Origin: Thermoanaerobaculia bacterium
GTDB lineage: Bacteria > Acidobacteriota > Thermoanaerobaculia > Multivoradales > Multivoraceae
Direction: 5' to 3'
DNA length: 64,000 nt
NCBI GenBank assembly: GCA_022826745.1
Contig: JAJDUI010000012.1
Coordinates: 1 to 64,000, forward strand
Part shown: positions 1 through 64,000 of the stretch, piece after piece
Layout of the letters: each line of letters starts with the position of its first letter
Position numbering within the stretch: the first letter of the stretch is position 1
Made by a program: the position numbers and the translations under genes
The notes under the pieces: model-generated
What the model saw: only the letters and a program-made list of their open reading frames with translations
What the model was told of the DNA's origin: nothing
Database searches by the model: none

Positions 1-646
1 CCAAACTCGAGCTGCGACGAAGTACACTCTGTCTTCACGGGTCTCTCTCCTGTGGATCTCCCAAGTCCTTGTGAATACTTGGATTATCCGCCGGAAGAGA
101 CCCGATCTCAAATCCCCGGTGAGATATCCGGGCTAGCTCAACGCGAAGTAGGCCATCGGGAGAAGCTAGGCCGCCTATGCCTGACGGAGATCACCGGACT
201 CGACGCATTCCCCGCGGGGTGAGGCACCAGCCTTCCGCCCACTAGAGTCCTACCCGCTCCCCCGTGACCCCGGTCTGCTCGCCCCGTTGGAGGCTAGGCC
301 CGCCAAGAAGAAGCCGGCAGGCGCAACGCCTACGCCGAACCCCCGGTCCAACCAAGAAAAGCGCCACTTCCGCCGACGCAGTCCCGCCACGAGTTCGTTG
401 GGTGCGAAGCGCAGCTTCCTGCAGTTGGAACGTGCCTAGGACAGGTGTCGGCCCCCGGCTCACGGCGCTGGGCGGGACGGGGGCCACGGCTGCGCGAGGC
501 AAGCGCGAATAGATCTTGAGTGGCCACAGCCATGGAGGGCGACCGAGCAGCTGTTGCCAACCTCGCGATGCCGGCCGAGCGGGTACTCGGCAACTTGGAA
601 AACCAACAAGCCCGCTGCGACGCTCGAGGGGAACACCGCATTGCCA
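1..646. other. Left flank with no recognisable gene
   Basis: No ORF here looks like a real gene. The listed ORFs between 242 and 808 overlap each other on both strands and have low-complexity Arg/Ala/Pro-rich translations typical of shadows. Plus-strand frame 1 is open from base 1 to a TGA at 220-222 (about 73 codons) and could be the 3' end of a gene starting left of the window, but its product is not recognisable. By eye, the first 240 bases look less GC-rich than the housekeeping genes. I saw no tRNA, terminator hairpin with T-tract, or integrase remnant. Confidence 0.5.
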
Positions 647-1738
647 TCAGAACAGCTCCTCCTGAAACGGGCGGAGCGACAGCGTTCCCTGTTGCCGCTC
701 CATCCGCCCCTGTTTCTTCAAGTCCGCCTCGACGTCTCGGAGATGCTTCCATCTCCAGATCATGGAACGCAACTCTTCCTTGAGAGTATCCACTGGGACC
801 GGCCCTGACTGGAGCCTCTGCAGCAGCCAGTCGCGCAGCACTGTGATATCTGGCTTCGGTTCGACAAGGAAGAGCTGGTCCGGATTATCCGAGCGCCGGA
901 CGTTCATCCGGCCGCCCGGACAGATTTGCCAAACACACTCCTTCATGAGGTCCCGCCCGTCATCGTGATTCGTGAGGTGGAGCAGAAAGAAACGCACTGC
1001 GTCGCCTCCCGAGATCATCCGTATGTGGGTCCACCATTTCGCACCCAGACCATCAGCCAAGAGACGAGCAGCTGAATCGGCTCTCTCGACCATCGTCTCC
1101 CCACGAATGCTCCGCCAAGCGTCGGAACCGAAAAGCAGGTCGAGATTCTCAGCCTGACCGTGTCCCGGCCCTGGCTCCTGGCGCATCGCCATGTCGAGTT
1201 CACGCCACATCACGTTGACAAACAGCTCCACGCGCTCGAAAGTCATCAACTCCGCGAGCAAGTCCCCAGGGAGCCCAAAGCCGTAGGGGTCCACGAACAC
1301 GAAGGCAGGAGCGATTTGCCTCCCGTCCGACTTGAGTGTGTCGACAAGATCCCGAAGTACCGTGAATGCGTCCTCGCAGCCCGTCTGGACGAGTATCCGG
1401 TCGGGCAGAGGCTCTAGCTCGGCCACTTGTTCCCTGAGGGCCGCTTCGTTTCGTTCGTCCTTCTCGAGAAAGACGAAGCGAAACTCCGACCGCTCCAAGA
1501 GGTCCGGCAACGCCGTATGGCGAAGCAGAGTCCGCAATGCGACAACGGGCGAACCAGGATTGTCGCCTGCATAGCTCCCGCGGCCCGCGTGGGTGTCAAA
1601 GTAGACAACTCGACCGGCCCAGTAACCGAGCTTCGGGTACCAGCCCTCCAGGTACCGCCGGATCAGTTCGTGCTTGACCTGCTGGAAGCGACCATAGGTC
1701 TCCCAGTGCTGCGGCTGCGAATCGCTGAACCTGTTCAC
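647..1738 (-). CDS. tcmP: Three-Cys-motif partner protein TcmP
   Basis: The 363-residue product matches the TcmP family, proteins of unknown activity usually encoded beside a DUF5131 (Gp37/Gp68) protein, as here. Visible motifs resemble a class I SAM-dependent methyltransferase: DTHAGRGSY at residues 48-56 (motif I-like), FLEKD at 90-94 (acidic end of strand 2) and VDPYGFG at 149-155 (motif IV-like, compare DPPY or the DPFG of Trm1). The C-terminal third (from about residue 290) looks helical and charged and may bind nucleic acid. The start is GTG. A GAGGAG sequence immediately after the DUF5131 stop, 12 nt upstream of the GTG, is the probable ribosome site, so the two genes form one operon (16-nt gap). 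The family assignment is firm; methyltransferase activity is inference. Confidence 0.85.
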   Translation of the reverse strand: MNRFSDSQPQHWETYGRFQQVKHELIRRYLEGWYPKLGYWAGRVVYFDTHAGRGSYAGDNPGSPVVALRTLLRHTALPDLLERSEFRFVFLEKDERNEAALREQVAELEPLPDRILVQTGCEDAFTVLRDLVDTLKSDGRQIAPAFVFVDPYGFGLPGDLLAELMTFERVELFVNVMWRELDMAMRQEPGPGHGQAENLDLLFGSDAWRSIRGETMVERADSAARLLADGLGAKWWTHIRMISGGDAVRFFLLHLTNHDDGRDLMKECVWQICPGGRMNVRRSDNPDQLFLVEPKPDITVLRDWLLQRLQSGPVPVDTLKEELRSMIWRWKHLRDVEADLKKQGRMERQQGTLSLRPFQEELF

Positions 1739-1754
1739 GCGCGGCAGTCGCTCC

Positions 1755-2480
1755 TCAGTTCACCGGAAACTCGTCGTAAGTACGGCCGTGGAGTAGCCGC
1801 CCGTTCAAGTGCTTGCGGACTCCTCCCCACTGCTTGAAGAAGAACGGCACGCCGTCCCGCCGGCACTGGCGGAGGACGTTGACGACCCACGCCTCTTCCA
1901 TTGGCCGCGCCCTCGGGCCACTCTCCCCGCCGACGATGACCCAGTCGACACCTCGCAAGTCGAACTCACCGAGATCTTCGAGCAGCGGCTCGACTGAGGC
2001 AAAGCGAACGGCCGCCGGGGTCCGCCTGAGCGCGGCGAGCCGAGGCAGCCCCTGCCGGCGGTTCTCGACGCTCACGCCGAACCAGACGTTCGGTAGCTCC
2101 GCCATCCAGGACAGGCGACCGGACAGCAGTTCCTCCATCCGGTCGTGCCGCTTGGTGAGGACTTGGTAGGTGTGTCTGCGAACTTCGCCCATGACGCGGC
2201 CCACCCGAGCGATGTAGTCCTCGGAAACCTCGGGGTGAAAGAGGTCGCTCATGGAGTTCACGAACACTCGGCGTGGCCGACGCCAGCGGCGTGGTTGGTC
2301 CAGCTTCTCGGGCACCATCCTCAGGTCGAAGCCCTGCTCAAAGGGGTGGCCTGGAACCCCGCGGAAACGCTCCGAGAACCGCTCCGCATAGCAAAGGGCG
2401 CACCCCGCACTGACCTTGGTGCAGCCGCGAACCGGGTTCCAGGTGGCGTCGGTCCACTCGATCGAGCTGTTGTCTGACAT
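1755..2480 (-). CDS. DUF5131 family (phage Gp37/Gp68-like) three-Cys-motif protein
   Basis: The 241-residue protein begins with the family signature SSIEWTDATWNPVRGC and carries a C-x6-C-x2-C cluster at C20, C27 and C30 (CTKVSAGCALCYA), the three-Cys motif. The family is thought to be related to radical SAM proteins, with the cysteines as possible Fe-S ligands; its reaction is unknown. The ORF could extend to 2546, but the ATG at 2480 is preferred. It sits where homologues begin, has GGGAGA about 8 nt upstream, and the longer version would start inside the predicted promoter. It is the first gene of the minus-strand pair with tcmP and diverges from drmA. Confidence 0.85.
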   Translation of the reverse strand: MSDNSSIEWTDATWNPVRGCTKVSAGCALCYAERFSERFRGVPGHPFEQGFDLRMVPEKLDQPRRWRRPRRVFVNSMSDLFHPEVSEDYIARVGRVMGEVRRHTYQVLTKRHDRMEELLSGRLSWMAELPNVWFGVSVENRRQGLPRLAALRRTPAAVRFASVEPLLEDLGEFDLRGVDWVIVGGESGPRARPMEEAWVVNVLRQCRRDGVPFFFKQWGGVRKHLNGRLLHGRTYDEFPVN

Positions 2481-2531
2481 GCCATTCTCCCGTGAGGCGG
2501 TCACGCTTCCAACGACCGTCGGGCTCCGTCG

Positions 2532-2560
2532 TTTATACACGACCATGCATTAGAGCGCAA
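2532..2560 (-). promoter_or_regulatory. Predicted sigma70-like promoter of the DUF5131-tcmP operon
   Basis: Read on the minus strand, TTGCGC (2560-2555) is followed after exactly 17 nt by TATAAA (2537-2532). This is a good spacing and a good -10 hexamer in a GC-rich genome. Transcription would start near 2525, leaving a leader of about 45 nt before the ATG at 2480. Predicted by eye only. Confidence 0.5.
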
Positions 2561-2570
2561 CTAGAGCGTA
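2549..2570. repeat. Tandem 11-bp direct repeat in the divergent spacer
   Basis: ATTAGAGCGCA and ACTAGAGCGTA lie head to tail, identical at 9 of 11 positions, with a period of one helical turn. They overlap the -35 region of the predicted DUF5131-tcmP promoter and lie upstream of drmA. Such an arrangement fits an operator for a regulator of the divergent genes, but no regulator gene is present in the window. Confidence 0.4.
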
Positions 2571-2610
2571 AAGGGCGCGACGGCCAGCACCCAGGTCTCC
2601 ATCTGACAAG

Positions 2611-5600
2611 ATGCGTCCCGCCTTGGAGTTCTCGCCAGCCTCTGCTGAAGGAAGCCCTGCCCCTCTCATGACAACGCACGACGTTGCGGGCACCGTGGCG
2701 GCCAGTTCGGCCGATGTGCGCCAAACACTGGTCGAGGCACTCGAGCTCGACCTCATCGGCCCCGGTGAAGGGCATGAGCTCGCCGAGGAGCGGCTCCTCA
2801 TCAACGAACCGCCATCGAAGTGGTACCTCACTGGCTTCCTCATGCCGGCCGACACACCGCCCGAGCTGCGGGAGAGCGACGACGAGGAGGACGGAGACGA
2901 CCTCGACGAGGTGCCCGACCGCGCTGGCCTGTCCGAGGAGTCGACAGAAGACCGAAAGGCCGCCAAGAAGGCGTTCTTCCCATCGTCCATGGGCCTGAGC
3001 TTCCTGGCGGTCGAGTGCCAGCTCTCGATCACGGTCCGGTGGGGGGACTACGAGAAGGGCGCGATAGACGAATCCGGCACCAACGGCTTGTGCTGGCGGC
3101 GCACGCCCCGGCAGGAGACCGTCGAGTTCGATCTCTGTCGCGGAATAGGTCCTTCCGTGCACGACGTCCCCTCCTCCGGCGGCCTGCAACTCCATGTCGA
3201 GCACAGGCTCCTTACCGGCCTCAGGCCCATTCCAGCGAACTCGTTCGCGGTCACCGTGTTTCTCGTGAACAACCGGTCGCCAGCGAAGTCGCTCGATGAG
3301 AGAGAGGCCACCTATGCCTTCCAGGCACAGATAGAAGTACGTAGTAACCACCCGTTTCTGCCGCGACCGGATCTCCGACAAGCCTTGAACGACGTGTGGG
3401 ACGAGCAGGTGGCGGCGCTGCACTACTCCGACGCACCCCGGTACGCAACCGGCCACAACGTCTCAGCCCAGTGGGACGTGAAGGACGACGGCAGTTGCTA
3501 TGTCGTCAAGAGTGCCTGGATACCCGCTGCCGAAGTCGAGAAGACGGAGACGTTCGAGCCCGAGGGCGTTGACCTCTCCATGGAACGACTGGGTGCGCTG
3601 ACCTCAGCCAATCAAGTCAACGATGTGCTCAGGCCCCTTATCGCCGCCTACCGCATGTGGATCGGTGACCGCCGGGGCGAGAGCGGCGCCATCGAGCCCG
3701 ATCACAGGGAGACCGCCGAAGTCCTGCTGGACCATGCCGAGTTCGCTGCCTTGCGAATGGAACGGGGCATCGCCGCTCTCTGTGACGATGACGAGGCCCT
3801 GGACGCCTTCCGGGTCGCCAACCGCGCCGTGGCCCAGGCGCTTCGGCGGCGGAACCCTGGGCTGTTCGACGAAGACGGGCCGAAGTGGCGTGCCTTCCAG
3901 CTCGCCTTCATCCTGCTGAACCTGGCACCACTGTCCAACCCCGAAGACCCGCATCGAGAACTCGTCGACCTGCTCTTCTTCCCGACCGGCGGCGGCAAGA
4001 CGGAGGCGTACCTCGGTCTGGCGGCTTTCGCGATCGTTCTGAGGCGGCTGCGCCACCCGGACGCCGGCGGCCGAGCTGGCGCTGGCGTGTCCGTCATCAT
4101 GCGCTACACCCTGCGCCTCCTGACTCTGGACCAACTTGCCCGGGCGGCCGGTCTGGTCTGCGCGCTCGAATTGGAACGCGATCAAGCGCCGGCCCGCTAC
4201 GGTGAGTGGCCGTTCGAGATCGGTCTCTGGGTGGGCAAGGGAGCAACCCCCAACATCCTCGGACGCAAAGGTGACGGTAGGAGCGACTCGGCCAGAGGCA
4301 AGGCAAACCGTTACAAGAGACAGCCGGAACGCGAACCGTCGCCGATTCCGCTGGAAGACTGCCCGTGGTGCGGCCAGAGTTTCAAACCGGACTCGTTTTC
4401 TCTTGAACCAAACGCGAACGAGCCCCGGAACCTGCGCGTCGTCTGCGCCAACTGGGAGTGCGAGTTCAGTCGCGACCGCGCTCTGCCGATCGTCGCGGTG
4501 GACGAACCGCTGTACCGCCGCCTCCCCTGCTTCCTGATCTCAACTGTGGACAAGTTCGCGGCGTTGCCCTGGGAGGCGCGCTCCGGCGCGCTCCTGGGTG
4601 GCGCTGACCGACACGACGGCGAGGGCTTCTACGGCGCGGCCGAACCGGGGCGAGGACAGCCCCTGCCTTCGCCCTTGCCGCCGCCGGATCTGATCATCCA
4701 GGACGAGTTGCACCTGATCTCAGGGCCACTTGGTTCGATGACCGGACTGTACGAGACCGCGATCGAGGCTCTCTCGCTCCATCACTCGAACGGGGGCCTC
4801 AAGCCGAAGATCGTCGCCTCTACTGCAACCACCCGTCAGGCGCCAGACCAGATTCACGCACTGTTCGGCCGCTCCGCCACCCGGGTTTTCCCACCTCCCG
4901 GCCCAAGTCGACGGGACTCCTTCTTCGCCCAAGCCGTGCCGGCCCAGGAGAAGTCCGCCCGCCTCTACCTGGGCATCGCGTCGCCCGGCCGGAACGCCAA
5001 GGTCATGATGCGCCGGGTGCTGCTGCCGCTCATGGCTGCCTCCCAGAAGGCCTACCGCGACGCTGGCGGCAGCACGAACAGGAACAACCCTGCGGACCCG
5101 TACATGACCGTGCTGGCTTACTTCAACAGCCTGCGCGAACTCGGAGGCGCGAGGCGCATCGTCGAGGAGGAAGTCCAGAACACTCTCCGCGGTTACGGAG
5201 CGAGGCGACGGATCGGCCAGGAACAGAGGTACTTCCGGGACCGCCACACCTACGTCGAACCACTGGAGTTGACGTCCCGCGTATCGACCGCCGATGTCGC
5301 GCGCGCACGGCGGCGGCTAGGCCAACCGTTTCACGAGAACGACAGGGTGGACTGCGCTCTGGCGACAAACATGATCTCGGTCGGCCTCGACATTCAGCGA
5401 CTGGGCCTGATGGTCGTCCTGGGCCAGCCGAAGATGAACGCCGAGTACATCCAGGCCACGAGCCGGGTCGGACGAGACGACGAACGGCCCGGCTTGGTGA
5501 TCACTCTTCTGAACATCCATAAACCGCGCGACCGCTCCTACTACGAGCGTTTCCGGCATTATCATGAGACCTTCTACCGTTCGGTCGAGGCCGGAAGCGT

Positions 5601-6066
5601 TACCCCGTTCGCAGCCAGAGCTTTGGACAGAGGCATGGCAGGTGCCTTGGTCGCCCTGGCCCGCCACGCGGAGACGCAGTTGACCCCGGTCCGGGGTCCC
5701 GAACGGCTCTCCGAAGTCCGGGCTGACTTGGAGCGACTCCTTACTCGGGTCTTCTCGGAGCGGCTTCGGAACCAACCGCTACAATCCGAAACGGAACTGG
5801 ACGAGCGGCTGCACAACATCCAGACCCGTGTCCGTGATCTCCTCGATTCGTGGCAGCGCGTCGTCACCGACTATCGGGACGTCGGCGACGAAGTGAAGTA
5901 CCAGCAGTACGAAGGGCGAGACGGCAAGTACCTGCTTCGGGAAATGCTGGACACGGACTTCGAGACCGAGCACCATCGCAAGTTCCGCGTAAACAGATCA
6001 CTTCGGGACGTCGAACCCGAGGTGAACCTGTTCATTCAGGACACCACACGCAGCGGATCTCCCTAG
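2611..6066 (+). CDS. drmA: DISARM helicase DrmA
   Basis: This is a large SF2-type helicase of 1151 residues (1132 if the ATG at 2668 is used). Motifs in order: Walker A FFPTGGGKTEAYL near residues 455-467, a four-Cys zinc-ribbon-like segment (CPWC ... CANWEC) around 585-620, a DExH-like box QDELH near 697, STATT near 735, and motif VI QATSRVGRDD near 947-956. The N-terminus (LVEALELDLIGP, PSKWYLTGFL) is typical of DrmA, the DISARM translocase that acts on phage DNA together with DrmB. The start is uncertain: ATG 2611 lacks a clear Shine-Dalgarno, while ATG 2668 has GAAGGAAG 13 nt upstream and lies just before the conserved region. drmB follows with a one-base overlap. Confidence 0.9.
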   Translation: MRPALEFSPASAEGSPAPLMTTHDVAGTVAASSADVRQTLVEALELDLIGPGEGHELAEERLLINEPPSKWYLTGFLMPADTPPELRESDDEEDGDDLDEVPDRAGLSEESTEDRKAAKKAFFPSSMGLSFLAVECQLSITVRWGDYEKGAIDESGTNGLCWRRTPRQETVEFDLCRGIGPSVHDVPSSGGLQLHVEHRLLTGLRPIPANSFAVTVFLVNNRSPAKSLDEREATYAFQAQIEVRSNHPFLPRPDLRQALNDVWDEQVAALHYSDAPRYATGHNVSAQWDVKDDGSCYVVKSAWIPAAEVEKTETFEPEGVDLSMERLGALTSANQVNDVLRPLIAAYRMWIGDRRGESGAIEPDHRETAEVLLDHAEFAALRMERGIAALCDDDEALDAFRVANRAVAQALRRRNPGLFDEDGPKWRAFQLAFILLNLAPLSNPEDPHRELVDLLFFPTGGGKTEAYLGLAAFAIVLRRLRHPDAGGRAGAGVSVIMRYTLRLLTLDQLARAAGLVCALELERDQAPARYGEWPFEIGLWVGKGATPNILGRKGDGRSDSARGKANRYKRQPEREPSPIPLEDCPWCGQSFKPDSFSLEPNANEPRNLRVVCANWECEFSRDRALPIVAVDEPLYRRLPCFLISTVDKFAALPWEARSGALLGGADRHDGEGFYGAAEPGRGQPLPSPLPPPDLIIQDELHLISGPLGSMTGLYETAIEALSLHHSNGGLKPKIVASTATTRQAPDQIHALFGRSATRVFPPPGPSRRDSFFAQAVPAQEKSARLYLGIASPGRNAKVMMRRVLLPLMAASQKAYRDAGGSTNRNNPADPYMTVLAYFNSLRELGGARRIVEEEVQNTLRGYGARRRIGQEQRYFRDRHTYVEPLELTSRVSTADVARARRRLGQPFHENDRVDCALATNMISVGLDIQRLGLMVVLGQPKMNAEYIQATSRVGRDDERPGLVITLLNIHKPRDRSYYERFRHYHETFYRSVEAGSVTPFAARALDRGMAGALVALARHAETQLTPVRGPERLSEVRADLERLLTRVFSERLRNQPLQSETELDERLHNIQTRVRDLLDSWQRVVTDYRDVGDEVKYQQYEGRDGKYLLREMLDTDFETEHHRKFRVNRSLRDVEPEVNLFIQDTTRSGSP

Positions 6067-7895
6067 TGGCCAAACGCAGGGCAGGGACTGGTGGCGAGGG
6101 CAGCGTCCGGCGAAGTCAGGTCATCACGACCTACGGCCCGGGCGCCCTGATCGACCTACCGCACGATTCGGCAATCGTCGGAGGTCTGGACTACTGGCCA
6201 CGGGCCAGTCACCTTGAGGCAATAGACGAGCCGAGACTCGCTGTCCGCCTGCGTGGGCTGACCGGAGGCTCGTTGCCGGCTCTGTTTGCGCCACCCCCAG
6301 CCTCAGATCGCCCCGGACGCAAGTCTCCCGGCATCACGTCGCCGCGCTTTCCCGAGTGGTTCGTCGTCCAGGAGGAAGCCCCGTCCGACGACGGACCGAA
6401 ACGAAAGAGCAGGGCTCGCCGACTGGTCCACCGCAGATCGCTCGACGACCGCCGGAGATTCAACGGCAGGCCCGTGGTCGCCACACGGTTCGTCAGAGGT
6501 TGCCCGCACGGCCACGTCGACGACATCGACTGGTACAACTTCGTCCACGAGGGCGAGTCTCCTTGCCGGGGTGAGCTTCGACTGGAAGAGCAGGGCACGG
6601 GCGGCGACCTCTCCAACCTCTTCGTCCGTTGCAGCTGTGGCGCGAGGCGAGGGATGCATGAGGCGAAGGAACTTGAGAACCGGCCGCTCGGAAACTGCTC
6701 CGGTTGTCGGCCCTGGCTCGGGCCCTACACCAAGCAGGACTGCAGCTATCCGGCCCGGCTCCTGATTCGCACGGCGACGAACGCGTGGTTCCCTCAGGTC
6801 GTCACGGTCCTCTCGTTGCCGCAGCGAGGAGCAGCCATCGATCAAGTGGTCGCTGAGCTCTGGGATGACCTGGCTATCGCTGAGGATCGCACGGGTCTTG
6901 CCTTCCTCAAGAAGAAGCCGAAGATCACGGCTGCCTTGCACGGTTTCGACGACGCCGATGTCCTGGCCGCGATCGAACGCCGCCACACCGGAGAACCCGA
7001 GGACCAGCCAGTCAAGGTTGCGGAGCTGGAAGCTCTCACGAGCGTGCCCGAAGGCTACGGCGAGGACGTGCCGGTCGATCCAGGTTTCCACGCCAGACGC
7101 ATTCCGGCAGATACGTGGCGGCAGGAAGGTGACTTTCTGGGAGACAGAATCGAGGCCGTGGTCGCGGTGCACCGGTTGCGCGAAGTCTCAGCCCTCGTCG
7201 GATTCACCCGGTTCGAAGCGCCAACTCCGGACGTCAATGGTGAGTACGACACCGATGTCGCTCGCGCTGACCTTGCCGCCGAGCCTTCCTGGTTCCCGGC
7301 GGTGGAGAATCAGGGAGAGGGGATCTTCCTGCTACTGAACAGCGACGCCGTTCTAAGCTGGTTACAGCGCCCTGAAGTCGAGAAGCGCTGCGCCGATCTG
7401 GAAGCCGGACACGAGCGCTGGGCAGAAGAGCGACGGATAAGCGCCAAGCGACCGTTTCCAGGAGGCGCCTACATCCTTCTTCACACTCTGTCTCACCTGC
7501 TCATTCAGTCGCTCGCCCTGCGGTGCGGGTATCCTGCCGCATCGATCCGGGAGCGCATCTACGCTGACGAGGCCTCGAAGCGGTTCGGGCTTCTGCTCTA
7601 CACCGCCAGCGCCGATGCCGAGGGAACGCTCGGAGGCCTCGTCCAGCAAGCGACGAGCATCACCCAACACCTGCACCAGGCCTTGCACATCGGCGGCCTG
7701 TGTTCGAACGATCCGGTCTGCGCCCATCACTCGCCCGGCCGGAGCCCGGAGAACCGTTGGCTACACGGCGCCGCGTGCCACGGCTGCACGCTCGTTGCGG
7801 AGACGTCTTGCGAGATGAGGAACGACTACCTGGATCGCGGGCTGGTTGTTCCCATTATCGGCCAGAAGGCTGGCTTCTTTGAACGGCTCGATTGA
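6066..7895 (+). CDS. drmB: DISARM protein DrmB (DUF1998)
   Basis: The 609-residue protein has the DrmB N-terminal signature SQVITTYGPGALIDLP and a C-terminal DUF1998 region (LLHTLSHLLIQSLALRCGYP, about residues 470-490). Cysteine groups suggest zinc sites: RCSC ... CSGC near 190-220, and CSNDPVC with CHGC ... C near 545-590. DrmB forms a complex with DrmA that binds and translocates DNA in characterised DISARM systems. The ORF track starts at 5850, but those 72 extra codons overlap drmA and are not family-like. I place the start at GTG 6066, sharing one base with the drmA stop (TAGTG), which implies translational coupling. Confidence 0.9.
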   Translation: MAKRRAGTGGEGSVRRSQVITTYGPGALIDLPHDSAIVGGLDYWPRASHLEAIDEPRLAVRLRGLTGGSLPALFAPPPASDRPGRKSPGITSPRFPEWFVVQEEAPSDDGPKRKSRARRLVHRRSLDDRRRFNGRPVVATRFVRGCPHGHVDDIDWYNFVHEGESPCRGELRLEEQGTGGDLSNLFVRCSCGARRGMHEAKELENRPLGNCSGCRPWLGPYTKQDCSYPARLLIRTATNAWFPQVVTVLSLPQRGAAIDQVVAELWDDLAIAEDRTGLAFLKKKPKITAALHGFDDADVLAAIERRHTGEPEDQPVKVAELEALTSVPEGYGEDVPVDPGFHARRIPADTWRQEGDFLGDRIEAVVAVHRLREVSALVGFTRFEAPTPDVNGEYDTDVARADLAAEPSWFPAVENQGEGIFLLLNSDAVLSWLQRPEVEKRCADLEAGHERWAEERRISAKRPFPGGAYILLHTLSHLLIQSLALRCGYPAASIRERIYADEASKRFGLLLYTASADAEGTLGGLVQQATSITQHLHQALHIGGLCSNDPVCAHHSPGRSPENRWLHGAACHGCTLVAETSCEMRNDYLDRGLVVPIIGQKAGFFERLD

Positions 7896-7910
7896 GCCTA
7901 AGTCAAGTCC

Positions 7911-8708
7911 GTGCCCCACCAAGTAGTCGAGGCGCTGCTCGAGCTTCCCGCGCACCTCAGGAACTCGTTGGCCACCGCTCTGGAGACCGGCCTTCTCCGT
8001 CTCGACTCCAGCCCGACGGCCGTCCGAGCCAACTTGGCTCTACTCCCCGACCGGGAACAGGAGGTGCTCCGGATACTTGCCGAGTGGCGCCGCAGCGGCA
8101 TCCCCGAGGCTGGCGCGGCCATCTGGCTTCGGAGCCTGGACGCACTCGCGGACACGTTCACTAGGCCCGACTTCGTCTGGTCGGGACCTGAGGTGCCAGG
8201 GCTGCACGCTCGGGATACTCGACGCGTCTACGACGAGGTCATCGGAGCAGCTTCCCGCTCGATCTGGGCCTGTACTTTCGCCTTCTTCGACGGGCCCGAG
8301 GCCTTCAAGTCATTGGCGGCAAGAATGGATGCACGGCCTGACATGAGGGTCACCCTGCTCCTGAACATTGGGCGCAAGCGCGGAGACACAACCGCGGCCG
8401 ACGACCTTGTCCGGCGCTTCGCGGACCGTTTCTGGGACAGGGAATGGCCTGGACCGTCGCGCCCGAGCGTGTTCTACGACCCCCGCTCCCTGGAGCCGAG
8501 ACGCGCCGCAGGTGTTCTCCACGCCAAGGGAGCGGTGGCCGACGAGGAAGTCGCTTTCATCACTTCCGCCAACTTCACCGAAGCCGCTCTCGACCGGAAC
8601 ATCGAGATGGGCCTCCTATACCGTGACCGTCAGCTTGCTCTCACGGTGGTGAGGCACTTCCAGACACTGGTTGATCGGAAACTGCTGCTGCCGCTGCCTA
8701 TTGGCTAG
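7911..8708 (+). CDS. drmC: DISARM protein DrmC (phospholipase D-like)
   Basis: The 265-residue product carries one complete HKD motif, HAKGAVAD at residues 204-211, followed by ITSANFTEAALDRNIEMG, as in PLD-superfamily nucleases. It completes the drmABC triplet. DrmC is part of the DISARM core but is not essential for protection in the tested Bacillus system. Many PLD enzymes build one active site from two HKD motifs, so a single motif suggests dimerisation. The start is GTG, 15 nt after the drmB stop. No methyltransferase gene follows: the next gene converges after 2 nt. Confidence 0.88.
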   Translation: MPHQVVEALLELPAHLRNSLATALETGLLRLDSSPTAVRANLALLPDREQEVLRILAEWRRSGIPEAGAAIWLRSLDALADTFTRPDFVWSGPEVPGLHARDTRRVYDEVIGAASRSIWACTFAFFDGPEAFKSLAARMDARPDMRVTLLLNIGRKRGDTTAADDLVRRFADRFWDREWPGPSRPSVFYDPRSLEPRRAAGVLHAKGAVADEEVAFITSANFTEAALDRNIEMGLLYRDRQLALTVVRHFQTLVDRKLLLPLPIG

Positions 8709-8716
8709 AACTAGCC
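8703..8716. repeat. Palindrome containing two opposing stop codons
   Basis: GGCTAG-AA-CTAGCC has perfect 6-bp arms and a 2-nt centre. The left arm contains the drmC TAG and the right arm holds the TAG of the opposing beta-barrel gene. It marks the right edge of the defence genes and could act as a weak bidirectional terminator, or be chance. Confidence 0.6.
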
Positions 8717-9547
8717 GCCTCCGCCGAACAGCCGCACCATGCTGACCGTCACGCCGATGCCGTCGGCCTCCACGGTCGAAGGCACGGTGACGCGGACGTC
8801 CGGGAAGTCGGCGACCCAGGATTCGTCGCCGTACCGGCTGTAGCTCGCCTCGAAGCGCAACGCGATCCGGCGGGCGTAGTCGCCGCTGCCGAACCGCTTC
8901 TCCAGGCCGAGGCCCCAGGTCGTGGCGATCGGATCCACGTCGCGGCCATCGGTCCCCGAAACGTACTCGGACGGCGAACACGGCTCAGCCGTCAGGCAGC
9001 CCTCGAAGGTCGTGCTGAAGCGCGCCTTGAAGAGCCGCACGCCGCCGAGCAGGTAGAAGCTCATGTCCCGGGACTGGAGCGATTCCGGCTCGAAGCCGAG
9101 CCGCAAGGTCAGGCCGTAGCTGCGCTTCTTGTCGAGGGACCAGGTGTCCGGCCAGCTCTCGCCCAGTTGCTTGCGTTCCGCCGACGTACCCACGCCGGCG
9201 AGCTGGCCTTCCGGTTCGCCGCTGTGGAACGTGACGTCGATTTCCGTGCTCAGGTAGGCGCCGCCGTCACTGAGGAGTGCGCGATAGCCCGCCAGGAAGC
9301 CGACCGCCAGGTCGACGGTGTCGGCCGAACTCGTGTCGTGGAACACCATGCCGCGCCGCGGTTCGGGCACCAGGGTGTCGGGATCCGTGTTGTCGACGCT
9401 CTTCGAGAAGGTGGCGTCGAACTGCTCGGCCGAGGCGGTGTAGCCGGCGTAGAAGCCGCGATCCTGGGCGAGAGACGCTCCGGCCAGGACCAGCAGCGAC
9501 GCGGCGCCGAGGCCCGCGGCCCTTCGTCGGAAGTTGCTCGTCTTCAT
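8711..9547 (-). CDS. Predicted outer-membrane beta-barrel protein, function unknown
   Basis: The 278-residue protein has a clear signal peptide (positively charged start, hydrophobic LGAASLLVLAGASLAQ, cleavage near residue 28). The mature part has alternating-residue strands such as YGLTLRLGFEP, FYLLGGVRLFKARF and RIALRFEASYSRYG, typical of a small outer-membrane barrel of about eight strands. Two cysteines (C-x-TAEPC) may form an extracellular disulphide. It is the last gene of a four-gene operon, starting 10 nt after the serine hydrolase stop. I do not recognise a specific family. Confidence 0.7.
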   Translation of the reverse strand: MKTSNFRRRAAGLGAASLLVLAGASLAQDRGFYAGYTASAEQFDATFSKSVDNTDPDTLVPEPRRGMVFHDTSSADTVDLAVGFLAGYRALLSDGGAYLSTEIDVTFHSGEPEGQLAGVGTSAERKQLGESWPDTWSLDKKRSYGLTLRLGFEPESLQSRDMSFYLLGGVRLFKARFSTTFEGCLTAEPCSPSEYVSGTDGRDVDPIATTWGLGLEKRFGSGDYARRIALRFEASYSRYGDESWVADFPDVRVTVPSTVEADGIGVTVSMVRLFGGGG

Positions 9548-9557
9548 CGCCTCGCGC

Positions 9558-10904
9558 CTACTCCACGATCGCCTGGTAGGTCAGTACTTCCATCGTCGGG
9601 CGGAGCGGATAGGTGCCGGTGGGAAGCAACTGGGTCAGCACGATGGCGACGAGGTCCTCTTCGGGGTCGACCAGGAAATCGGTCGAAGCGGCGCCGCCCC
9701 AGCCGTAGGTCCCGGGCGAGGCCGGCAGCCCGGTCAGTCCGGTGTCGGTGATCGAGTAGCCGCCCAGGCCGTAGCCCATGCCCTCGCTCATCCCCATGTC
9801 GAGGTTCAGGCTCGACATGGGCGACGGTCCGTAGGCCGATCCCAGGTGGTTGTCCATCATCAGGGCTACCGTCTGCGTCCCGAGGATCCGCACGCCGTCG
9901 AGTTCGCCGCCGTTCGCCAGCATCTGGGCGAAGCGCAGGTAGTCGCCGGCCGTGGCGACCAGGCCGGAGCCGCCCATCTCGACCTTCGGCGGCTTGCGGT
10001 AGGCGCTGGTCTCGGGATCGTCCATGACCACCATGCCGCCCTCCGGCGTCGGCGCGTAGTTGACGGCGAAACGGTCGAGCTTCTCGTCCGGAACGTGGAA
10101 GGCCGTGTCGACCATGCCCAGCGGATCGAAGATGCGCTCCTTCAGGAACTCGCCGAAGGTCTGCCCGGAAGCGACCTCGACCACGCGGCCGGCGACCTCG
10201 AGGCCGACGCTGTAGTTCCAGGCGGTGCCGGGGTGAGCCAACAGGGGCTGCTTCGCCAGTTCCCGGACGTAGTGCGCCAGGTCGTCGTGGGGAACGGCGT
10301 CCGCGGAGCCCTCGAGCCCCGCGGCCGCGTAGCTGGCGGCGACCGGGCTGGGGATGAAGGTGTAGGTCAGTCCGGACGTGTGGGTCATCAGGTCGCGAAC
10401 GACGATCGGCCGCCGCGGCGGCTCCGTCTCCATGACGTCGCCGTCGCCCGAGACGTAGACCTGCGTGTCGGCGAACTCGGGGAGAATCGCGGCCAGCGGC
10501 GTCGACAGCAGGAAGTGGCCCTCCTCCCAGAGCATCATCAGCGCCGCCGAGGCGATCGGCTTGGTCATCGAGTACATGCGGAAGAGCGTGTCCTCGGTCA
10601 TCGGCTCGCCGGCTTCGACGTCCTGGTAGCCGCTGGCCTCGAAGTGCACGACCTGACCTTCGCGGGCGACGACGGTGATCACGCCGGACAGCTTGCCGTC
10701 CGTCACGTAGCTCTCGAAGGCCGGCCGGATCCGGTCGAGCCGCTCGCTCGACATGCCGGCGCTCTCGGGCGTGACGCGTGGAAGGCCGGCGAAGGTCTCG
10801 CCGGCGCCGGCCGTGTCGCCCGATTCCTTGGGCGCACACGCGGCGAGCAGGACTGCGGCGAGCATGGAGGCGAAAGCGACGGTGAAGATCTTTCGTGCGT
10901 GCAT
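9558..10904 (-). CDS. Beta-lactamase-family serine hydrolase, predicted lipoprotein
   Basis: This 448-residue protein belongs to the class C beta-lactamase / esterase EstB superfamily. The N-terminus is a lipoprotein signal with lipobox LLAAC near residues 18-22, so it should be lipid-anchored and periplasm-facing. The nucleophile motif SMTK lies near residue 112 (SxxK) and WNYSVGLEV supplies the YxN-like tyrosine. The C-terminal GWGGAASTDFLVDP resembles the region replacing KTG in esterase-type members. Substrate is unknown; an esterase or peptidase role is more likely than antibiotic resistance. The start has GAGAGGA 7 nt upstream, just after the stop of the preceding gene. Confidence 0.85.
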   Translation of the reverse strand: MHARKIFTVAFASMLAAVLLAACAPKESGDTAGAGETFAGLPRVTPESAGMSSERLDRIRPAFESYVTDGKLSGVITVVAREGQVVHFEASGYQDVEAGEPMTEDTLFRMYSMTKPIASAALMMLWEEGHFLLSTPLAAILPEFADTQVYVSGDGDVMETEPPRRPIVVRDLMTHTSGLTYTFIPSPVAASYAAAGLEGSADAVPHDDLAHYVRELAKQPLLAHPGTAWNYSVGLEVAGRVVEVASGQTFGEFLKERIFDPLGMVDTAFHVPDEKLDRFAVNYAPTPEGGMVVMDDPETSAYRKPPKVEMGGSGLVATAGDYLRFAQMLANGGELDGVRILGTQTVALMMDNHLGSAYGPSPMSSLNLDMGMSEGMGYGLGGYSITDTGLTGLPASPGTYGWGGAASTDFLVDPEEDLVAIVLTQLLPTGTYPLRPTMEVLTYQAIVE

Positions 10905-10918
10905 ATCGGATTCCTCTC

Positions 10919-12199
<1,281 letters not shown>

Positions 12200-12204
12200 G
12201 AGCG

Positions 12205-13551
12205 CTAGTCGGCGGCCAGGGAGACACGGATGATCTCCTCGTCGTTCCTCGCGACGATGTGGCGGTTGGCATAGGCCGGGTGCGTCCAGTTCACCATCGC
12301 GTCGAAGAGCCGCCGCGGACCGAAGCCCGATTGCGTCGTGGGTTCGATCAGTCTGGCGCGATCGATCTCCTCGTAGCCGTCCCGCGAGAAGCGGGCGATG
12401 ATCAGGTCGCCAAGGTCGTTGTTGACGAACCAGCGGTCGCCGTGCCTGACCATGAAGGCCGCGCCCCAACGGCCCTGGCGGGTCATCTCGTCGCTCTCCC
12501 AGAGCCGTGAGCCATCCGCGGCGTTCAGACCTCGGAGCTGGCCGTAGCTGCAGACCCCGTAGATCGTGTCGCCCTCGAGGATGGGCGTCGTGATCAGGGA
12601 GTGGAGTCCGTCGGTCTCCTCCGGCATCTCGCTGCGGCTCTGACCGCGCCACAGCTCCCGAACCTCGGGCTTCTCGGAGTCGAACTCGAGCAGCAGCGAA
12701 CCGCGGTAGAACTGGCTGAAGAGCAGCCGGTCGCCGTCGACCACCGGAGTCGTCACCGTCATCCCCGAGGCCACCTCCCAGGGCACGCTCCAGTACACCT
12801 CGCCGGTCGCCGGGTTGAGCGAGTTGACCGCCTTCGGCTCCCAGACGATGAGCTGCTCGACGCCGCCGCGCTCGAAGATCATCGGCTGGCCGTAACCCAT
12901 CTCCCAGTCCGAGGAAAGCGACCGCCAGACCTCTTCGCCCGTGTGCTTGTCGAAAGCGATCACCTTGCCGTCCGGTTCAGCGCCCACGACCTGAATCAAC
13001 AGGTCGCCGTGGACGAGCGGCGAGCTCGTGAAGCCCCAGATCGTGATGCTGGCATTGCCCTGCTCCACGGAGTCGTAGCTCCAGATCACCTCGCCCGTCT
13101 CGGCTTCAAGCGCGATCAGATGGCCAACGGCGCCCATCACGTAGAGCGTGTCGCCGTCGATGGTCGGCGTCGAACGGGGACCGATCGCGTAGCTCTGCTG
13201 CAGCGCCGAGTAGTTCACGTCCCACTCGTGACTCCAGAGCTCCTCGCCGGTCTCCTCGTCGAGCGCCAGGATGCGTTCCTTCCCCGTGATGGCGCGTGTT
13301 CCCTCGATACGCTGCCAGTCCGTGACGAACACGCGGCCGTCCGCCACCACCGGCCCCGAGTAGCCGCCGCGGATGGGAACCCGCCACACCGCCTCGAGGC
13401 CCTCCTCGGGGAACTGCTCCAGGATGCCGTCCTCCTGCCACACGCCGGAGCGGTCGGCGCCCCGCCACTGCGGCCAGTCGTCGGCTACGGCCGGCACCGT
13501 CAACGTCATCCCCAGCACGATGCCAAGGGTGCGAATCGCTATGGCTTGCAC
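12205..13551 (-). CDS. Secreted PQQ-binding-like beta-propeller protein
   Basis: The 448-residue product starts with a signal peptide ending PAVADDWPQWRG, followed by propeller repeats of the form ALDEETGEELW, ALEAETGEVIW, AFDKHTGEEVW and SLNPATGEVYW. This is the Trp-docking propeller of PQQ-like proteins that often lack a cofactor; there is no dehydrogenase active-site Cys pair visible. Periplasmic location is expected. It leads the four-gene operon. A second, divergent member of the family occurs at 42950-44320. Confidence 0.85.
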   Translation of the reverse strand: MQAIAIRTLGIVLGMTLTVPAVADDWPQWRGADRSGVWQEDGILEQFPEEGLEAVWRVPIRGGYSGPVVADGRVFVTDWQRIEGTRAITGKERILALDEETGEELWSHEWDVNYSALQQSYAIGPRSTPTIDGDTLYVMGAVGHLIALEAETGEVIWSYDSVEQGNASITIWGFTSSPLVHGDLLIQVVGAEPDGKVIAFDKHTGEEVWRSLSSDWEMGYGQPMIFERGGVEQLIVWEPKAVNSLNPATGEVYWSVPWEVASGMTVTTPVVDGDRLLFSQFYRGSLLLEFDSEKPEVRELWRGQSRSEMPEETDGLHSLITTPILEGDTIYGVCSYGQLRGLNAADGSRLWESDEMTRQGRWGAAFMVRHGDRWFVNNDLGDLIIARFSRDGYEEIDRARLIEPTTQSGFGPRRLFDAMVNWTHPAYANRHIVARNDEEIIRVSLAAD

Positions 13552-13628
13552 GAAACGGCCTCCTCGCTGACGGCACCCGGCACGGGCGTCGCCCTGTTCC
13601 GATTGGAGGCGCTACGGTAACAGCAAGC

Positions 13629-13664
13629 GCCGCCGGCAGAAGGTGACACCTTGCTGCCGGCGGC
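13629..13664 (-). terminator. Strong intrinsic-type hairpin downstream of glnA
   Basis: GCCGCCGGCAG and CTGCCGGCGGC (11-bp perfect arms) enclose AAGGTG-A-CACCTT, giving a stem of about 17 bp with a single bulge and a tiny loop. It lies 22 nt beyond the glnA stop on the minus strand. The 3' flank GCTTGCTGTT is only modestly T-rich. It separates glnA from the exported-protein operon. Confidence 0.75.
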
Positions 13665-13686
13665 CAGTTACCTGCTCGTTTGAGGT

Positions 13687-15108
13687 CTAGATGTCGTAGT
13701 ACAGCGCGAACTCGTGCGGGTGCGGCCGCAGGGCCACTTCCTGGCACTCGCTCTCCCGCTTGTACGCGATGTGGTTCTCGATCACGTCCTCGTCGAACAC
13801 GCCGCCCGCGGTCAGGAACTCGTGGTCCTCCTCGAGGGCGTCGAGCGCCTCGTCGAGGGTCGCCGGCGTGGTCGGAACGCCCTGGCTCTCCTCCGGAGAC
13901 AGATCGTAGATATCGACGTCGAGTGAGCTGCCCGGGTCGATCTCGTTCTGAATGCCGTCGAGCGCCGCCATCAGCAGAGCCGCGAAGGCGAGGTACGGGT
14001 TGCAGCTCGGGTCGGGGCAACGGAACTCGACCCGCTTCGCCTTCGGCGACGGCGAGTACATCGGGATCCGCACCGCCGCGCTCCGGTTGCGCTGCGAGTA
14101 CACCAGGTTCACCGGCGCCTCGAAGCCCGGCACCAGCCGCTTGTAGCTGTTCGTCGTCGGGTTCGTGAAGGCGAGCAGCGCCGGCGCGTGCTTCAGCAGG
14201 CCGCCGATGGCGTGCATCGCCATGTCCGAGAGGCCGGCGTAGCCGTCGCCCGCGAAGAGAGGCACTCCATCCTTCCAGAGCGAGAGGTGGGTGTGCATGC
14301 CGCTGCCGTTGTCCTCGAAGAGGGGCTTCGGCATGAAGGTGACCGTCTTGCCGTGGCGGGCGGCGGTGTTCTTGATGATGTACTTGTAGAGCATCATCGC
14401 GTCCGCCATCTCAACGAGGGGCGCGAACCGCAGGTCGATCTCGGCCTGACCGCCGGTGCCGACCTCGTGGTGCTGGCACTCGGGGTTGAGACCGAGCTCC
14501 TCCATCGTGAGGATCATCTCGCTCCGCATGTCCTGGTGCTTGTCGGTCGGCGGCACCGGGAAGTAGCCCTCCTTGTACCGCGGCTTGTAGCCGAGGTTCG
14601 GACCTTCGTCGGCGCCGCTGTTCCAGCGGCCCTCGATCGAGTCGACCTCGTAGAAGCCGAAGTTCGGCCCGCCGTCGAAACGCACGTCGTCGAAGATGAA
14701 GAACTCGGCCTCCGGGCCGAAGAAGGCGGTGTCCGCCAGACCCGTCGACTGCACGTAGGCCTCGGCCGCCCGGGCGACGCCGCGCGGGTCGCGGCCGTAG
14801 CTCTCCCGCGTGATCGGATCAACGATGTTGCAGGTCATGACGAGCGTCTTGTGCTCGAAGTACGGGTCGATGAACGCCGTGTCCGCGTCGGGGACGACGA
14901 GCATGTCCGACTCGTTGATCACCTGCCAGCCGCGGATGCTCGAGCCGTCGAAGCCGAGCCCGTCCTCGAAGGTGCCCTCGTCGACCTCGCGGGCCGGCAC
15001 CGAGAAGTGCTGCCACAAGCCGGGAAAGTCGGTGAACCGGAAATCTACGATCTGGACCCCCTCATCGCGGATCCGATCGAGAATCGACTTGGGGCTTGCT
15101 CCTGACAT
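13687..15108 (-). CDS. glnA: Glutamine synthetase type I
   Basis: The 473-residue enzyme makes glutamine from glutamate, ammonia and ATP in the cytoplasm. GSI landmarks are present: [10 protein letters not shown] near residue 50, [12 protein letters not shown] near 125, the ATP-site segment and [15 protein letters not shown] near 320, and the region IYDLSPEE near residue 401, whose Tyr matches the adenylylation site of E. coli GlnA. Regulation by an adenylyltransferase is therefore possible. The ATG at 15108 has an excellent AAAGGAGA ribosome site, so the 28-codon upstream extension in the ORF track is not used. It is monocistronic, with a hairpin terminator downstream. Confidence 0.95.
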
Positions 15109-15426
15109 GAAGTTCTCCTTTGCTGTTCCTTGCTGCGGACCGAGCCGCGCCAAATCTGTTGTGGCCGAGACGCCGCCCGGCCGCACGCTCAAACACGAAT
15201 CGCCAAGGCCGCGTGTCTATCAGCGCGGCCATGAACTAGGCAAGCCACGGGCCGCATGCTGCGGATTTTCGGTAGCAACGTCCATGCCCAACCCGCGTTT
15301 CGGGCAAGAACCGGCCTCCGCGCTGCGTATGAACCGCCCGAACCATCCGGCCAGGCTTCGCGGAGGCGACAACTCTGTCGTCTGCAGGCCCCCGGATCCC
15401 ACGTTTCTGTAGCGCCGCCTGGGCCG
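15109..15426. other. glnA leader and upstream intergenic region
   Basis: This 318-base gap holds the glnA ribosome-binding site next to 15108 and should contain the glnA promoter. I looked for a sigma54 -24/-12 element expected of a nitrogen-regulated gene and did not find a convincing one, nor a clear sigma70 pair. No gene or RNA is recognisable; ORFs here are shadows. Confidence 0.5.
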
Positions 15427-16749
15427 CTACCCGGTCTCCAGGCGGCTCAGGACGGCCGCATCCTCGCGCCAGCCCGGCTCCGTCCGCACCCGCAGCTCCA
15501 GGTAGACCCGCCGCTCCAGGAACTCCTGCAGATCCTGTCGCGCAGCCGTGCCGATCTCCTTGATCCGCTTTCCGCCCCGGCCGACGACGATCCCCTTGTG
15601 GCTCTCCCGATCGACCAGGATGCTGGCAAGCAGGTCCGTCCGCTCCTCGCCGTCCTCCCAGGCTTCGATGACGACCGCGGTCGTGAACGGCAGCTCGTCG
15701 CGCGTCTGCTCCAGCACCTTCTCGCGGATCATCTCCGCGACGAGGAAGCGCTCGGTGTGGACCGTCAGCAGCTCCGGGTCGTGGCGCGGCTCCCCCGGCG
15801 GCAGGTGGCTCCAGAGGAGTTCGAGCAGCTCGTCCACGCCGTCACCGGTGAGGGCAGAGACGGGGACGATCTCCTCGAACACGCCGCGGCCCGCATAGCG
15901 CTCGATCTCGGGCAGCAGTCGGGGCTTGGCGATCAGGTCGATCTTGTTCAGCAGGCAGAACATGGACCTGCCGCGCTCGGCCGCCGCGGCGACGAGATCG
16001 AGAGCGTAGGCGTCGCCCCGGCCGAACGGCGTCGCCGCGTCCCGCAGCAGACACACGACATCGGCTTCCTTGAGCGCCGCCGCGGCGGCATGGACCATCC
16101 GTCGGTTCAGGCGGTGCAGGGGCCGGTGCAGGCCGGGCGTGTCGTGAAACACCATCTGGCCTCGCTCCGTGCTCAGAATCCCGATCAGGCGGTGACGGGT
16201 GGTCTGCGGCTTGTCCGAGACGATCGCCAGCTTCTCCCCCAGCATGCGGTTCATCAACGTCGACTTGCCGGCGTTGGGCCTGCCCACGAGGGCTACAGTC
16301 CCGGATCGTTGGGCTCCCGGAACCTCCGACAGCTCCAGGAAGCGAGCCCGCAGCCGGGTTTCCATCGCCTCCATCTCGCCGTCGTCAGTCTCGTGGTCGT
16401 AGCCCAGGCAGTGCAGGATGCCGTGCAGCGTCAGAACCTTGAGTTCCCGTTCGAGGGAGCTCCCGCCACCGGCGCCGGCGGTCTCGACCGAGATGACGAC
16501 ATCGCCCAGGTGCCGGCCCTCCGGCGTCTCCTCGCCCGGAAAGGAGAGCACGTCCGTCGCCCTGTCGAGCTGCCGGTACCGCCGGTTCAGCTCCCGCATC
16601 TCCTCGTCGTCGACCAGGCGCAGGGTGAACGTCGCCGGCGCCGGCGCCAGTTCGGCAACCGCCTCGTCCGCCACCGCGCGGAGCCCCGGAAGACACTCGC
16701 GACACCTGGCTTCCACCGGGGCCGCGACCTGCAGATCGATCGTCGCCAC
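15427..16749 (-). CDS. YbeY-Era fusion: rRNA maturation endonuclease joined to GTPase Era
   Basis: One 440-residue ORF holds two normally separate ribosome-assembly proteins. Residues 1 to about 145 are YbeY, with the zinc motif HGILHCLGYDH near 109-119. From about 150 it is Era: G1 GRPNAGKST, effector TTRHR, DTPG, NKID, and a C-terminal KH domain with a GRGG loop near residue 390. Both act on 16S rRNA 3'-end maturation, so fusion is functionally sensible. The junction (LELSEVPGAQRSGTVALVG) contains almost no linker. It is the last gene of a long operon, 8 nt after pgpH, matching the common phoH-pgpH-ybeY-era order. Confidence 0.9.
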   Translation of the reverse strand: MATIDLQVAAPVEARCRECLPGLRAVADEAVAELAPAPATFTLRLVDDEEMRELNRRYRQLDRATDVLSFPGEETPEGRHLGDVVISVETAGAGGGSSLERELKVLTLHGILHCLGYDHETDDGEMEAMETRLRARFLELSEVPGAQRSGTVALVGRPNAGKSTLMNRMLGEKLAIVSDKPQTTRHRLIGILSTERGQMVFHDTPGLHRPLHRLNRRMVHAAAAALKEADVVCLLRDAATPFGRGDAYALDLVAAAAERGRSMFCLLNKIDLIAKPRLLPEIERYAGRGVFEEIVPVSALTGDGVDELLELLWSHLPPGEPRHDPELLTVHTERFLVAEMIREKVLEQTRDELPFTTAVVIEAWEDGEERTDLLASILVDRESHKGIVVGRGGKRIKEIGTAARQDLQEFLERRVYLELRVRTEPGWREDAAVLSRLETG

Positions 16750-16757
16750 CGGCGGAG

Positions 16758-19175
16758 TCAGTCGCTACCCGGAGCGCCGCCGGCGCCGCCGGGCAGGACC
16801 CGCAACGGACCGCGGCCACCGCGTCCGAACTCGAACCCCGGGTACTCCACCCGATGATGATGCACCGTCCTCAGGACATTCTGCAGGGTGTAGCGCATCC
16901 GCCGGAGGTCGGCGAGCGTCAGGTCGGTCTGGCTGAACTGATCGTCCTCGAGGATGTCGTTCAGCAGTCGTTCGACCAGCGCACGGATCGACTTCTCGGA
17001 GAAGTCGCCGAGCGTACGGCTCGCCGCCTCGACGGTGTCGGCCACCATCAGCGCGGCAAGCGTCTTGCTCTGGGGCATCGGGCCCGGGTACCGGTACTGG
17101 TGTTCGTTGACCTCCTCGCCCGCTTCTGCCTGCTCCTTCGCCTTGGCCAGGAAGTAGTTCAGCCTGCGCGTGCCGTGGTGCTGCTCGATGGCGTCGACGA
17201 TCGGTTGCGGCAGCCGGTTCTCGCGCGCCAGTCGCGCGCCTTCCTTGACGTGATCGATGATGATCAGGGAGGACATGGAGGGCGAGAGGCTGTCGTGCGG
17301 GTTGTCGCCCTCGCGCTGGTTCTCGACGTAGTACTGCGGCCGCAGCACCTTGCCGATGTCGTGGTAGAGGCCGCCGACATAGGCGAGGGTCGGATTCCCG
17401 CCGACCGCCTCGCAGCAGGCCTTCGCCAGGTGCGCGACCATCAGGGAATGCTGGAACGTCCCGGGCGCCTCGAACGCGAGGCGTTGCAGCAGCGGCAGGT
17501 TCGTGTCAGAGAGTTCCAGCAGCTTGATGTCCGTGGTCCTGAACAGCACCGCCTCGAACACCGGAACGGCGAAGCTGACCGCGGCCGCGACCATCAGGCC
17601 GCCCAGGAACCCGCAGAGCACCTCGAACCCCCAGACGGCCACCGTGACGCCATCCCCGAGCAGCGTCAGCATCGTCACCGACGCGACGTTGACGAGTCCG
17701 ACCAGCAGGCCCGCTCTCGTCACCGCGGACCGCCGCTTCAACTGGTCGAGCGCGAACACCGCGGCGAGGCTGCCGGTCAGGCAGTAGAGCATCGTGCCGC
17801 CCGCCAGCCCGAGTTCCGCGTTCGCCGCCTCCACCCAACCCAGCCGGCCGACCAGGACAGAGAAGACGACGCCGGCGAGCAGGCCGGCGCCGCGACCGTA
17901 GAGCACTGACACGAGCAGCGCCACCGCCGCGAAGGGGATCGCGAACACGTAGCTCCGCGCCGAACTCAGGGCCTCGATCGGGAACGAGGCGGCCAGGGCA
18001 TCCGCAACCAGGAATCCGACCCGGGTCGCCGCCAGGCCCAGGACGAGAATCAGGACGACGCTGCCGAAGTCGCGGCCCTCCACCGCGACCAGGCGCTTGC
18101 GGCGAAACGCCACCCACAGGAACGCCACCGCGAGGCTGAGCACCAGGGCCGACGCCAGCGGCGACCGAAGGAGGATCAGACTGCTTTCGCTGCCGGTCAT
18201 CTCCCGCAGCAGACGCATCGACTCCGGGTCGACCTCGTCGCCCTTGCGCACGATGACCTGACCGGCCCGAATCTGGTTGAACACCGGCCCGACGTCTTCC
18301 GCCGCGGCGTTACGCCGTTCCTGGGTCTCGTTCAGGTTCAGGTAGACGTTGGGCGCCAGGTTGACCATCAGGAAGTCGACGACCGTTTCCCGCTCGGCCC
18401 GCGACCACCCCGCCCAGCGGCCGACCTCCGCCTCCAGGTAGGCCTCCACCTCGACCGGATAGCCGCGATAGCCGAAGAGGTCGAACTCGACCGACTCCTC
18501 GCCGGTCTGCATGTTGTGCAGCGTGACGCCCTCGAGGCGGTTCTGGAGCAGCGTCTCCTTGTTCTCCACGATCCCGGCCCGGAGCAGCAGCCCCACCAGG
18601 CGGGTCAGGCGTTCCTCCAATTCCGCGCCTTCGTCCTCGCCGCCCGTACGGGCCGCCAGCAGGTCCGCGTGGCCTTCATCGACCCGCAGGCCGCTACCGA
18701 CCCTCAGCCGTCGCAGCCGCTCCTCGGCCACGTCCTCCTCGGGCAGGAGCTCGGCCACCTCGTCGAAGCCCCGCTCGATCGCGAACAGGTTCGCGATCCG
18801 CCCCTCGACTTCGTCGGCCTGAACAGCGTCGAAATCGTAGAGCGGACGGACGTCGGCGCGCGCCCGCTGCTGCAGTTCCTCCGAGGTCTCCTCGTCGAGC
18901 AGCAGCACGTCCCGGGTCGCGTGGTAGTCGCGGTTCGCGATGTCTCCCACGCCCAGATCCGGCCGGAAGAACACCCCTGGCGGCGCCATGATCCAGACGC
19001 CGGCCAGGACCATGACGACGACCCAGACGATGTCGCGTTCCAGCGCGTAGTGCCACAGGCCGGCGACGGTCACGCGGTCGCCGTGGCGCCGGTACATGCT
19101 ACGGCGGAGCCGCTTGCGAGCCTCCCGCCTGCGGTCCGACCGGCGGCGCTTCGGCGCCTTGACGGCCGCGGTCAC
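16758..19175 (-). CDS. pgpH: 7TM-HD family phosphohydrolase (PgpH-like)
   Basis: The 805-residue membrane protein has a basic N-terminus, one TM helix near residues 50-66 (VWVVVMVLAGVWIMAPPG) and a large extracytoplasmic 7TMR-HDED-type region. A cluster of about seven TM helices (about 330-550) and a cytoplasmic HD domain follow (HSLMVAHL near 577, YHDIGK near 604). In Listeria this family is a c-di-AMP phosphodiesterase; the substrate here is not proven. The ATG overlaps the phoH stop by 4 nt. Confidence 0.87.
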   Translation of the reverse strand: MTAAVKAPKRRRSDRRREARKRLRRSMYRRHGDRVTVAGLWHYALERDIVWVVVMVLAGVWIMAPPGVFFRPDLGVGDIANRDYHATRDVLLLDEETSEELQQRARADVRPLYDFDAVQADEVEGRIANLFAIERGFDEVAELLPEEDVAEERLRRLRVGSGLRVDEGHADLLAARTGGEDEGAELEERLTRLVGLLLRAGIVENKETLLQNRLEGVTLHNMQTGEESVEFDLFGYRGYPVEVEAYLEAEVGRWAGWSRAERETVVDFLMVNLAPNVYLNLNETQERRNAAAEDVGPVFNQIRAGQVIVRKGDEVDPESMRLLREMTGSESSLILLRSPLASALVLSLAVAFLWVAFRRKRLVAVEGRDFGSVVLILVLGLAATRVGFLVADALAASFPIEALSSARSYVFAIPFAAVALLVSVLYGRGAGLLAGVVFSVLVGRLGWVEAANAELGLAGGTMLYCLTGSLAAVFALDQLKRRSAVTRAGLLVGLVNVASVTMLTLLGDGVTVAVWGFEVLCGFLGGLMVAAAVSFAVPVFEAVLFRTTDIKLLELSDTNLPLLQRLAFEAPGTFQHSLMVAHLAKACCEAVGGNPTLAYVGGLYHDIGKVLRPQYYVENQREGDNPHDSLSPSMSSLIIIDHVKEGARLARENRLPQPIVDAIEQHHGTRRLNYFLAKAKEQAEAGEEVNEHQYRYPGPMPQSKTLAALMVADTVEAASRTLGDFSEKSIRALVERLLNDILEDDQFSQTDLTLADLRRMRYTLQNVLRTVHHHRVEYPGFEFGRGGRGPLRVLPGGAGGAPGSD

Positions 19176-20179
19176 CGGTTGTCTTCCTCCCGCGAGCGCG
19201 TGCCGTGACGCGCTTCCCAGCGGTCGTACGCGCCGACGATCCGCTGCACGAGTTCGTGGCGGACGACGTCGGAGCGGCCAAAACGCACGAACTCGATGCC
19301 CTCTTCGCCCCGGAGCACCTGGAGCGCGTGCTTGAGACCGGACTGCTGTCCGGGCGGCAGGTCGATCTGGGTGATGTCGCCGTTGACCACGGCCTTCGAG
19401 TTGAAGCCGATGCGGGTCAGGAACATCTTCATCTGTTCCGGCGTCGTGTTCTGCGCCTCGTCGAGGATGATGAAGCTGTCGTTGAGTGAGCGGCCGCGCA
19501 TGAAGGCCAGGGGCGCCACCTCGATCACCTCCCGCTCCATCATCCGGGACACCTTGTCGAAGCCGATGATGTCGAACAGGGCATCGTAGAGGGGACGCAG
19601 GTAGGGGTTCACCTTCTCCGCCAGGTCGCCGGGGAGAAAGCCCAGCTTCTCGCCCGCCTCGACCGCGGGCCTCGCCAGCACGATGCGCCGCACCTTCTGC
19701 TCCTTCAGCGCCGATGCCGCGACCGCCACCGCCAGGTACGTCTTTCCGGTGCCGGCCGGCCCGGTCGAAACGACCAGTTCATGGTCCAGCATAGCGCGCA
19801 GGTAGCGCTTCTGGTTCAGGCTGCGCGGCGCGACGAGCCGGCGCGAAGCCTGAATCAGGGCGCCCGTCCGGAAGAAGTCGACCAGGGAAGTGGCCGGCTC
19901 CTGAGCCACCACCCGCAGGGCGGTGGCCAGATCGTCGGAGCGGAGACGGCGGCCTGTCGCAGCCAGGGCGCCGAGATCGGTGAGCAGCCGCTCGGCCGTC
20001 CCGACCGCAGCCGCCGCACCCTTGATCTGCACAGCGGAACCGCGTACACCGAGGGTGACCTCGAGAGCCTTCTCCACGCGTCGCAGGTTCTCGTCGTGGG
20101 CGCCGCAGATCGCCTGCACCGATTCCTCCGGCAGGGTCACCTGCGCCCTGGCCTGCGCTGCCGGCTCAGCTGTAGTCAA
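19172..20179 (-). CDS. phoH: PhoH family ATPase
   Basis: The 335-residue protein has an N-terminal KH-like segment and a P-loop ATPase domain with GPAGTGKTYLAVAVA near residue 140 and FIILDEAQNTTPEQ near 235. PhoH proteins are RNA-associated ATPases often encoded with ybeY and era, as here. The listed start is TTG overlapping the upstream dehydrogenase by 14 nt. GTG at 20140 (MTLPEESVQ) is a plausible alternative closer to family starts. Confidence 0.9.
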   Translation of the reverse strand: MTTAEPAAQARAQVTLPEESVQAICGAHDENLRRVEKALEVTLGVRGSAVQIKGAAAAVGTAERLLTDLGALAATGRRLRSDDLATALRVVAQEPATSLVDFFRTGALIQASRRLVAPRSLNQKRYLRAMLDHELVVSTGPAGTGKTYLAVAVAASALKEQKVRRIVLARPAVEAGEKLGFLPGDLAEKVNPYLRPLYDALFDIIGFDKVSRMMEREVIEVAPLAFMRGRSLNDSFIILDEAQNTTPEQMKMFLTRIGFNSKAVVNGDITQIDLPPGQQSGLKHALQVLRGEEGIEFVRFGRSDVVRHELVQRIVGAYDRWEARHGTRSREEDNR

Positions 20180-21017
20180 AGAAGCCCTTGCCCGTCTTGC
20201 GCCCCAGATGTCCCGCCTGGACCAGTTGCTTCAGCAACGTCGGCGGCGCGAAGCGCGTCTCCCGGTATTCGTCGAACATGATGTTGGCGACCGAGTACAT
20301 CGTGTCCAGACCGATGAAGTCGCTAAGCGTGAACGGACCCATCGGGTAGCCACAGCCGAGCTTCATCGCGGTATCGATGTCCTCCATGCTGCCGACGCCG
20401 CTCTCGTAGGCCCGGACGGCGTCGAGCAGATACGGAATCAGCAACCGGTTGACGATGAAGCCGGAGTTGTCCCCGCAGGCAACCGGTGTCTTGCCGACCC
20501 GCTCGGCCAAGGTCCAGCAGGCGTCGTAGGCCTCGTCCGAGGTCATCAGGGTTCGCACCACCTCGACCAGCCGCATCGCTGGCACCGGATTGAAGAAGTG
20601 GAGCCCGACGAACCGGTCGGGCCGGGCCGTCGAGGCCGCGAGCTGCGTCAGGGTCAGCGAGGACGTGTTGCTGGCGAAGATGCAGGCGTCGCCGACGATG
20701 CCGTCCAGCGCGACGAACAGTTCGCGCTTCGTTTCCAGGTCCTCGACGATCGCCTCGACCACCAGGTCGGAGCCGGCGAGATCGGACAGCTCGACGGTTC
20801 CGGTCAGGTTCGCCAGCGCCCGGTCATGTTCCTCGACATCGATGCGCCGCCGCTCGAGGCTCTTGGCCAGGGATGCACGCACCGCGCCGAGCCCCTTGTC
20901 GAGCACGTCCTGGTTGACTTCGCGCACCGTGACCGGGATACCGGCCCGTGCACAAATCTCCGCGATGCCCCGGCCCATCAGACCGCAGCCGACCAACCCC
21001 ACGCGTTCCACTTCCAT
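20166..21017 (-). CDS. 3-hydroxybutyryl-CoA / 3-hydroxyacyl-CoA dehydrogenase
   Basis: The 283-residue protein is a single-domain-pair HAD enzyme: NAD-binding GLVGCGLMGRGIAE at the N-terminus, the SNTSSLTLTQLA segment, HFFNPVPAMRLVEVV containing the catalytic His, and a C-terminal dimerisation domain ending GRKTGKGFFDYS. It oxidises 3-hydroxyacyl-CoA or runs in reverse for butyrate or PHB-type metabolism. ATG 21017 with AGAGGA upstream is chosen over 21089. Its position inside an RNA-metabolism operon, overlapping phoH, is unusual. Confidence 0.92.
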   Translation of the reverse strand: MEVERVGLVGCGLMGRGIAEICARAGIPVTVREVNQDVLDKGLGAVRASLAKSLERRRIDVEEHDRALANLTGTVELSDLAGSDLVVEAIVEDLETKRELFVALDGIVGDACIFASNTSSLTLTQLAASTARPDRFVGLHFFNPVPAMRLVEVVRTLMTSDEAYDACWTLAERVGKTPVACGDNSGFIVNRLLIPYLLDAVRAYESGVGSMEDIDTAMKLGCGYPMGPFTLSDFIGLDTMYSVANIMFDEYRETRFAPPTLLKQLVQAGHLGRKTGKGFFDYS

Positions 21018-21120
21018 CGGTTCCGTTCCTCTTCTGCTCGTTCCCAGCTTTCCGGCGTCGAGAGTGTCCCTGGCGGACAGAGGCGGCACCCTAACAGCCC
21101 CGGATCAGGTTGCGGGTGCG

Positions 21121-21549
21121 TCAGTCGAGGATCTCGACCTCCCGCTCCTCCGGCCCGGCGCCCATGCGCAACCGCACCTCGACCGCGGACGGCGGCCGCG
21201 GCAGACGGTCCGCCCACTCCACGACCTTGACCCCGTCTCCGGACAGGAACTCGTCGATGCCGATTGCCTCCACCTCCTCCGGCTCCAGTCGGTAGAGGTC
21301 GACGTGCACGAGGGGCACGGGTCCCCGGCCGGAAGCGGGACTCCGGTCGTACTCGTGAATCAGTGTGAACGTCGGCGACTGGACCAGGGCCGAGTCCAGC
21401 CCGAGGCCCTCCGCAATGCCCTGTGTCAGCACCGTCTTGCCGGAACCGAGGTCGCCGAACAGAAGCGCCGTACCGTCCGGCAGGAGCCGGGCCGCCAGTT
21501 CGACACCGAGTTGCCGGGTTTCCTCGGCGCTCTTTGTGCGAACGATCAT
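21121..21549 (-). CDS. tsaE: tRNA threonylcarbamoyladenosine biosynthesis ATPase TsaE
   Basis: The 142-residue protein has the short TsaE P-loop fold: GDLGSGKTVLTQG near residues 33-45, SPTFTLIHEY, and HVDLYRLEPEEVEAIG. It supports the TsaBD complex that makes t6A37 in ANN-decoding tRNAs. Its ATG overlaps the stop of nnrD/E as ATGA, so the two are coupled, a common neighbourhood for these genes. Confidence 0.93.
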   Translation of the reverse strand: MIVRTKSAEETRQLGVELAARLLPDGTALLFGDLGSGKTVLTQGIAEGLGLDSALVQSPTFTLIHEYDRSPASGRGPVPLVHVDLYRLEPEEVEAIGIDEFLSGDGVKVVEWADRLPRPPSAVEVRLRMGAGPEEREVEILD

Positions 21550-23093
21550 TCTTCGAGTGACTGGAACGCGGCCCCCAGCTCGTCCACGAGGTCGCAGGCG
21601 GCCATCGAGATCTCCCCCCAGCGCTCCGCCGCCAGATCGCCGGACAGCCCATGAGCGTAAACGCCCAGCCGGGCCGCCGCGGGCGGATCGAGTCCCTGGG
21701 CCAGGAGCGCCGCGATCACGCCGGTCAGCACGTCGCCGCTGCCGCCCGACGCCATGCCCGGATTCCCAGTCGGGTTGACCCAGGTGCCCAGGGCCGGGTC
21801 CGAGATCAGGGTCTGGCGGCCCTTGAGCACGACGACCGCTCCCGTCTCGCGCGCTGCCCGCCTCGCATGCTCCCAGCGGCTTTCCGTGACCGCCGACACC
21901 GACACCCCGAGGAGCCGGGCAAGTTCTCCCGGATGCGGCGTGATCACCAGGTCCGAGTCGCGCGCGAGAAGCGCCTCGGCGTCGCCGGCGAAGGCGGAGA
22001 TGCCATCCGCGTCGAGCACGACCGGCGCCGCGCTCCGGGCGACGAGCTGCCGCGCCAGCACCCGGGCATCGTCGGAGAGCCCCAGGCCCGGACCGAGCGC
22101 CAGCGCGCCGGGCGAGGCGCGCTCCACGATCGTCTGGAGCAGCGGTTCGACGGCGTCACGCGACCACCCCTTTCCCAGCTTCGGCAGCCCCAGGGTCATC
22201 GACTCGATCGAACCGGCGTCGACCACCTGAACGAGATGTTCGGGCACGGCCGCCGTCACCAGGCCGGCGCCGCCCCTGACCGCCGCTCGCGCAGCCAGCA
22301 CCACGGCGCCGCTATAGCCGGTCGATCCGCCCGCGACGACGACGTGGCCGAAGGTTCCCTTGTGCGCGTCGCGCTGCCGGGCCCGCAGGCAACCAGCGAG
22401 GTCCTCCCGTCGCGACTGGTGGAGGGCGTCCGGGCCCGGCGGCGGTTCGGGCAGCGGTACGCCGAGATCGCCGATCCACAGACGGCCACCGGCGTCCGCT
22501 GCCGGCGCCAGCACGTTCGCGACCTTGGGGAACCCCAGCGCCACGGTCAGATCGGCCGCCACATGGGGACCCGGGGGCACCGCCGACGACGCGTCGACGC
22601 CCGTCGGCACGTCGACCGAGACGAGCGGCGCGTCCCCGCGGCGCCTTCCAAGCCAGTCGACCCAGTTCGCCACCGGTCCCTCGACGGGTCGGTTCAGGCC
22701 CGTGCCGAGGAGGGCGTCGACCCAGAGCTCATAGTCCTCGTTCACTTCGTCGTCCGCGGCCGGCTCCGGCACCGACCGGGGCGAGAGCCCGAGCTGTTCG
22801 CACGACACGAACTGCCTTGTCGCGTCGACGCTCAGCCGGTCGAGCGGACCGGCAACGAAGGCCGTCGCCTCGTAGCCGCGGGTCGCGAGATCGCGGAGCA
22901 ACGCGAGCCCGTCGCCGCCGTTGTTTCCCCGGCCGCAGGCGATGGCGATCCGGCGGGCGCGTGGATAGCACTCGGCGATCGCGTCCGCGGTCGCGCGCGC
23001 GGCGTTCTCCATCAGGACGATTGCCGGCACGCTGAGGCTCTCGATCGCCGCGGCCTCGACGTCGCGCATCTCCCCGGACGTGACGACCCTCAC
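21546..23093 (-). CDS. nnr: Bifunctional NAD(P)H-hydrate epimerase / ADP-dependent dehydratase
   Basis: The 515-residue fusion repairs hydrated NAD(P)H. The N-terminal YjeF_N epimerase domain includes CGRGNNGGDGLALLRDL near residue 55 and DALLGTGLNRPVEGP near 130. The C-terminal carbohydrate-kinase-like domain contains HKGTFGHVVVAGGSTGYSGA near 245, TPHPGELARLLG near 390 and GNPGMASGGSGDVLTG near 450, including the catalytic GSGD. The start is GTG overlapping the glycosyltransferase stop as GTGA. Confidence 0.94.
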   Translation of the reverse strand: MRVVTSGEMRDVEAAAIESLSVPAIVLMENAARATADAIAECYPRARRIAIACGRGNNGGDGLALLRDLATRGYEATAFVAGPLDRLSVDATRQFVSCEQLGLSPRSVPEPAADDEVNEDYELWVDALLGTGLNRPVEGPVANWVDWLGRRRGDAPLVSVDVPTGVDASSAVPPGPHVAADLTVALGFPKVANVLAPAADAGGRLWIGDLGVPLPEPPPGPDALHQSRREDLAGCLRARQRDAHKGTFGHVVVAGGSTGYSGAVVLAARAAVRGGAGLVTAAVPEHLVQVVDAGSIESMTLGLPKLGKGWSRDAVEPLLQTIVERASPGALALGPGLGLSDDARVLARQLVARSAAPVVLDADGISAFAGDAEALLARDSDLVITPHPGELARLLGVSVSAVTESRWEHARRAARETGAVVVLKGRQTLISDPALGTWVNPTGNPGMASGGSGDVLTGVIAALLAQGLDPPAAARLGVYAHGLSGDLAAERWGEISMAACDLVDELGAAFQSLEE

Positions 23094-23758
23094 AGGAGAA
23101 CCTCGGCCGTGCGCGGACAGAGCGAACGCAACTCGGCCCGGCGCTCGAGCCGTTGGCGAAAGCGGGCGAGGTCAGCCACCGTGTCGAGATCATGCGCCTC
23201 GGGCAGAAGTCCTGTGTCCAGGCCGAGTTCGCCCAGACGCGAGAGCGTCGTGGCGAACACCGACGGAGAACCCCAGGCGATGCCCTCGAACAGGCGCGGG
23301 TGAAGCGCGTCGCGCCGTAGCGCGATCAGGTAGTAGCCGCCGTCCGCCGCCGGCCCGAGCACGGCATCACGGCCGGCGTCGAGCGCCTCGAAAGCCTCCT
23401 CCACCCGTACGGAGTCGAGGTCGGGGTGGTCGCTACCCACCGCCGCCACCCGGTCGGCGCCATCGGCCGCCCAGCGAAGCCCGTTGTAGAGACGCTCCCC
23501 CAGGTCCCGCCCCTCCTGGAGACGCCACGGCACGGCGGCGGGCGCCAGATCCGACGGGGGCTCAGCATCCGGCGTCGACGCCCACATCAGGACGAGTTCC
23601 CAGGGACCGGCGCTCAGGCGGTGTCCCAGATCCGCGACGAGCGCGCGGTGCAGCGAAGCGGCGCCGGCAGCCGTGAGCCCCCCGGGCGCCACCAGCCGGG
23701 TCTTCACCCGACCCGGGATCGGAGCCCTGGCGAAGAGGAGCAGGCGTCGCGTACTCAC
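23090..23758 (-). CDS. TIGR04282/DUF2064 family glycosyltransferase-like protein
   Basis: The 222-residue protein has the family opening LLLFARAPIPGRVKTRL, GSDHPDLDSVRVEEAF (a DxD-like acidic site) and GPAADGGYYLIAL, as in the GT-A-like family first annotated for arsenosugar biosynthesis. No arsenic genes are nearby, so the substrate is unknown. The ORF track runs to 24046, but GTG 23758 overlaps the upstream small gene's stop (GTGA) and matches the family start. Confidence 0.85.
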   Translation of the reverse strand: MSTRRLLLFARAPIPGRVKTRLVAPGGLTAAGAASLHRALVADLGHRLSAGPWELVLMWASTPDAEPPSDLAPAAVPWRLQEGRDLGERLYNGLRWAADGADRVAAVGSDHPDLDSVRVEEAFEALDAGRDAVLGPAADGGYYLIALRRDALHPRLFEGIAWGSPSVFATTLSRLGELGLDTGLLPEAHDLDTVADLARFRQRLERRAELRSLCPRTAEVLL

Positions 23759-24009
23759 CGCTTCCGGAATCGCCGCAGCGACCACGCGATGGCGATGCCG
23801 AGAGCGCCGGCCGCGATCGGCAGAACCCAGACCGCCCCGGCCCTTCCGGGAGATGATCCTCCGGGCGATGACCTTCCGGAAAGCGCCGCCAGGCGAGGGC
23901 CGCCAGCTCGTTCGAGGGCGCCTCTCACGTCCGCCACCGCCTCGCGGACCTCGTCGCGGCGCCGTGCCAGCGCCGCTGCCCGCGCCCGCGCCTCGGACTG
24001 CCGCCTCAC
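23755..24009 (-). CDS. Small single-pass membrane protein, YqjK-like
   Basis: The 84-residue protein has a charged, Arg/Ala-rich helical N-terminal half and one C-terminal TM helix (VWVLPIAAGALGIAIAW) followed by RRFRKR. It is real despite its size: its start overlaps the upstream gene by 4 nt and its stop overlaps the downstream GTG by 4 nt. Size, layout and neighbour resemble YqjK of the enterobacterial yqjDEK cluster, but sequence similarity is not certain. Confidence 0.65.
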   Translation of the reverse strand: MRRQSEARARAAALARRRDEVREAVADVRGALERAGGPRLAALSGRSSPGGSSPGRAGAVWVLPIAAGALGIAIAWSLRRFRKR

Positions 24010-24458
24010 GACGTTCCCCCAGGTGCCGCTCCCCCAGGTGCATCATCCTCGCCTTCGTCCGACTCCAGCACGTCGCGCCAGAAATCGAGATGGTTGCCGA
24101 CGCGCCGCCTGACGGTGCCAGCCGGTGACTCGAGCCGGCGCGCCCGCGCCCGAACGACCCGAATCAGGATGAGCGCCAGCACCAGCAGGCCGCCGGCCAC
24201 CGCAAGCGCCGCCGCCCACACCGGCAGCACGTTGGCCAGGCCCGCACCCGCCGCGAAGACCAGAGCGCCGAGCGCCCAGAACACGGCGCCGAAGACGAAG
24301 GCGGCGAGCAGGACCAGGCGGAGCAGACGAGCCCAGTTCCGCGCCAGGTCGAAGCGCAGTTGCTCGACTTCGGCCTCGAGCAGCGCCGCCGCCGACCGCG
24401 CCAGCGAACCTCCCAGTCCGCTCAGGGTCGCGAGAGCCTCGACGATCTTCGTGGTCAT
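24006..24458 (-). CDS. Phage holin family / YqjE-like membrane protein
   Basis: The 150-residue protein has an amphipathic N-terminal helix (EVEQLRFDLARNWARLL), two hydrophobic helices (about residues 48-70 and 78-101) and a charged tail with DESDEGEDD-type acidity. This matches the widespread chromosomal holin-3/YqjE family; despite the name there is no sign of a prophage. It is the promoter-proximal gene of the coupled operon running to ybeY-era. Confidence 0.78.
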   Translation of the reverse strand: MTTKIVEALATLSGLGGSLARSAAALLEAEVEQLRFDLARNWARLLRLVLLAAFVFGAVFWALGALVFAAGAGLANVLPVWAAALAVAGGLLVLALILIRVVRARARRLESPAGTVRRRVGNHLDFWRDVLESDEGEDDAPGGAAPGGTS

Positions 24459-24510
24459 TGGGGCTGAGGCCTCAAGCCGGCGTCATCGCCGGACGGAGTT
24501 CAGGCGCCGT

Positions 24511-26283
24511 TCAGGCGCCGACACGCAGGGTCCGCGTGACGAAGGAAGTTGCTCCAGCAACCTCGTCCCGCACCGCCACCGTCAGGCGCTGGTCGCCCTC
24601 CTTCATGATCAACGGCAGCGTGTACGTGTAGTAGCTCTCCATGGCGCGCTCCAGGTCCCCGGCCGGGATCGTCAGTTCGAACGGTTCGACCTGGGGCGGG
24701 GAGATGTCGCCGTTCGATGCCAGCGCCTGCACCCAGATCCGGGCACGCAGGAGGTGCTCGCCCTCGGTTCCCACCGGCACCAGGGTCATCTCGCCGATCG
24801 GAACCTGGACGTCGACGTGAACCGTGTAGAGCCCCCGCTCTTCGCGGCGAATCTCGTCCGCCTTGACCAGCGAGATCTCCAGGTCGTTCTTCTCGTAGCC
24901 GAGCTTGAGCGCCGCCAGCGTGCCTTCGGTCATTTCCGTATCGACCGACTTGTCGCGGTAGGTCAGACGATGCCGGACGAAGCGGTCACGCCTCAGGCCC
25001 AGTCGCTCCTGGGCCTCCTTCGTGAGCTCGACCTTGATCTTGTAGGTCCGGCCCGTCCCCGCGTGGCCCGGCTGGAAGCCGAGCGAGTAGTAGCTCGCGA
25101 AGTCCAAGGCGATCCGGTTCAGGCCGTCGCGGAAGTTGTTCGTGTTGACGATGTACTGGCCGCCGGTCTCCTCGGCCATGTACATGATCGAGGACTGGAC
25201 GTTCTCGCGGGCGACCGAGTCGATGTTCGACGAGAAGGCCATGCCCTGCATCGAGGCGTCGCGGGAGTTGATGCCCATCGGACCCGAAGCGTCGACGGTG
25301 TAGAACGAGATCTCGTTCGCGTTCGCCGCGTTGACGAGGTCGGTGAAGCGCCGGCTCGAGTCGTACTGCAGCGAGTCGAGGAAGAAGTTCTGGTTGTACT
25401 CGATCGAATCGACGGAGCGGCCGCGCTGGTCCAGCGCCTCCCACATGTCCGCGCCGGCCCGCATCGGAAGCCCGTCCGAGACGTAGAGGAAAGCCTTGCG
25501 GCCGGGCATGCCCGCCAGCGAGATGACGCTGTCCTTGAGTCCGTCGAGCGTGAACTGCATGTCGTTGTAGATCTGCTGCGAGTAGATCCGCACGCGCCCC
25601 TGCACGAAGTGGTAGTCACGGTCTTCCTCGCCGATGTCGCGGATGAGATCGGCCCGGTCCGAGTCCCACATCGTCCGGCCGCCGGTGTGCTTCTCCAGGT
25701 CGTAGAGCGCGTTGGCGATCAACTGGGGGTCGCTGGTGAACTCACGCTCCACCTTCACCGAACGGTTGAAGGTCAGGAGCATGACGCGATCGTCGCGGGT
25801 CACGTGCTGGCGTAGAAACTCCCGGACGTAACGGAAGAAGCGGTTCCGGTTCTGGGGGCGGATGTTGTGGTGGTCGACGTAGATCACCAGGTTCAGGCGC
25901 TCGTCCTCGGGCACGATGTAGTTCCGGCGCGCGAGGCCGGGTCTGTCGATGATGTGCGGCTCCGGCTCGCCCGGCACCAGGCCGGCAGCCGCGCCGACCT
26001 TGACCCGCTCGTGAACCTCGTAGAAGTTCGTGATCGGTACCGGGCGCTTCTCCTCCAGCAGGACGAAGTCGTCCCTGGTCAGACCGGTCACGGGATTGCC
26101 ATCCCGGTCACGGACGAAGACCTGGACGTTGATCACCTTGACGTGGACCGTGTCCTCGAAGGTGGCGCCGGGCGGCCGGGAAGGCACCTCCTGGCCGGCG
26201 AGGGAAAGCGGAGCGATCAGCATCGACCCGGCGAGCAGTGCCGGAGCGAACGCGGGCGATCGGAATGAGAGCGTTCCAGTCAT
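24511..26283 (-). CDS. VWFA-related protein of the acidobacterial type
   Basis: The 590-residue exported protein has a signal peptide (FAPALLAGSMLIAPLSLAGQ), an Ig-like segment with VFVRDRDGNPVTGLTRDDFVLLEE, and a VWA domain from about residue 120. The metal-site region reads IYVDHHNI, a degenerate form of DxSxS. Later come FLYVSDGLPMRAGADM and YYSLGFQPGH, both hallmarks of the TIGR03436-type family common in Acidobacteriota. The C-terminal part is a beta-sandwich. Role is unknown, probably protein interaction in the periplasm or on the surface. ATG 26283 is chosen over the long ORF because it begins the signal peptide. Confidence 0.85.
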   Translation of the reverse strand: MTGTLSFRSPAFAPALLAGSMLIAPLSLAGQEVPSRPPGATFEDTVHVKVINVQVFVRDRDGNPVTGLTRDDFVLLEEKRPVPITNFYEVHERVKVGAAAGLVPGEPEPHIIDRPGLARRNYIVPEDERLNLVIYVDHHNIRPQNRNRFFRYVREFLRQHVTRDDRVMLLTFNRSVKVEREFTSDPQLIANALYDLEKHTGGRTMWDSDRADLIRDIGEEDRDYHFVQGRVRIYSQQIYNDMQFTLDGLKDSVISLAGMPGRKAFLYVSDGLPMRAGADMWEALDQRGRSVDSIEYNQNFFLDSLQYDSSRRFTDLVNAANANEISFYTVDASGPMGINSRDASMQGMAFSSNIDSVARENVQSSIMYMAEETGGQYIVNTNNFRDGLNRIALDFASYYSLGFQPGHAGTGRTYKIKVELTKEAQERLGLRRDRFVRHRLTYRDKSVDTEMTEGTLAALKLGYEKNDLEISLVKADEIRREERGLYTVHVDVQVPIGEMTLVPVGTEGEHLLRARIWVQALASNGDISPPQVEPFELTIPAGDLERAMESYYTYTLPLIMKEGDQRLTVAVRDEVAGATSFVTRTLRVGA

Positions 26284-26292
26284 GGAAGGTCG

Positions 26293-26298
26293 ATTATA
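26293..26298 (-). promoter_or_regulatory. Putative -10 box giving a near-leaderless VWA transcript
   Basis: A perfect TATAAT lies only 9 nt before the ATG on the minus strand. Transcription 6-7 nt downstream would begin within a few bases of the start codon. No convincing -35 hexamer and no Shine-Dalgarno are visible. Confidence 0.35.
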
Positions 26299-26354
26299 GG
26301 GGACCAACCCTCGGAACCGTCGGCGCCGGCCGCGGCATTCCCAACACTTCGCAC

Positions 26355-27203
26355 TCACCGCCGGCCGCGGCGGCCGGCCATCGGATCGAGCGTGCCATGT
26401 CCGCCGCTCCGCCCCAGAGGGTAGGAACCCCGCAGCGCGCGTTCGACGAAGGCGACCGCCCGCCGTACGGCTTCCTGGAGCGGCAGATGCCAGCCCAGCC
26501 CGGCCGCGACCGCGGCCGAGAGCGTGCAGCCCGTGCCACGCCGCCAGCGCGTCCGGATCCTCGGGTGGACGAAGGCCTCGAAACGGTTGCCGTCGAACAG
26601 CAGATCCGTCACTTCGCCACCGCCTCCGGCCGTGCCGCCGTTCGATCGGGAGGCGGCAGCCGGATAGCCGTGGCCACCCGTGACCAGCACGCTCGGACCC
26701 ATTCGCTCGATCCGGCGGGCCGCGTTGCGGGCCTCCTCCAGACCGGTGATCGTCTCCCCGGAAAGAGCCTCCGCCTCGAACAGATTCGGCGTCACGAGCA
26801 GAAGCTGTGGAAGCAGCCGCTCCACGAGCATTGGTATCGCCTCCGCGTCGAGCAGGGCCGTCCCCGATGTCGATCTGAGCACCGGGTCCAGTACCGCCGG
26901 CGTCGGCGGCAGCCGCTCCAGCCAGCTTGCCACGACTTCCACGGTCGCCGCGTCGGCGAGCATCCCGATCTTGATCGCCTCGATGCCGATCTCCTCGGCC
27001 GTCTCCAGTTGCTGGCGCACGAGGTCGGGCCCCAGGGGCTCCACCGCACGCACCTCGGCCGCCGACTGGGCGGTGACCGCGGTCAGGGCGCACAGGCCGT
27101 GAACCCCGTACGCCGCGAAGGTCCTCAGGTCCGCGGGGGCACCCGAGCAGCCGCCGGAGTCCGAACCGGCAATCGTCAGGACGCGCGGCGGCGGTGCAGC
27201 CAT
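26355..27203 (-). CDS. thiD: Hydroxymethylpyrimidine (phosphate) kinase ThiD
   Basis: The 282-residue ribokinase-fold enzyme phosphorylates HMP and HMP-P in thiamine biosynthesis. Motifs: TIAGSDSGG at the start, TAVTAQ (substrate Gln retained), KIGMLAD near 75, VLDPVLRSTSG, TPNLFEAEALSG, and the anion-hole GTGCTLSAAVAAG with its Cys near residue 235. The usual GGxAGIQADLKTF reads GGCSGAPADLRTF, so Ile-Gln is replaced by Ala-Pro. ATG 27203 overlaps the 3' end of lgt by 28 nt. Confidence 0.9.
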   Translation of the reverse strand: MAAPPPRVLTIAGSDSGGCSGAPADLRTFAAYGVHGLCALTAVTAQSAAEVRAVEPLGPDLVRQQLETAEEIGIEAIKIGMLADAATVEVVASWLERLPPTPAVLDPVLRSTSGTALLDAEAIPMLVERLLPQLLLVTPNLFEAEALSGETITGLEEARNAARRIERMGPSVLVTGGHGYPAAASRSNGGTAGGGGEVTDLLFDGNRFEAFVHPRIRTRWRRGTGCTLSAAVAAGLGWHLPLQEAVRRAVAFVERALRGSYPLGRSGGHGTLDPMAGRRGRR

Positions 27204-27976
27204 AGCGAAGCGACCAGCAGCAGGATGGCGATGGCGATCAACTGAGCCACGGTCAGGACGCCGAAGAACCGATCGTCCTTGGCGCGCAGGAACTCGACCA
27301 GGAAACGCTCCAGCGACAGCAGGCCGACGACGGGAAGCGCCACGCCGCCCGGCGCTGTCCCGCGGGCGAGCAGCGACCTGCCGAACCAGAAGATCAGCAG
27401 GGCGGTAACGGTCTCGTAGATCTGCGTGGGGTGTACCGCGACCAGGGCGTCGGCGGCGACGTCCGGCGGCAGGTCGACCCCGAACTCCCGCTCCATCGCA
27501 CTCGCCACCGTGGGGATGGGACCTTCCGGAAAGGTCATGCCCCAGGGCAGGTCGGTGGGCACGCCGTAGTCGTCGCCGACCAGCAGGCAACCGATGCGGC
27601 CGACGCCGTAGCCGAGCGCCAGGGCGGGCGCGGTGGCATCAGCGGACGGCCAGAGCGGCATCCGCCGGCGCCGCATGACCAGCAGCACCGCCGCCGCACC
27701 GACCAGGAACCCGCCGTACCAGACCAGCCCGGCACGGCTGTAGAGCAGGCGCCAATCGCCATACAGCAGTGCGTAGTACGCCTTGCCGCCGACGATGCCG
27801 CCCACGGCCCCGGCCAGCAACAGGGCAGCCGCGTCGTCCGCGGCACGGGAAGCGCTCGAGCCCACCTGCCGGAGGCCCCAGCGCAACTGGAGGCTGGCCG
27901 CGAACAGCGCCGCCACGAGCATCACCCCGAACGGCGAAACGGAGAGCGGGCCGATATGAAACAGCTCCGAGATCAC
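27176..27976 (-). CDS. lgt: Prolipoprotein diacylglyceryl transferase Lgt
   Basis: The 266-residue polytopic membrane enzyme transfers diacylglyceryl to the lipobox Cys of prolipoproteins. Landmarks are WYGGFLVGAA, the Lgt signature variant GRIGCLLVGDDYG near residue 130 (usual GRIGNFxNxE), and HPTQIYE near 185. About seven TM helices are visible. The start is GTG. It diverges from the DHH phosphoesterase and is followed by thiD. Confidence 0.92.
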   Translation of the reverse strand: MISELFHIGPLSVSPFGVMLVAALFAASLQLRWGLRQVGSSASRAADDAAALLLAGAVGGIVGGKAYYALLYGDWRLLYSRAGLVWYGGFLVGAAAVLLVMRRRRMPLWPSADATAPALALGYGVGRIGCLLVGDDYGVPTDLPWGMTFPEGPIPTVASAMEREFGVDLPPDVAADALVAVHPTQIYETVTALLIFWFGRSLLARGTAPGGVALPVVGLLSLERFLVEFLRAKDDRFFGVLTVAQLIAIAILLLVASLWLHRRRAS

Positions 27977-27984
27977 GGGTCCAT

Positions 27985-28040
27985 CCTAGGGGCTTGCGAC
28001 ATCGAACGCTACGTGTAAGTTCGTGGAGCAAGCCCCTGGG
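27985..28040. promoter_or_regulatory. Inverted repeat in the lgt / DHH divergent spacer
   Basis: CCTAGGGGCTTGC (27985-27997) and GCAAGCCCCTGGG (28028-28040) are inverted copies matching at 12 of 13 positions, separated by 30 nt. The right arm touches the GGGAG ribosome site of the plus-strand gene. It could be an operator for both genes or a leader hairpin that masks the ribosome site. Confidence 0.45.
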
Positions 28041-28050
28041 AGAGGACGGG

Positions 28051-29157
28051 ATGGGCCGAAACACCGAGCCTGCGAGGCGTTTCGGGGCGCTAGCCCGCGG
28101 CGCTAGCATGAAGACGATGCTGAGCGAACTGGCCCGGAGCCGCTTCGCCGCGTTCCGCGAGTACATCGAGAGCACGGATCCGCGGGCGCGCTGGCTCGTC
28201 CTCACCCACAACAACCCGGACCCCGATGCGCTGGCCGCCGCGGCCGCCCTGGCGAAGGTCCTGCGATCCGGGTTCCGGCGTCGCGCCACTCCGGCCTACG
28301 GCGGCATCATCGGCCGGGCCGAGAACCAGGAGATGGTTCGCTCCCTCGACCTCGACTTCAGCCAGGCGCGGCGGTTGAAACTCGCCCACTACCGCTACGT
28401 GGCGCTGGTCGACTGTCAACCGGCGACCGGCAACAGCCCGCTGCCGGCCGAGCGGATGCCCGAGGTCGTCGTCGATCACCACCCGCCCCGTCCGGGCACG
28501 GCCGCAACGCCCTTCCACGACATCAGGACCGACTATGCCGCCGCCGCCACGATAGCCGCCGAGTACCTGCTCGCCTCCGGAGTACCGGTCACCCGCAGGG
28601 AAGCAACCGCGATCGTCTACGCGATCCGTAGCGAGACCCTCGACTTCTGCCGCGGCTCCAGCGCCGCGGACCGCGCGATCCACGACCACTTCAACGCCCT
28701 GGCCCTGTCGCGGCTGCTCGGTCGAATCCAGAACCCCAGGCTGCCGCTCGACTACTTCGAGACCCTGCGCGAGGCGCTGGACAATCTCTACGGCGTCGAC
28801 ACCCTGATCCTGAGCCGGCTCGGACCGGTGGCCCAACCCGACATCGTTCCCGAAATCGCCGACCTGCTGTTGCGACTGGAGGGTTGCACCTGGTCGATGT
28901 GCAGCGGTCTCCACGAGGACCGCCTGTACTGCTCGATCCGCACCACGAACACCCGCGCCGATGCTTCCCGCATCATGCGCCGCCTGGTCGGACGCAAGGG
29001 CCGCGGCGGCGGCCACGGCATGATCGCCGGCGGCTGGATTCCCAGAGCCAGGGGAGACGATGATGCGGTGCGCCGCCAGCAGGACCGGCTGGCAGCCAGG
29101 CTGGCCGGACTCCTGCGCAAGGACCCGAGCCGGATCGGGCCTATTACCCGCGCCTGA
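28051..29157 (+). CDS. DHH family phosphoesterase, NrnA-like
   Basis: The 368-residue cytoplasmic protein has the DHH domain motifs THNNPDPDALAAAAAL (about residues 52-67), VALVDCQ and VVDHHPP near 140, and a DHHA1 domain ending GRGGGHGMIAGG near residue 320. The family includes nanoRNases and pAp phosphatases; oligoribonuclease activity is the most likely role. ATG 28051 has GGGAG 8 nt upstream and is preferred to the longer ORF (27769) and to ATG 28108. Its 3' end converges on guaA. Confidence 0.88.
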   Translation: MGRNTEPARRFGALARGASMKTMLSELARSRFAAFREYIESTDPRARWLVLTHNNPDPDALAAAAALAKVLRSGFRRRATPAYGGIIGRAENQEMVRSLDLDFSQARRLKLAHYRYVALVDCQPATGNSPLPAERMPEVVVDHHPPRPGTAATPFHDIRTDYAAAATIAAEYLLASGVPVTRREATAIVYAIRSETLDFCRGSSAADRAIHDHFNALALSRLLGRIQNPRLPLDYFETLREALDNLYGVDTLILSRLGPVAQPDIVPEIADLLLRLEGCTWSMCSGLHEDRLYCSIRTTNTRADASRIMRRLVGRKGRGGGHGMIAGGWIPRARGDDDAVRRQQDRLAARLAGLLRKDPSRIGPITRA

Positions 29158-29169
29158 GCGCGGCCCGCC

Positions 29170-30735
29170 TCACTCCCACTCGATCGTGCCGGGCGGCTTG
29201 CTGGTCAGGTCGTAGACGACCCGGTTGACACCCGCCACCTCGTTCACGATCCGGCCCGCGACGCGGCCCAGGAACTCGTGCGGCAACTGGCTCCAGTCCG
29301 CCGTCATGAAGTCTTCCGTCTCGACCGATCGCAGCGCGACCACGTTCTCGTAGCTGCGGCCATCGCCCATCACGCCGACGCTCTGCACCGGCAGCAGCAC
29401 GGCCAGCGCCTGGCTCACCCGGTCGTAGAGCCCGGCCTCTCGCAACTCGTCGATGAAGATCGCGTCCGCTTCCTGGAGCACGGCCACGCGGTCCGCGGTG
29501 ACGTCCCCCAGAATGCGGACCCCCAGCCCGGGACCCGGAAAGGGGTGCCGCCCCACGAACTCCGAGCCGAGACCGAGTTCCCGGCCGAGCTTCCGCACCT
29601 CGTCCTTGAACAGGAAACGAAGCGGCTCGATCAGGTCGAAACCAAGCTGTTCCGGCAGGCCGCCCACGTTGTGGTGGCTCTTGATCATCGCCGAGGGACC
29701 GAAGGCCGAGACCGACTCGATCACGTCCGGGTAGAGCGTGCCCTGAACCAGGTAGCGGATCCTGCCGCCGTCTCCCGTCCTCTCCAGCCTCTTCGCCTCG
29801 CGCTGGAACACCTCGATGAAGACGCGGCCGATCGTTCGCCGCTTCTCTTCGGGGTCGGTGACGTCGGCGAGTTCTCCCAGGAACTCGGTCGCGGCATCGA
29901 CCACGACCAGATGGAGGTCGAGCCCGGCACTGAGACTCCGTTCCACGGAGGTCCGTTCGTTCTTGCGCAGCAAGCCGTTGTCCACGAACACCGCGGTCAG
30001 CCGATCGCCGACCGCCCGTCGCACCAGGCTCGCCGCCACCGCCGAGTCGACACCGCCCGACAGGGCGCAGAGAACCCGGTCCGTCGGCCCGACCTGTTCC
30101 GCGATCGCCGTCGTGGCTTCCTCGGCGTAGGACGCCATCCGCCACGCGCCGGACGCGGAACAGGCGCCGTAGAGGAAGTTCCGGAGCATCTCGCGGCCGC
30201 TGTCCGTGTGGGTGACCTCGGGGTGGAACTGGATCCCGAACAGGGCCCGTTCCCCGTCCTGGATGGCCACCACCGGCACCGTCGGCGCCGAGGCGGTCGC
30301 CTCGAAGCCCGGCGGCACTTCGTCGACGCGGTCGCCGTGCGACATCCAGACTCTCTGCTCCGCCTCGAGCCCCGCGAACAGGCCGCCATCCCGCACGGAC
30401 AGGGAAATCTCCGTGCGGCCGTACTCGCGCATGCCCGACGCCACGACGCGGCCGCCGAGCACCTGGGACATCCACTGCATGCCGTAGCAGATGCCGAGGA
30501 CCGGAATGCCCAACCGCAGCAGTCCCGGATCGGCCTGTGGCGCGTCTTCCTCGTAGACGCTGTCCGGCCCCCCCGAGAGCACGATGCCGACGGGCTTGCG
30601 AGCCCGAACCTCCTCCACGGACAGGTCGAACGGGTGGATCTCGCAGTAGACCCTGAGCTCCCGCACCCGTCGTGCGATCAACTGGGTGTACTGGCCGCCG
30701 AAGTCGAGGACGAGAACGGTCTCGTGCTCGGTCAC
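29170..30735 (-). CDS. guaA: GMP synthase (glutamine-hydrolysing)
   Basis: The 521-residue enzyme converts XMP to GMP. An N-terminal class I glutaminase domain contains GICYGMQW with the Cys nucleophile near residue 83 and FHPEVTHT near 175. The ATP-pyrophosphatase domain has CALSGGVDSAVAA near 225-237, and the C-terminal dimerisation domain ends with the conserved TSKPPGTIEWE. The ATG overlaps the gpsA stop by 4 nt, so it is coupled to gpsA-plsY-cinA. Confidence 0.96.
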   Translation of the reverse strand: MTEHETVLVLDFGGQYTQLIARRVRELRVYCEIHPFDLSVEEVRARKPVGIVLSGGPDSVYEEDAPQADPGLLRLGIPVLGICYGMQWMSQVLGGRVVASGMREYGRTEISLSVRDGGLFAGLEAEQRVWMSHGDRVDEVPPGFEATASAPTVPVVAIQDGERALFGIQFHPEVTHTDSGREMLRNFLYGACSASGAWRMASYAEEATTAIAEQVGPTDRVLCALSGGVDSAVAASLVRRAVGDRLTAVFVDNGLLRKNERTSVERSLSAGLDLHLVVVDAATEFLGELADVTDPEEKRRTIGRVFIEVFQREAKRLERTGDGGRIRYLVQGTLYPDVIESVSAFGPSAMIKSHHNVGGLPEQLGFDLIEPLRFLFKDEVRKLGRELGLGSEFVGRHPFPGPGLGVRILGDVTADRVAVLQEADAIFIDELREAGLYDRVSQALAVLLPVQSVGVMGDGRSYENVVALRSVETEDFMTADWSQLPHEFLGRVAGRIVNEVAGVNRVVYDLTSKPPGTIEWE

Positions 30736-31793
30736 AGGGCGGACTCTACCTTGAGTTCACGCGCCATCAGATCGCGGATCGCCGCCGCCGGTTTCTTGCC
30801 CCGATAGAGGATCTCGACCATCTGTTCCGTGATCGGCAGTTCGACCTGCCTGTCGTTCGCCAGTTCGAGCAGAGCGAGAGAGTTCCGCACACCTTCGGCG
30901 ACGCCCGCGCGGCCCGTCTCGATCTCCTCCAGCGTGCGGCCGCGCCCCAGCTCGATCCCCGTGTTCCGGTTGCGCGACAGGCCGCCGGTGCAGGTCAGCA
31001 CCAGGTCGCCCAGGCCCCCGAGCCCGGCGAAGGTCGCCGGCCGGCCGCCGCAGGCGAGCCCCAGGCGCATCATCTCGTGCAGGCCGCGGGTGATCAGCGC
31101 CGCGCGGGTGTTCGAGCCATGGCCCAGACCGTCCAGCACGCCGGCGGCGATGGCGATCACGTTCTTCGCCGCGGCGGCGATCTCCACGCCCACCACGTCG
31201 GTCGAGGTGTAGAGCCGTAGCGCCCCGCGCGAGAGTTCCGCCTGCAGCCGCTCCGCGACGTCCGCCTCCTCCGACGCGACGACGCAGGCGGTCGGCAGCT
31301 CGGCGGCCAGCTCCACGGCGAACGACGGACCGCTGATCGTCGCGAAGTCGACGTCGACGTCCGCCGACGCGGCCTCCTCGGCACAGACGTCGCTCATCCG
31401 CCGGAAACGGCCCTGATGGTCCGATTCGATCCCCTTGGCGCCCGAGACCAGGGTCAACCGCTCGGGTAGCGGGGCAGCGTCGCCCAGGCCGGAGCGTGCG
31501 TCCAGAAAGGAGCGGACGACCGCGCGAAAGCCGTGGGAGGGCACGACGACCAGCACCGTTCCGCTGGCGGCGGCCTGTCGCAGGTCCCAGGTCACGCGGA
31601 CCTCGGCCGGCAACTCGACGCCCGGCAGGTAGCGCTCGTTGACCCGTTCGGAAGCCAGCTTCGCGCCGAACCCGGCCGAGCGGGCCCATAGCAGCACCGG
31701 CGCACCCGCGCGGGCCGCGTGAACGGCAAGCGCGGTGCCCCACGCACCCGCCCCGAGCACGGCGATGCCGCCGCCGGCTCCGGCGCCGCTCAA
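30732..31793 (-). CDS. gpsA: Glycerol-3-phosphate dehydrogenase [NAD(P)+]
   Basis: The 353-residue protein makes sn-glycerol 3-phosphate for phospholipids. It has the dinucleotide motif IAVLGAGAWGTALA at the N-terminus, the conserved KGIESD, and KNVIAIAAGVLDGLGHGSN near 200-218 with the catalytic Lys. The ORF track extends to 32792, but that overlaps plsY. TTG 31793, which overlaps the plsY stop as TTGA, places the Rossmann motif at residue 10 as expected. Partner plsY uses its product. Confidence 0.93.
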   Translation of the reverse strand: MSGAGAGGGIAVLGAGAWGTALAVHAARAGAPVLLWARSAGFGAKLASERVNERYLPGVELPAEVRVTWDLRQAAASGTVLVVVPSHGFRAVVRSFLDARSGLGDAAPLPERLTLVSGAKGIESDHQGRFRRMSDVCAEEAASADVDVDFATISGPSFAVELAAELPTACVVASEEADVAERLQAELSRGALRLYTSTDVVGVEIAAAAKNVIAIAAGVLDGLGHGSNTRAALITRGLHEMMRLGLACGGRPATFAGLGGLGDLVLTCTGGLSRNRNTGIELGRGRTLEEIETGRAGVAEGVRNSLALLELANDRQVELPITEQMVEILYRGKKPAAAIRDLMARELKVESAL

Positions 31794-32443
31794 CCGGAGG
31801 CCTCCGCCTCGGGCGGCTTCGCGCCCAGTCGCGATTCGGTGCCCGCCCGCAGCCTCACCAGGTTCGCCCGGTGCTTGACGATCACGAGGATGGCGATCGC
31901 CGCCGTACCCGCGAGCAGCGCCGGCCCGGAATCGGAGCCTTCCGGGTTCCGGTACAGGCCGCCCAACCAGCGGACACCGACCAGCAACGGCAGCGCCGCG
32001 GCAGCCGAGATGGAGCCCAGGGAGACGTAGCGCTTCCAGGCAACCAGCACGACGAACACGGCCAGCGCTCCGAGCGCCGCCCCGGGCACCAGCAGCGCCA
32101 GGACGCCGGCGGCGGTAGCTACTCCCTTGCCGCCCCGAAACCCGAGAAACAGCGGGAACACATGTCCGGCAACGGCCGCGACCGCGGCTGCCGCCAGCCA
32201 CCATGGGTCGACCTCGAGCGAGCGCGCCAGGACCACCGCCGCGGCGCCCTTGGCGGCGTCCAGCAGCAGCGCGAGCAGAGCCGCCCACTTGCCCGAGGCC
32301 CGCAGCACGTTCGTCGCGCCGGCGCTCCTGCTGCCGATCGTGCGCACGTCGATGCCCCGGTGGAGGCGCACGATGAGGTAGCTCCAGGGCAGGGACCCGA
32401 GGAGGTAGGCGGCAACTACCGCGACGGGACCGGCCGCCGTCAC
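31790..32443 (-). CDS. plsY: Glycerol-3-phosphate acyltransferase PlsY
   Basis: The 217-residue integral membrane enzyme transfers acyl groups from acyl-phosphate to glycerol 3-phosphate. It has five or so TM helices and the family motifs LLGSLPWSYL, GSRSAGATNVLR (usual GSGNxGATN) and FRGGKGVATAAG near 105-116. The adjacency and 4-nt overlaps with gpsA and cinA indicate a phospholipid-synthesis operon. Confidence 0.94.
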   Translation of the reverse strand: MTAAGPVAVVAAYLLGSLPWSYLIVRLHRGIDVRTIGSRSAGATNVLRASGKWAALLALLLDAAKGAAAVVLARSLEVDPWWLAAAAVAAVAGHVFPLFLGFRGGKGVATAAGVLALLVPGAALGALAVFVVLVAWKRYVSLGSISAAAALPLLVGVRWLGGLYRNPEGSDSGPALLAGTAAIAILVIVKHRANLVRLRAGTESRLGAKPPEAEASG

Positions 32444-33762
32444 GGCGGACCCATCCGCGACGGCGCCGCCCAGGGCAGGGCGTCGGCGGGCCCTGCACCG
32501 GCGAGCAGCATCCGCCGCAGCATCTCGAGTGCGAACTGGGTCGAGAGCTGCCTGACCCGCGCCCGATCCCCGGGGAACCGGGCTTCGAAGTGCGACCGCG
32601 AGTCCGCCGGTCCGGCCACGGCGATGTGGACCGTGCCCACGGGCCGCGACTCGCTGCCGCCGTCCGGGCCCGCGACGCCCGTGATGCCGATGCCGTAGCC
32701 GCTGCCGCAGCGCTCCCGGGCGCCCGCGGCCATCGCCAGCGCCGTCGGTTTCGACACGGCGCCGTGTTCCACCAGGGTCTCCCGGGGCACATCCAGCAAT
32801 CGCATCTTCAGCCCGTTCGAATAGGTCAGGAGTCCGCCCACGAACCAGGCGCTGCTGCCGGCGGTCGCCGTCAACCGCTGCCCGAGCAGGCCGCCGGTAC
32901 AGGACTCGGCGACGGCGACCGTCTCGCCGCGCGCCGCCAGCAGGCCGCCGACGACAGCCTCGAACTCGATACCGTCCTCGATCGGTCCGACGCAGAACAC
33001 CGCGTCACCCAGGGCGTCCCGAACCGCCTCCTCCATTTCGGCCAGACGCGCGGGCCGCCCTGCCACGGCGCCGCCGGCACGCAGTCGCAGCCGGATCTCG
33101 CCCGGCCGCGCCAGGACGGAGACGTTCCCGTCCCCGAAGCGCTCGTACACCGAGGCGATCCTCTCTTCGACCACCGACTCGGGCAGGCAGGCGACACGCA
33201 CCTCGACCTGATCGAACCCGGCGCCGTCCTCGGCCCGCGCCGCCAGCCACGGATCGAGGCCGTCCTCGACGATGGCGTGAAGCTCCCGCGGCACTCCGGG
33301 AAACAGGAAGTAGGTCGTCCCGCGCGGCACGGGGGCCGGATCCTCGATCCGCTGGCCAGGCGCGACGCCGGCCCGGTTCGGCAGCATCTCCGCTCCGTCG
33401 ACCCGCTCCGCCTGCTTCCGGTTGACCCGCGGAATGCGCCTCCCGAGCTTCCGGAACCCGCGCTCTATCTGGCCCCACAGCTCTTCGTCGACCGCGACGG
33501 ACCGCCCCAGCAGCCGAGCCAGACCGTCCCGCGTCAGATCGTCCCGCGTCGGGCCCAGCCCGCCGGTCACCAGCAGCAGCTCCGCCCGCTCCCGTAGCGC
33601 ATCCAGGGTCTCCGCGATCTCGACCACGTCGTCGCCGACGACCGCCTTCGAAACCAGCTCCACGCCCCGCCGCCTCAGCACCTCCGTCAGCGCCAGCGAG
33701 TTCGTGTCGAGCCGGTCCGTTCCCAGCAACTCGTCGCCGACCGCGAGTATCGAAGCCTTCAC
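32440..33762 (-). CDS. cinA: CinA family protein (nicotinamide-nucleotide amidase)
   Basis: The 440-residue two-domain protein has an N-terminal molybdopterin-binding-like (COG1058) part with GDELLGTDRLDTNS and TGGLGPTRDDLTRD near 68-81. Its C-terminal CinA/PncC amidase domain has AESCTGGLLGQRLT near 285 and TYSNGLKMRLL. The family recycles NMN; the N-terminal domain can be an ADP-ribose pyrophosphatase. The start is GTG. Confidence 0.93.
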   Translation of the reverse strand: MKASILAVGDELLGTDRLDTNSLALTEVLRRRGVELVSKAVVGDDVVEIAETLDALRERAELLLVTGGLGPTRDDLTRDGLARLLGRSVAVDEELWGQIERGFRKLGRRIPRVNRKQAERVDGAEMLPNRAGVAPGQRIEDPAPVPRGTTYFLFPGVPRELHAIVEDGLDPWLAARAEDGAGFDQVEVRVACLPESVVEERIASVYERFGDGNVSVLARPGEIRLRLRAGGAVAGRPARLAEMEEAVRDALGDAVFCVGPIEDGIEFEAVVGGLLAARGETVAVAESCTGGLLGQRLTATAGSSAWFVGGLLTYSNGLKMRLLDVPRETLVEHGAVSKPTALAMAAGARERCGSGYGIGITGVAGPDGGSESRPVGTVHIAVAGPADSRSHFEARFPGDRARVRQLSTQFALEMLRRMLLAGAGPADALPWAAPSRMGPP

Positions 33763-33806
33763 CCGCCGCAGTGTAGCGAGGCGGCGTGCACCCGCTTGCT
33801 CCTCCG

Positions 33807-35072
33807 CTACTCCGCTACCGGCGGTGGCGCCTCGATCTGCTCGCCGATGACCAGCGCCGCCGCGACGTCGCGCTGTAGAGGCTCAGGATTGCGGCGGAGG
33901 TATAGACGGGCGAGTTCCTGGCCACGTTCGACTTCCTGGCCGAGGCGGACGTCGTAGCGAAGGGCGACGGCGTGGTCGATCCTGTTCGGATCGCGGTCCG
34001 GGCGGCAGGCGTCGGCGAAGGCGTCGCCTATGCGGCGGCAGTCGACGGCGGTGAGATAGCCGGACTTTGAAGCGGTTACGACGGCTTCGACCGGCGCCAG
34101 GTCCAGTGCTTCGGTCCAGCCCGGCTCGGCGCCCTGCGCGTCGGCCCAGTCGACGATCTTCTGGCGGGCGTCGCCGGAAGCGATCGCCGCGTCGATGTCT
34201 TCGGGCGAAAGCTCCCGTCCCACCAGGCGGGCGGCCTTGCGGCAGATCGCGGCCACCACCTCGAGCAGCCGGGGGTCGCCGTCGCCGGCGAGACAGTCCA
34301 GCGCTTCGCGCACCTCGGCCGCGTGGCCGACCCAGCGGCCAAGAGGCTGATTCATGTCGCTCAGGACGTAGTCCGCCGGCGTACCGCAGGCGGCGCTGAT
34401 CGAGACCAGGCTGGAAGCCAGCGAACGGGTGTCGCGAGCGTCGGGGAAGAAGGCGCCGTTGCCGATCTTCACGTCGAAGACGATCCCGGACGCTCCGAGC
34501 GCTAGTTTCTTGGACAGAATGCTGCCGACCACGAGCGGAATCGAGCTCACGGTCGACGTGCGGTCCCGCAGGCCGTAAAGACGTTTGTCAGCGGGGGCGA
34601 TGCCGGCAGTGGCGATGCCGATCGCCATGCCGAAGCGATCGAGCCGGTCGAGGGTACCCGCCCGGTCGAGCTCCAGGCGCACGCCGGGGATGCTCTCCAG
34701 CTTGTCCGCGGTGCCGCCGCTGTGGCCCAGGGCACGGCCCGTCAGCTTGGCCGCCGGCACGCCGCAGGCGGCGAGCAACGGCAGCGCGATCAGGCTGACC
34801 GTGTCGCCGACGCCGCCGGTGGAGTGCTTGTCGACCAGGGGACCGAAGTCCTCCGCCAGTGCCCACCGGTCGCCGGACTCGAGCATCGCCAGGGTCAGTT
34901 CCCGGGTTTCATCGCGGTCGAGGCCCCGCATCGCGGCGGCCATCAGGAAGGCGGCAAGCTGGACGTCGGACCAGCTACCGGAAGCCGCACCGTCGACCAC
35001 CGACCGCACTTCCGCCGCGGTCAGCGTCCGCCCCTCCCGCATCCGGTTCAGGATGTCGAAGGGCGTCGCCAT
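33807..35072 (-). CDS. Thymidine / pyrimidine-nucleoside phosphorylase
   Basis: The 421-residue enzyme cleaves pyrimidine nucleosides with phosphate. The phosphate and substrate loop KHSTGGVGDTVSL near residue 84 and TGRALGHSGGTADKLES near 110 identify the DeoA/Pdp family (usual SGRGLGHTGGT). Length fits the short bacterial PyNP group. ATG at 35072, 20 nt after the TPR gene. Whether it prefers thymidine or both uridine and thymidine cannot be told. Confidence 0.92.
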   Translation of the reverse strand: MATPFDILNRMREGRTLTAAEVRSVVDGAASGSWSDVQLAAFLMAAAMRGLDRDETRELTLAMLESGDRWALAEDFGPLVDKHSTGGVGDTVSLIALPLLAACGVPAAKLTGRALGHSGGTADKLESIPGVRLELDRAGTLDRLDRFGMAIGIATAGIAPADKRLYGLRDRTSTVSSIPLVVGSILSKKLALGASGIVFDVKIGNGAFFPDARDTRSLASSLVSISAACGTPADYVLSDMNQPLGRWVGHAAEVREALDCLAGDGDPRLLEVVAAICRKAARLVGRELSPEDIDAAIASGDARQKIVDWADAQGAEPGWTEALDLAPVEAVVTASKSGYLTAVDCRRIGDAFADACRPDRDPNRIDHAVALRYDVRLGQEVERGQELARLYLRRNPEPLQRDVAAALVIGEQIEAPPPVAE

Positions 35073-35092
35073 CGCGCTGTCGGGAACGGCTG

Positions 35093-35923
35093 CTAGCCGC
35101 CGAACGTGAACGGCGAGGCGCCCGCCGCTTCGGGGCCGAGCTGCTGGCGGGCGCGGATCGCGTAGCCGCTGTCAGGGAACTCGTTGACGACGCGCTGGAA
35201 GGTCTCGCGGGCGCCCTCTTCGTCGCCGAGTTGCGCGAGCGTGGCGGCCAGTTCGAACAGCAGGGCGTCCTTCGGCAGCGGCGAGGACTCGGTTGCCACC
35301 GCACCGCGCAGCGTGGCGGCCAGTTCCTCGCCCCGTCCCTCGGCGCGATCCAGGCTGTAGAGGTTCAACTGCACGCCGATGGCCATCGCATGGTCGCGGC
35401 CGGCGGCTTCCAGGTAGTTCGTCCACAGCTCCCGCGCCTTCGCCGTGTCTCCTTCGGCCGCCGCGATCTGTCCCAGGTAGACGGAAGCCAGCCTGCCGGA
35501 GGAGGTCGAGCCGAAGCTCTCCCGCACGGCCTCGAGTTCCATCCTCGCGGCCGAGCGCCGCTCCGCATCCGAGGCGAAGCTCAGGCCATCGCCATCGGTC
35601 TCGCTCTCGGCGGTGGGCTCCTCCACGGCTCCCTCGTCCGGAGCGCTGTCAGGAGGCGTGCCGAACAGGTCGTCGATCGCGTCCGTCGCCGGCTCGTCGA
35701 TCGGCGCTCGGTAGACCTTGAGGGCCTCGCTGAGCTGATGGCTGGCCTCCTTCTCCCGGCCATCCTGGTAGTTCAGGAACAGCACGACTCCGACGACGAC
35801 CGCGATCACCGCGGCAACACCCATCAGGATCTGCCGCACGTGCTCCGCGAACCACGTGGAAGCCGAGAAGACGGCCTCCCGCACCTCGTCGCGCCGTATC
35901 TCGTCTCGTGTCAAACGGCTCAT
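35093..35923 (-). CDS. YfgM-like membrane-anchored tetratricopeptide protein
   Basis: The 276-residue protein has a short cytoplasmic N-terminus, one TM helix (ILMGVAAVIAVVVGVVLFL, about residues 33-51), an acidic low-complexity stretch (about 80-120) and two or more TPR-like helical repeats (SVYLGQIAAAEGDTAKARELW, LFELAATLAQLGDEEGARETF). This layout matches YfgM, a periplasmic chaperone-like partner of the Sec translocon. GGAGG precedes the ATG. Confidence 0.75.
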   Translation of the reverse strand: MSRLTRDEIRRDEVREAVFSASTWFAEHVRQILMGVAAVIAVVVGVVLFLNYQDGREKEASHQLSEALKVYRAPIDEPATDAIDDLFGTPPDSAPDEGAVEEPTAESETDGDGLSFASDAERRSAARMELEAVRESFGSTSSGRLASVYLGQIAAAEGDTAKARELWTNYLEAAGRDHAMAIGVQLNLYSLDRAEGRGEELAATLRGAVATESSPLPKDALLFELAATLAQLGDEEGARETFQRVVNEFPDSGYAIRARQQLGPEAAGASPFTFGG

Positions 35924-36074
35924 TCCGCATCCCCTCCGAAGCGCGGAACACTAGCAGCCCAACCGGCTGAGCCGCGACACGCGCGGCCCTGTGGCAGACT
36001 TGACTACCGGCCCCGGCACCGAAGGGGCCGACCTTCTACCGACCCGGCACGCAAACTGCCCTGGAGCACCCAAG

Positions 36075-36260
36075 ATGCCCACCCTTGGAATCGGCGAACT
36101 CCTGATCGTCCTTGCGATCGTCGTCCTGATCTTCGGCGCAAGCCGCATTCCGAAGCTGGCGGGCGGCCTGGGCAGCGGCATCCGCAACTTCAAGCAGGGC
36201 CTGAAGGGACCCGACGAAGACGAGGCCGAAGACAAGCCCAAGCGCGAGATCGAAGAGTAG
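36075..36260 (+). CDS. tatA: Sec-independent protein translocase subunit TatA
   Basis: The 61-residue protein has one short TM helix (GIGELLIVLAIVVLIFG), the hinge and amphipathic helix (ASRIPKLAGGLGSGIRNFKQGLKG) and a charged tail ending EIEE. That is canonical TatA, forming the twin-arginine translocation pore with TatC, which is not in this window. ATG 36075 with GGAG 8 nt upstream is chosen; the ORF track's 28 extra codons are upstream noise. Confidence 0.92.
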   Translation: MPTLGIGELLIVLAIVVLIFGASRIPKLAGGLGSGIRNFKQGLKGPDEDEAEDKPKREIEE

Positions 36261-36270
36261 GCGGCGCCAG

Positions 36271-36365
36271 TACGGAGCCGGCCTGGCGGCCGGCGCGATT
36301 CAACGCCGCCTCCGGCGGCAGCGGGTCAGAAGACCCGCGCACCCAGCGGAGAACCTTGCTCCGTA
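36271..36365. repeat. Nested hairpin cluster between tatA and tRNA-Arg
   Basis: An outer inverted repeat TACGGAGC (36271-36278) / GCTCCGTA (36358-36365) encloses three perfect hairpins. These are GCCGGCC-TGGC-GGCCGGC (36277-36294), GCCGCC-TCC-GGCGGC (36305-36319) and GCGGGT-CAGAAG-ACCCGC (36321-36338). The first lies 16 nt after the tatA stop and could terminate it; all lie downstream of the minus-strand tRNA. No T-tracts follow. Confidence 0.7.
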
Positions 36366-36372
36366 CCGGCTG

Positions 36373-36449
36373 TGGTGCGCCTGGAGGGACTCGAACCCCC
36401 GACCTGTGGATTAGGAATCCACCGCTCTATCCGGCTGAGCTACAGGCGC
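36373..36449 (-). tRNA. tRNA-Arg (anticodon CCT)
   Basis: A complete cloverleaf reads on the minus strand: acceptor GCGCCTG paired with CAGGCGC, D-arm with AGCTCAGC, anticodon stem GTGGA/TCCAC with loop TTCCTAA (anticodon CCT, reading AGG), T-arm GGGGGTTCGAGTCCCTC, discriminator A and an encoded CCA. 77 nt including CCA. Confidence 0.96.
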
Positions 36450-36495
36450 CCTGGGCCGCGCCGCTGACCGTCCGCGCGGCAACCGTCGAAGGATC

Positions 36496-37032
36496 TCAGT
36501 ATCGGACCAGGGATTCAACCACGTCGTAGCCATCGAGCCGGCGGCGGCCGTCCAGGTAGGTCAGCTCGACGACGAATCCGATCGCCTCGACCGTTCCGCC
36601 GACGGACTCGATCAGATCCGCCGCTGCCTTCGCCGTGCCGCCCGTCGCCAGCAGGTCGTCGACCAGGACGACGGGCTCGCCGGCGGCAACGCCGTCGAGA
36701 TGCATCTCCAGGGTGTCCCGGCCGTACTCGAGTTCGTAGCTGCGCGAGGCCGTCTCGGCCGGCAGTTTCCCCGGCTTGCGCACCGGCACGAAACCGACGT
36801 TCAGCCGGTTAGCCACCAGCGGGCCGAAGATGAAGCCCCGCGCCTCGATCCCCACCACCTGCTCGATGCGCCGGCCGGCGAAGCGCTCCGCGAGCCGGTC
36901 GGCGGTCTCGCGCAGCGCCACCGGATCCTTGAGCAGCGTCGTGATGTCCTTGTACAGGATGCCCGGCTTGGGAAAGTCGGGAACCTCCCGGATCCGCTCC
37001 TTCAGCCACGATGCCGAGTCCTTCCCGCTCAA
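36496..37032 (-). CDS. apt: Adenine phosphoribosyltransferase
   Basis: The 178-residue enzyme salvages adenine to AMP using PRPP. Family features: [21 protein letters not shown] at the N-terminus, [14 protein letters not shown] near residue 62, and the PRPP loop [16 protein letters not shown] near 122-137. It is the last gene of an apt-pcm-surE-mtnP run and follows pcm by 13 nt. Confidence 0.96.
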
Positions 37033-37045
37033 GATCCCTCCTCGC

Positions 37046-37732
37046 CTACTGGGCCGCCTCGACCTTCGTCTTCCAGCCGTGACGACCGATCAACGGCACG
37101 AAGCGCACCGCTTCGCCGAGCTCGCGAGCGACCGTTCCGTTGCCGTGCTTCTGGTAGGCGACCAGCCGCTGTTCGCGACGGTCGCCCTCAGGGATGAGAA
37201 GACGCCCGCCAGGCGCCAGTTGCTCGAGAAGCGAATCCGGCACCCGCGGCGCGGCGGCAGCCACCAGGATCCGGTCGAAGGGGGCTTCAGCACTCCAGCC
37301 GACCGTGCCGTCGAAGACCTGGACCTTGACGTTCGGCAGCTCGAGGGCCTGGATCCGGCCGATCGCTTCCCGCGCCAGACGGCCCACGCGCTCGATGCTG
37401 TAGATCCGGTGCGCCAGAAGGGCCAGGATCGCCGTCTGGTAGCCGGAGCCGGTGCCGATCTCCAGCACGGAGTCGTCCTCCCGCACGCCTAGATCCTCCG
37501 TCATGCGCGCCACCACGTAGGGCTGGGAGATCGTCTGCTCGCAGCCGATCGGCAGCGCGTGGTCGCCATACGCGTCATTGACCAGATGCTCGGGCACGAA
37601 GAGGTGGCGCGGTACCCGCTCGAACGCGGCGATCACACGCTCGTCCCGCAGACCGCCCCGTTCGACGAGGTCCGCCACCATGCGGCGGCGGGCATAGGCG
37701 TAGCCGCCCGGACCGGCCGCCTGCGTCTTCAA
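37046..37732 (-). CDS. pcm: Protein-L-isoaspartate O-methyltransferase
   Basis: The 228-residue enzyme repairs isoaspartyl residues using SAM. Motifs: [10 protein letters not shown] near residue 38, [16 protein letters not shown] near 63, and motif [19 protein letters not shown] near 89. The listed start is TTG in a TTGA overlap with the surE stop; ATG 37681 ([10 protein letters not shown]) is a possible alternative. The surE-pcm pairing is common. Confidence 0.94.
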
Positions 37733-38511
37733 CCCAGTGCTCCCGCGAGACCGGGCAGAACCCCGTCGCCGGCATCCAGCGACTCTCCGTCCGTCAGGTC
37801 GGCGGTGAGCGGCGTGATCGAGATGAAGCCGTCCCTGATCGCCGCCGCATCCGTGTCGTCGAGGCGCTCCGGGTCCGGCTTGCCGACGATCCAGTACATC
37901 GTCCCGCCCCGCGGATCCGCCTGCTCGACGACCGTGTTGCGGTAGGGCCGCCGGCCGAGCCGCGCGACCCTGACGCCGCGGGGCGGATCGAAAGGGAAGT
38001 TCACGTTGAGCAGCATGCGCTCGGGAATCCCCTGCTCGGCGATGGAGACGATCGCGCGGGCCGCCAGCGCCGCGGCCCGTTCCATGTCGGCGCGCCGGGC
38101 CTTCCGGTACTCCTGGGAAAAGGCGATCGCCGGCACGCCGGCCAGCCGCCCCTCGAGCGCCGCGCCCACCGTGCCGCTGTGGGTCACGTCGTCGCCCAGG
38201 TTGACCCCCATGTTGACGCCCGAAACGAGCAGGTCGGGAGGCCGGTCCAGCAGCGAGTGAACCGCCAGATTGACGCAGTCGGAGGGCGTGCCGTCGACCG
38301 CGAACCAGCCCTCCCTTACACGCTTCGCGCGCAGCGGACGGAACAGGGTCAGCGCCTGACTGCAGCCGCTCTGCTCGTGCTGCGGCGCCACCACCTGGTA
38401 GGAGATCGGCCCTCTTGAAGTTGAAGCCCCGTCGAGAGCCGCGGCAAGACAGCGCAGACCAGGCGCATCGACACCGTCGTCATTCGTCAGGAGCAGTCTG
38501 GTGGCGCTCAT
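37729..38511 (-). CDS. surE: 5'/3'-nucleotidase SurE
   Basis: The 260-residue metal-dependent phosphatase hydrolyses nucleoside monophosphates. The metal site LLTNDDGVDAPGL is at residues 6-18 and SGVNMGVNLGDDVTHSGTVGAA near 95-116 (usual YSGTVGAA). ATG 38511 begins the conserved core directly; the track's upstream extension is shadow. It overlaps pcm by 4 nt. Confidence 0.94.
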   Translation of the reverse strand: MSATRLLLTNDDGVDAPGLRCLAAALDGASTSRGPISYQVVAPQHEQSGCSQALTLFRPLRAKRVREGWFAVDGTPSDCVNLAVHSLLDRPPDLLVSGVNMGVNLGDDVTHSGTVGAALEGRLAGVPAIAFSQEYRKARRADMERAAALAARAIVSIAEQGIPERMLLNVNFPFDPPRGVRVARLGRRPYRNTVVEQADPRGGTMYWIVGKPDPERLDDTDAAAIRDGFISITPLTADLTDGESLDAGDGVLPGLAGALG

Positions 38512-38537
38512 CGGCTTGGGTTCCCTCCCAGGACCGC

Positions 38538-39434
38538 TCAGTCGTCGCTGCGATCGTCGTCCAGGAGGCGACCGACGATCGGCTCCAGATCCTGCAGCAC
38601 CGACGCGGGCACGACCGTCGGATCGGTGATCAGGGCGTGCTCCAGCGCGTTGACGCAGGGACACGCTCCGGGCCGGCGCTCAGCCGGCAACGACTCGACG
38701 ATCCGGACCACTGCGGCCTGGGCGGTGCGCGCGTTCTGCCGCAGGACCGCGAGCACGGCCTCGACCGTCACGTCCTCTTCCTCCTCGTGCCAGCAGTCGT
38801 AGTCCGTGATCAGGGCCAGGGTCGCGTAGCAGATCTCCGCCTCGCGGGCGAGCTTGGCCTCCTGCAGGTTCGTCATGCCGATCACGTCCGCGCCCCAGTC
38901 CCTGTACATGAAGGACTCGGCGCGGGTCGAGAATTGAGGCCCCTCCATGCACACGTAGACGCCGCCGCGGTGGACCACCGCGCCGGCCGCGGCCGACTGA
39001 TCCGCGCAGACCTCCGACAGCCGCGGACAGATCGGATCGGCGAAGGCGACATGGGCCGCCAGCCCGTTGCCGAAGAACGTGTCCGGGCGATGCCGGGTAC
39101 GGTCGATGAACTGGTCCGGCACCACGATGTGGGTCGGCTCGTAGCGCCGCCGCAGCGAACCGACCGCGGAAAGCGAGATCAACCACTCCACCCCCAGGGT
39201 CTTGAAGGCGTAGATGTTGGCGCGGAAGTTCAGCTCGCTGGGCAGGATGCGGTGGCCGCGGCCGTGGCGCGCCAGAAAGGCGACGGCCCGGCCCCTGAGT
39301 TCTCCGAGCACGAAGACGTCCGAGGGGCTTCCGAACGGCGTCTCGATCGTCCGTTCCTCCTGGACCTCGAGTTCCTCCATGCCGTAGAGACCGGAGCCGC
39401 CGATGATGCCGATCGGCCAGGCGTCAACGCTCAT
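38538..39434 (-). CDS. mtnP: S-methyl-5'-thioadenosine phosphorylase family
   Basis: The 298-residue protein is a PNP-family phosphorylase: IGIIGGSGLYGMEE at the start, LARHGRGHRILPSELNFRANIYAFK near 55, VYVCMEGPQFSTRAES near 172 and IGMTNLQEAKLAREAEICY near 196, followed by TDYDCWH typical of MTAP (Asp at the purine site). It recycles methylthioadenosine, or could prefer methylthioinosine. ATG 39434 overlaps the oxidoreductase stop by 4 nt. Confidence 0.9.
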   Translation of the reverse strand: MSVDAWPIGIIGGSGLYGMEELEVQEERTIETPFGSPSDVFVLGELRGRAVAFLARHGRGHRILPSELNFRANIYAFKTLGVEWLISLSAVGSLRRRYEPTHIVVPDQFIDRTRHRPDTFFGNGLAAHVAFADPICPRLSEVCADQSAAAGAVVHRGGVYVCMEGPQFSTRAESFMYRDWGADVIGMTNLQEAKLAREAEICYATLALITDYDCWHEEEEDVTVEAVLAVLRQNARTAQAAVVRIVESLPAERRPGACPCVNALEHALITDPTVVPASVLQDLEPIVGRLLDDDRSDD

Positions 39435-40483
39435 GCGCCGTTGCTCCCGGCAATCGTCGAGTTCACGAGGAGGGCCGTCTCCAGCGCCCGCCGGCCGGCC
39501 GCGCCGTCGACGAACGGCGCTTCGCCGCCGGCGCAGCGGTCGAGGAACGCCTCGAGCTCGAGTCGCAACGGCTCGCCGCCCTCCACGTCGAGGTCGGCGG
39601 CCAGGATCCGCCCCGCCGGCCCGCCGGCCGACACCGCGTCTCCGCCGGCAGCCGCCTCTTCGCCCCGCACGCGCCGCGCGCCCCGCACCGTCTGCTTCTG
39701 GTAGTCGAGCGAGAAGTAGCGATCCTCGAAGAAGACCCGCAACTGGCGCACACGCTCGGCCGAGACGCGGGACGCGGTCAGGTTCGCCACGCAACCGGAC
39801 TCGAGCTCGATCCGCGCGTCGGCGATGTCGACCCGGTCCGACAGGACATCGATCCCGACCGCCCGCACCTCCCGCACCGGACTCGGGTCCAGGGCGTGGA
39901 GGATCTGCAGGTCGTGGATCATCAGGTCGAGGACGACGTCGACATCCAGGCTGCGCGGGCTGAACGGCGACATCCGTTCCACTTCGACGAAGCGTGGCGC
40001 GAGCCGCAGCGCCAGCAGTTGCTGGACGGCGGGATTGTAGAACTCGACATGCCCAACCGCCAGGACGACACCCCGGGACGCGGCCGCCGCGATCAGGACA
40101 TCCGCCACGTCGAGATCCGCCGCGATCGGCTTCTCCACGAGGACGTGAACGCCGGCCTCGATCAGACGCGCCGACACCTCCAGGTGATCGACGGTCGGCA
40201 CCGCGACGACGGCGACATCCACGACGTGCCGAATCTCGTCGACGCCGACCGCGACGGACACGCCATGCTCGACCGCGGCGTCTTCGGCCCGCGCCGGATC
40301 CGCGTCGACCACGAGTACCGAGCCGGGGCCCAGCAGGCGTGCCAGGAGACGCACATGGTGGCGTCCCATCGCGCCGGCGCCAATCACGGCGGCCCGAACC
40401 GGGGCTTCCGCGCTCAGGGCGAGCTCCTGTCCTTCACGAGCGGGCGCCGCGGGAACCCCGACGCGCCGAGCGGATGAAGCCAC
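39431..40483 (-). CDS. Gfo/Idh/MocA family oxidoreductase next to lpxA
   Basis: The 350-residue NAD(P)-dependent enzyme has AAVIGAGAMGRHHVRLL near residue 31, VHVLVEKPIAAD (EKP motif) near 115, and a conserved LMIHDLQIL in the substrate domain. Homologues beside lpxA include GnnA, which oxidises UDP-GlcNAc at C3 for amide-linked (GlcN3N) lipid A; other members have unrelated sugar substrates. I choose GTG 40483, which has AGGAGT 8 nt upstream inside the lpxA 3' end, over the ATG at 40522. Confidence 0.85.
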   Translation of the reverse strand: MASSARRVGVPAAPAREGQELALSAEAPVRAAVIGAGAMGRHHVRLLARLLGPGSVLVVDADPARAEDAAVEHGVSVAVGVDEIRHVVDVAVVAVPTVDHLEVSARLIEAGVHVLVEKPIAADLDVADVLIAAAASRGVVLAVGHVEFYNPAVQQLLALRLAPRFVEVERMSPFSPRSLDVDVVLDLMIHDLQILHALDPSPVREVRAVGIDVLSDRVDIADARIELESGCVANLTASRVSAERVRQLRVFFEDRYFSLDYQKQTVRGARRVRGEEAAAGGDAVSAGGPAGRILAADLDVEGGEPLRLELEAFLDRCAGGEAPFVDGAAGRRALETALLVNSTIAGSNGA

Positions 40484-41246
40484 GGTCGGAACTCCTGATG
40501 AAGGCGACCAGGGCATCGACATCGGCGTGGCCGGCGTGCTCGGCGTCGAGCTCCTCGAGCGCCTGGGTCGTGTTCCTCCGCGAACGGGTGAGCACCCGCA
40601 CGGCCCGCTCGATCGAGCGGATGTCCTCCGCCGACTTGCCCTTGCGCTCGAGTCCGATCCGGTTGACGCCCATGCAGGCCGGCTTGATCCCCACCGTGAT
40701 GCAGAACGGCAGCGCGTCCATCGTGATCACGGAGTAGCCGCCGATGTAGGCATGCCGGCCCACGCGACAGAACTGGTGGACGGCCGAGAAGGCGCCGATC
40801 GTGGCATCGTCCTCGACCTCCACGTGCCCAGCCAGGGTGCCGCCGTTCGTGAACACGGTTCGGCTGCCGACCTGACTGTCGTGGCCGACGTGGCTCTGGG
40901 CCATGAACAGGTTGTCGTCGCCGATGCGAGTGACGCCGCCGCCGAAGGCCGTGCCCCGGTTGACCGTCGAGAACTCGCGGAACTGGTTGCGATCGCCGAT
41001 CACGAGCCGGCTCGACTCGCCCTCGTACTTGAGGTCCTGCGGGTCGAATCCGATCGCGGCATAGGGAAAGACCCGGTTGGCCCGTCCCAGAACCGTGTCG
41101 CCGAGGACCGTGGCGTGGGCGCCGATCTCCGTGTCGTCGCCGATCCGGACGCCTGCCCCTATCACCGCATAGGCGCCAGCGACCACGCCGTCGCCCAGGT
41201 CGGCCGAGCGATCGACGATCGCCGTTTCGTGAATCCTCGACGTCAT
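40434..41246 (-). CDS. lpxA: UDP-N-acetylglucosamine acyltransferase LpxA
   Basis: The 270-residue trimeric left-handed beta-helix protein starts lipid A synthesis by O-acylating UDP-GlcNAc (or acylating the 3-amino analogue). Hexapeptide repeats fill residues 10-190. QSHVGHDSQVG near 122-132 contains the catalytic His (compare AHIAHDC). The C-terminal helical part includes the usual RALRVLxRS-like segment. It lies 25 nt after fabZ and overlaps the oxidoreductase gene. Confidence 0.95.
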   Translation of the reverse strand: MTSRIHETAIVDRSADLGDGVVAGAYAVIGAGVRIGDDTEIGAHATVLGDTVLGRANRVFPYAAIGFDPQDLKYEGESSRLVIGDRNQFREFSTVNRGTAFGGGVTRIGDDNLFMAQSHVGHDSQVGSRTVFTNGGTLAGHVEVEDDATIGAFSAVHQFCRVGRHAYIGGYSVITMDALPFCITVGIKPACMGVNRIGLERKGKSAEDIRSIERAVRVLTRSRRNTTQALEELDAEHAGHADVDALVAFIRSSDRGFIRSARRGSRGARS

Positions 41247-41271
41247 GGGCCGCGCCGCGGTCCGCGGTCCT

Positions 41272-41757
41272 TCAGGGCGCCACCATCGTGGACGTGCAGA
41301 CGGCCTCCACCGCGAGCTCCCCGTCGACCGTGGCCCGACCCCGGAAACGGGAGTGGACGGTGCGCAGGCGCAGCGACTCCACCTCCATCCGCAGTTGATC
41401 GCCGGGAACGACGGGACGGCGGAAGCGGGCCCTCTCGATACCGGAAAAGAAGAGCACCCGGCGGTCCCGGTCCTCGATCTCGTGCAGCAGCAGCAGGCCC
41501 GCGGTCTGCGCCATCGCCTCGATCACCAGGACTCCGGGCATGATCGGATTCCCCGGGAAGTGGCCGTCGAAGAACGGCTCGTTGCGGGTCACGTTCTTGA
41601 TCGCCACCACCCGCTCCCCCGGCACGAGCTCCAGTACCCGGTCCACCAGGAGGATCGGATAACGGTGCGGCAGTACGCTCGCGATCCAGCGCGAGTCGAA
41701 CGGCCCGAGCGGAGCGCGCACGGCGGCGCGGCCGGTCGTCTCCCGTTCCTTGCTCAC
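41272..41757 (-). CDS. fabZ: 3-hydroxyacyl-ACP dehydratase FabZ
   Basis: The 161-residue hotdog-fold enzyme dehydrates 3-hydroxyacyl-ACP. [13 protein letters not shown] near residue 29, the catalytic His in [16 protein letters not shown] near 62, and the Glu in [12 protein letters not shown] are all present. The start is GTG overlapping lpxD as GTGA. Its place between lpxD and lpxA is the classical arrangement, since both use 3-hydroxyacyl-ACP. Confidence 0.96.
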
Positions 41758-42845
41758 GTCTCGTCTCCTCCGTCCGCCGCCGGATCGTCACGGCCACCGC
41801 GTCCTGCCGATTCGAGTTCGCCCACGCGCCGCTCGAGCGCCCTGAGCGCGCTGCGCATCGCCGGCAGGCGCGACTGTAGCGCGTTCCGCCGGCGCCAGGC
41901 GGCGATCGGCACGGCGGGTATGCCCGCGACCTGCCGGCCATCCTCGACTTCCTGGAACACCGCCGACTTGGCCGCCACCTGCACGCCGTCGCCGATCCTG
42001 AAATGGCCGGCGACGCCCGCCTGACCCGCCAAGAGCACCCGATCGCCGATGCGGCTGCTGCCGGACACGCCGACCTGACCGCAGAGAATGCAGCCCTGGC
42101 CGATCTGCGCGTTGTGGCCGATCTGCACCAGGTTGTCGATTTTCGTTCCGCGACCGATCGTGGTGGTGTCGAAGGTGGCCCGATCGACCGCGGAGTTGGC
42201 GCCGATCTCCACGTCGTCCCCGATCACGACGACGCCGACCTGAGGCAGCTTGACCTGGGAGGCGGCTTCCCCACCCTCCGCGAACCCGAAGCCGTCCGCG
42301 CCCAGAACGACACCGGAGTGAACGACCACCCGCTCCCCGATGCGCGTACCGTCGTAGATAACGACGTGGGGATGGAGCACGGTGCCGGCGCCCAGACTGC
42401 AGCCGCGGCCTACCACGGCGTGGGCGCCGATCACCACGCCAGGACCAAGCGTCGAGCCCCCGCCGACCACGGCGAAAGCGTCGACGCGGGCGGCGGGATC
42501 GACCTGGGCGGAAGCGTCGACACAGGCCGTTTCGTGAACGCCGGGCACCACCTCGGGAACCGGAAAGAGAGCCGTCATCAGGTCGGCCAGGGCCCGGTAG
42601 GCGTCGTCGCAGAGCACCAGATCGGTGCGGAGATCGGCGAGCGTCTCGGGAGACAGATCCCTGGACACCAGCAGCGCGCCGGCCTTCGAAGCGAGCGCCT
42701 GATCGCGGTACCGGGGGTTGGTCAGAAAGGAGAGATCTCCGGGGCCCGCGGCCAACAGGGTGGCTATGCCGTCGATCGGCCGATCCGGATCGCCCTCGAG
42801 GTCAGCTCCAACCATCGCGGCAAGATCGGCGAGGCGGTGGGTCAC
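41754..42845 (-). CDS. lpxD: UDP-3-O-acylglucosamine N-acyltransferase LpxD
   Basis: The 363-residue protein has an N-terminal uridine-binding domain (about 1-100) and a long left-handed beta-helix of hexapeptide repeats. The catalytic region is [26 protein letters not shown] near 245 with GHFRIGD after it. The C-terminal 40 residues form an Arg-rich helix. It catalyses the third step of lipid A synthesis. The start is GTG, 104 nt from the divergent PQQ gene. Confidence 0.95.
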
Positions 42846-42949
42846 GAAGCGAGCCTACCGGAAGCGCGGCACGCTCACCGGCGGAGCGGATACGATGCGC
42901 AACGATCCGTAGCCAACGTTTCCTTCCTGCAACCGGGAGGTCCGATTCG

Positions 42950-44320
42950 ATGAAGAGTGCGACATCGCCCCAACACCGAAGCCACACCGTCATCCTCGTC
43001 GTGCTCGCCTGTGCCGCGCTCTGCGCCGGCGCGGCTGCCGCGACCGACAACTGGCCCCAGTTCCGCGGCCCGGGCATGAACCCGGCCGTCTCCGACAATC
43101 CGGCCCTGCCGGATCGCTGGAGCCAGACGGAGAACGTCGAGTGGGTCGTCGAGATCCCGGGGCTCGGCTGGTCCAGTCCGATCGTCTGGGGTAACCGGGT
43201 GTTCCTGACAACCGCCGTTTCCGAAGGCGACTTCGAGCGCCCCCAAGCCGGTCTCTACGCCGCCCGCGGCCGCAGCGAACCGCCGCAGGCGCAGCACGAC
43301 TGGCGCGTGTACTGCCTGGAACTCTCGACCGGCGAGGTGCTCTGGGAGCGGTCGGTCAAGGCCGGCATACCCGACTTCCCGCGCCACCAGAAGCAGACGT
43401 ACGCCTCGGAGACGCCGACCACCGACGGCGAACGCGTCTACGCGCGCTTCGGCGATCTCGGCGTCTACGCCTTCACGATGGAGGGCGAAGCCGTATGGAG
43501 CTTCGACACGCCTTACCGTCCGACCATGTGGGACTACGGCTCCGCCTCCTCGCCCGTGCTGCACGACGACCTGCTGATCATCCTCTACGACAACGAGGAA
43601 GAGTCCTGGATCGCCGCTCTCGACAAGCACACCGGCGAAGAGCGCTGGCGTACGGGCCGGGAAGAGGTGTCGAGCTGGGCGACGCCGTTCGTCTGGGCGA
43701 ACGAAGCCCGCACCGAGATCGTCACGACCGGCAAGAACCGCATCCGCTCGTACGGCCTGGACGGCGACCTGCTGTGGGAGATGGACGGCCGCATGTCCTG
43801 GGCGGCCATCGCCACCCCGTTCGCGGCTCACGAGATGGTCTACGTCAACTCCGGCTACTTCCAGGATCAGCGCCGGCCGGTCTTCGCCATCCGTCCGGGA
43901 GCGCTGGGGGACATCACCCTGGAAGGGGACGCGACGGAGAGCGAGTTCGTCGCCTGGCACCAGCCCAAGGCCGGCAACTACAACACGTCGCCGCTGGTCT
44001 ACAAGGGCGTCTACTACAGCCTGCTGGACCGCGGCTTCTTCGAAGCGTACGACGCGCTGACCGGCGAGCCGGTGTACGGCCGGAAGCGCGTGGCGCCGCG
44101 GGGCGGTGCCAGCTTCACCTCATCGCCGTGGGCCTACAACGACCGCGTGTTCGCGCTCAGCGAGCAGGGCGACACGTACGTGATCCGCGCAGGCTCGGAG
44201 TACGAGGTACTCCACATGAACAGCCTCGACGAGATGGCGATGGCGTCGCCGGCGGTCGCCGGCGACCGGCTGCTGATCCGCACCCGGTCGAAGCTCTACA
44301 GCATCCGCGGCAGCGAGTAG
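42950..44320 (+). CDS. Secreted PQQ-like beta-propeller protein inserted in the envelope gene cluster
   Basis: The 456-residue protein has a signal peptide (HTVILVVLACAALCAGAAAA) followed by TDNWPQFRGPGMNPAVSD. Propeller repeats include CLELSTGEVLWERSV, ALDKHTGEERWRTG, and AYDALTGEPVYGRKR. The opening motif is shared with many Acidobacteriota and Planctomycetota proteins. GGGAGG lies 8-9 nt before the ATG. It runs opposite to the flanking lpxD and skp genes and ends 2 nt from the skp stop. The role is unknown; a BamB-like scaffold is conceivable given the propeller and location, but is only a guess. Confidence 0.85.
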   Translation: MKSATSPQHRSHTVILVVLACAALCAGAAAATDNWPQFRGPGMNPAVSDNPALPDRWSQTENVEWVVEIPGLGWSSPIVWGNRVFLTTAVSEGDFERPQAGLYAARGRSEPPQAQHDWRVYCLELSTGEVLWERSVKAGIPDFPRHQKQTYASETPTTDGERVYARFGDLGVYAFTMEGEAVWSFDTPYRPTMWDYGSASSPVLHDDLLIILYDNEEESWIAALDKHTGEERWRTGREEVSSWATPFVWANEARTEIVTTGKNRIRSYGLDGDLLWEMDGRMSWAAIATPFAAHEMVYVNSGYFQDQRRPVFAIRPGALGDITLEGDATESEFVAWHQPKAGNYNTSPLVYKGVYYSLLDRGFFEAYDALTGEPVYGRKRVAPRGGASFTSSPWAYNDRVFALSEQGDTYVIRAGSEYEVLHMNSLDEMAMASPAVAGDRLLIRTRSKLYSIRGSE

Positions 44321-44322
44321 CG

Positions 44323-44874
44323 CTACTCCGTGGGAGTCGCCGGGTAGGCGGCGTTGTAGCGCTCGATGATCAGGTTGGTGATGTCCGCGGCGTCGGCCGC
44401 GAACAGCAGCCCCCCCTGGAACTTGTTGAAGATCGCGGTATAGCCGAACTCCCTTCCGACCTGGGAGATGATCGGCAGCACCGCCTGCTCGATCTCGCCG
44501 AACCTCTCGCCCTGCACCTTCTGCATCTCGCGGTTCGCGTCGTCCTGGGCGCGGCGCAAGTCGATCGTCATGTCCTCGAGCTGCTTCTCGAGTTCTGCCA
44601 GGCGGTCCTCGGCCAGCGTCAGCCGGCCGTCGTTGTACTGCTTCTGGAGCGCCGCCAACTGTTCCTGCCTGCTGGTGAGCTCCGCCTGCTTCGCGTCCCG
44701 GAGTTGCGTGAGTTCCTGAACCGCGATCTGGCCGCGCGCCGATTCCTGCAGGAGGCGCTCGACCTCGACCACGGCGATCTTGCTCTGGGCCGCGGCCGGC
44801 CCGGCCAAGAGGACGCCGGCGATGACCGCGACGGCCGCCGTGGCCCCGCGGAATCCAAGGGGTTTGAGGTTCAT
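44323..44874 (-). CDS. skp: OmpH/Skp family periplasmic chaperone
   Basis: The 183-residue protein has a signal peptide ending GPAAAQ and the Skp/OmpH pattern: a short strand IAVVEVERLLQES, a long charged coiled coil (about residues 45-130, LRDAKQAELTSRQEQLAALQ) and a C-terminal strand GYTAIFNKFQGGLLF. It escorts unfolded outer-membrane proteins to BamA, encoded 22 nt upstream. Confidence 0.9.
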   Translation of the reverse strand: MNLKPLGFRGATAAVAVIAGVLLAGPAAAQSKIAVVEVERLLQESARGQIAVQELTQLRDAKQAELTSRQEQLAALQKQYNDGRLTLAEDRLAELEKQLEDMTIDLRRAQDDANREMQKVQGERFGEIEQAVLPIISQVGREFGYTAIFNKFQGGLLFAADAADITNLIIERYNAAYPATPTE

Positions 44875-44896
44875 CTTCGTAGTTCTCCGTGAGGCG

Positions 44897-47356
44897 TCAG
44901 AAGCTGGTTCCGATGCTGAAGTCGAAGCTGTCGAACCGCTCCCGGTCGACGCCTCCGAGGTTGTCCAGCGGATTCAGGTTCGTAGCGTAGATGAAGCGGA
45001 GCGGAGCTCCAAGGATGGGCACGTTGACGCGAAGCTCGATTCCGGCGGACATGCGCATGTGGTTGAAATCGACGTCCTGGTCGTCGCCGTAGACGTTCCC
45101 GGCGTCGAAGAAGGTCACGACGCGGAACGGACCGTTGACCAGGGTGTGGTGCTCGAGGTTGATGACCACGCTCTTGTTGCCGCCCTGGGGGAAGCCGTTC
45201 CGGTCGAGGAGGGTGCGGCCGGTCTCCGGATCGCGGACCCAGATGGAACGGAACGCGAAGCCGCGGAGGCTGTTCTCGCCGCCCAGCAGGTAGCGGTCCA
45301 GAAAGAACAGCTGGCGCACATTGCCGGTGTCGTCCTGGCCGAACGGCTGGATGTATCCGAGCTGAACGTTCGCCCGCCCCACCGTCCGCAGCCCGCGCCT
45401 CGTCAGCGGCACCGTGATCGCCGCGTTCAGCGAGGGGCGGATGAAGAAGGACTCGCCGCCCAGGGGGCCGCCGGCGTACTCGAGGGATGCGATCAGGCGC
45501 TTGCCCTGGGTCGGCTCCAGACGGCTGTTGTGGCTGTCGTACTGGTAGGTGGCCGTGACCGAGCGGCGGTTGAACTCGAACGCCTGCTCGAACGTGTCGC
45601 TCGACGGGTCGTCCTGCACTTCCGGGTTGTCGAAGAAGTAGAACGTCTGCGACTGGTAGCTCTCGATGTCCATGTTGCTGTAGGACAACTGGACCATCTC
45701 CCAGCGGCGGAAGTTCCGGCCGAAGGTGATGATGCCGCCGGCCTCCTTGCTCCGGTACCGCTGGTCGACAAGGAGGTCGAAGTCCGTATCCCGGTTGAAG
45801 AGCTGAACCCCGAAGTTCTGGGGCCGGTCCTTGACCCAGGGCATGTAGTAGGAGACGTCGAAGATGTCGCGGTAGCGGCCGGTCTGGATCGACACACCGA
45901 CGGTCTCGCCGCGGCCCAGGAAGTTGCGGGTGCGCAACGCCGACTGGACGAAGAAGCCGTCGAGCTCGCTGTAGCCGCCGCCGAACTGGACTTCCGTCTG
46001 ACCCGTCTCGCTGCCCTTGACCGTGATGTCAACCTGCTGGTCGTCCATGTCGTAGTCGACGTCGACCTGTTCGTTCTCGTCGACCACGTAGTACTCGAGC
46101 TGACTGAGGCGCAACAGGCTGGTGCGCAGCATGCCCGTGTTGAAGACGTCGCCTTCCTTCAGCAGCATCTGCCGGCGAAGCACCCGGTCGCGCGTCCGGT
46201 CGTTGCCCGTGAACTCCAGCCGTCCGATCCGGAACTGGTCGTTCTCCTCGACCGTCACGAGAATGTCGGCCACCAGATCGTCCCGCTCGACGATCTCCAT
46301 CTTCACGTCCGCAAAGATGTAGCCGCTGTTCCGGTAGAGCTCCTGGACCTGCTCCACGCCCTCGTCGATCACGTCCGAGCGCAGCCAGCCGCCCTTCGGA
46401 TCCTTGAACATCCGCACCAGCAGTTCCTCGGGCAGGATCTCGGCGCCCTCCACATCGACCTCGCCCAGCTTCCAGCGCGGCCCTTCCTCGAGCGGAATCA
46501 CGAGAGCAAGCTGGCGCTTTCGCTCCTCGATGCGCTCGGCGTTCGGCTTGCGCTCGATGACGTCGAGTTCGGGCTCGCCGACCTCTACGTCCTTGTAGCC
46601 GAAACGGCGGTAGAGGTCCTTGACCTTGTCGAGGTCCTCCTGAACCGTCGCCGAGTTGAACACGTCGCGCTTGCGGATTCTGGTCAGGAGGTTCGACTTC
46701 TTCGTCTTCTCCATCTGGCGTCGGAGGCGACCGGCCGAGAACACTTCGTTGCCCTCGAAGTCGACCTGGCCGATCTTGACTCTCCCGCCCTCGTCCACGG
46801 TGATCAGCACCCGCTTCTCGCCCAGACCCGCGTCCTGGATCTCGATGTGGATACCCGCGAACCGGAAGCCTCGCTCCTCGTAGAGCTTCTTGATGGCCCC
46901 TTCGAGACGGGCCAGCTCGCCCAGGTCCAGCGGCAGACCCTCGAACACCGAGATCCGCTCCCGGTCCGTCATGTCGCCGATGTCGCTCCGTTTCACCTTC
47001 TTCAGACCGTCGTACTCGAGCGAGACCAGGAGCGGCCTCTCCGTGACCGTCACCCGAACCAGCACGCCTTCGTCCTGCGCCTCGGCCGCGATCGAGATGT
47101 CGTCGATCAGCTTCCGCTCCCAGAGGTCCTTGATCCGCTCGTTCACGCGTCCGGGATCCCAGGGCTTTCCGGCCTCGATATCCAGGTAGTAGTTCAGGCT
47201 GTCTTCGCTCAGCGTCTCGACGCCGGCGTACTCGACCGACACGATCGGCCGGCCGACCAGCAACTGGCCGGCGGCCGGTACGGCGAGCAGGAACACGGCG
47301 ACGAGCGCGCCCGGCCGCGCCAGCCGTCGAAGGTTCTTTCGATCAGGATTCCGCAA
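44897..47356 (-). CDS. bamA: Outer membrane protein assembly factor BamA
   Basis: The 819-residue protein has a signal peptide (LARPGALVAVFLLAVPAAGQ), five POTRA domains (about 28-430) and a C-terminal 16-stranded barrel. The barrel carries the conserved loop LLGGENSLRGFAFRSIW (VRGF-like) near 690-706 and a terminal Phe (FSIGTSF) as its sorting signal. It inserts beta-barrel proteins. TTG 47356 is chosen: GGAGG lies 9 nt upstream, and the signal peptide then starts at the N-terminus. It overlaps the clpC end by 14 nt. Confidence 0.95.
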   Translation of the reverse strand: MRNPDRKNLRRLARPGALVAVFLLAVPAAGQLLVGRPIVSVEYAGVETLSEDSLNYYLDIEAGKPWDPGRVNERIKDLWERKLIDDISIAAEAQDEGVLVRVTVTERPLLVSLEYDGLKKVKRSDIGDMTDRERISVFEGLPLDLGELARLEGAIKKLYEERGFRFAGIHIEIQDAGLGEKRVLITVDEGGRVKIGQVDFEGNEVFSAGRLRRQMEKTKKSNLLTRIRKRDVFNSATVQEDLDKVKDLYRRFGYKDVEVGEPELDVIERKPNAERIEERKRQLALVIPLEEGPRWKLGEVDVEGAEILPEELLVRMFKDPKGGWLRSDVIDEGVEQVQELYRNSGYIFADVKMEIVERDDLVADILVTVEENDQFRIGRLEFTGNDRTRDRVLRRQMLLKEGDVFNTGMLRTSLLRLSQLEYYVVDENEQVDVDYDMDDQQVDITVKGSETGQTEVQFGGGYSELDGFFVQSALRTRNFLGRGETVGVSIQTGRYRDIFDVSYYMPWVKDRPQNFGVQLFNRDTDFDLLVDQRYRSKEAGGIITFGRNFRRWEMVQLSYSNMDIESYQSQTFYFFDNPEVQDDPSSDTFEQAFEFNRRSVTATYQYDSHNSRLEPTQGKRLIASLEYAGGPLGGESFFIRPSLNAAITVPLTRRGLRTVGRANVQLGYIQPFGQDDTGNVRQLFFLDRYLLGGENSLRGFAFRSIWVRDPETGRTLLDRNGFPQGGNKSVVINLEHHTLVNGPFRVVTFFDAGNVYGDDQDVDFNHMRMSAGIELRVNVPILGAPLRFIYATNLNPLDNLGGVDRERFDSFDFSIGTSF

Positions 47357-49793
47357 GAGCAGGTTCCTCCTCAACGGTCCGGGCGGCGCCGCCCTGAACG
47401 ACCTCCAGGACCAGTTCCTCCTGGACCAGATCCACGCGAATGCGCTCCACTGAATCACCGGTGCGCTGGATCAGCAGGTCGGACACCGCATCCTGGACGT
47501 AGCGCTGGATCGTGCGGCGCAACGGACGGGCGCCGGTCGACGGATCGATGCCCGCCTGCTCCAGCAACCATTCCCGCGCCTCACCGGTGACCTCCACGGC
47601 GAGCCCCCGGTCGGCAAGGGTTTCGTTCACGTCGGAGAGCAGGAGGCAGGTGATGGCTCGCAGCTCCTCCCGACCCAGCGGATTGAACACGATCGTCTCG
47701 TCGATGCGGTTGATGAACTCGGGGCTGAAGCTGCGGCGGAGCTCCGCTTCGATCTCTTCCCTGATGCGGCCGAAGTCCTCTCCGGAAGGGCCGCCGAAGC
47801 CCATGCGCCCACCCTTGAGCACCAGCTTACTCCCCAGATTGGAAGTCAGCAGCACCAGGGCATGCCGGAAGTCGACGTGGTTGCCGTAGGCGTCGGTCAG
47901 GCTGCCCTCCTCCAGGATCTGAAGCAGCAGGTTCGTGATGTCCGGATGCGCCTTCTCAATCTCGTCGAAGAGGATCAGCGAGTACGGCTGGCGCCGAACC
48001 CGCTCCGTCAACTGGCCGCCTTCCTCGTAGCCGACGTAGCCCGGCGGCGAGCCGATCAGCTTGGATGCGGAGTACTTCTCCATGTACTCGCTCATGTCGA
48101 AACGCATGAGAGCGGTCTGACTGCCAAACAGGAACTCGGCCAGGCGCCGGGCGACCTCCGTCTTGCCGACGCCGCTCGGACCCAGGAACACGAACGAACC
48201 GACCGGACGGCGGGGATCGGATACGCCAAGCCGCGACCGGCGAATGGCGCGGCTGATCGACCGGATCGCCCGATCCTGCCCCACGATCCGGCGCCGCAGA
48301 ACGTCCTCCATCCTCATCAGCCGCTTCGCCTCGTCGCCACGCACTGCCGCAACCGGCACCCCTGTCCAGGAGGCAATCACCTCCTCCACGTCCTGAGCGG
48401 TCACGACCTGATCCCCAACGTCCTGCTCATGCAACTGCTCGATGCTCTCGAGATCTTCCCGGAGCTCGATCTCGCGCTCGCGGAAGCGGACGGCGCGGTC
48501 GAAGTCCTTGTCCGAGATCGCCGCCTTCATTTCGGCCACGACTTCCCGGATCTCCTGCTCGATCCGCCGCGCCTGTCGCGTATCTCGTACCCGGCGCAGC
48601 TTGACCCGGGCGCCGGCTTCGTCGATCACGTCGATCGACTTGTCGGGCTGATGACGGTCGGTGATGTAGCGGTTGGACCCGGCGATCGCGGCGCGCAGCG
48701 CGGCGTCGTCGTAGGCGACCTTGTGGAAACCCTGGTAGCGCTCCTTCAGGCCGACCAGGATGTCGTAGGTCTCGTCTGCGGAGGGCGGCTTGATCTGCAC
48801 CGCCTGGAATCGCCGCAGCAGAGAGCGGTCCTTCTCGATGTGCCGGCGGTACTCCCGCTGGGTCGTGGCGCCGATGCAGGAGATGTCGCCCCGCGACAGG
48901 GCCGGCTTCAGGATGTTCGCGGCATCGAGCGAACCCTCGGCGGAACCGGCCCCGACCAGAGCGTGGATCTCGTCGATGAAGACAAGCACGTCTTCGCCTT
49001 CCTCGAGCTCCTTGAGGATGCCCTTCAGGCGCTCCTCGAACTGTCCCCTGTACTTCGTGCCGGCGACGATCAGGGACAGGTCGAGCGCGATGATGCGCTT
49101 GCGCGCAAGGAACTTCGGCACGCGGCCGTGGGACACCCGCTGCGCCAGTCCTTCGACGATGGCCGTCTTGCCCACCCCCGGCTCCCCGAGCAGGATGGGG
49201 TTGTTCTTCGTCCGTCGCGCGAGGATCTGGACGATGCGGCCGACTTCCTGCTGGCGGCCGATCAGGGGGTCGAACTGGTCCTGCTGCGCGAGCGCGGTCA
49301 GGTCGCGGCCGAACTCCGCCAGAAAGGGCAACTCCTGCTTGCCGCGCCGGCTGTCGCGCTCGCGGGCGATGTCCGCGACGTGTTCGCGCACCGTAGCGAC
49401 CTCGAGCCCGTGCCGCTTGAGGACGCGCTGGGCCAGGCAGCTGTCAACCCGCAGTACGCCGATCAACAGATGCTCGGAGCCGACCGCGGCGTGGACCATG
49501 CTTTCCGCCTCGTGCGAGGCGAAAGCGAGGATCTTCTTCGACTCCTCCGACAGCGGCAGTTCGGCGGTCGACGAGATGCGCTCGACGAACACCCGCTCGC
49601 CCTCGATCTCGCGGCGAAGATCCTCCGGCTTGACCTGGAGGCGCTGGAGGAGTTCGATGATCGACTCCTCCCCCTCGCGCAGGATGCCGAGCAGAATGTG
49701 CTCCGACTCGATGACCCGGCTGCCCAGCTTGCTCGCCTCGTAGCGAGCGAAGAAGAGGGCGCGCCGCGATTTCTCGTTGTACTTCTCGAACAC
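47343..49793 (-). CDS. clpC: ATP-dependent Clp protease ATP-binding subunit, ClpC-type
   Basis: The 816-residue AAA+ unfoldase has two Clp_N repeats (1-145), AAA1 with GEPGVGKTAIVEGLA near 207, a UVR-like motif (DFDRAVRFREREIELREDL near 430), AAA2 with GPSGVGKTEVARRL near 535, and a D2-small domain (GARPLRRTIQRYVQD near 755). UVR plus Clp_N marks ClpC rather than ClpB. It delivers substrates to ClpP, which is not in the window. The start is GTG. Location between lolD and bamA is unusual. Confidence 0.93.
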   Translation of the reverse strand: MFEKYNEKSRRALFFARYEASKLGSRVIESEHILLGILREGEESIIELLQRLQVKPEDLRREIEGERVFVERISSTAELPLSEESKKILAFASHEAESMVHAAVGSEHLLIGVLRVDSCLAQRVLKRHGLEVATVREHVADIARERDSRRGKQELPFLAEFGRDLTALAQQDQFDPLIGRQQEVGRIVQILARRTKNNPILLGEPGVGKTAIVEGLAQRVSHGRVPKFLARKRIIALDLSLIVAGTKYRGQFEERLKGILKELEEGEDVLVFIDEIHALVGAGSAEGSLDAANILKPALSRGDISCIGATTQREYRRHIEKDRSLLRRFQAVQIKPPSADETYDILVGLKERYQGFHKVAYDDAALRAAIAGSNRYITDRHQPDKSIDVIDEAGARVKLRRVRDTRQARRIEQEIREVVAEMKAAISDKDFDRAVRFREREIELREDLESIEQLHEQDVGDQVVTAQDVEEVIASWTGVPVAAVRGDEAKRLMRMEDVLRRRIVGQDRAIRSISRAIRRSRLGVSDPRRPVGSFVFLGPSGVGKTEVARRLAEFLFGSQTALMRFDMSEYMEKYSASKLIGSPPGYVGYEEGGQLTERVRRQPYSLILFDEIEKAHPDITNLLLQILEEGSLTDAYGNHVDFRHALVLLTSNLGSKLVLKGGRMGFGGPSGEDFGRIREEIEAELRRSFSPEFINRIDETIVFNPLGREELRAITCLLLSDVNETLADRGLAVEVTGEAREWLLEQAGIDPSTGARPLRRTIQRYVQDAVSDLLIQRTGDSVERIRVDLVQEELVLEVVQGGAARTVEEEPALAES

Positions 49794-49802
49794 CGGGCAA
49801 GT

Positions 49803-50471
49803 CTAGCCCGGCGCAAGGGATCCTCCGTCCAGACGGAGCACCTCGCCGCAACGCTTCGCCACTTCCGGGTTGTGCGTCACCAGCACCATCGTCGTGTCCC
49901 GGCGCCTGCGCAGTGTGTCGAGGAGTTCCAGCACCTGTTCGCCGCTCCTGGAATCCAGGTTGCCGGTCGGTTCGTCGGCCAGCAGCACCGCAGGTTCGAG
50001 CACCAGGGCGCGGCAGATCGCGATTCGCTGCCGCTCGCCGCCGGAGAGCTGCTGCGGGAAGGCGCCGGCACGGTCGGCCAGGCCGACCTGGTCCAGGAGC
50101 GCGAGCGCCAGGGCGCTGAGAGAGGAGGTCGGGCGGCCCGCGATCCGCCCCGGCATCATCACGTTCTCGAGCGCGGTGAAGTCCGGCAGAAGTTGATGGA
50201 ACTGGAAGACGAAACCGAGGGACCGGTTGCGAAAGCCAGCCAGGGCCGACGGCCTGGACGCGGTGAGATCGACGCCGTCGACTCGAACCGAACCCGCGTC
50301 CGGGGTATCGAGCGCGCCCAGGATGTTGAGGAGCGTCGACTTGCCCGAGCCGGACGGGCCGACGATGGCTGCCGTCTCGCCGCGCGCGACAACCAGGTCC
50401 ACGCCGCGCAGGACCTGCCGCCGGACCGCACCGTCCTGGTAGGCCTTGGTGACCCCGGAGACGGCGATCAC
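49803..50471 (-). CDS. lolD: LolD-type ABC transporter ATP-binding protein
   Basis: The 222-residue ATPase has Walker A GPSGSGKSTLLN near residue 39, signature LSGGERQR near 145, Walker B VLLADEPTGNLDS near 163 and the H-loop VTHN. It pairs with the permease upstream by a 4-nt overlap, as in the lipoprotein-release system that sends lipoproteins from the inner membrane to LolA. The bamA neighbourhood supports LolD over MacB-type roles. Confidence 0.92.
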   Translation of the reverse strand: MIAVSGVTKAYQDGAVRRQVLRGVDLVVARGETAAIVGPSGSGKSTLLNILGALDTPDAGSVRVDGVDLTASRPSALAGFRNRSLGFVFQFHQLLPDFTALENVMMPGRIAGRPTSSLSALALALLDQVGLADRAGAFPQQLSGGERQRIAICRALVLEPAVLLADEPTGNLDSRSGEQVLELLDTLRRRRDTTMVLVTHNPEVAKRCGEVLRLDGGSLAPG

Positions 50472-51673
50472 GTTCGCGCGCTCCGCATCGCCTCGACCGG
50501 ATGAAGGAGACTCGCCTTGCGCGCCCCGATCACGGCGGCCGCGGCGGTGAACAGAACGGTCACGGCAAGCACGACGAGCACGTCCGTGCCCCGGACCAGG
50601 AACGGCACGTAGTCCACGACGTACACATCGGACGGCGTGGAGATGACGCGGTAGCGGTCCAGGAGCGCCGCGAGCCCGGCGCCTGCCGCGCCGCCGAGGC
50701 CGGCGCCGCCGACCGACAGCAGCGCGCCGAGCAGCAGGAACACCCGCCGCAACCGGGCCGGCGGCGCACCCATCGCCGCCAGCACGCCAACCTCGGCGCG
50801 CTTGCTCGAAAGCACCATCGACAACGCCGCCAGCAGGGCGAAGGAGGCGACGGCCACGATCAGGGCCACCGCCGAGAAGACCAGGCCCTTCTCGAGCCGC
50901 AGCACGAAGAGGAGCGCCCGGTTGGCCTGCCTCCAGGTGGTCACCGTCGCCACGGCCGGGTCGATTCCCCGGCGCAGAAAGTCGCCGATCTCTTCCGGAT
51001 CCGCGTCCGGAGCAAGTGTCAGGTCCAGTCGTCTGTCGCCCCGCGCGAACAGAGCGGAAGCCTGCTCGAGCGGCAGCAGCACCGGATCGTCGGTGTCCTC
51101 CGCACGGTCCGACCGGTAAATCAGGTCGACCGGCAGCGTGCGGACCCGTGGCTGCGGCCCAACCGGCGTGAGGCCGGGGCGAGGCGAGACGACGCGCACC
51201 ATGTCGCCCACGGCCAGCCCCATCCGCAGCGCCACGGAAACGGGCACGATCAGTCCGGGCGTCGCCTCCGGTTGGACCGGGATCCAGGGCGGCGGCGCCT
51301 TCTCGTAGCCCAGCACCTCGACTGCGAGCGGACGGTCGTCATCGGCCAGCCAGCCCCGCGCGTAGAGCAGCTCCTGGACACCGGCGACGCCGTTCGTCGC
51401 GGCCGCCAGCTCGGCCAGGTGCCGAGCCCTTTCCGTTGCTGCCGCGCCTTCGACAGCGGCGCCGCCGCCGAACTCGATCTGGAGGGCGGGCGTATGCCGT
51501 GCCAGATCTTCCAGCAGGAGGTTCTGGAAGCCAGCGAGCGCGGCCAGCGCCAGCACCAGCGCCGCCGTACCCACCGCGAGGCCGCCCGCCGTCAGGGTGG
51601 ACAGCGTTCGGATGTGCGCGTCCGCGCGGGTGGAGCGGAAGTACCTGACTGCTATGTGCCAGACGAACCCCAC
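50468..51673 (-). CDS. lolC: LolC/LolE family lipoprotein-releasing permease
   Basis: The 401-residue permease has an N-terminal TM helix (LTAGGLAVGTAALVLALAALAGF), a periplasmic MacB-like domain (about 50-260) and three C-terminal TM helices (GLVFSAVALIVAVASFALLAAL, VFLLLGALLSVGGAGLGG, VLVVLAVTVLFTAAAAVIGA). With one permease gene it may form a homodimer (LolF-like). The start is GTG; it is first in the lolC-lolD-clpC-bamA-skp series, 12 nt from hpt. Confidence 0.9.
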   Translation of the reverse strand: MGFVWHIAVRYFRSTRADAHIRTLSTLTAGGLAVGTAALVLALAALAGFQNLLLEDLARHTPALQIEFGGGAAVEGAAATERARHLAELAAATNGVAGVQELLYARGWLADDDRPLAVEVLGYEKAPPPWIPVQPEATPGLIVPVSVALRMGLAVGDMVRVVSPRPGLTPVGPQPRVRTLPVDLIYRSDRAEDTDDPVLLPLEQASALFARGDRRLDLTLAPDADPEEIGDFLRRGIDPAVATVTTWRQANRALLFVLRLEKGLVFSAVALIVAVASFALLAALSMVLSSKRAEVGVLAAMGAPPARLRRVFLLLGALLSVGGAGLGGAAGAGLAALLDRYRVISTPSDVYVVDYVPFLVRGTDVLVVLAVTVLFTAAAAVIGARKASLLHPVEAMRSART

Positions 51674-51685
51674 GGCGACGCGAGG

Positions 51686-52231
51686 CTACTCCGAGGCTCC
51701 CGACTCCTCCAGCACGCCGATGTAGGGCAGGTTGCGGTAGCGGTCGTTGTAGTCGAGGCCGTAGCCGACGACGAACTTGTCGTCCACCTCGAAGCCCCGA
51801 TAGTGGATCTGGACCGGCGTCTCCCGCTTGCATGCCTTGTCGAGCAACACGCAGAGCCGCACGGAACGCGCCCCCCTGAACCCCATCAGCGCCATGATCG
51901 TCCGCATCGTGTAGCCCGTATCCACGATGTCCTCGATCAGCAGAACGTCGCGGCCGGCCAGAGAGTGGTCGAGGTCGCGGCGAATCCGCACTTCGCCGGG
52001 CGAGGTCGTCTCGCCCCGATAGCTCGAGGTCTGGAAGAAGTCCACGACGAGCGGCCGGGACAGCCGCTGCAGGAGGTCGGACATGAAGAAGACGGATCCC
52101 TTCAGCACGCCGACACAGAGCAGCTCCTCGCTGTCGGCGTAGTCCCTCTCGATCTCGGCGGCCAGTTCGCCGACCCGGCGGTCGAGCACTTCCCTCGAAA
52201 TCAACTCGCGCGGCATGCCGTCTTCGGTCAT
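51686..52231 (-). CDS. hpt: Hypoxanthine phosphoribosyltransferase
   Basis: The 181-residue enzyme salvages hypoxanthine and guanine. VGVLKGSVFFMSDLLQRL near residue 40, LIEDIVDTGYTMRTI near 98 (PRPP loop) and VDDKFVVGYGLDYNDRYRNLPYIG at the C-terminus are diagnostic. ATG 52231 has AGGAG 5 nt upstream. It diverges from pnp with only about 15 nt between start codons and may be transcribed with lolC. Confidence 0.95.
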   Translation of the reverse strand: MTEDGMPRELISREVLDRRVGELAAEIERDYADSEELLCVGVLKGSVFFMSDLLQRLSRPLVVDFFQTSSYRGETTSPGEVRIRRDLDHSLAGRDVLLIEDIVDTGYTMRTIMALMGFRGARSVRLCVLLDKACKRETPVQIHYRGFEVDDKFVVGYGLDYNDRYRNLPYIGVLEESGASE

Positions 52232-52246
52232 GGAACTCCTCAGGAT

Positions 52247-53167
52247 ATGGTCTGCCGCACTCCGAGCCTGGAGCGGGCGACGCGAGAAAACGCCGTGAAT
52301 GGACACAAGGATACCGGCCCGGACACGAGTCTCGCGGCCGAACTCGAGCAGAGCCGGCGGCGCTGGCTGGAGGCGGGAATCCCGACGCCAGAGGCCCTCC
52401 TCGTCACCGGCTCCGGCCTGAGCCTGGATCTCGGCGAGCCGGCGGCGGGTCCGTGGCCGTTCTCCGACCTGTTTCCCTTCGACGTCCATGCGATCGAGGG
52501 ACACGCCGTGACCGTCGAGATCGTAAGGACGAGCAACGGCAGGATGGTGCTCTACAGCCGCGGCCGGCTGCACGCCTACCAGGGCTATACGCCGGCCCAG
52601 GTCGTCTACCTGGCGCGGCTCAGCGCCCTGCTCGGCGCCCGCTCGCTGGTCGTCACGAACGCCGCCGGCTCGCTGCGTGCGGACCTGCCGCCCGGCTCGA
52701 TCGTGGCCATCTCCGACCACATCAACCTGACCGGCCTCAACCCGCTCAGGGGCCGGCTGCCGGCCGCCTGGGGGCCGCAGTTTCCCGACCTGGCCGATGC
52801 CTACGATCCCGGGCTGCGCCGCCGGTTGGCGGAACTCGGGGAACAGGCCGGAACACCGGTCGCCGAGGGGGTCTACGTCGGCCTGCTCGGGCCGTCCTTC
52901 GAGACCCCCGCCGAGATTCGCGCCTACCGTACCCTTGGCGCCGACCTGGTCGGCATGTCGACCGTGCTGGAGGTGATCGCCGCCCGCCACATGGGGCTCC
53001 GCGTGCTCGGCTTGTCCCTGGTCACGAACATGGGCGTGGGGCTGGTTGACGAACCGGTCGACCATCAGGACGTGCTCCGGATCGGCGGCAAGGCTTCCGG
53101 CAGCGTCGCGCGCCTCATCTCCGACCTGTTCGCGGACGAGGCGTTCTGGAACCCGGAATCGAGCTGA
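52247..53167 (+). CDS. Purine-nucleoside phosphorylase, PNP-I family
   Basis: The 306-residue protein (290 from GTG 52295) has LLVTGSGLSLDLGE, RLHAYQGYTPAQVVYLARL, TNAAGSLRADLPPGSIVAISDHINLTGLNPL and LLGPSFETPAEIRAYRTLGADLVGMSTVLE. These are the trimeric PNP signatures, including the catalytic Asn region. It splits purine nucleosides with phosphate. The start is ambiguous: ATG 52247 lies close to the hpt start, GTG 52295 gives a more usual N-terminus. lysS follows after 3 nt. Confidence 0.92.
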   Translation: MVCRTPSLERATRENAVNGHKDTGPDTSLAAELEQSRRRWLEAGIPTPEALLVTGSGLSLDLGEPAAGPWPFSDLFPFDVHAIEGHAVTVEIVRTSNGRMVLYSRGRLHAYQGYTPAQVVYLARLSALLGARSLVVTNAAGSLRADLPPGSIVAISDHINLTGLNPLRGRLPAAWGPQFPDLADAYDPGLRRRLAELGEQAGTPVAEGVYVGLLGPSFETPAEIRAYRTLGADLVGMSTVLEVIAARHMGLRVLGLSLVTNMGVGLVDEPVDHQDVLRIGGKASGSVARLISDLFADEAFWNPESS

Positions 53168-53170
53168 ACC

Positions 53171-54658
<1,488 letters not shown>

Positions 54659-55316
54659 GAACTGACAGGGCCAACGCCCGGGCGAGCGACTGGTAGTCCA
54701 GGAAGTCGTCGAACCGGCTGCTGTGCATCACATCCGGGCCAATGCCGATGAAATGCCAGCCCAACCGGCGGCTTGCTTCCCGGTCCCACGGCCGGTTGCC
54801 GAAGTAGGTCTTCCGGTCGACTGCTCTACCAGCGAGGGCGCGTGTCTCCGCGACCTGCATGATCTCGACGCGGCTTTCGGCGTCCGAACCCGAGGCGAGG
54901 CTAAGCGAGTCCGGGTCGAGGCCGATGGCCCGCAGCTTCATCGCGGCGGTCTCCTTCCAGCCGCCGGTGGCGATGCCGATGGCGACGTCGGGTCTGGCGG
55001 CGAGCCGGCTCACGAAGGCGCGGGCACCCGGGACCTCCGGCAGCCGGTCGCCACGGGACGCCAGGTAATCCGAGACGAGGGTGATGAACTCCCTCCTGAC
55101 GGAGCCGTGAGCCAGCGAGCGGTCCCCTCCGCTTCCGTTGCGATCCAGAACCTCGTTCAGGATGCCGCCGTCCGTCTGGTGCCGATAGCCGGACCAGTCC
55201 TCGTCGACATCGATCTTCAGCGTGTTCCTGATCGCGCGGGCGTAGAGGATGCCGTCGAAGCCCTCGGACTCGACCAGGGTTCCGTCCACGTCGAAGACGA
55301 CCAGGTGCATCGGGCG

Positions 55317-56324
55317 TCAGGCTCCGGACCGCGCGGTCAGCCACTGCTCCACCGCCTGCTTCACGGGCTCCTCGAGCCACGGCAGAACGCCGAGGTTGCC
55401 TTCGCGGCCGGCGGCGTCAACGTCGATTTCGTCGCGGTCGAGGAAGCGGGCGGCGCGGTAGTAGGCATCGCCCCCGGCGTCGGCGGCGTCGCCGCGTTCG
55501 ACCAGGTGGCCAGCGAGCTCACGGGCGAGGCGTAGCCGTGCCGGGAGCGGGGGCACGGGCAGCGGCCGTGGCAGGCGATGCTCGAGGCCAGCGGCTTCGG
55601 CGGCGCTCCGGAAGGCCGGGACGTCCGGTGGCGACTCGTCGCCGTGGAAGACGGCGTCGAAAGCCTCGGGCCAGACGGACTGGAGGCGTTCGGCGATCAA
55701 GCGCCGGTCCCGGGCGTCCAGTTCCAGCGTCCGCGGGAGGATCCGGCGGGCTCCCGCTGCCGAGAAGCGGACCATCGCCGGCTCCAGGACTTCGGGCTGG
55801 TCGGTCCAGCCGGTCACGAGCGGCCAGACGAGGGTCGCGTCCTGGAGCGGCGCCGGCACCAGGGGGAGGCTCGGCTGCCGGTTCTCCCTGAGCTCCTCTC
55901 GCAGCGTCGCAGGCCGGCGGACCAGGCTGTCGAGAAGGTCGATTACCACGGTGGCATTGGGCGGCAGATCTCTGAACCCTCGCCAGGACGGCGCAGCCAA
56001 GGTCGATCCACCGACCGCCAGATCCCCGACGATCTGGATCAACAGGGGCACACCCGCAGCGGCCGCTGCTTCGACGATCCGCGTACGGAGCACGTCCCGA
56101 TCCGCTGGGAGGGGCGGAATGTAGACCACGTCCATTGCGGAACGCACGAGTTCCGCCGCCACCAGGGCGTCGGACGCTGGCGCCGCGTTCGGCGCCGCGA
56201 GGACACCGGTCGCCAGGTCACACCAGAGTTTGTCGTCGTCGGGGGCAGGCCAGCGCGAGAAGCTGTGCCGAATCCAGAAGTTCGCGGGCTCGGCGACGTG
56301 TTCCCGAAGAGTGAGGGACGTCAC
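55317..56324 (-). CDS. Hypothetical protein in the riboflavin operon
   Basis: I do not recognise this 335-residue protein. It has no signal peptide or TM helix. The centre (about 75-160) alternates hydrophobic strands and helices (AMDVVYIPPLPADRD, GVPLLIQIVGD, NATVVIDLLDSLVRRP), suggesting an alpha/beta or TIM-like fold. Later parts are helical and Pro/Arg-rich. No catalytic motif stands out. The GTG at 56324 is 4 nt after the ribE stop and the HAD gene follows after 6 nt, so it is a genuine operon member. Confidence 0.7.
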   Translation of the reverse strand: MTSLTLREHVAEPANFWIRHSFSRWPAPDDDKLWCDLATGVLAAPNAAPASDALVAAELVRSAMDVVYIPPLPADRDVLRTRIVEAAAAAGVPLLIQIVGDLAVGGSTLAAPSWRGFRDLPPNATVVIDLLDSLVRRPATLREELRENRQPSLPLVPAPLQDATLVWPLVTGWTDQPEVLEPAMVRFSAAGARRILPRTLELDARDRRLIAERLQSVWPEAFDAVFHGDESPPDVPAFRSAAEAAGLEHRLPRPLPVPPLPARLRLARELAGHLVERGDAADAGGDAYYRAARFLDRDEIDVDAAGREGNLGVLPWLEEPVKQAVEQWLTARSGA

Positions 56325-56328
56325 GCGG

Positions 56329-56964
56329 CTACTTCGACTCGAGCGCGGCACCGACCGCCGCCTCCACCGCCTTCTGGACGTAGCGGGCGAGGACGTCCCC
56401 CTCCACGTTCACGCGGTCGCCCGGTTTCAAACCGCCGAGGGTCGTCACTTCGAGCGTGTGCGGGATCAGCGCGACGTCGAACGTCCGGTCCCCGAGCGCC
56501 GCGACGGTCAGGCTCACACCGTCGATCGTGATGCTGCCCTTGAGGACGACGCCCGTCTCCAGGCCGTCCGGGATGTTGAACGTGACGACGCGGTGGTCGC
56601 CCTGCTCCTCGACCCTCGAGACCGCCGTCGTCCCGTCGACGTGCCCCTGGACCCAGTGGCCGCCAAGCGGATCGCCCGCCGAGAGCGGCGGCTCGAGGTT
56701 CACCTCGTCGCCGGCGCTCAGCGCGCCGAGCGTCGTTCGGTTCAGCGTCTCCGGAGACAGATCGAACACGGATCGCGCGGCTCCGTCCACGTCGTTCTGC
56801 TCCACCACGGTGAGGCACACGCCCGCTACGGCGATGCTGGCGCCCGGATCGAGCTTCGCGGCCAGCACCGCCGAGTGTCTGACGACCAGGCGCGCACCTC
56901 CCCGAGCGGAGGCTCCGGGCGCCGCGACTACTCGCCCACGCTCCGTGACAATTCCGGTAAACAT
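56329..56964 (-). CDS. ribE: Riboflavin synthase alpha chain
   Basis: The 211-residue enzyme dismutates two 6,7-dimethyl-8-ribityllumazine molecules to riboflavin. It begins with the diagnostic MFTGIV and has two tandem lumazine-binding barrels: VAGVCLTVVE and LSPETLNRTTLG in the first, IDGVSLTVAALG and IPHTLEVTTLG in the second. ATG 56964 lies inside the ribD 3' end (37-nt overlap). Confidence 0.95.
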   Translation of the reverse strand: MFTGIVTERGRVVAAPGASARGGARLVVRHSAVLAAKLDPGASIAVAGVCLTVVEQNDVDGAARSVFDLSPETLNRTTLGALSAGDEVNLEPPLSAGDPLGGHWVQGHVDGTTAVSRVEEQGDHRVVTFNIPDGLETGVVLKGSITIDGVSLTVAALGDRTFDVALIPHTLEVTTLGGLKPGDRVNVEGDVLARYVQKAVEAAVGAALESK

Positions 56965-58097
56965 CCCTGCCTGTAGCCTACGAGAATCACGTCCGGCTCG
57001 CGCCTGCTGACCCGTAGCTCGTCGAGGCGCCAGGCGTCGGCGAGCTTCTCCGGGCCATCGCCGCCGAGAGGACCGGGCGCCGCCGCGCCGCCGATCAGAA
57101 CGGGCGCGCAGCAGACCGCGGCGCGGTCCCACAGTCCGGACGCCGAGAAGGCAGCGAGCACCTCCCCTCCACCCTCGACCAGCACGTTGGAGACACCACG
57201 GTCGAAGAGGTCCTCCAGGACGCCGGCCGGCCCCACGGCGGGAAGACCGACCACCTCGGCGCCGGCGCGGCGAAGCCGATCACTGCGCGCTACCCAATCC
57301 CGCGCGGACGCGGACGCCGAGGAGCCGATGTCCCGCGGCTCCTCCGTGTAGACAACGACGGGTCCCTCGACCTCGAACATCCGCGCACCAGGGGGCAGCC
57401 GCAACCGCCGATCGAGCACTACCCGCACGATCGGCCCGTCGGCCCGACCCAACCGCCGGTTCAGCCGCGGGTCGTCGGCCAGCGCGGTGCCGCTGCCGAC
57501 GACGATCGCCTGGTGCTCCTCCCGCAGGTCGAGCGCCCACCGCCGGCCCCGTTCCGACGAGATCCACTGGCTGTCGCCGGTCGCCGTCGCGATCCGCCCG
57601 TCCAGGCTCATTGCCCACTTGAGCGTCACCGCCGGCCGCCGATGCACGACCCGGGTCAGGAACGGGACGTTCATCTCGATCGCCTGCCCGGCAAGCAACC
57701 CGCCCTCGACCCGGACGCCCATGGCGCGCAGCCGGTCTCCACCGCCGCCCTTCACTTCCGGGTTCGGATCACGGTGGGCGAAGACCACGCGCTTCACGCC
57801 GGATTCGATGACGCGGTCGGCGCAGGGCGGCGTGCGACCGTGATGGTTGCAGGGTTCGAGGGTCACGTACAGCGTGCCATCGAGTGCCGCATTGCCGGCG
57901 GCCGCCAGCGCCGCCGCCTCGGCGTGTTCTCCGCCCGCCCGGCGGTGCCAACCCTCGCCGACGATCTCGCCGCCGTTCGTGACCACTGCCCCGACCATCG
58001 GGTTCGGCGCCACGGTGTAGCGGCCGCGGCGCGCCAGACTCAGCGCGCGGGCCATCGCGCGGCGGTCGCCCGGACTGAAGCCCGACTCGCTCGTCAT
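56928..58097 (-). CDS. ribD: Bifunctional pyrimidine deaminase / reductase RibD
   Basis: The 389-residue protein performs two riboflavin steps. The N-terminal zinc deaminase has GGEHAEAAAL (HAE, near residue 55) and LEPCNHHGRTPPCADR (PC-x8-C) near 80. The C-terminal reductase has VTLKWAMSLDGRIATATGDSQWISS near 160 and VLVEGGGEVLAAF near 310. The C-terminus is slightly extended. The start overlaps ftsY by 4 nt. Confidence 0.95.
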   Translation of the reverse strand: MTSESGFSPGDRRAMARALSLARRGRYTVAPNPMVGAVVTNGGEIVGEGWHRRAGGEHAEAAALAAAGNAALDGTLYVTLEPCNHHGRTPPCADRVIESGVKRVVFAHRDPNPEVKGGGGDRLRAMGVRVEGGLLAGQAIEMNVPFLTRVVHRRPAVTLKWAMSLDGRIATATGDSQWISSERGRRWALDLREEHQAIVVGSGTALADDPRLNRRLGRADGPIVRVVLDRRLRLPPGARMFEVEGPVVVYTEEPRDIGSSASASARDWVARSDRLRRAGAEVVGLPAVGPAGVLEDLFDRGVSNVLVEGGGEVLAAFSASGLWDRAAVCCAPVLIGGAAAPGPLGGDGPEKLADAWRLDELRVSRREPDVILVGYRQGCLPELSRSVGE

Positions 58098-59083
58098 TCG
58101 AAGAGTGCGGACGCGAACGACCGCGGATCGAAGGTGACCATGTCCTCTACCGCCTCGCCGACGCCCAGCCAGGCGACGGGCAGACGCAGGTCGCGCGCGA
58201 TCGCCACCGCCATGCCGCCCTTGGCGGTGCCGTCGATCTTGGCCAGGAAGACCGCGTCGAGCGGGGCGACGGCGCCGAACTCCCGTGCCTGCACCAGGGC
58301 GTTGTGCCCGGTACCCGCGTCGACGACGAGCAGATTGCTCACCCCCCAGGCAGGGCCCTCGGCTTCAGTCGACGCCCGCCGCGCAACCCGATGCACTTTC
58401 GCCAGCTCGTCCATCAGTTGACCGCGGGTGTGGAGCCGGCCCGCGGTGTCGACGATCAGGTGGCCCGCGCCGCGAGCCCTGGCCGCCTCGACGGCATCGA
58501 ACACGAGCGCCGCCGGATCGCCTCCCGACGGACGGCGCACGACGTCGACGCCGAGCCGCTCGCCCCAGACCTGGAGCTGCTCGGCCGCCGCAGCCCGGAA
58601 GGTGTCCGCCGCCGCGAACAGCACGCGCTCGCCGCGCGCCAGGGAAGCGTGGGCCAGCTTGGCGGCGGAAGTGGTCTTGCCCGAACCGTTGACGCCGACC
58701 ACCAGGGTGATGCGCGGCGGCGGCGGCCACTCCGCCCGCGGCGCGTCGAGGAGCAGCACGGCCACCTCGTCGACCAGCAACTGACGGAGCCCGACCTCGT
58801 CGCCTCGCGCGACGGATCCGGAATTCACTGCCGTTCGGAGGCGCTCGACCAGCTCGAGGGACGTCTCCACACCAAGGTCCGCCTCGATCAGCGTCTCCTC
58901 GAGTTGCTCCAGAACGTCCTCGTCGATCCGCTGCGCGTTTCCGAGCACGGTGCCGATCCGGCCGGAAAGTCCCTTCCGAGTACGACCGAGGCCCCGGCGC
59001 AGCCGATTCCACAGCCCTCCCGATCGGCGTTCTTCGTCCTCCGACGGCTGCAGGGCGACTCCGCCGCCGATCTCCACGCTCAC
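58094..59083 (-). CDS. ftsY: Signal recognition particle receptor FtsY
   Basis: The 329-residue GTPase docks SRP-ribosome complexes at the membrane. NG domain motifs: GVNGSGKTTSAAKLA near 134, DTFRAAAAEQLQVW near 165, DTAGRLHTRGQLMDEL near 213 and AKIDGTAKGG near 292. The acidic A domain is almost absent, replaced by a short basic stretch. GTG 59083 forms a GTGA overlap with the aroB stop; the track's longer start is shadow. Confidence 0.95.
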   Translation of the reverse strand: MSVEIGGGVALQPSEDEERRSGGLWNRLRRGLGRTRKGLSGRIGTVLGNAQRIDEDVLEQLEETLIEADLGVETSLELVERLRTAVNSGSVARGDEVGLRQLLVDEVAVLLLDAPRAEWPPPPRITLVVGVNGSGKTTSAAKLAHASLARGERVLFAAADTFRAAAAEQLQVWGERLGVDVVRRPSGGDPAALVFDAVEAARARGAGHLIVDTAGRLHTRGQLMDELAKVHRVARRASTEAEGPAWGVSNLLVVDAGTGHNALVQAREFGAVAPLDAVFLAKIDGTAKGGMAVAIARDLRLPVAWLGVGEAVEDMVTFDPRSFASALFE

Positions 59084-60258
59084 CGCGAAGCCCCGCCCGC
59101 CGGAGCGCGCGCCGCATCGAGGAAGGCCTCGAGTTCGCTCCGCACCAGCGCCGGATCGAGGCCGGGGACGATCTCGCCCCGTCCGGGCGCCGCCGGCAGG
59201 ATCCACACGAGACCGCTCTCGCGCGCCTTCTTGTCCCGGCCCATCGCCTCGATCAACCGGTCCACGTCGAGCCCCACCCGGAGATCCCGCTCGACATCCT
59301 CGAGCGCGGGCGGACCTAGCCGATCGATCAACCGCTCCAGCCGCGCCGCGAAGTCCGGATCAAGTCCGCGCCGGCGCGCCAGGCGGAGAGCGAACCTCAT
59401 CCCGTGGCCGACCGCGTCGCCGTGGCGCAAGCCTCGGTAGCCGAACTCCGACTCGATCGCATGCCCGAGCGTGTGTCCGAAGTTGAGCAGACGGCGGCGG
59501 TCCCCTTCCTCCAGGTCCGCCTCGACCACGTCCAGCTTGGCCTGGACAGAGGCCGCGACGACCGGAGTCAACACCTCGGCGTCCACGGCGAGCAGGCGAT
59601 CCAGCGAGTCCTCCACCAGGGCCAGCAGGTCGAGATCGAGCAGCGCCGCCATCTTGACCACTTCGAACAGGCCGGCTCGAAGCTCCGCCGCGGGCAGGCT
59701 CCGCAGGCAGTCGATGTCCGCGAGCACGAACCTCGGGTGGTGGAAGGCGCCGACCGTGTTCTTGCCGCCGGCCAGGTCGATCCCCGTCTTGCCGCCGACC
59801 GAGGCATCGACCTGGGCCAGGAGAGTCGTCGGGATCTGCACGTAGTCGATGCCGCGCAGGAAGCACGCCGCGGCGAAACCTCCGAGATCGCCGACGGCGC
59901 CGCCGCCCAGCGTGACGAGACGACTGTCCCGCTTGCCGCCGCGATCGAGCATCCGCTGCCAGACCGACGCGGCGCAGTCAACCGTCTTCGCGGCCTCGCC
60001 GTCCGGAACCTCGATCGTCTCGATCCGCGCCGCGGGCTCCAGCAGCTTCCTCGCCGCGGCGCCGCAGTGACGATCCGGAACCTCGCTGGTGACCAGAAAG
60101 ACGACCCGGCCGCGGCACCAGGCCGCGACCTCGGCCAGCGCACCGACGCGCGTCGAAGCCAGGAGACCGGGCCCGACCAGGATGTCGCTCACGCCACGCG
60201 GGTGCGCGAGGGCCAGACGATGCGGCGCGTCCGGAACGTGGTGCTGCGTGCCCTCCAC
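59080..60258 (-). CDS. aroB: 3-dehydroquinate synthase
   Basis: The 392-residue NAD- and metal-dependent enzyme performs the second shikimate step. Signatures include GGGAVGDLGGFAAACFLRGIDYVQIPTTLLAQVDASVGGKTGID near 115-160 and NFGHTLGHAIESE near 265 with metal-binding His. A C-terminal extension of about 30 residues is present. The start is GTG, 22 nt after aspS. Confidence 0.94.
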   Translation of the reverse strand: MEGTQHHVPDAPHRLALAHPRGVSDILVGPGLLASTRVGALAEVAAWCRGRVVFLVTSEVPDRHCGAAARKLLEPAARIETIEVPDGEAAKTVDCAASVWQRMLDRGGKRDSRLVTLGGGAVGDLGGFAAACFLRGIDYVQIPTTLLAQVDASVGGKTGIDLAGGKNTVGAFHHPRFVLADIDCLRSLPAAELRAGLFEVVKMAALLDLDLLALVEDSLDRLLAVDAEVLTPVVAASVQAKLDVVEADLEEGDRRRLLNFGHTLGHAIESEFGYRGLRHGDAVGHGMRFALRLARRRGLDPDFAARLERLIDRLGPPALEDVERDLRVGLDVDRLIEAMGRDKKARESGLVWILPAAPGRGEIVPGLDPALVRSELEAFLDAARAPAGGASR

Positions 60259-60280
60259 CGTGCCGACCTCCCCCTGCGGC

Positions 60281-62041
<1,761 letters not shown>

Positions 62042-62095
62042 GTGCTTCTTCCTTGCCGAACCGCTCCCGGCTCGAACCGCCGATCCTCGCACAAC

Positions 62096-63370
62096 TCAGG
62101 CGGAAATTCTCGCCTTCACGGCGGCGACGAACTCGTCGCGCTGAATGGTCTCCTGGGTGCTGTTCTCGAAGTCCCGGAGAACGACGGTTCCGGCGGCGAT
62201 CTCGTCCTCGCCGATGAGGGCGACCCAGCGGCAGCCGCGGCGGCCGGCCTTTCGCAGTCCGGCCTTTAGGCTTCCGGCAGCGAACTCCGAAATCGCGGCC
62301 AGGTCCGCGGCTCGCAAGTCCTCCGCCAGGTCCAGGGCCACGGCACGGGGAGCTGAGCCGACCGCGATGACACACACGGGAGCCGTCCCTTCGGCACGAA
62401 CCCGCGACGAATCCGGCAGGACGTCGACCAGCCGGTCCTCCCCGATCGCGAAGCCGATGCCGGGGACGGCCGGACCGCCGAGTTCCCCGATCAGGCCGTC
62501 GTAACGGCCACCGCCGAGGATCGCATCCTGCGCTCCCAGGGCGCCGGACGTGATCTCGAACACCGTCCGGGTGTAGTAGTCGAGGCCGCGCACCAGCCTG
62601 TCGTCGATCCGGTAGGCGACACCGAACCGTTCGAGCTGCTCGCAGACGACCTCGAAGTGCTCGCGGGCCGGGTCGCCCAGCACTTCGCGCAGGTGCGGGG
62701 CGTCCTCCAGGAGCCGCCTCTCGCCCGGCGCCTTCGTGTCGAGGATGCGGAGCGGATTCGTTCCCAGGCGGCGCCGGCTATCGGCTCCAAGTTCGTCGCG
62801 GTGCGGTTCCAGGAACTCACGCAGGCGACGCGAGTAGCGCTGCCGGCACTCCGGATCGCCGACGGAGTTGAGGCCCACCTCCAGGTCCTCGAACCCGAGT
62901 GCCTCGAGGAACCGAAGCAGCATGACGAGCAACTCGACGTCGCTGTAAGGCCCTGGATCGCCGATCACCTCGGCGCCGATCTGGCTGAACTGGCGGAAGC
63001 GGCCGGCCTGGGGGCGCTCGTAGCGGAAGTACGGCCCCATGTAGAAGACCTTGACCGGCTGGGGCAACGAAGCCATGTCGTGCTGCAGGTAGGCGCGCGC
63101 CACCGGCGCCGTACCTTCCGGGCGAAGAGTCAGGCTGCGGCCCTTCTTGTCGTCGAAGGTGTACATCTGCTTGCCGACGATCTCGCTTCCCTCGCCGACG
63201 CCGCGCACGAAGAGATCCGTGTCCTCCACCACCGGAGTCCGCACCTCGCGGTAGCCGTAGAGCGTGAACACGCGGCGTGCCGTCGCTTCCACCTGCGCAA
63301 ACGCGCCGGCCTCGCCCGGGAGCAGGTCCCGCATGCCCTTGACGGTCTGGAATCGCCGCTTCGCAGCCAT
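62096..63370 (-). CDS. hisS: Histidyl-tRNA synthetase
   Basis: The 424-residue class II enzyme has QTVKGMRDLLPGEA at the N-terminus, motif 2 FYMGPYFRYERPQAGRFRQFSQIG near 105-128, LVRGLDYYTRTVFEI (HisA signature) near 255, GGGRYDGL near 280 and a C-terminal anticodon-binding domain. ATG 63370 is the family start; the upstream ORF extension crosses the divergent spacer. It leads the hisS-aspS-aroB-ftsY-rib run. Confidence 0.95.
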   Translation of the reverse strand: MAAKRRFQTVKGMRDLLPGEAGAFAQVEATARRVFTLYGYREVRTPVVEDTDLFVRGVGEGSEIVGKQMYTFDDKKGRSLTLRPEGTAPVARAYLQHDMASLPQPVKVFYMGPYFRYERPQAGRFRQFSQIGAEVIGDPGPYSDVELLVMLLRFLEALGFEDLEVGLNSVGDPECRQRYSRRLREFLEPHRDELGADSRRRLGTNPLRILDTKAPGERRLLEDAPHLREVLGDPAREHFEVVCEQLERFGVAYRIDDRLVRGLDYYTRTVFEITSGALGAQDAILGGGRYDGLIGELGGPAVPGIGFAIGEDRLVDVLPDSSRVRAEGTAPVCVIAVGSAPRAVALDLAEDLRAADLAAISEFAAGSLKAGLRKAGRRGCRWVALIGEDEIAAGTVVLRDFENSTQETIQRDEFVAAVKARISA

Positions 63371-63373
63371 GGC

Positions 63374-63417
63374 GGGATGGTATCCATCCCGGCGGTGGTA
63401 GCGTCCCGTCGGGACGC
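63374..63417. promoter_or_regulatory. Two tandem dyads in the hisS / AI-2E divergent spacer
   Basis: GGGATGG-TAT-CCATCCC (63374-63390) and GCGTCCCG-T-CGGGACGC (63401-63417) are perfect inverted repeats with centres 27 bp apart in a 52-bp spacer. They may be operators for the divergent genes. The first also sits just before the hisS ATG, where a hairpin could mask ribosome binding. Confidence 0.45.
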
Positions 63418-63422
63418 ACAAG

Positions 63423-64000
63423 GTGCAGATCGAACTCTCCGAACGCCAGCGCGCCACGGTCGCCGCCGCGGCTACGATCGCGGCGGCCGCGGTCATCCTG
63501 GCCGCGGTGGTCGCCCTGTTCTGGGCCATCGGCAGCTTCTTCGCCGCGTTCTCCAACGTCTTCCTGCCGCTGGCGGTCGCCGCCGTGCTCGCGTTCGTGC
63601 TCAGGCCCTACTACGAGCTCCTGAACGAACGGTTGCGCTTCCCGAAGGTCCTGGCGGTGGCCGCCGTGCTGCTGTCGCTGCTGCTACCGGTCGCCGGCTT
63701 CGCCTGGTTCTTCGGCGCCCTGGCGGCATCGCAGATCACCGGCCTCCTCGACGCCCTGCCCGACGCCCGGGATCGCATCATGACCTGGGTGTCGGAGAGC
63801 CTGCCGGCGCTCAACGAGTTCATGGAGACCAACGCGCTAGCGAGCCGCGTCCGGGAGGCGGTCGAGGAGATCGACCTGACGAGTCTTCTTCCCGGCGTCG
63901 GCCTTGTCGGCGACACCGCCCTGGAGGTCATCCAGGGCATCGGCAGCGGCCTCGCCGCCCTTTTCGCCTGGGCGGTGCTCCCGGTCTACCTCTGCTTCTT
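63423..64000 (+). CDS. AI-2E family transporter / permease (5' part, cut by window end)
   Basis: From GTG 63423 an open frame continues to the window end (192 codons). It reads an N-terminal TM helix (TIAAAAVILAAVVALFWAIGSFF), SNVFLPLAVAAVLAFVLRPYYELL, a third helix (VLAVAAVLLSLLLPVAGFAWFF), an amphipathic extracytoplasmic part and the start of further TM segments (GLAALFAWAVLPVYLCF). This is the PerM/YdiK-type AI-2E exporter family; substrates vary, including ions. It is absent from the ORF track because it is truncated. Confidence 0.85.
   Translation, partial: MQIELSERQRATVAAAATIAAAAVILAAVVALFWAIGSFFAAFSNVFLPLAVAAVLAFVLRPYYELLNERLRFPKVLAVAAVLLSLLLPVAGFAWFFGALAASQITGLLDALPDARDRIMTWVSESLPALNEFMETNALASRVREAVEEIDLTSLLPGVGLVGDTALEVIQGIGSGLAALFAWAVLPVYLCF

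Follow-up and report, generated by a model that had tools for sequence, protein, structure and literature searches.

TcmP as a probable methyltransferase-fold partner of a radical-SAM-like DUF5131 protein in a class 1 DISARM island

The window analysed here, the first 64,000 nucleotides of contig JAJDUI010000012.1 (C2) of a Thermoanaerobaculia bacterium, carries close to its first base a tcmP gene whose product very probably has the fold of class I SAM-dependent methyltransferases. Next to it lie a gene for a DUF5131 protein and the DISARM genes drmA, drmB and drmC. The explanation that we consider best, and hold with moderate confidence, is that TcmP and DUF5131 are a methyltransferase and a radical-SAM enzyme that together modify nucleic acid, and that their genes sit in a complete class 1 DISARM island. 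The initial annotation of this DNA had also recognized methyltransferase-like motifs in TcmP, and had gone on to suggest that the protein could supply the modification enzyme missing from a DISARM core that lacks drmM. As described below, the first half of that proposal has been borne out by sequence profile, predicted fold and conservation, while the second half has lost its ground.

The tcmP gene and its conserved motifs

The tcmP gene lies at positions 647-1738 on the minus strand, starts with a GTG codon and encodes 363 amino acids, with a class I (Rossmann) methyltransferase-like domain predicted at about residues 16-272 and a wHTH-like domain at about residues 298-356 from TIGR04474, the AlphaFold2 (AF2) model and its fold matches. 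The product is a clear member of TIGR04474 (E 1.5e-43; 149.7 bits against a curated cutoff of 53), the TcmP or "three-Cys-motif partner protein" family of NCBIfam, which has no assigned function in NCBIfam or Pfam. It also matches both PDC-M30A and PDC-M41A of PADLOC and adjoins a DUF5131 gene, and it differs from these entries, for which neither library assigns a function, in its position inside a DISARM island. The sole Pfam match is a sub-threshold one to PF22560 GMT-wHTH (residues 279-345, 14.7 bits), a family that scores above its cutoff in a phage relative of TcmP. PHROGs gave no family for TcmP, and scans of viral contigs with a single protein, either the window copy or that of a Gordonia phage, returned zero relatives. 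Some phage annotators have already labelled TcmP relatives "methyltransferase".

The motifs to which the initial annotation had pointed, D48-THAGRGS-Y56, F90-LEK-D94 and V149-DPYGF-G155, are all exactly where it placed them in the translation. On the minus strand, motif I (DTHAGRGSY, residues 48-56; positions 1571-1597) is predicted to form the SAM-binding loop after strand 1, G62-S63 (1550-1555) is common to the PGSP segment of RlmJ, E92 (1463-1465) is the acidic residue at the end of strand 2, and motif IV (VDPYGFG, residues 149-155; 1274-1294) follows strand 4. How strongly are these residues conserved? Alignment A4 is unfit for counting them, as most of its viral relatives were found by patterns containing YxDxFAG and LDP[YF]. 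Because motif conservation in A4 is thus biased, the recount was made on 33 relatives obtained by whole-family HMM, tblastn or whole-protein similarity, with no use of the motifs for selection, and the counts are among the letters present at each position. In this set, D48 and G52 are each found in 31 of 32 members, E or D occupies position 92 in 31 of 31, as it does in all aligned members, and D150 is likewise invariant (31/31) wherever it is aligned; K22 and Y29 are each kept in 32 of 32. Such conservation argues that the motifs are more than chance.

Motif IV needs a separate comment. It had been likened to DPPY/DPFG, but the family has DP[Y/F]G instead of DPPY, and one part of it has DQ: position 151 is P in 24 of 31 members and Q in 7. 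With such a non-canonical or DQ motif, some members of the family may not methylate bases. The seven degenerate copies might even be taken to mean that TcmP is catalytically dead and serves the DUF5131 enzyme as a scaffold that binds SAM or nucleic acid, an idea that would suit the near-obligate pairing of the two proteins and those IMG/VR loci in which one of two TcmP copies has a motif I changed to CMCNSG. We regard it as improbable, since D48, G52, the acidic residue at 92 and D150 are retained in nearly all members and the window copy has every one of them.

Evidence for a methyltransferase fold

When a profile of 66 TcmP-family members was compared with the PDB, RlmJ was the top match (E 1.7e-10); the remaining matches were 2oo3 (1.4e-4), a protein of the Legionella type described as "catabolism of external DNA", and, weakly, a putative methylase (E 0.39). 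An hhalign comparison of the TcmP profile with E. coli RlmJ gave 96.3% probability (E 1.9e-9), and in profile-profile comparison another methyltransferase, RsmJ, reached only 3%. Since most of the earlier alignment had been gathered with patterns overlapping two of the motifs, the profile was rebuilt from the 33 members. Its match to E. coli RlmJ has an E-value of 5.2e-6, and not one of 2,000 shuffled controls scores better than E 2 with it. In the alignment of this profile to RlmJ, the paired segments are motif I, GSP, the acid of strand 2 and the DP in motif IV. A single-sequence PDB search with the window TcmP found nothing meaningful, the overall identity between RlmJ and TcmP being too low to be detected in that way. 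An hhalign match obtained from a five-sequence alignment (A1) was rejected as spurious, and RlmJ emerged only with deeper profiles.

The AF2 model (mean pLDDT 84.5) has a Rossmann domain and a C-terminal wHTH-like domain. Its strands 42-48, 84-91 and 142-149 end in motif I, the strand-2 acid and motif IV, so that the order claimed for a Rossmann methyltransferase is seen in the model as well. A fold search of the PDB with this model ranked Trm1 (3axs) first (E 2.7e-7, TM-score 0.35/0.33) and RlmJ with SAH second (E 3.8e-7, TM-score 0.44/0.58), moderate TM-scores of 0.33-0.58 in all, and these two best matches are the very comparators that had been named at the outset. The other matches listed at E <= 0.001 are methyltransferases of many kinds or likely ones. 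The profile comparison with the same two proteins was half successful: RlmJ was matched, but Trm1 is absent from the PDB profile matches, and the likeness to Trm1 is by fold only. We therefore assign the methyltransferase fold to TcmP with high confidence, and a SAM pocket is suggested by the conserved motif residues.

RlmJ is the 23S rRNA m6A2030 methyltransferase, and Trm1 is the tRNA G26 N2-methyltransferase, whose motif IV is of the DP[FY]G type as in TcmP. With RlmJ, TcmP shares the Rossmann fold and, in the same order, the DTHAGxGxY motif I, the (P)GSP segment, the strand-2 acid and the DP of motif IV. It departs from RlmJ in having DPYG in place of DPPY, a shorter insert between motifs I and II, an added C-terminal wHTH-like domain and a near-obligate radical-SAM-like partner. 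Judged by its sequence, TcmP is related to the RlmJ family without being a member of it, as the DPPY form of motif IV is missing. The C-terminal domain probably aids binding to nucleic acid.

DUF5131 as a radical-SAM-like partner

The adjoining gene, at 1755-2480 on the minus strand, belongs to PF07505 (DUF5131; 2.4e-95); its start was placed at the ATG before SIEWTDATWNP, in an ORF that opens at 2546. The match to TIGR04471 is below cutoff (3.2e-23), and Pfam Radical_SAM does not match the window copy. In alignment A5, the invariant motifs are C-x6-C-x2-C (C20, C27 and C30), GGESG and FFKQxGG. The AF2 model has a pLDDT of 92.2, and its best PDB fold match is spore photoproduct lyase, weak at E 5e-3, with further weak matches to Mmp10, MiaB, lipoyl synthase (LIAS) and others, among which other TIM barrels also occur. 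The four proteins named here are radical-SAM enzymes. DUF5131 resembles such enzymes, spore photoproduct lyase in particular, in its three-cysteine motif, its GGE motif and its best fold matches, whereas its cysteines are spaced as C-x6-C-x2-C and not as the classic C-x3-C-x2-C. In viral contigs, divergent partners of TcmP match Radical_SAM (up to 6.5e-9) together with DUF5131 below cutoff, and such partners bridge the two families. That DUF5131 is a radical-SAM-like enzyme is therefore well supported but not proven.

A mobile and near-obligate pair

Of 110 TcmP loci, 106 have a DUF5131 gene, which lies no more than 200 bp away in 105 cases. The relative orientation is variable: the two genes are co-directional in either order, or opposed. 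In three of the exceptions (L020, L119 and L131) the available sequence ends while the tcmP-like frame is still open, and in the fourth, on a Halopiger plasmid, a Pfam Radical_SAM gene lies directly upstream in the place of DUF5131. The pairing is near-obligate, and the module, found in phages, plasmids and islands, is mobile. Some loci contain more than one copy. In one relative genome (G081; L035, 8557-9671) a second DUF5131 gene with a weaker match (1.5e-26) overlaps or adjoins a TcmP-like frame about 16 kb from the first pair, and in IMG/VR contigs L074, L075, L076 and L137 two tandem TcmP genes, a long copy with the altered motif I CMCNSG and a short copy, precede a divergent radical-SAM partner.

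Neither the pair nor its link to defence is new. Literature searches found no paper on DUF5131, passing mentions only of TcmP, and no biochemistry of either. Surveys of YprA-helicase and BREX systems do not mention TcmP. PADLOC-DB, however, already lists TcmP/DUF5131-like pairs as defence candidates, PDC-M30A/B and PDC-M41A/B, with both halves of the pair included. It might then be asked whether TcmP-DUF5131 is a stand-alone anti-phage system which damages or modifies invading nucleic acid, and which is found in a DISARM island just because defence genes cluster. The Gordonia phage copy adjoins an immunity repressor, and in a list of co-regulated genes of S. meliloti, tcmP (SMa2243) stands beside the defence helicase Hna (SMa2245; PMC12445080), both of which speak for such a role. 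Yet the candidate lists rest on gene neighbourhoods, mobile elements with a cassette for epigenetic or counter-defence purposes would be expected to give the same pattern, and phage-challenge data were not found in the literature, so we consider a stand-alone defence system rather unlikely.

A DISARM island probably divided by a contig end

On the other side of DUF5131, on the plus strand, are drmA of the class 1 short form (2611-6066; NF038325, 1126.8 bits, cutoff 950), drmB (5850-7895; NF038324, 563.5 bits, cutoff 240) and drmC (7911-8708; NF038319, 175.4 bits, cutoff 133). As listed, the drmB ORF shares about 217 bases with the end of drmA (5850-6066), and its true start is probably further downstream. 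Where, then, are the remaining genes? Position 1 of the window is the end of the contig, and just 646 bases separate it from tcmP. A near relative has a closed chromosome (L002, OX638294.1), on which the genes beyond tcmP are, in order, an ASCH gene, an S8 protease, an AAA ATPase, a DrmMI-type methyltransferase (1427 aa) and DrmD. A search of the window's own genome with this DrmMI and DrmD located both at the start of another contig, C10 (1722-9332). The DrmD there has a score of 1011 bits (cutoff 610), and the methyltransferase is a match to DrmMI of PADLOC.

In a further relative (G082), acyl-CoA dehydrogenase genes border the whole island at one end and a beta-lactamase-like gene borders it at the opposite end. 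These flanking genes recur here, the acyl-CoA dehydrogenases beyond DrmD on C10 (88-91% identity) and the beta-lactamase-like gene beyond drmC in the window (89%). Because these same genes bracket the G082 island, C2 and C10 most likely each carry half of a single complete class 1 DISARM island, as judged by synteny; the contig ends themselves do not overlap. The class 1 rule of PADLOC asks for drmA, drmB, drmC, drmD and drmMI together (PMC9252829). This genome has all five, the first three on C2 and the other two on C10, and differs from the class 1 system in its division between two contigs of the assembly, in an extra tcmP-DUF5131 cassette and in a frameshift in drmMI. The last gene consists of two overlapping frames with one frameshift near C10:4592, where L002 has a single intact frame of 1427 aa, and either an error of the assembly or a true lesion may be the cause.

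Between the end of C10 and drmMI (L059, 351-1559, plus strand) are an 8xMP membrane protein gene (PF24838, 4.7e-33) and then a ThsB-like TIR protein gene (PF08937, 1e-10), a swapped defence cassette in the slot that ASCH, S8 protease and AAA genes occupy in relatives. The S8 protease and AAA ATPase, located between tcmP and drmMI in those relatives (L002, 12088-15531), resemble the anti-phage IteS/IteA (NF042956 and NF042959, below cutoffs). Beyond drmD on C10 there is a further SNF2-type helicase resembling BrxH/DrmD (L059, 10406-13327), with no close counterpart there in G082.

The "DISARM core without drmM" therefore dissolves: the methyltransferase gene was cut off by the contig end. With it falls the idea that TcmP is a self-marking DNA methyltransferase of this locus in the stead of DrmM. 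The methyltransferase fold is real, and tcmP adjoins DUF5131, itself the neighbour of drmA, but the genome contains drmMI and drmD, which synteny places in the same island between the same flanks, and we reject TcmP as a replacement for DrmM. TcmP also finds no match to DrmM in a PADLOC search, and its motif IV is DPYG, not the [DNS]PP[YFW] of DNA N6-adenine methyltransferases. Moreover, of 14 DrmA loci above cutoff in this class of genomes, 4 have TcmP next to DrmA, all in one genus (the window's own genome, G075, G081 and G082), and at least three of these four are probably one ancestral locus. The closest relative outside them (L004, 49% identity) has a DUF5131-tcmP pair and no DISARM within 9 kb on the DUF5131 side. 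TcmP is thus tied to DUF5131, not to DISARM, and no gap is left for a self-marking TcmP to fill, unless the drmMI frameshift is real and inactivating, in which case DrmMI might be inactive. Even allowing for this, such a role appears highly improbable.

Proposed function and meaning

What could a methyltransferase-fold protein do together with a radical-SAM-like enzyme? Trm5 and TYW1 act stepwise in wybutosine synthesis. TcmP, as a methyltransferase-fold protein of the RlmJ/Trm1 kind, and DUF5131 would be the two halves of a two-protein module, and by analogy stepwise modification of a nucleic-acid base seems most likely: one enzyme would methylate the base and the radical-SAM partner alter it further, or the reverse. 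In the present genome this module would be an accessory cassette inside a complete class 1 DISARM island and not a substitute for DrmM. A bolder extension, which we put forward only tentatively, is that a widespread mobile cassette of an RlmJ/Trm1-like methyltransferase and a spore-photoproduct-lyase-like radical-SAM enzyme builds an undescribed hypermodified nucleobase used in the conflict between phages and bacteria.

The TcmP-DUF5131 pair, hypothetical so far, is frequent in phages, plasmids and defence islands, and the two proteins have been named solely for adjoining each other. What is added here is a concrete enzyme assignment and a corrected premise for DISARM: the claim of a methyltransferase-less DISARM locus is an artefact of a contig end, and the likeness of TcmP to a methyltransferase and of DUF5131 to a radical-SAM enzyme gives this pair a concrete biochemical test.
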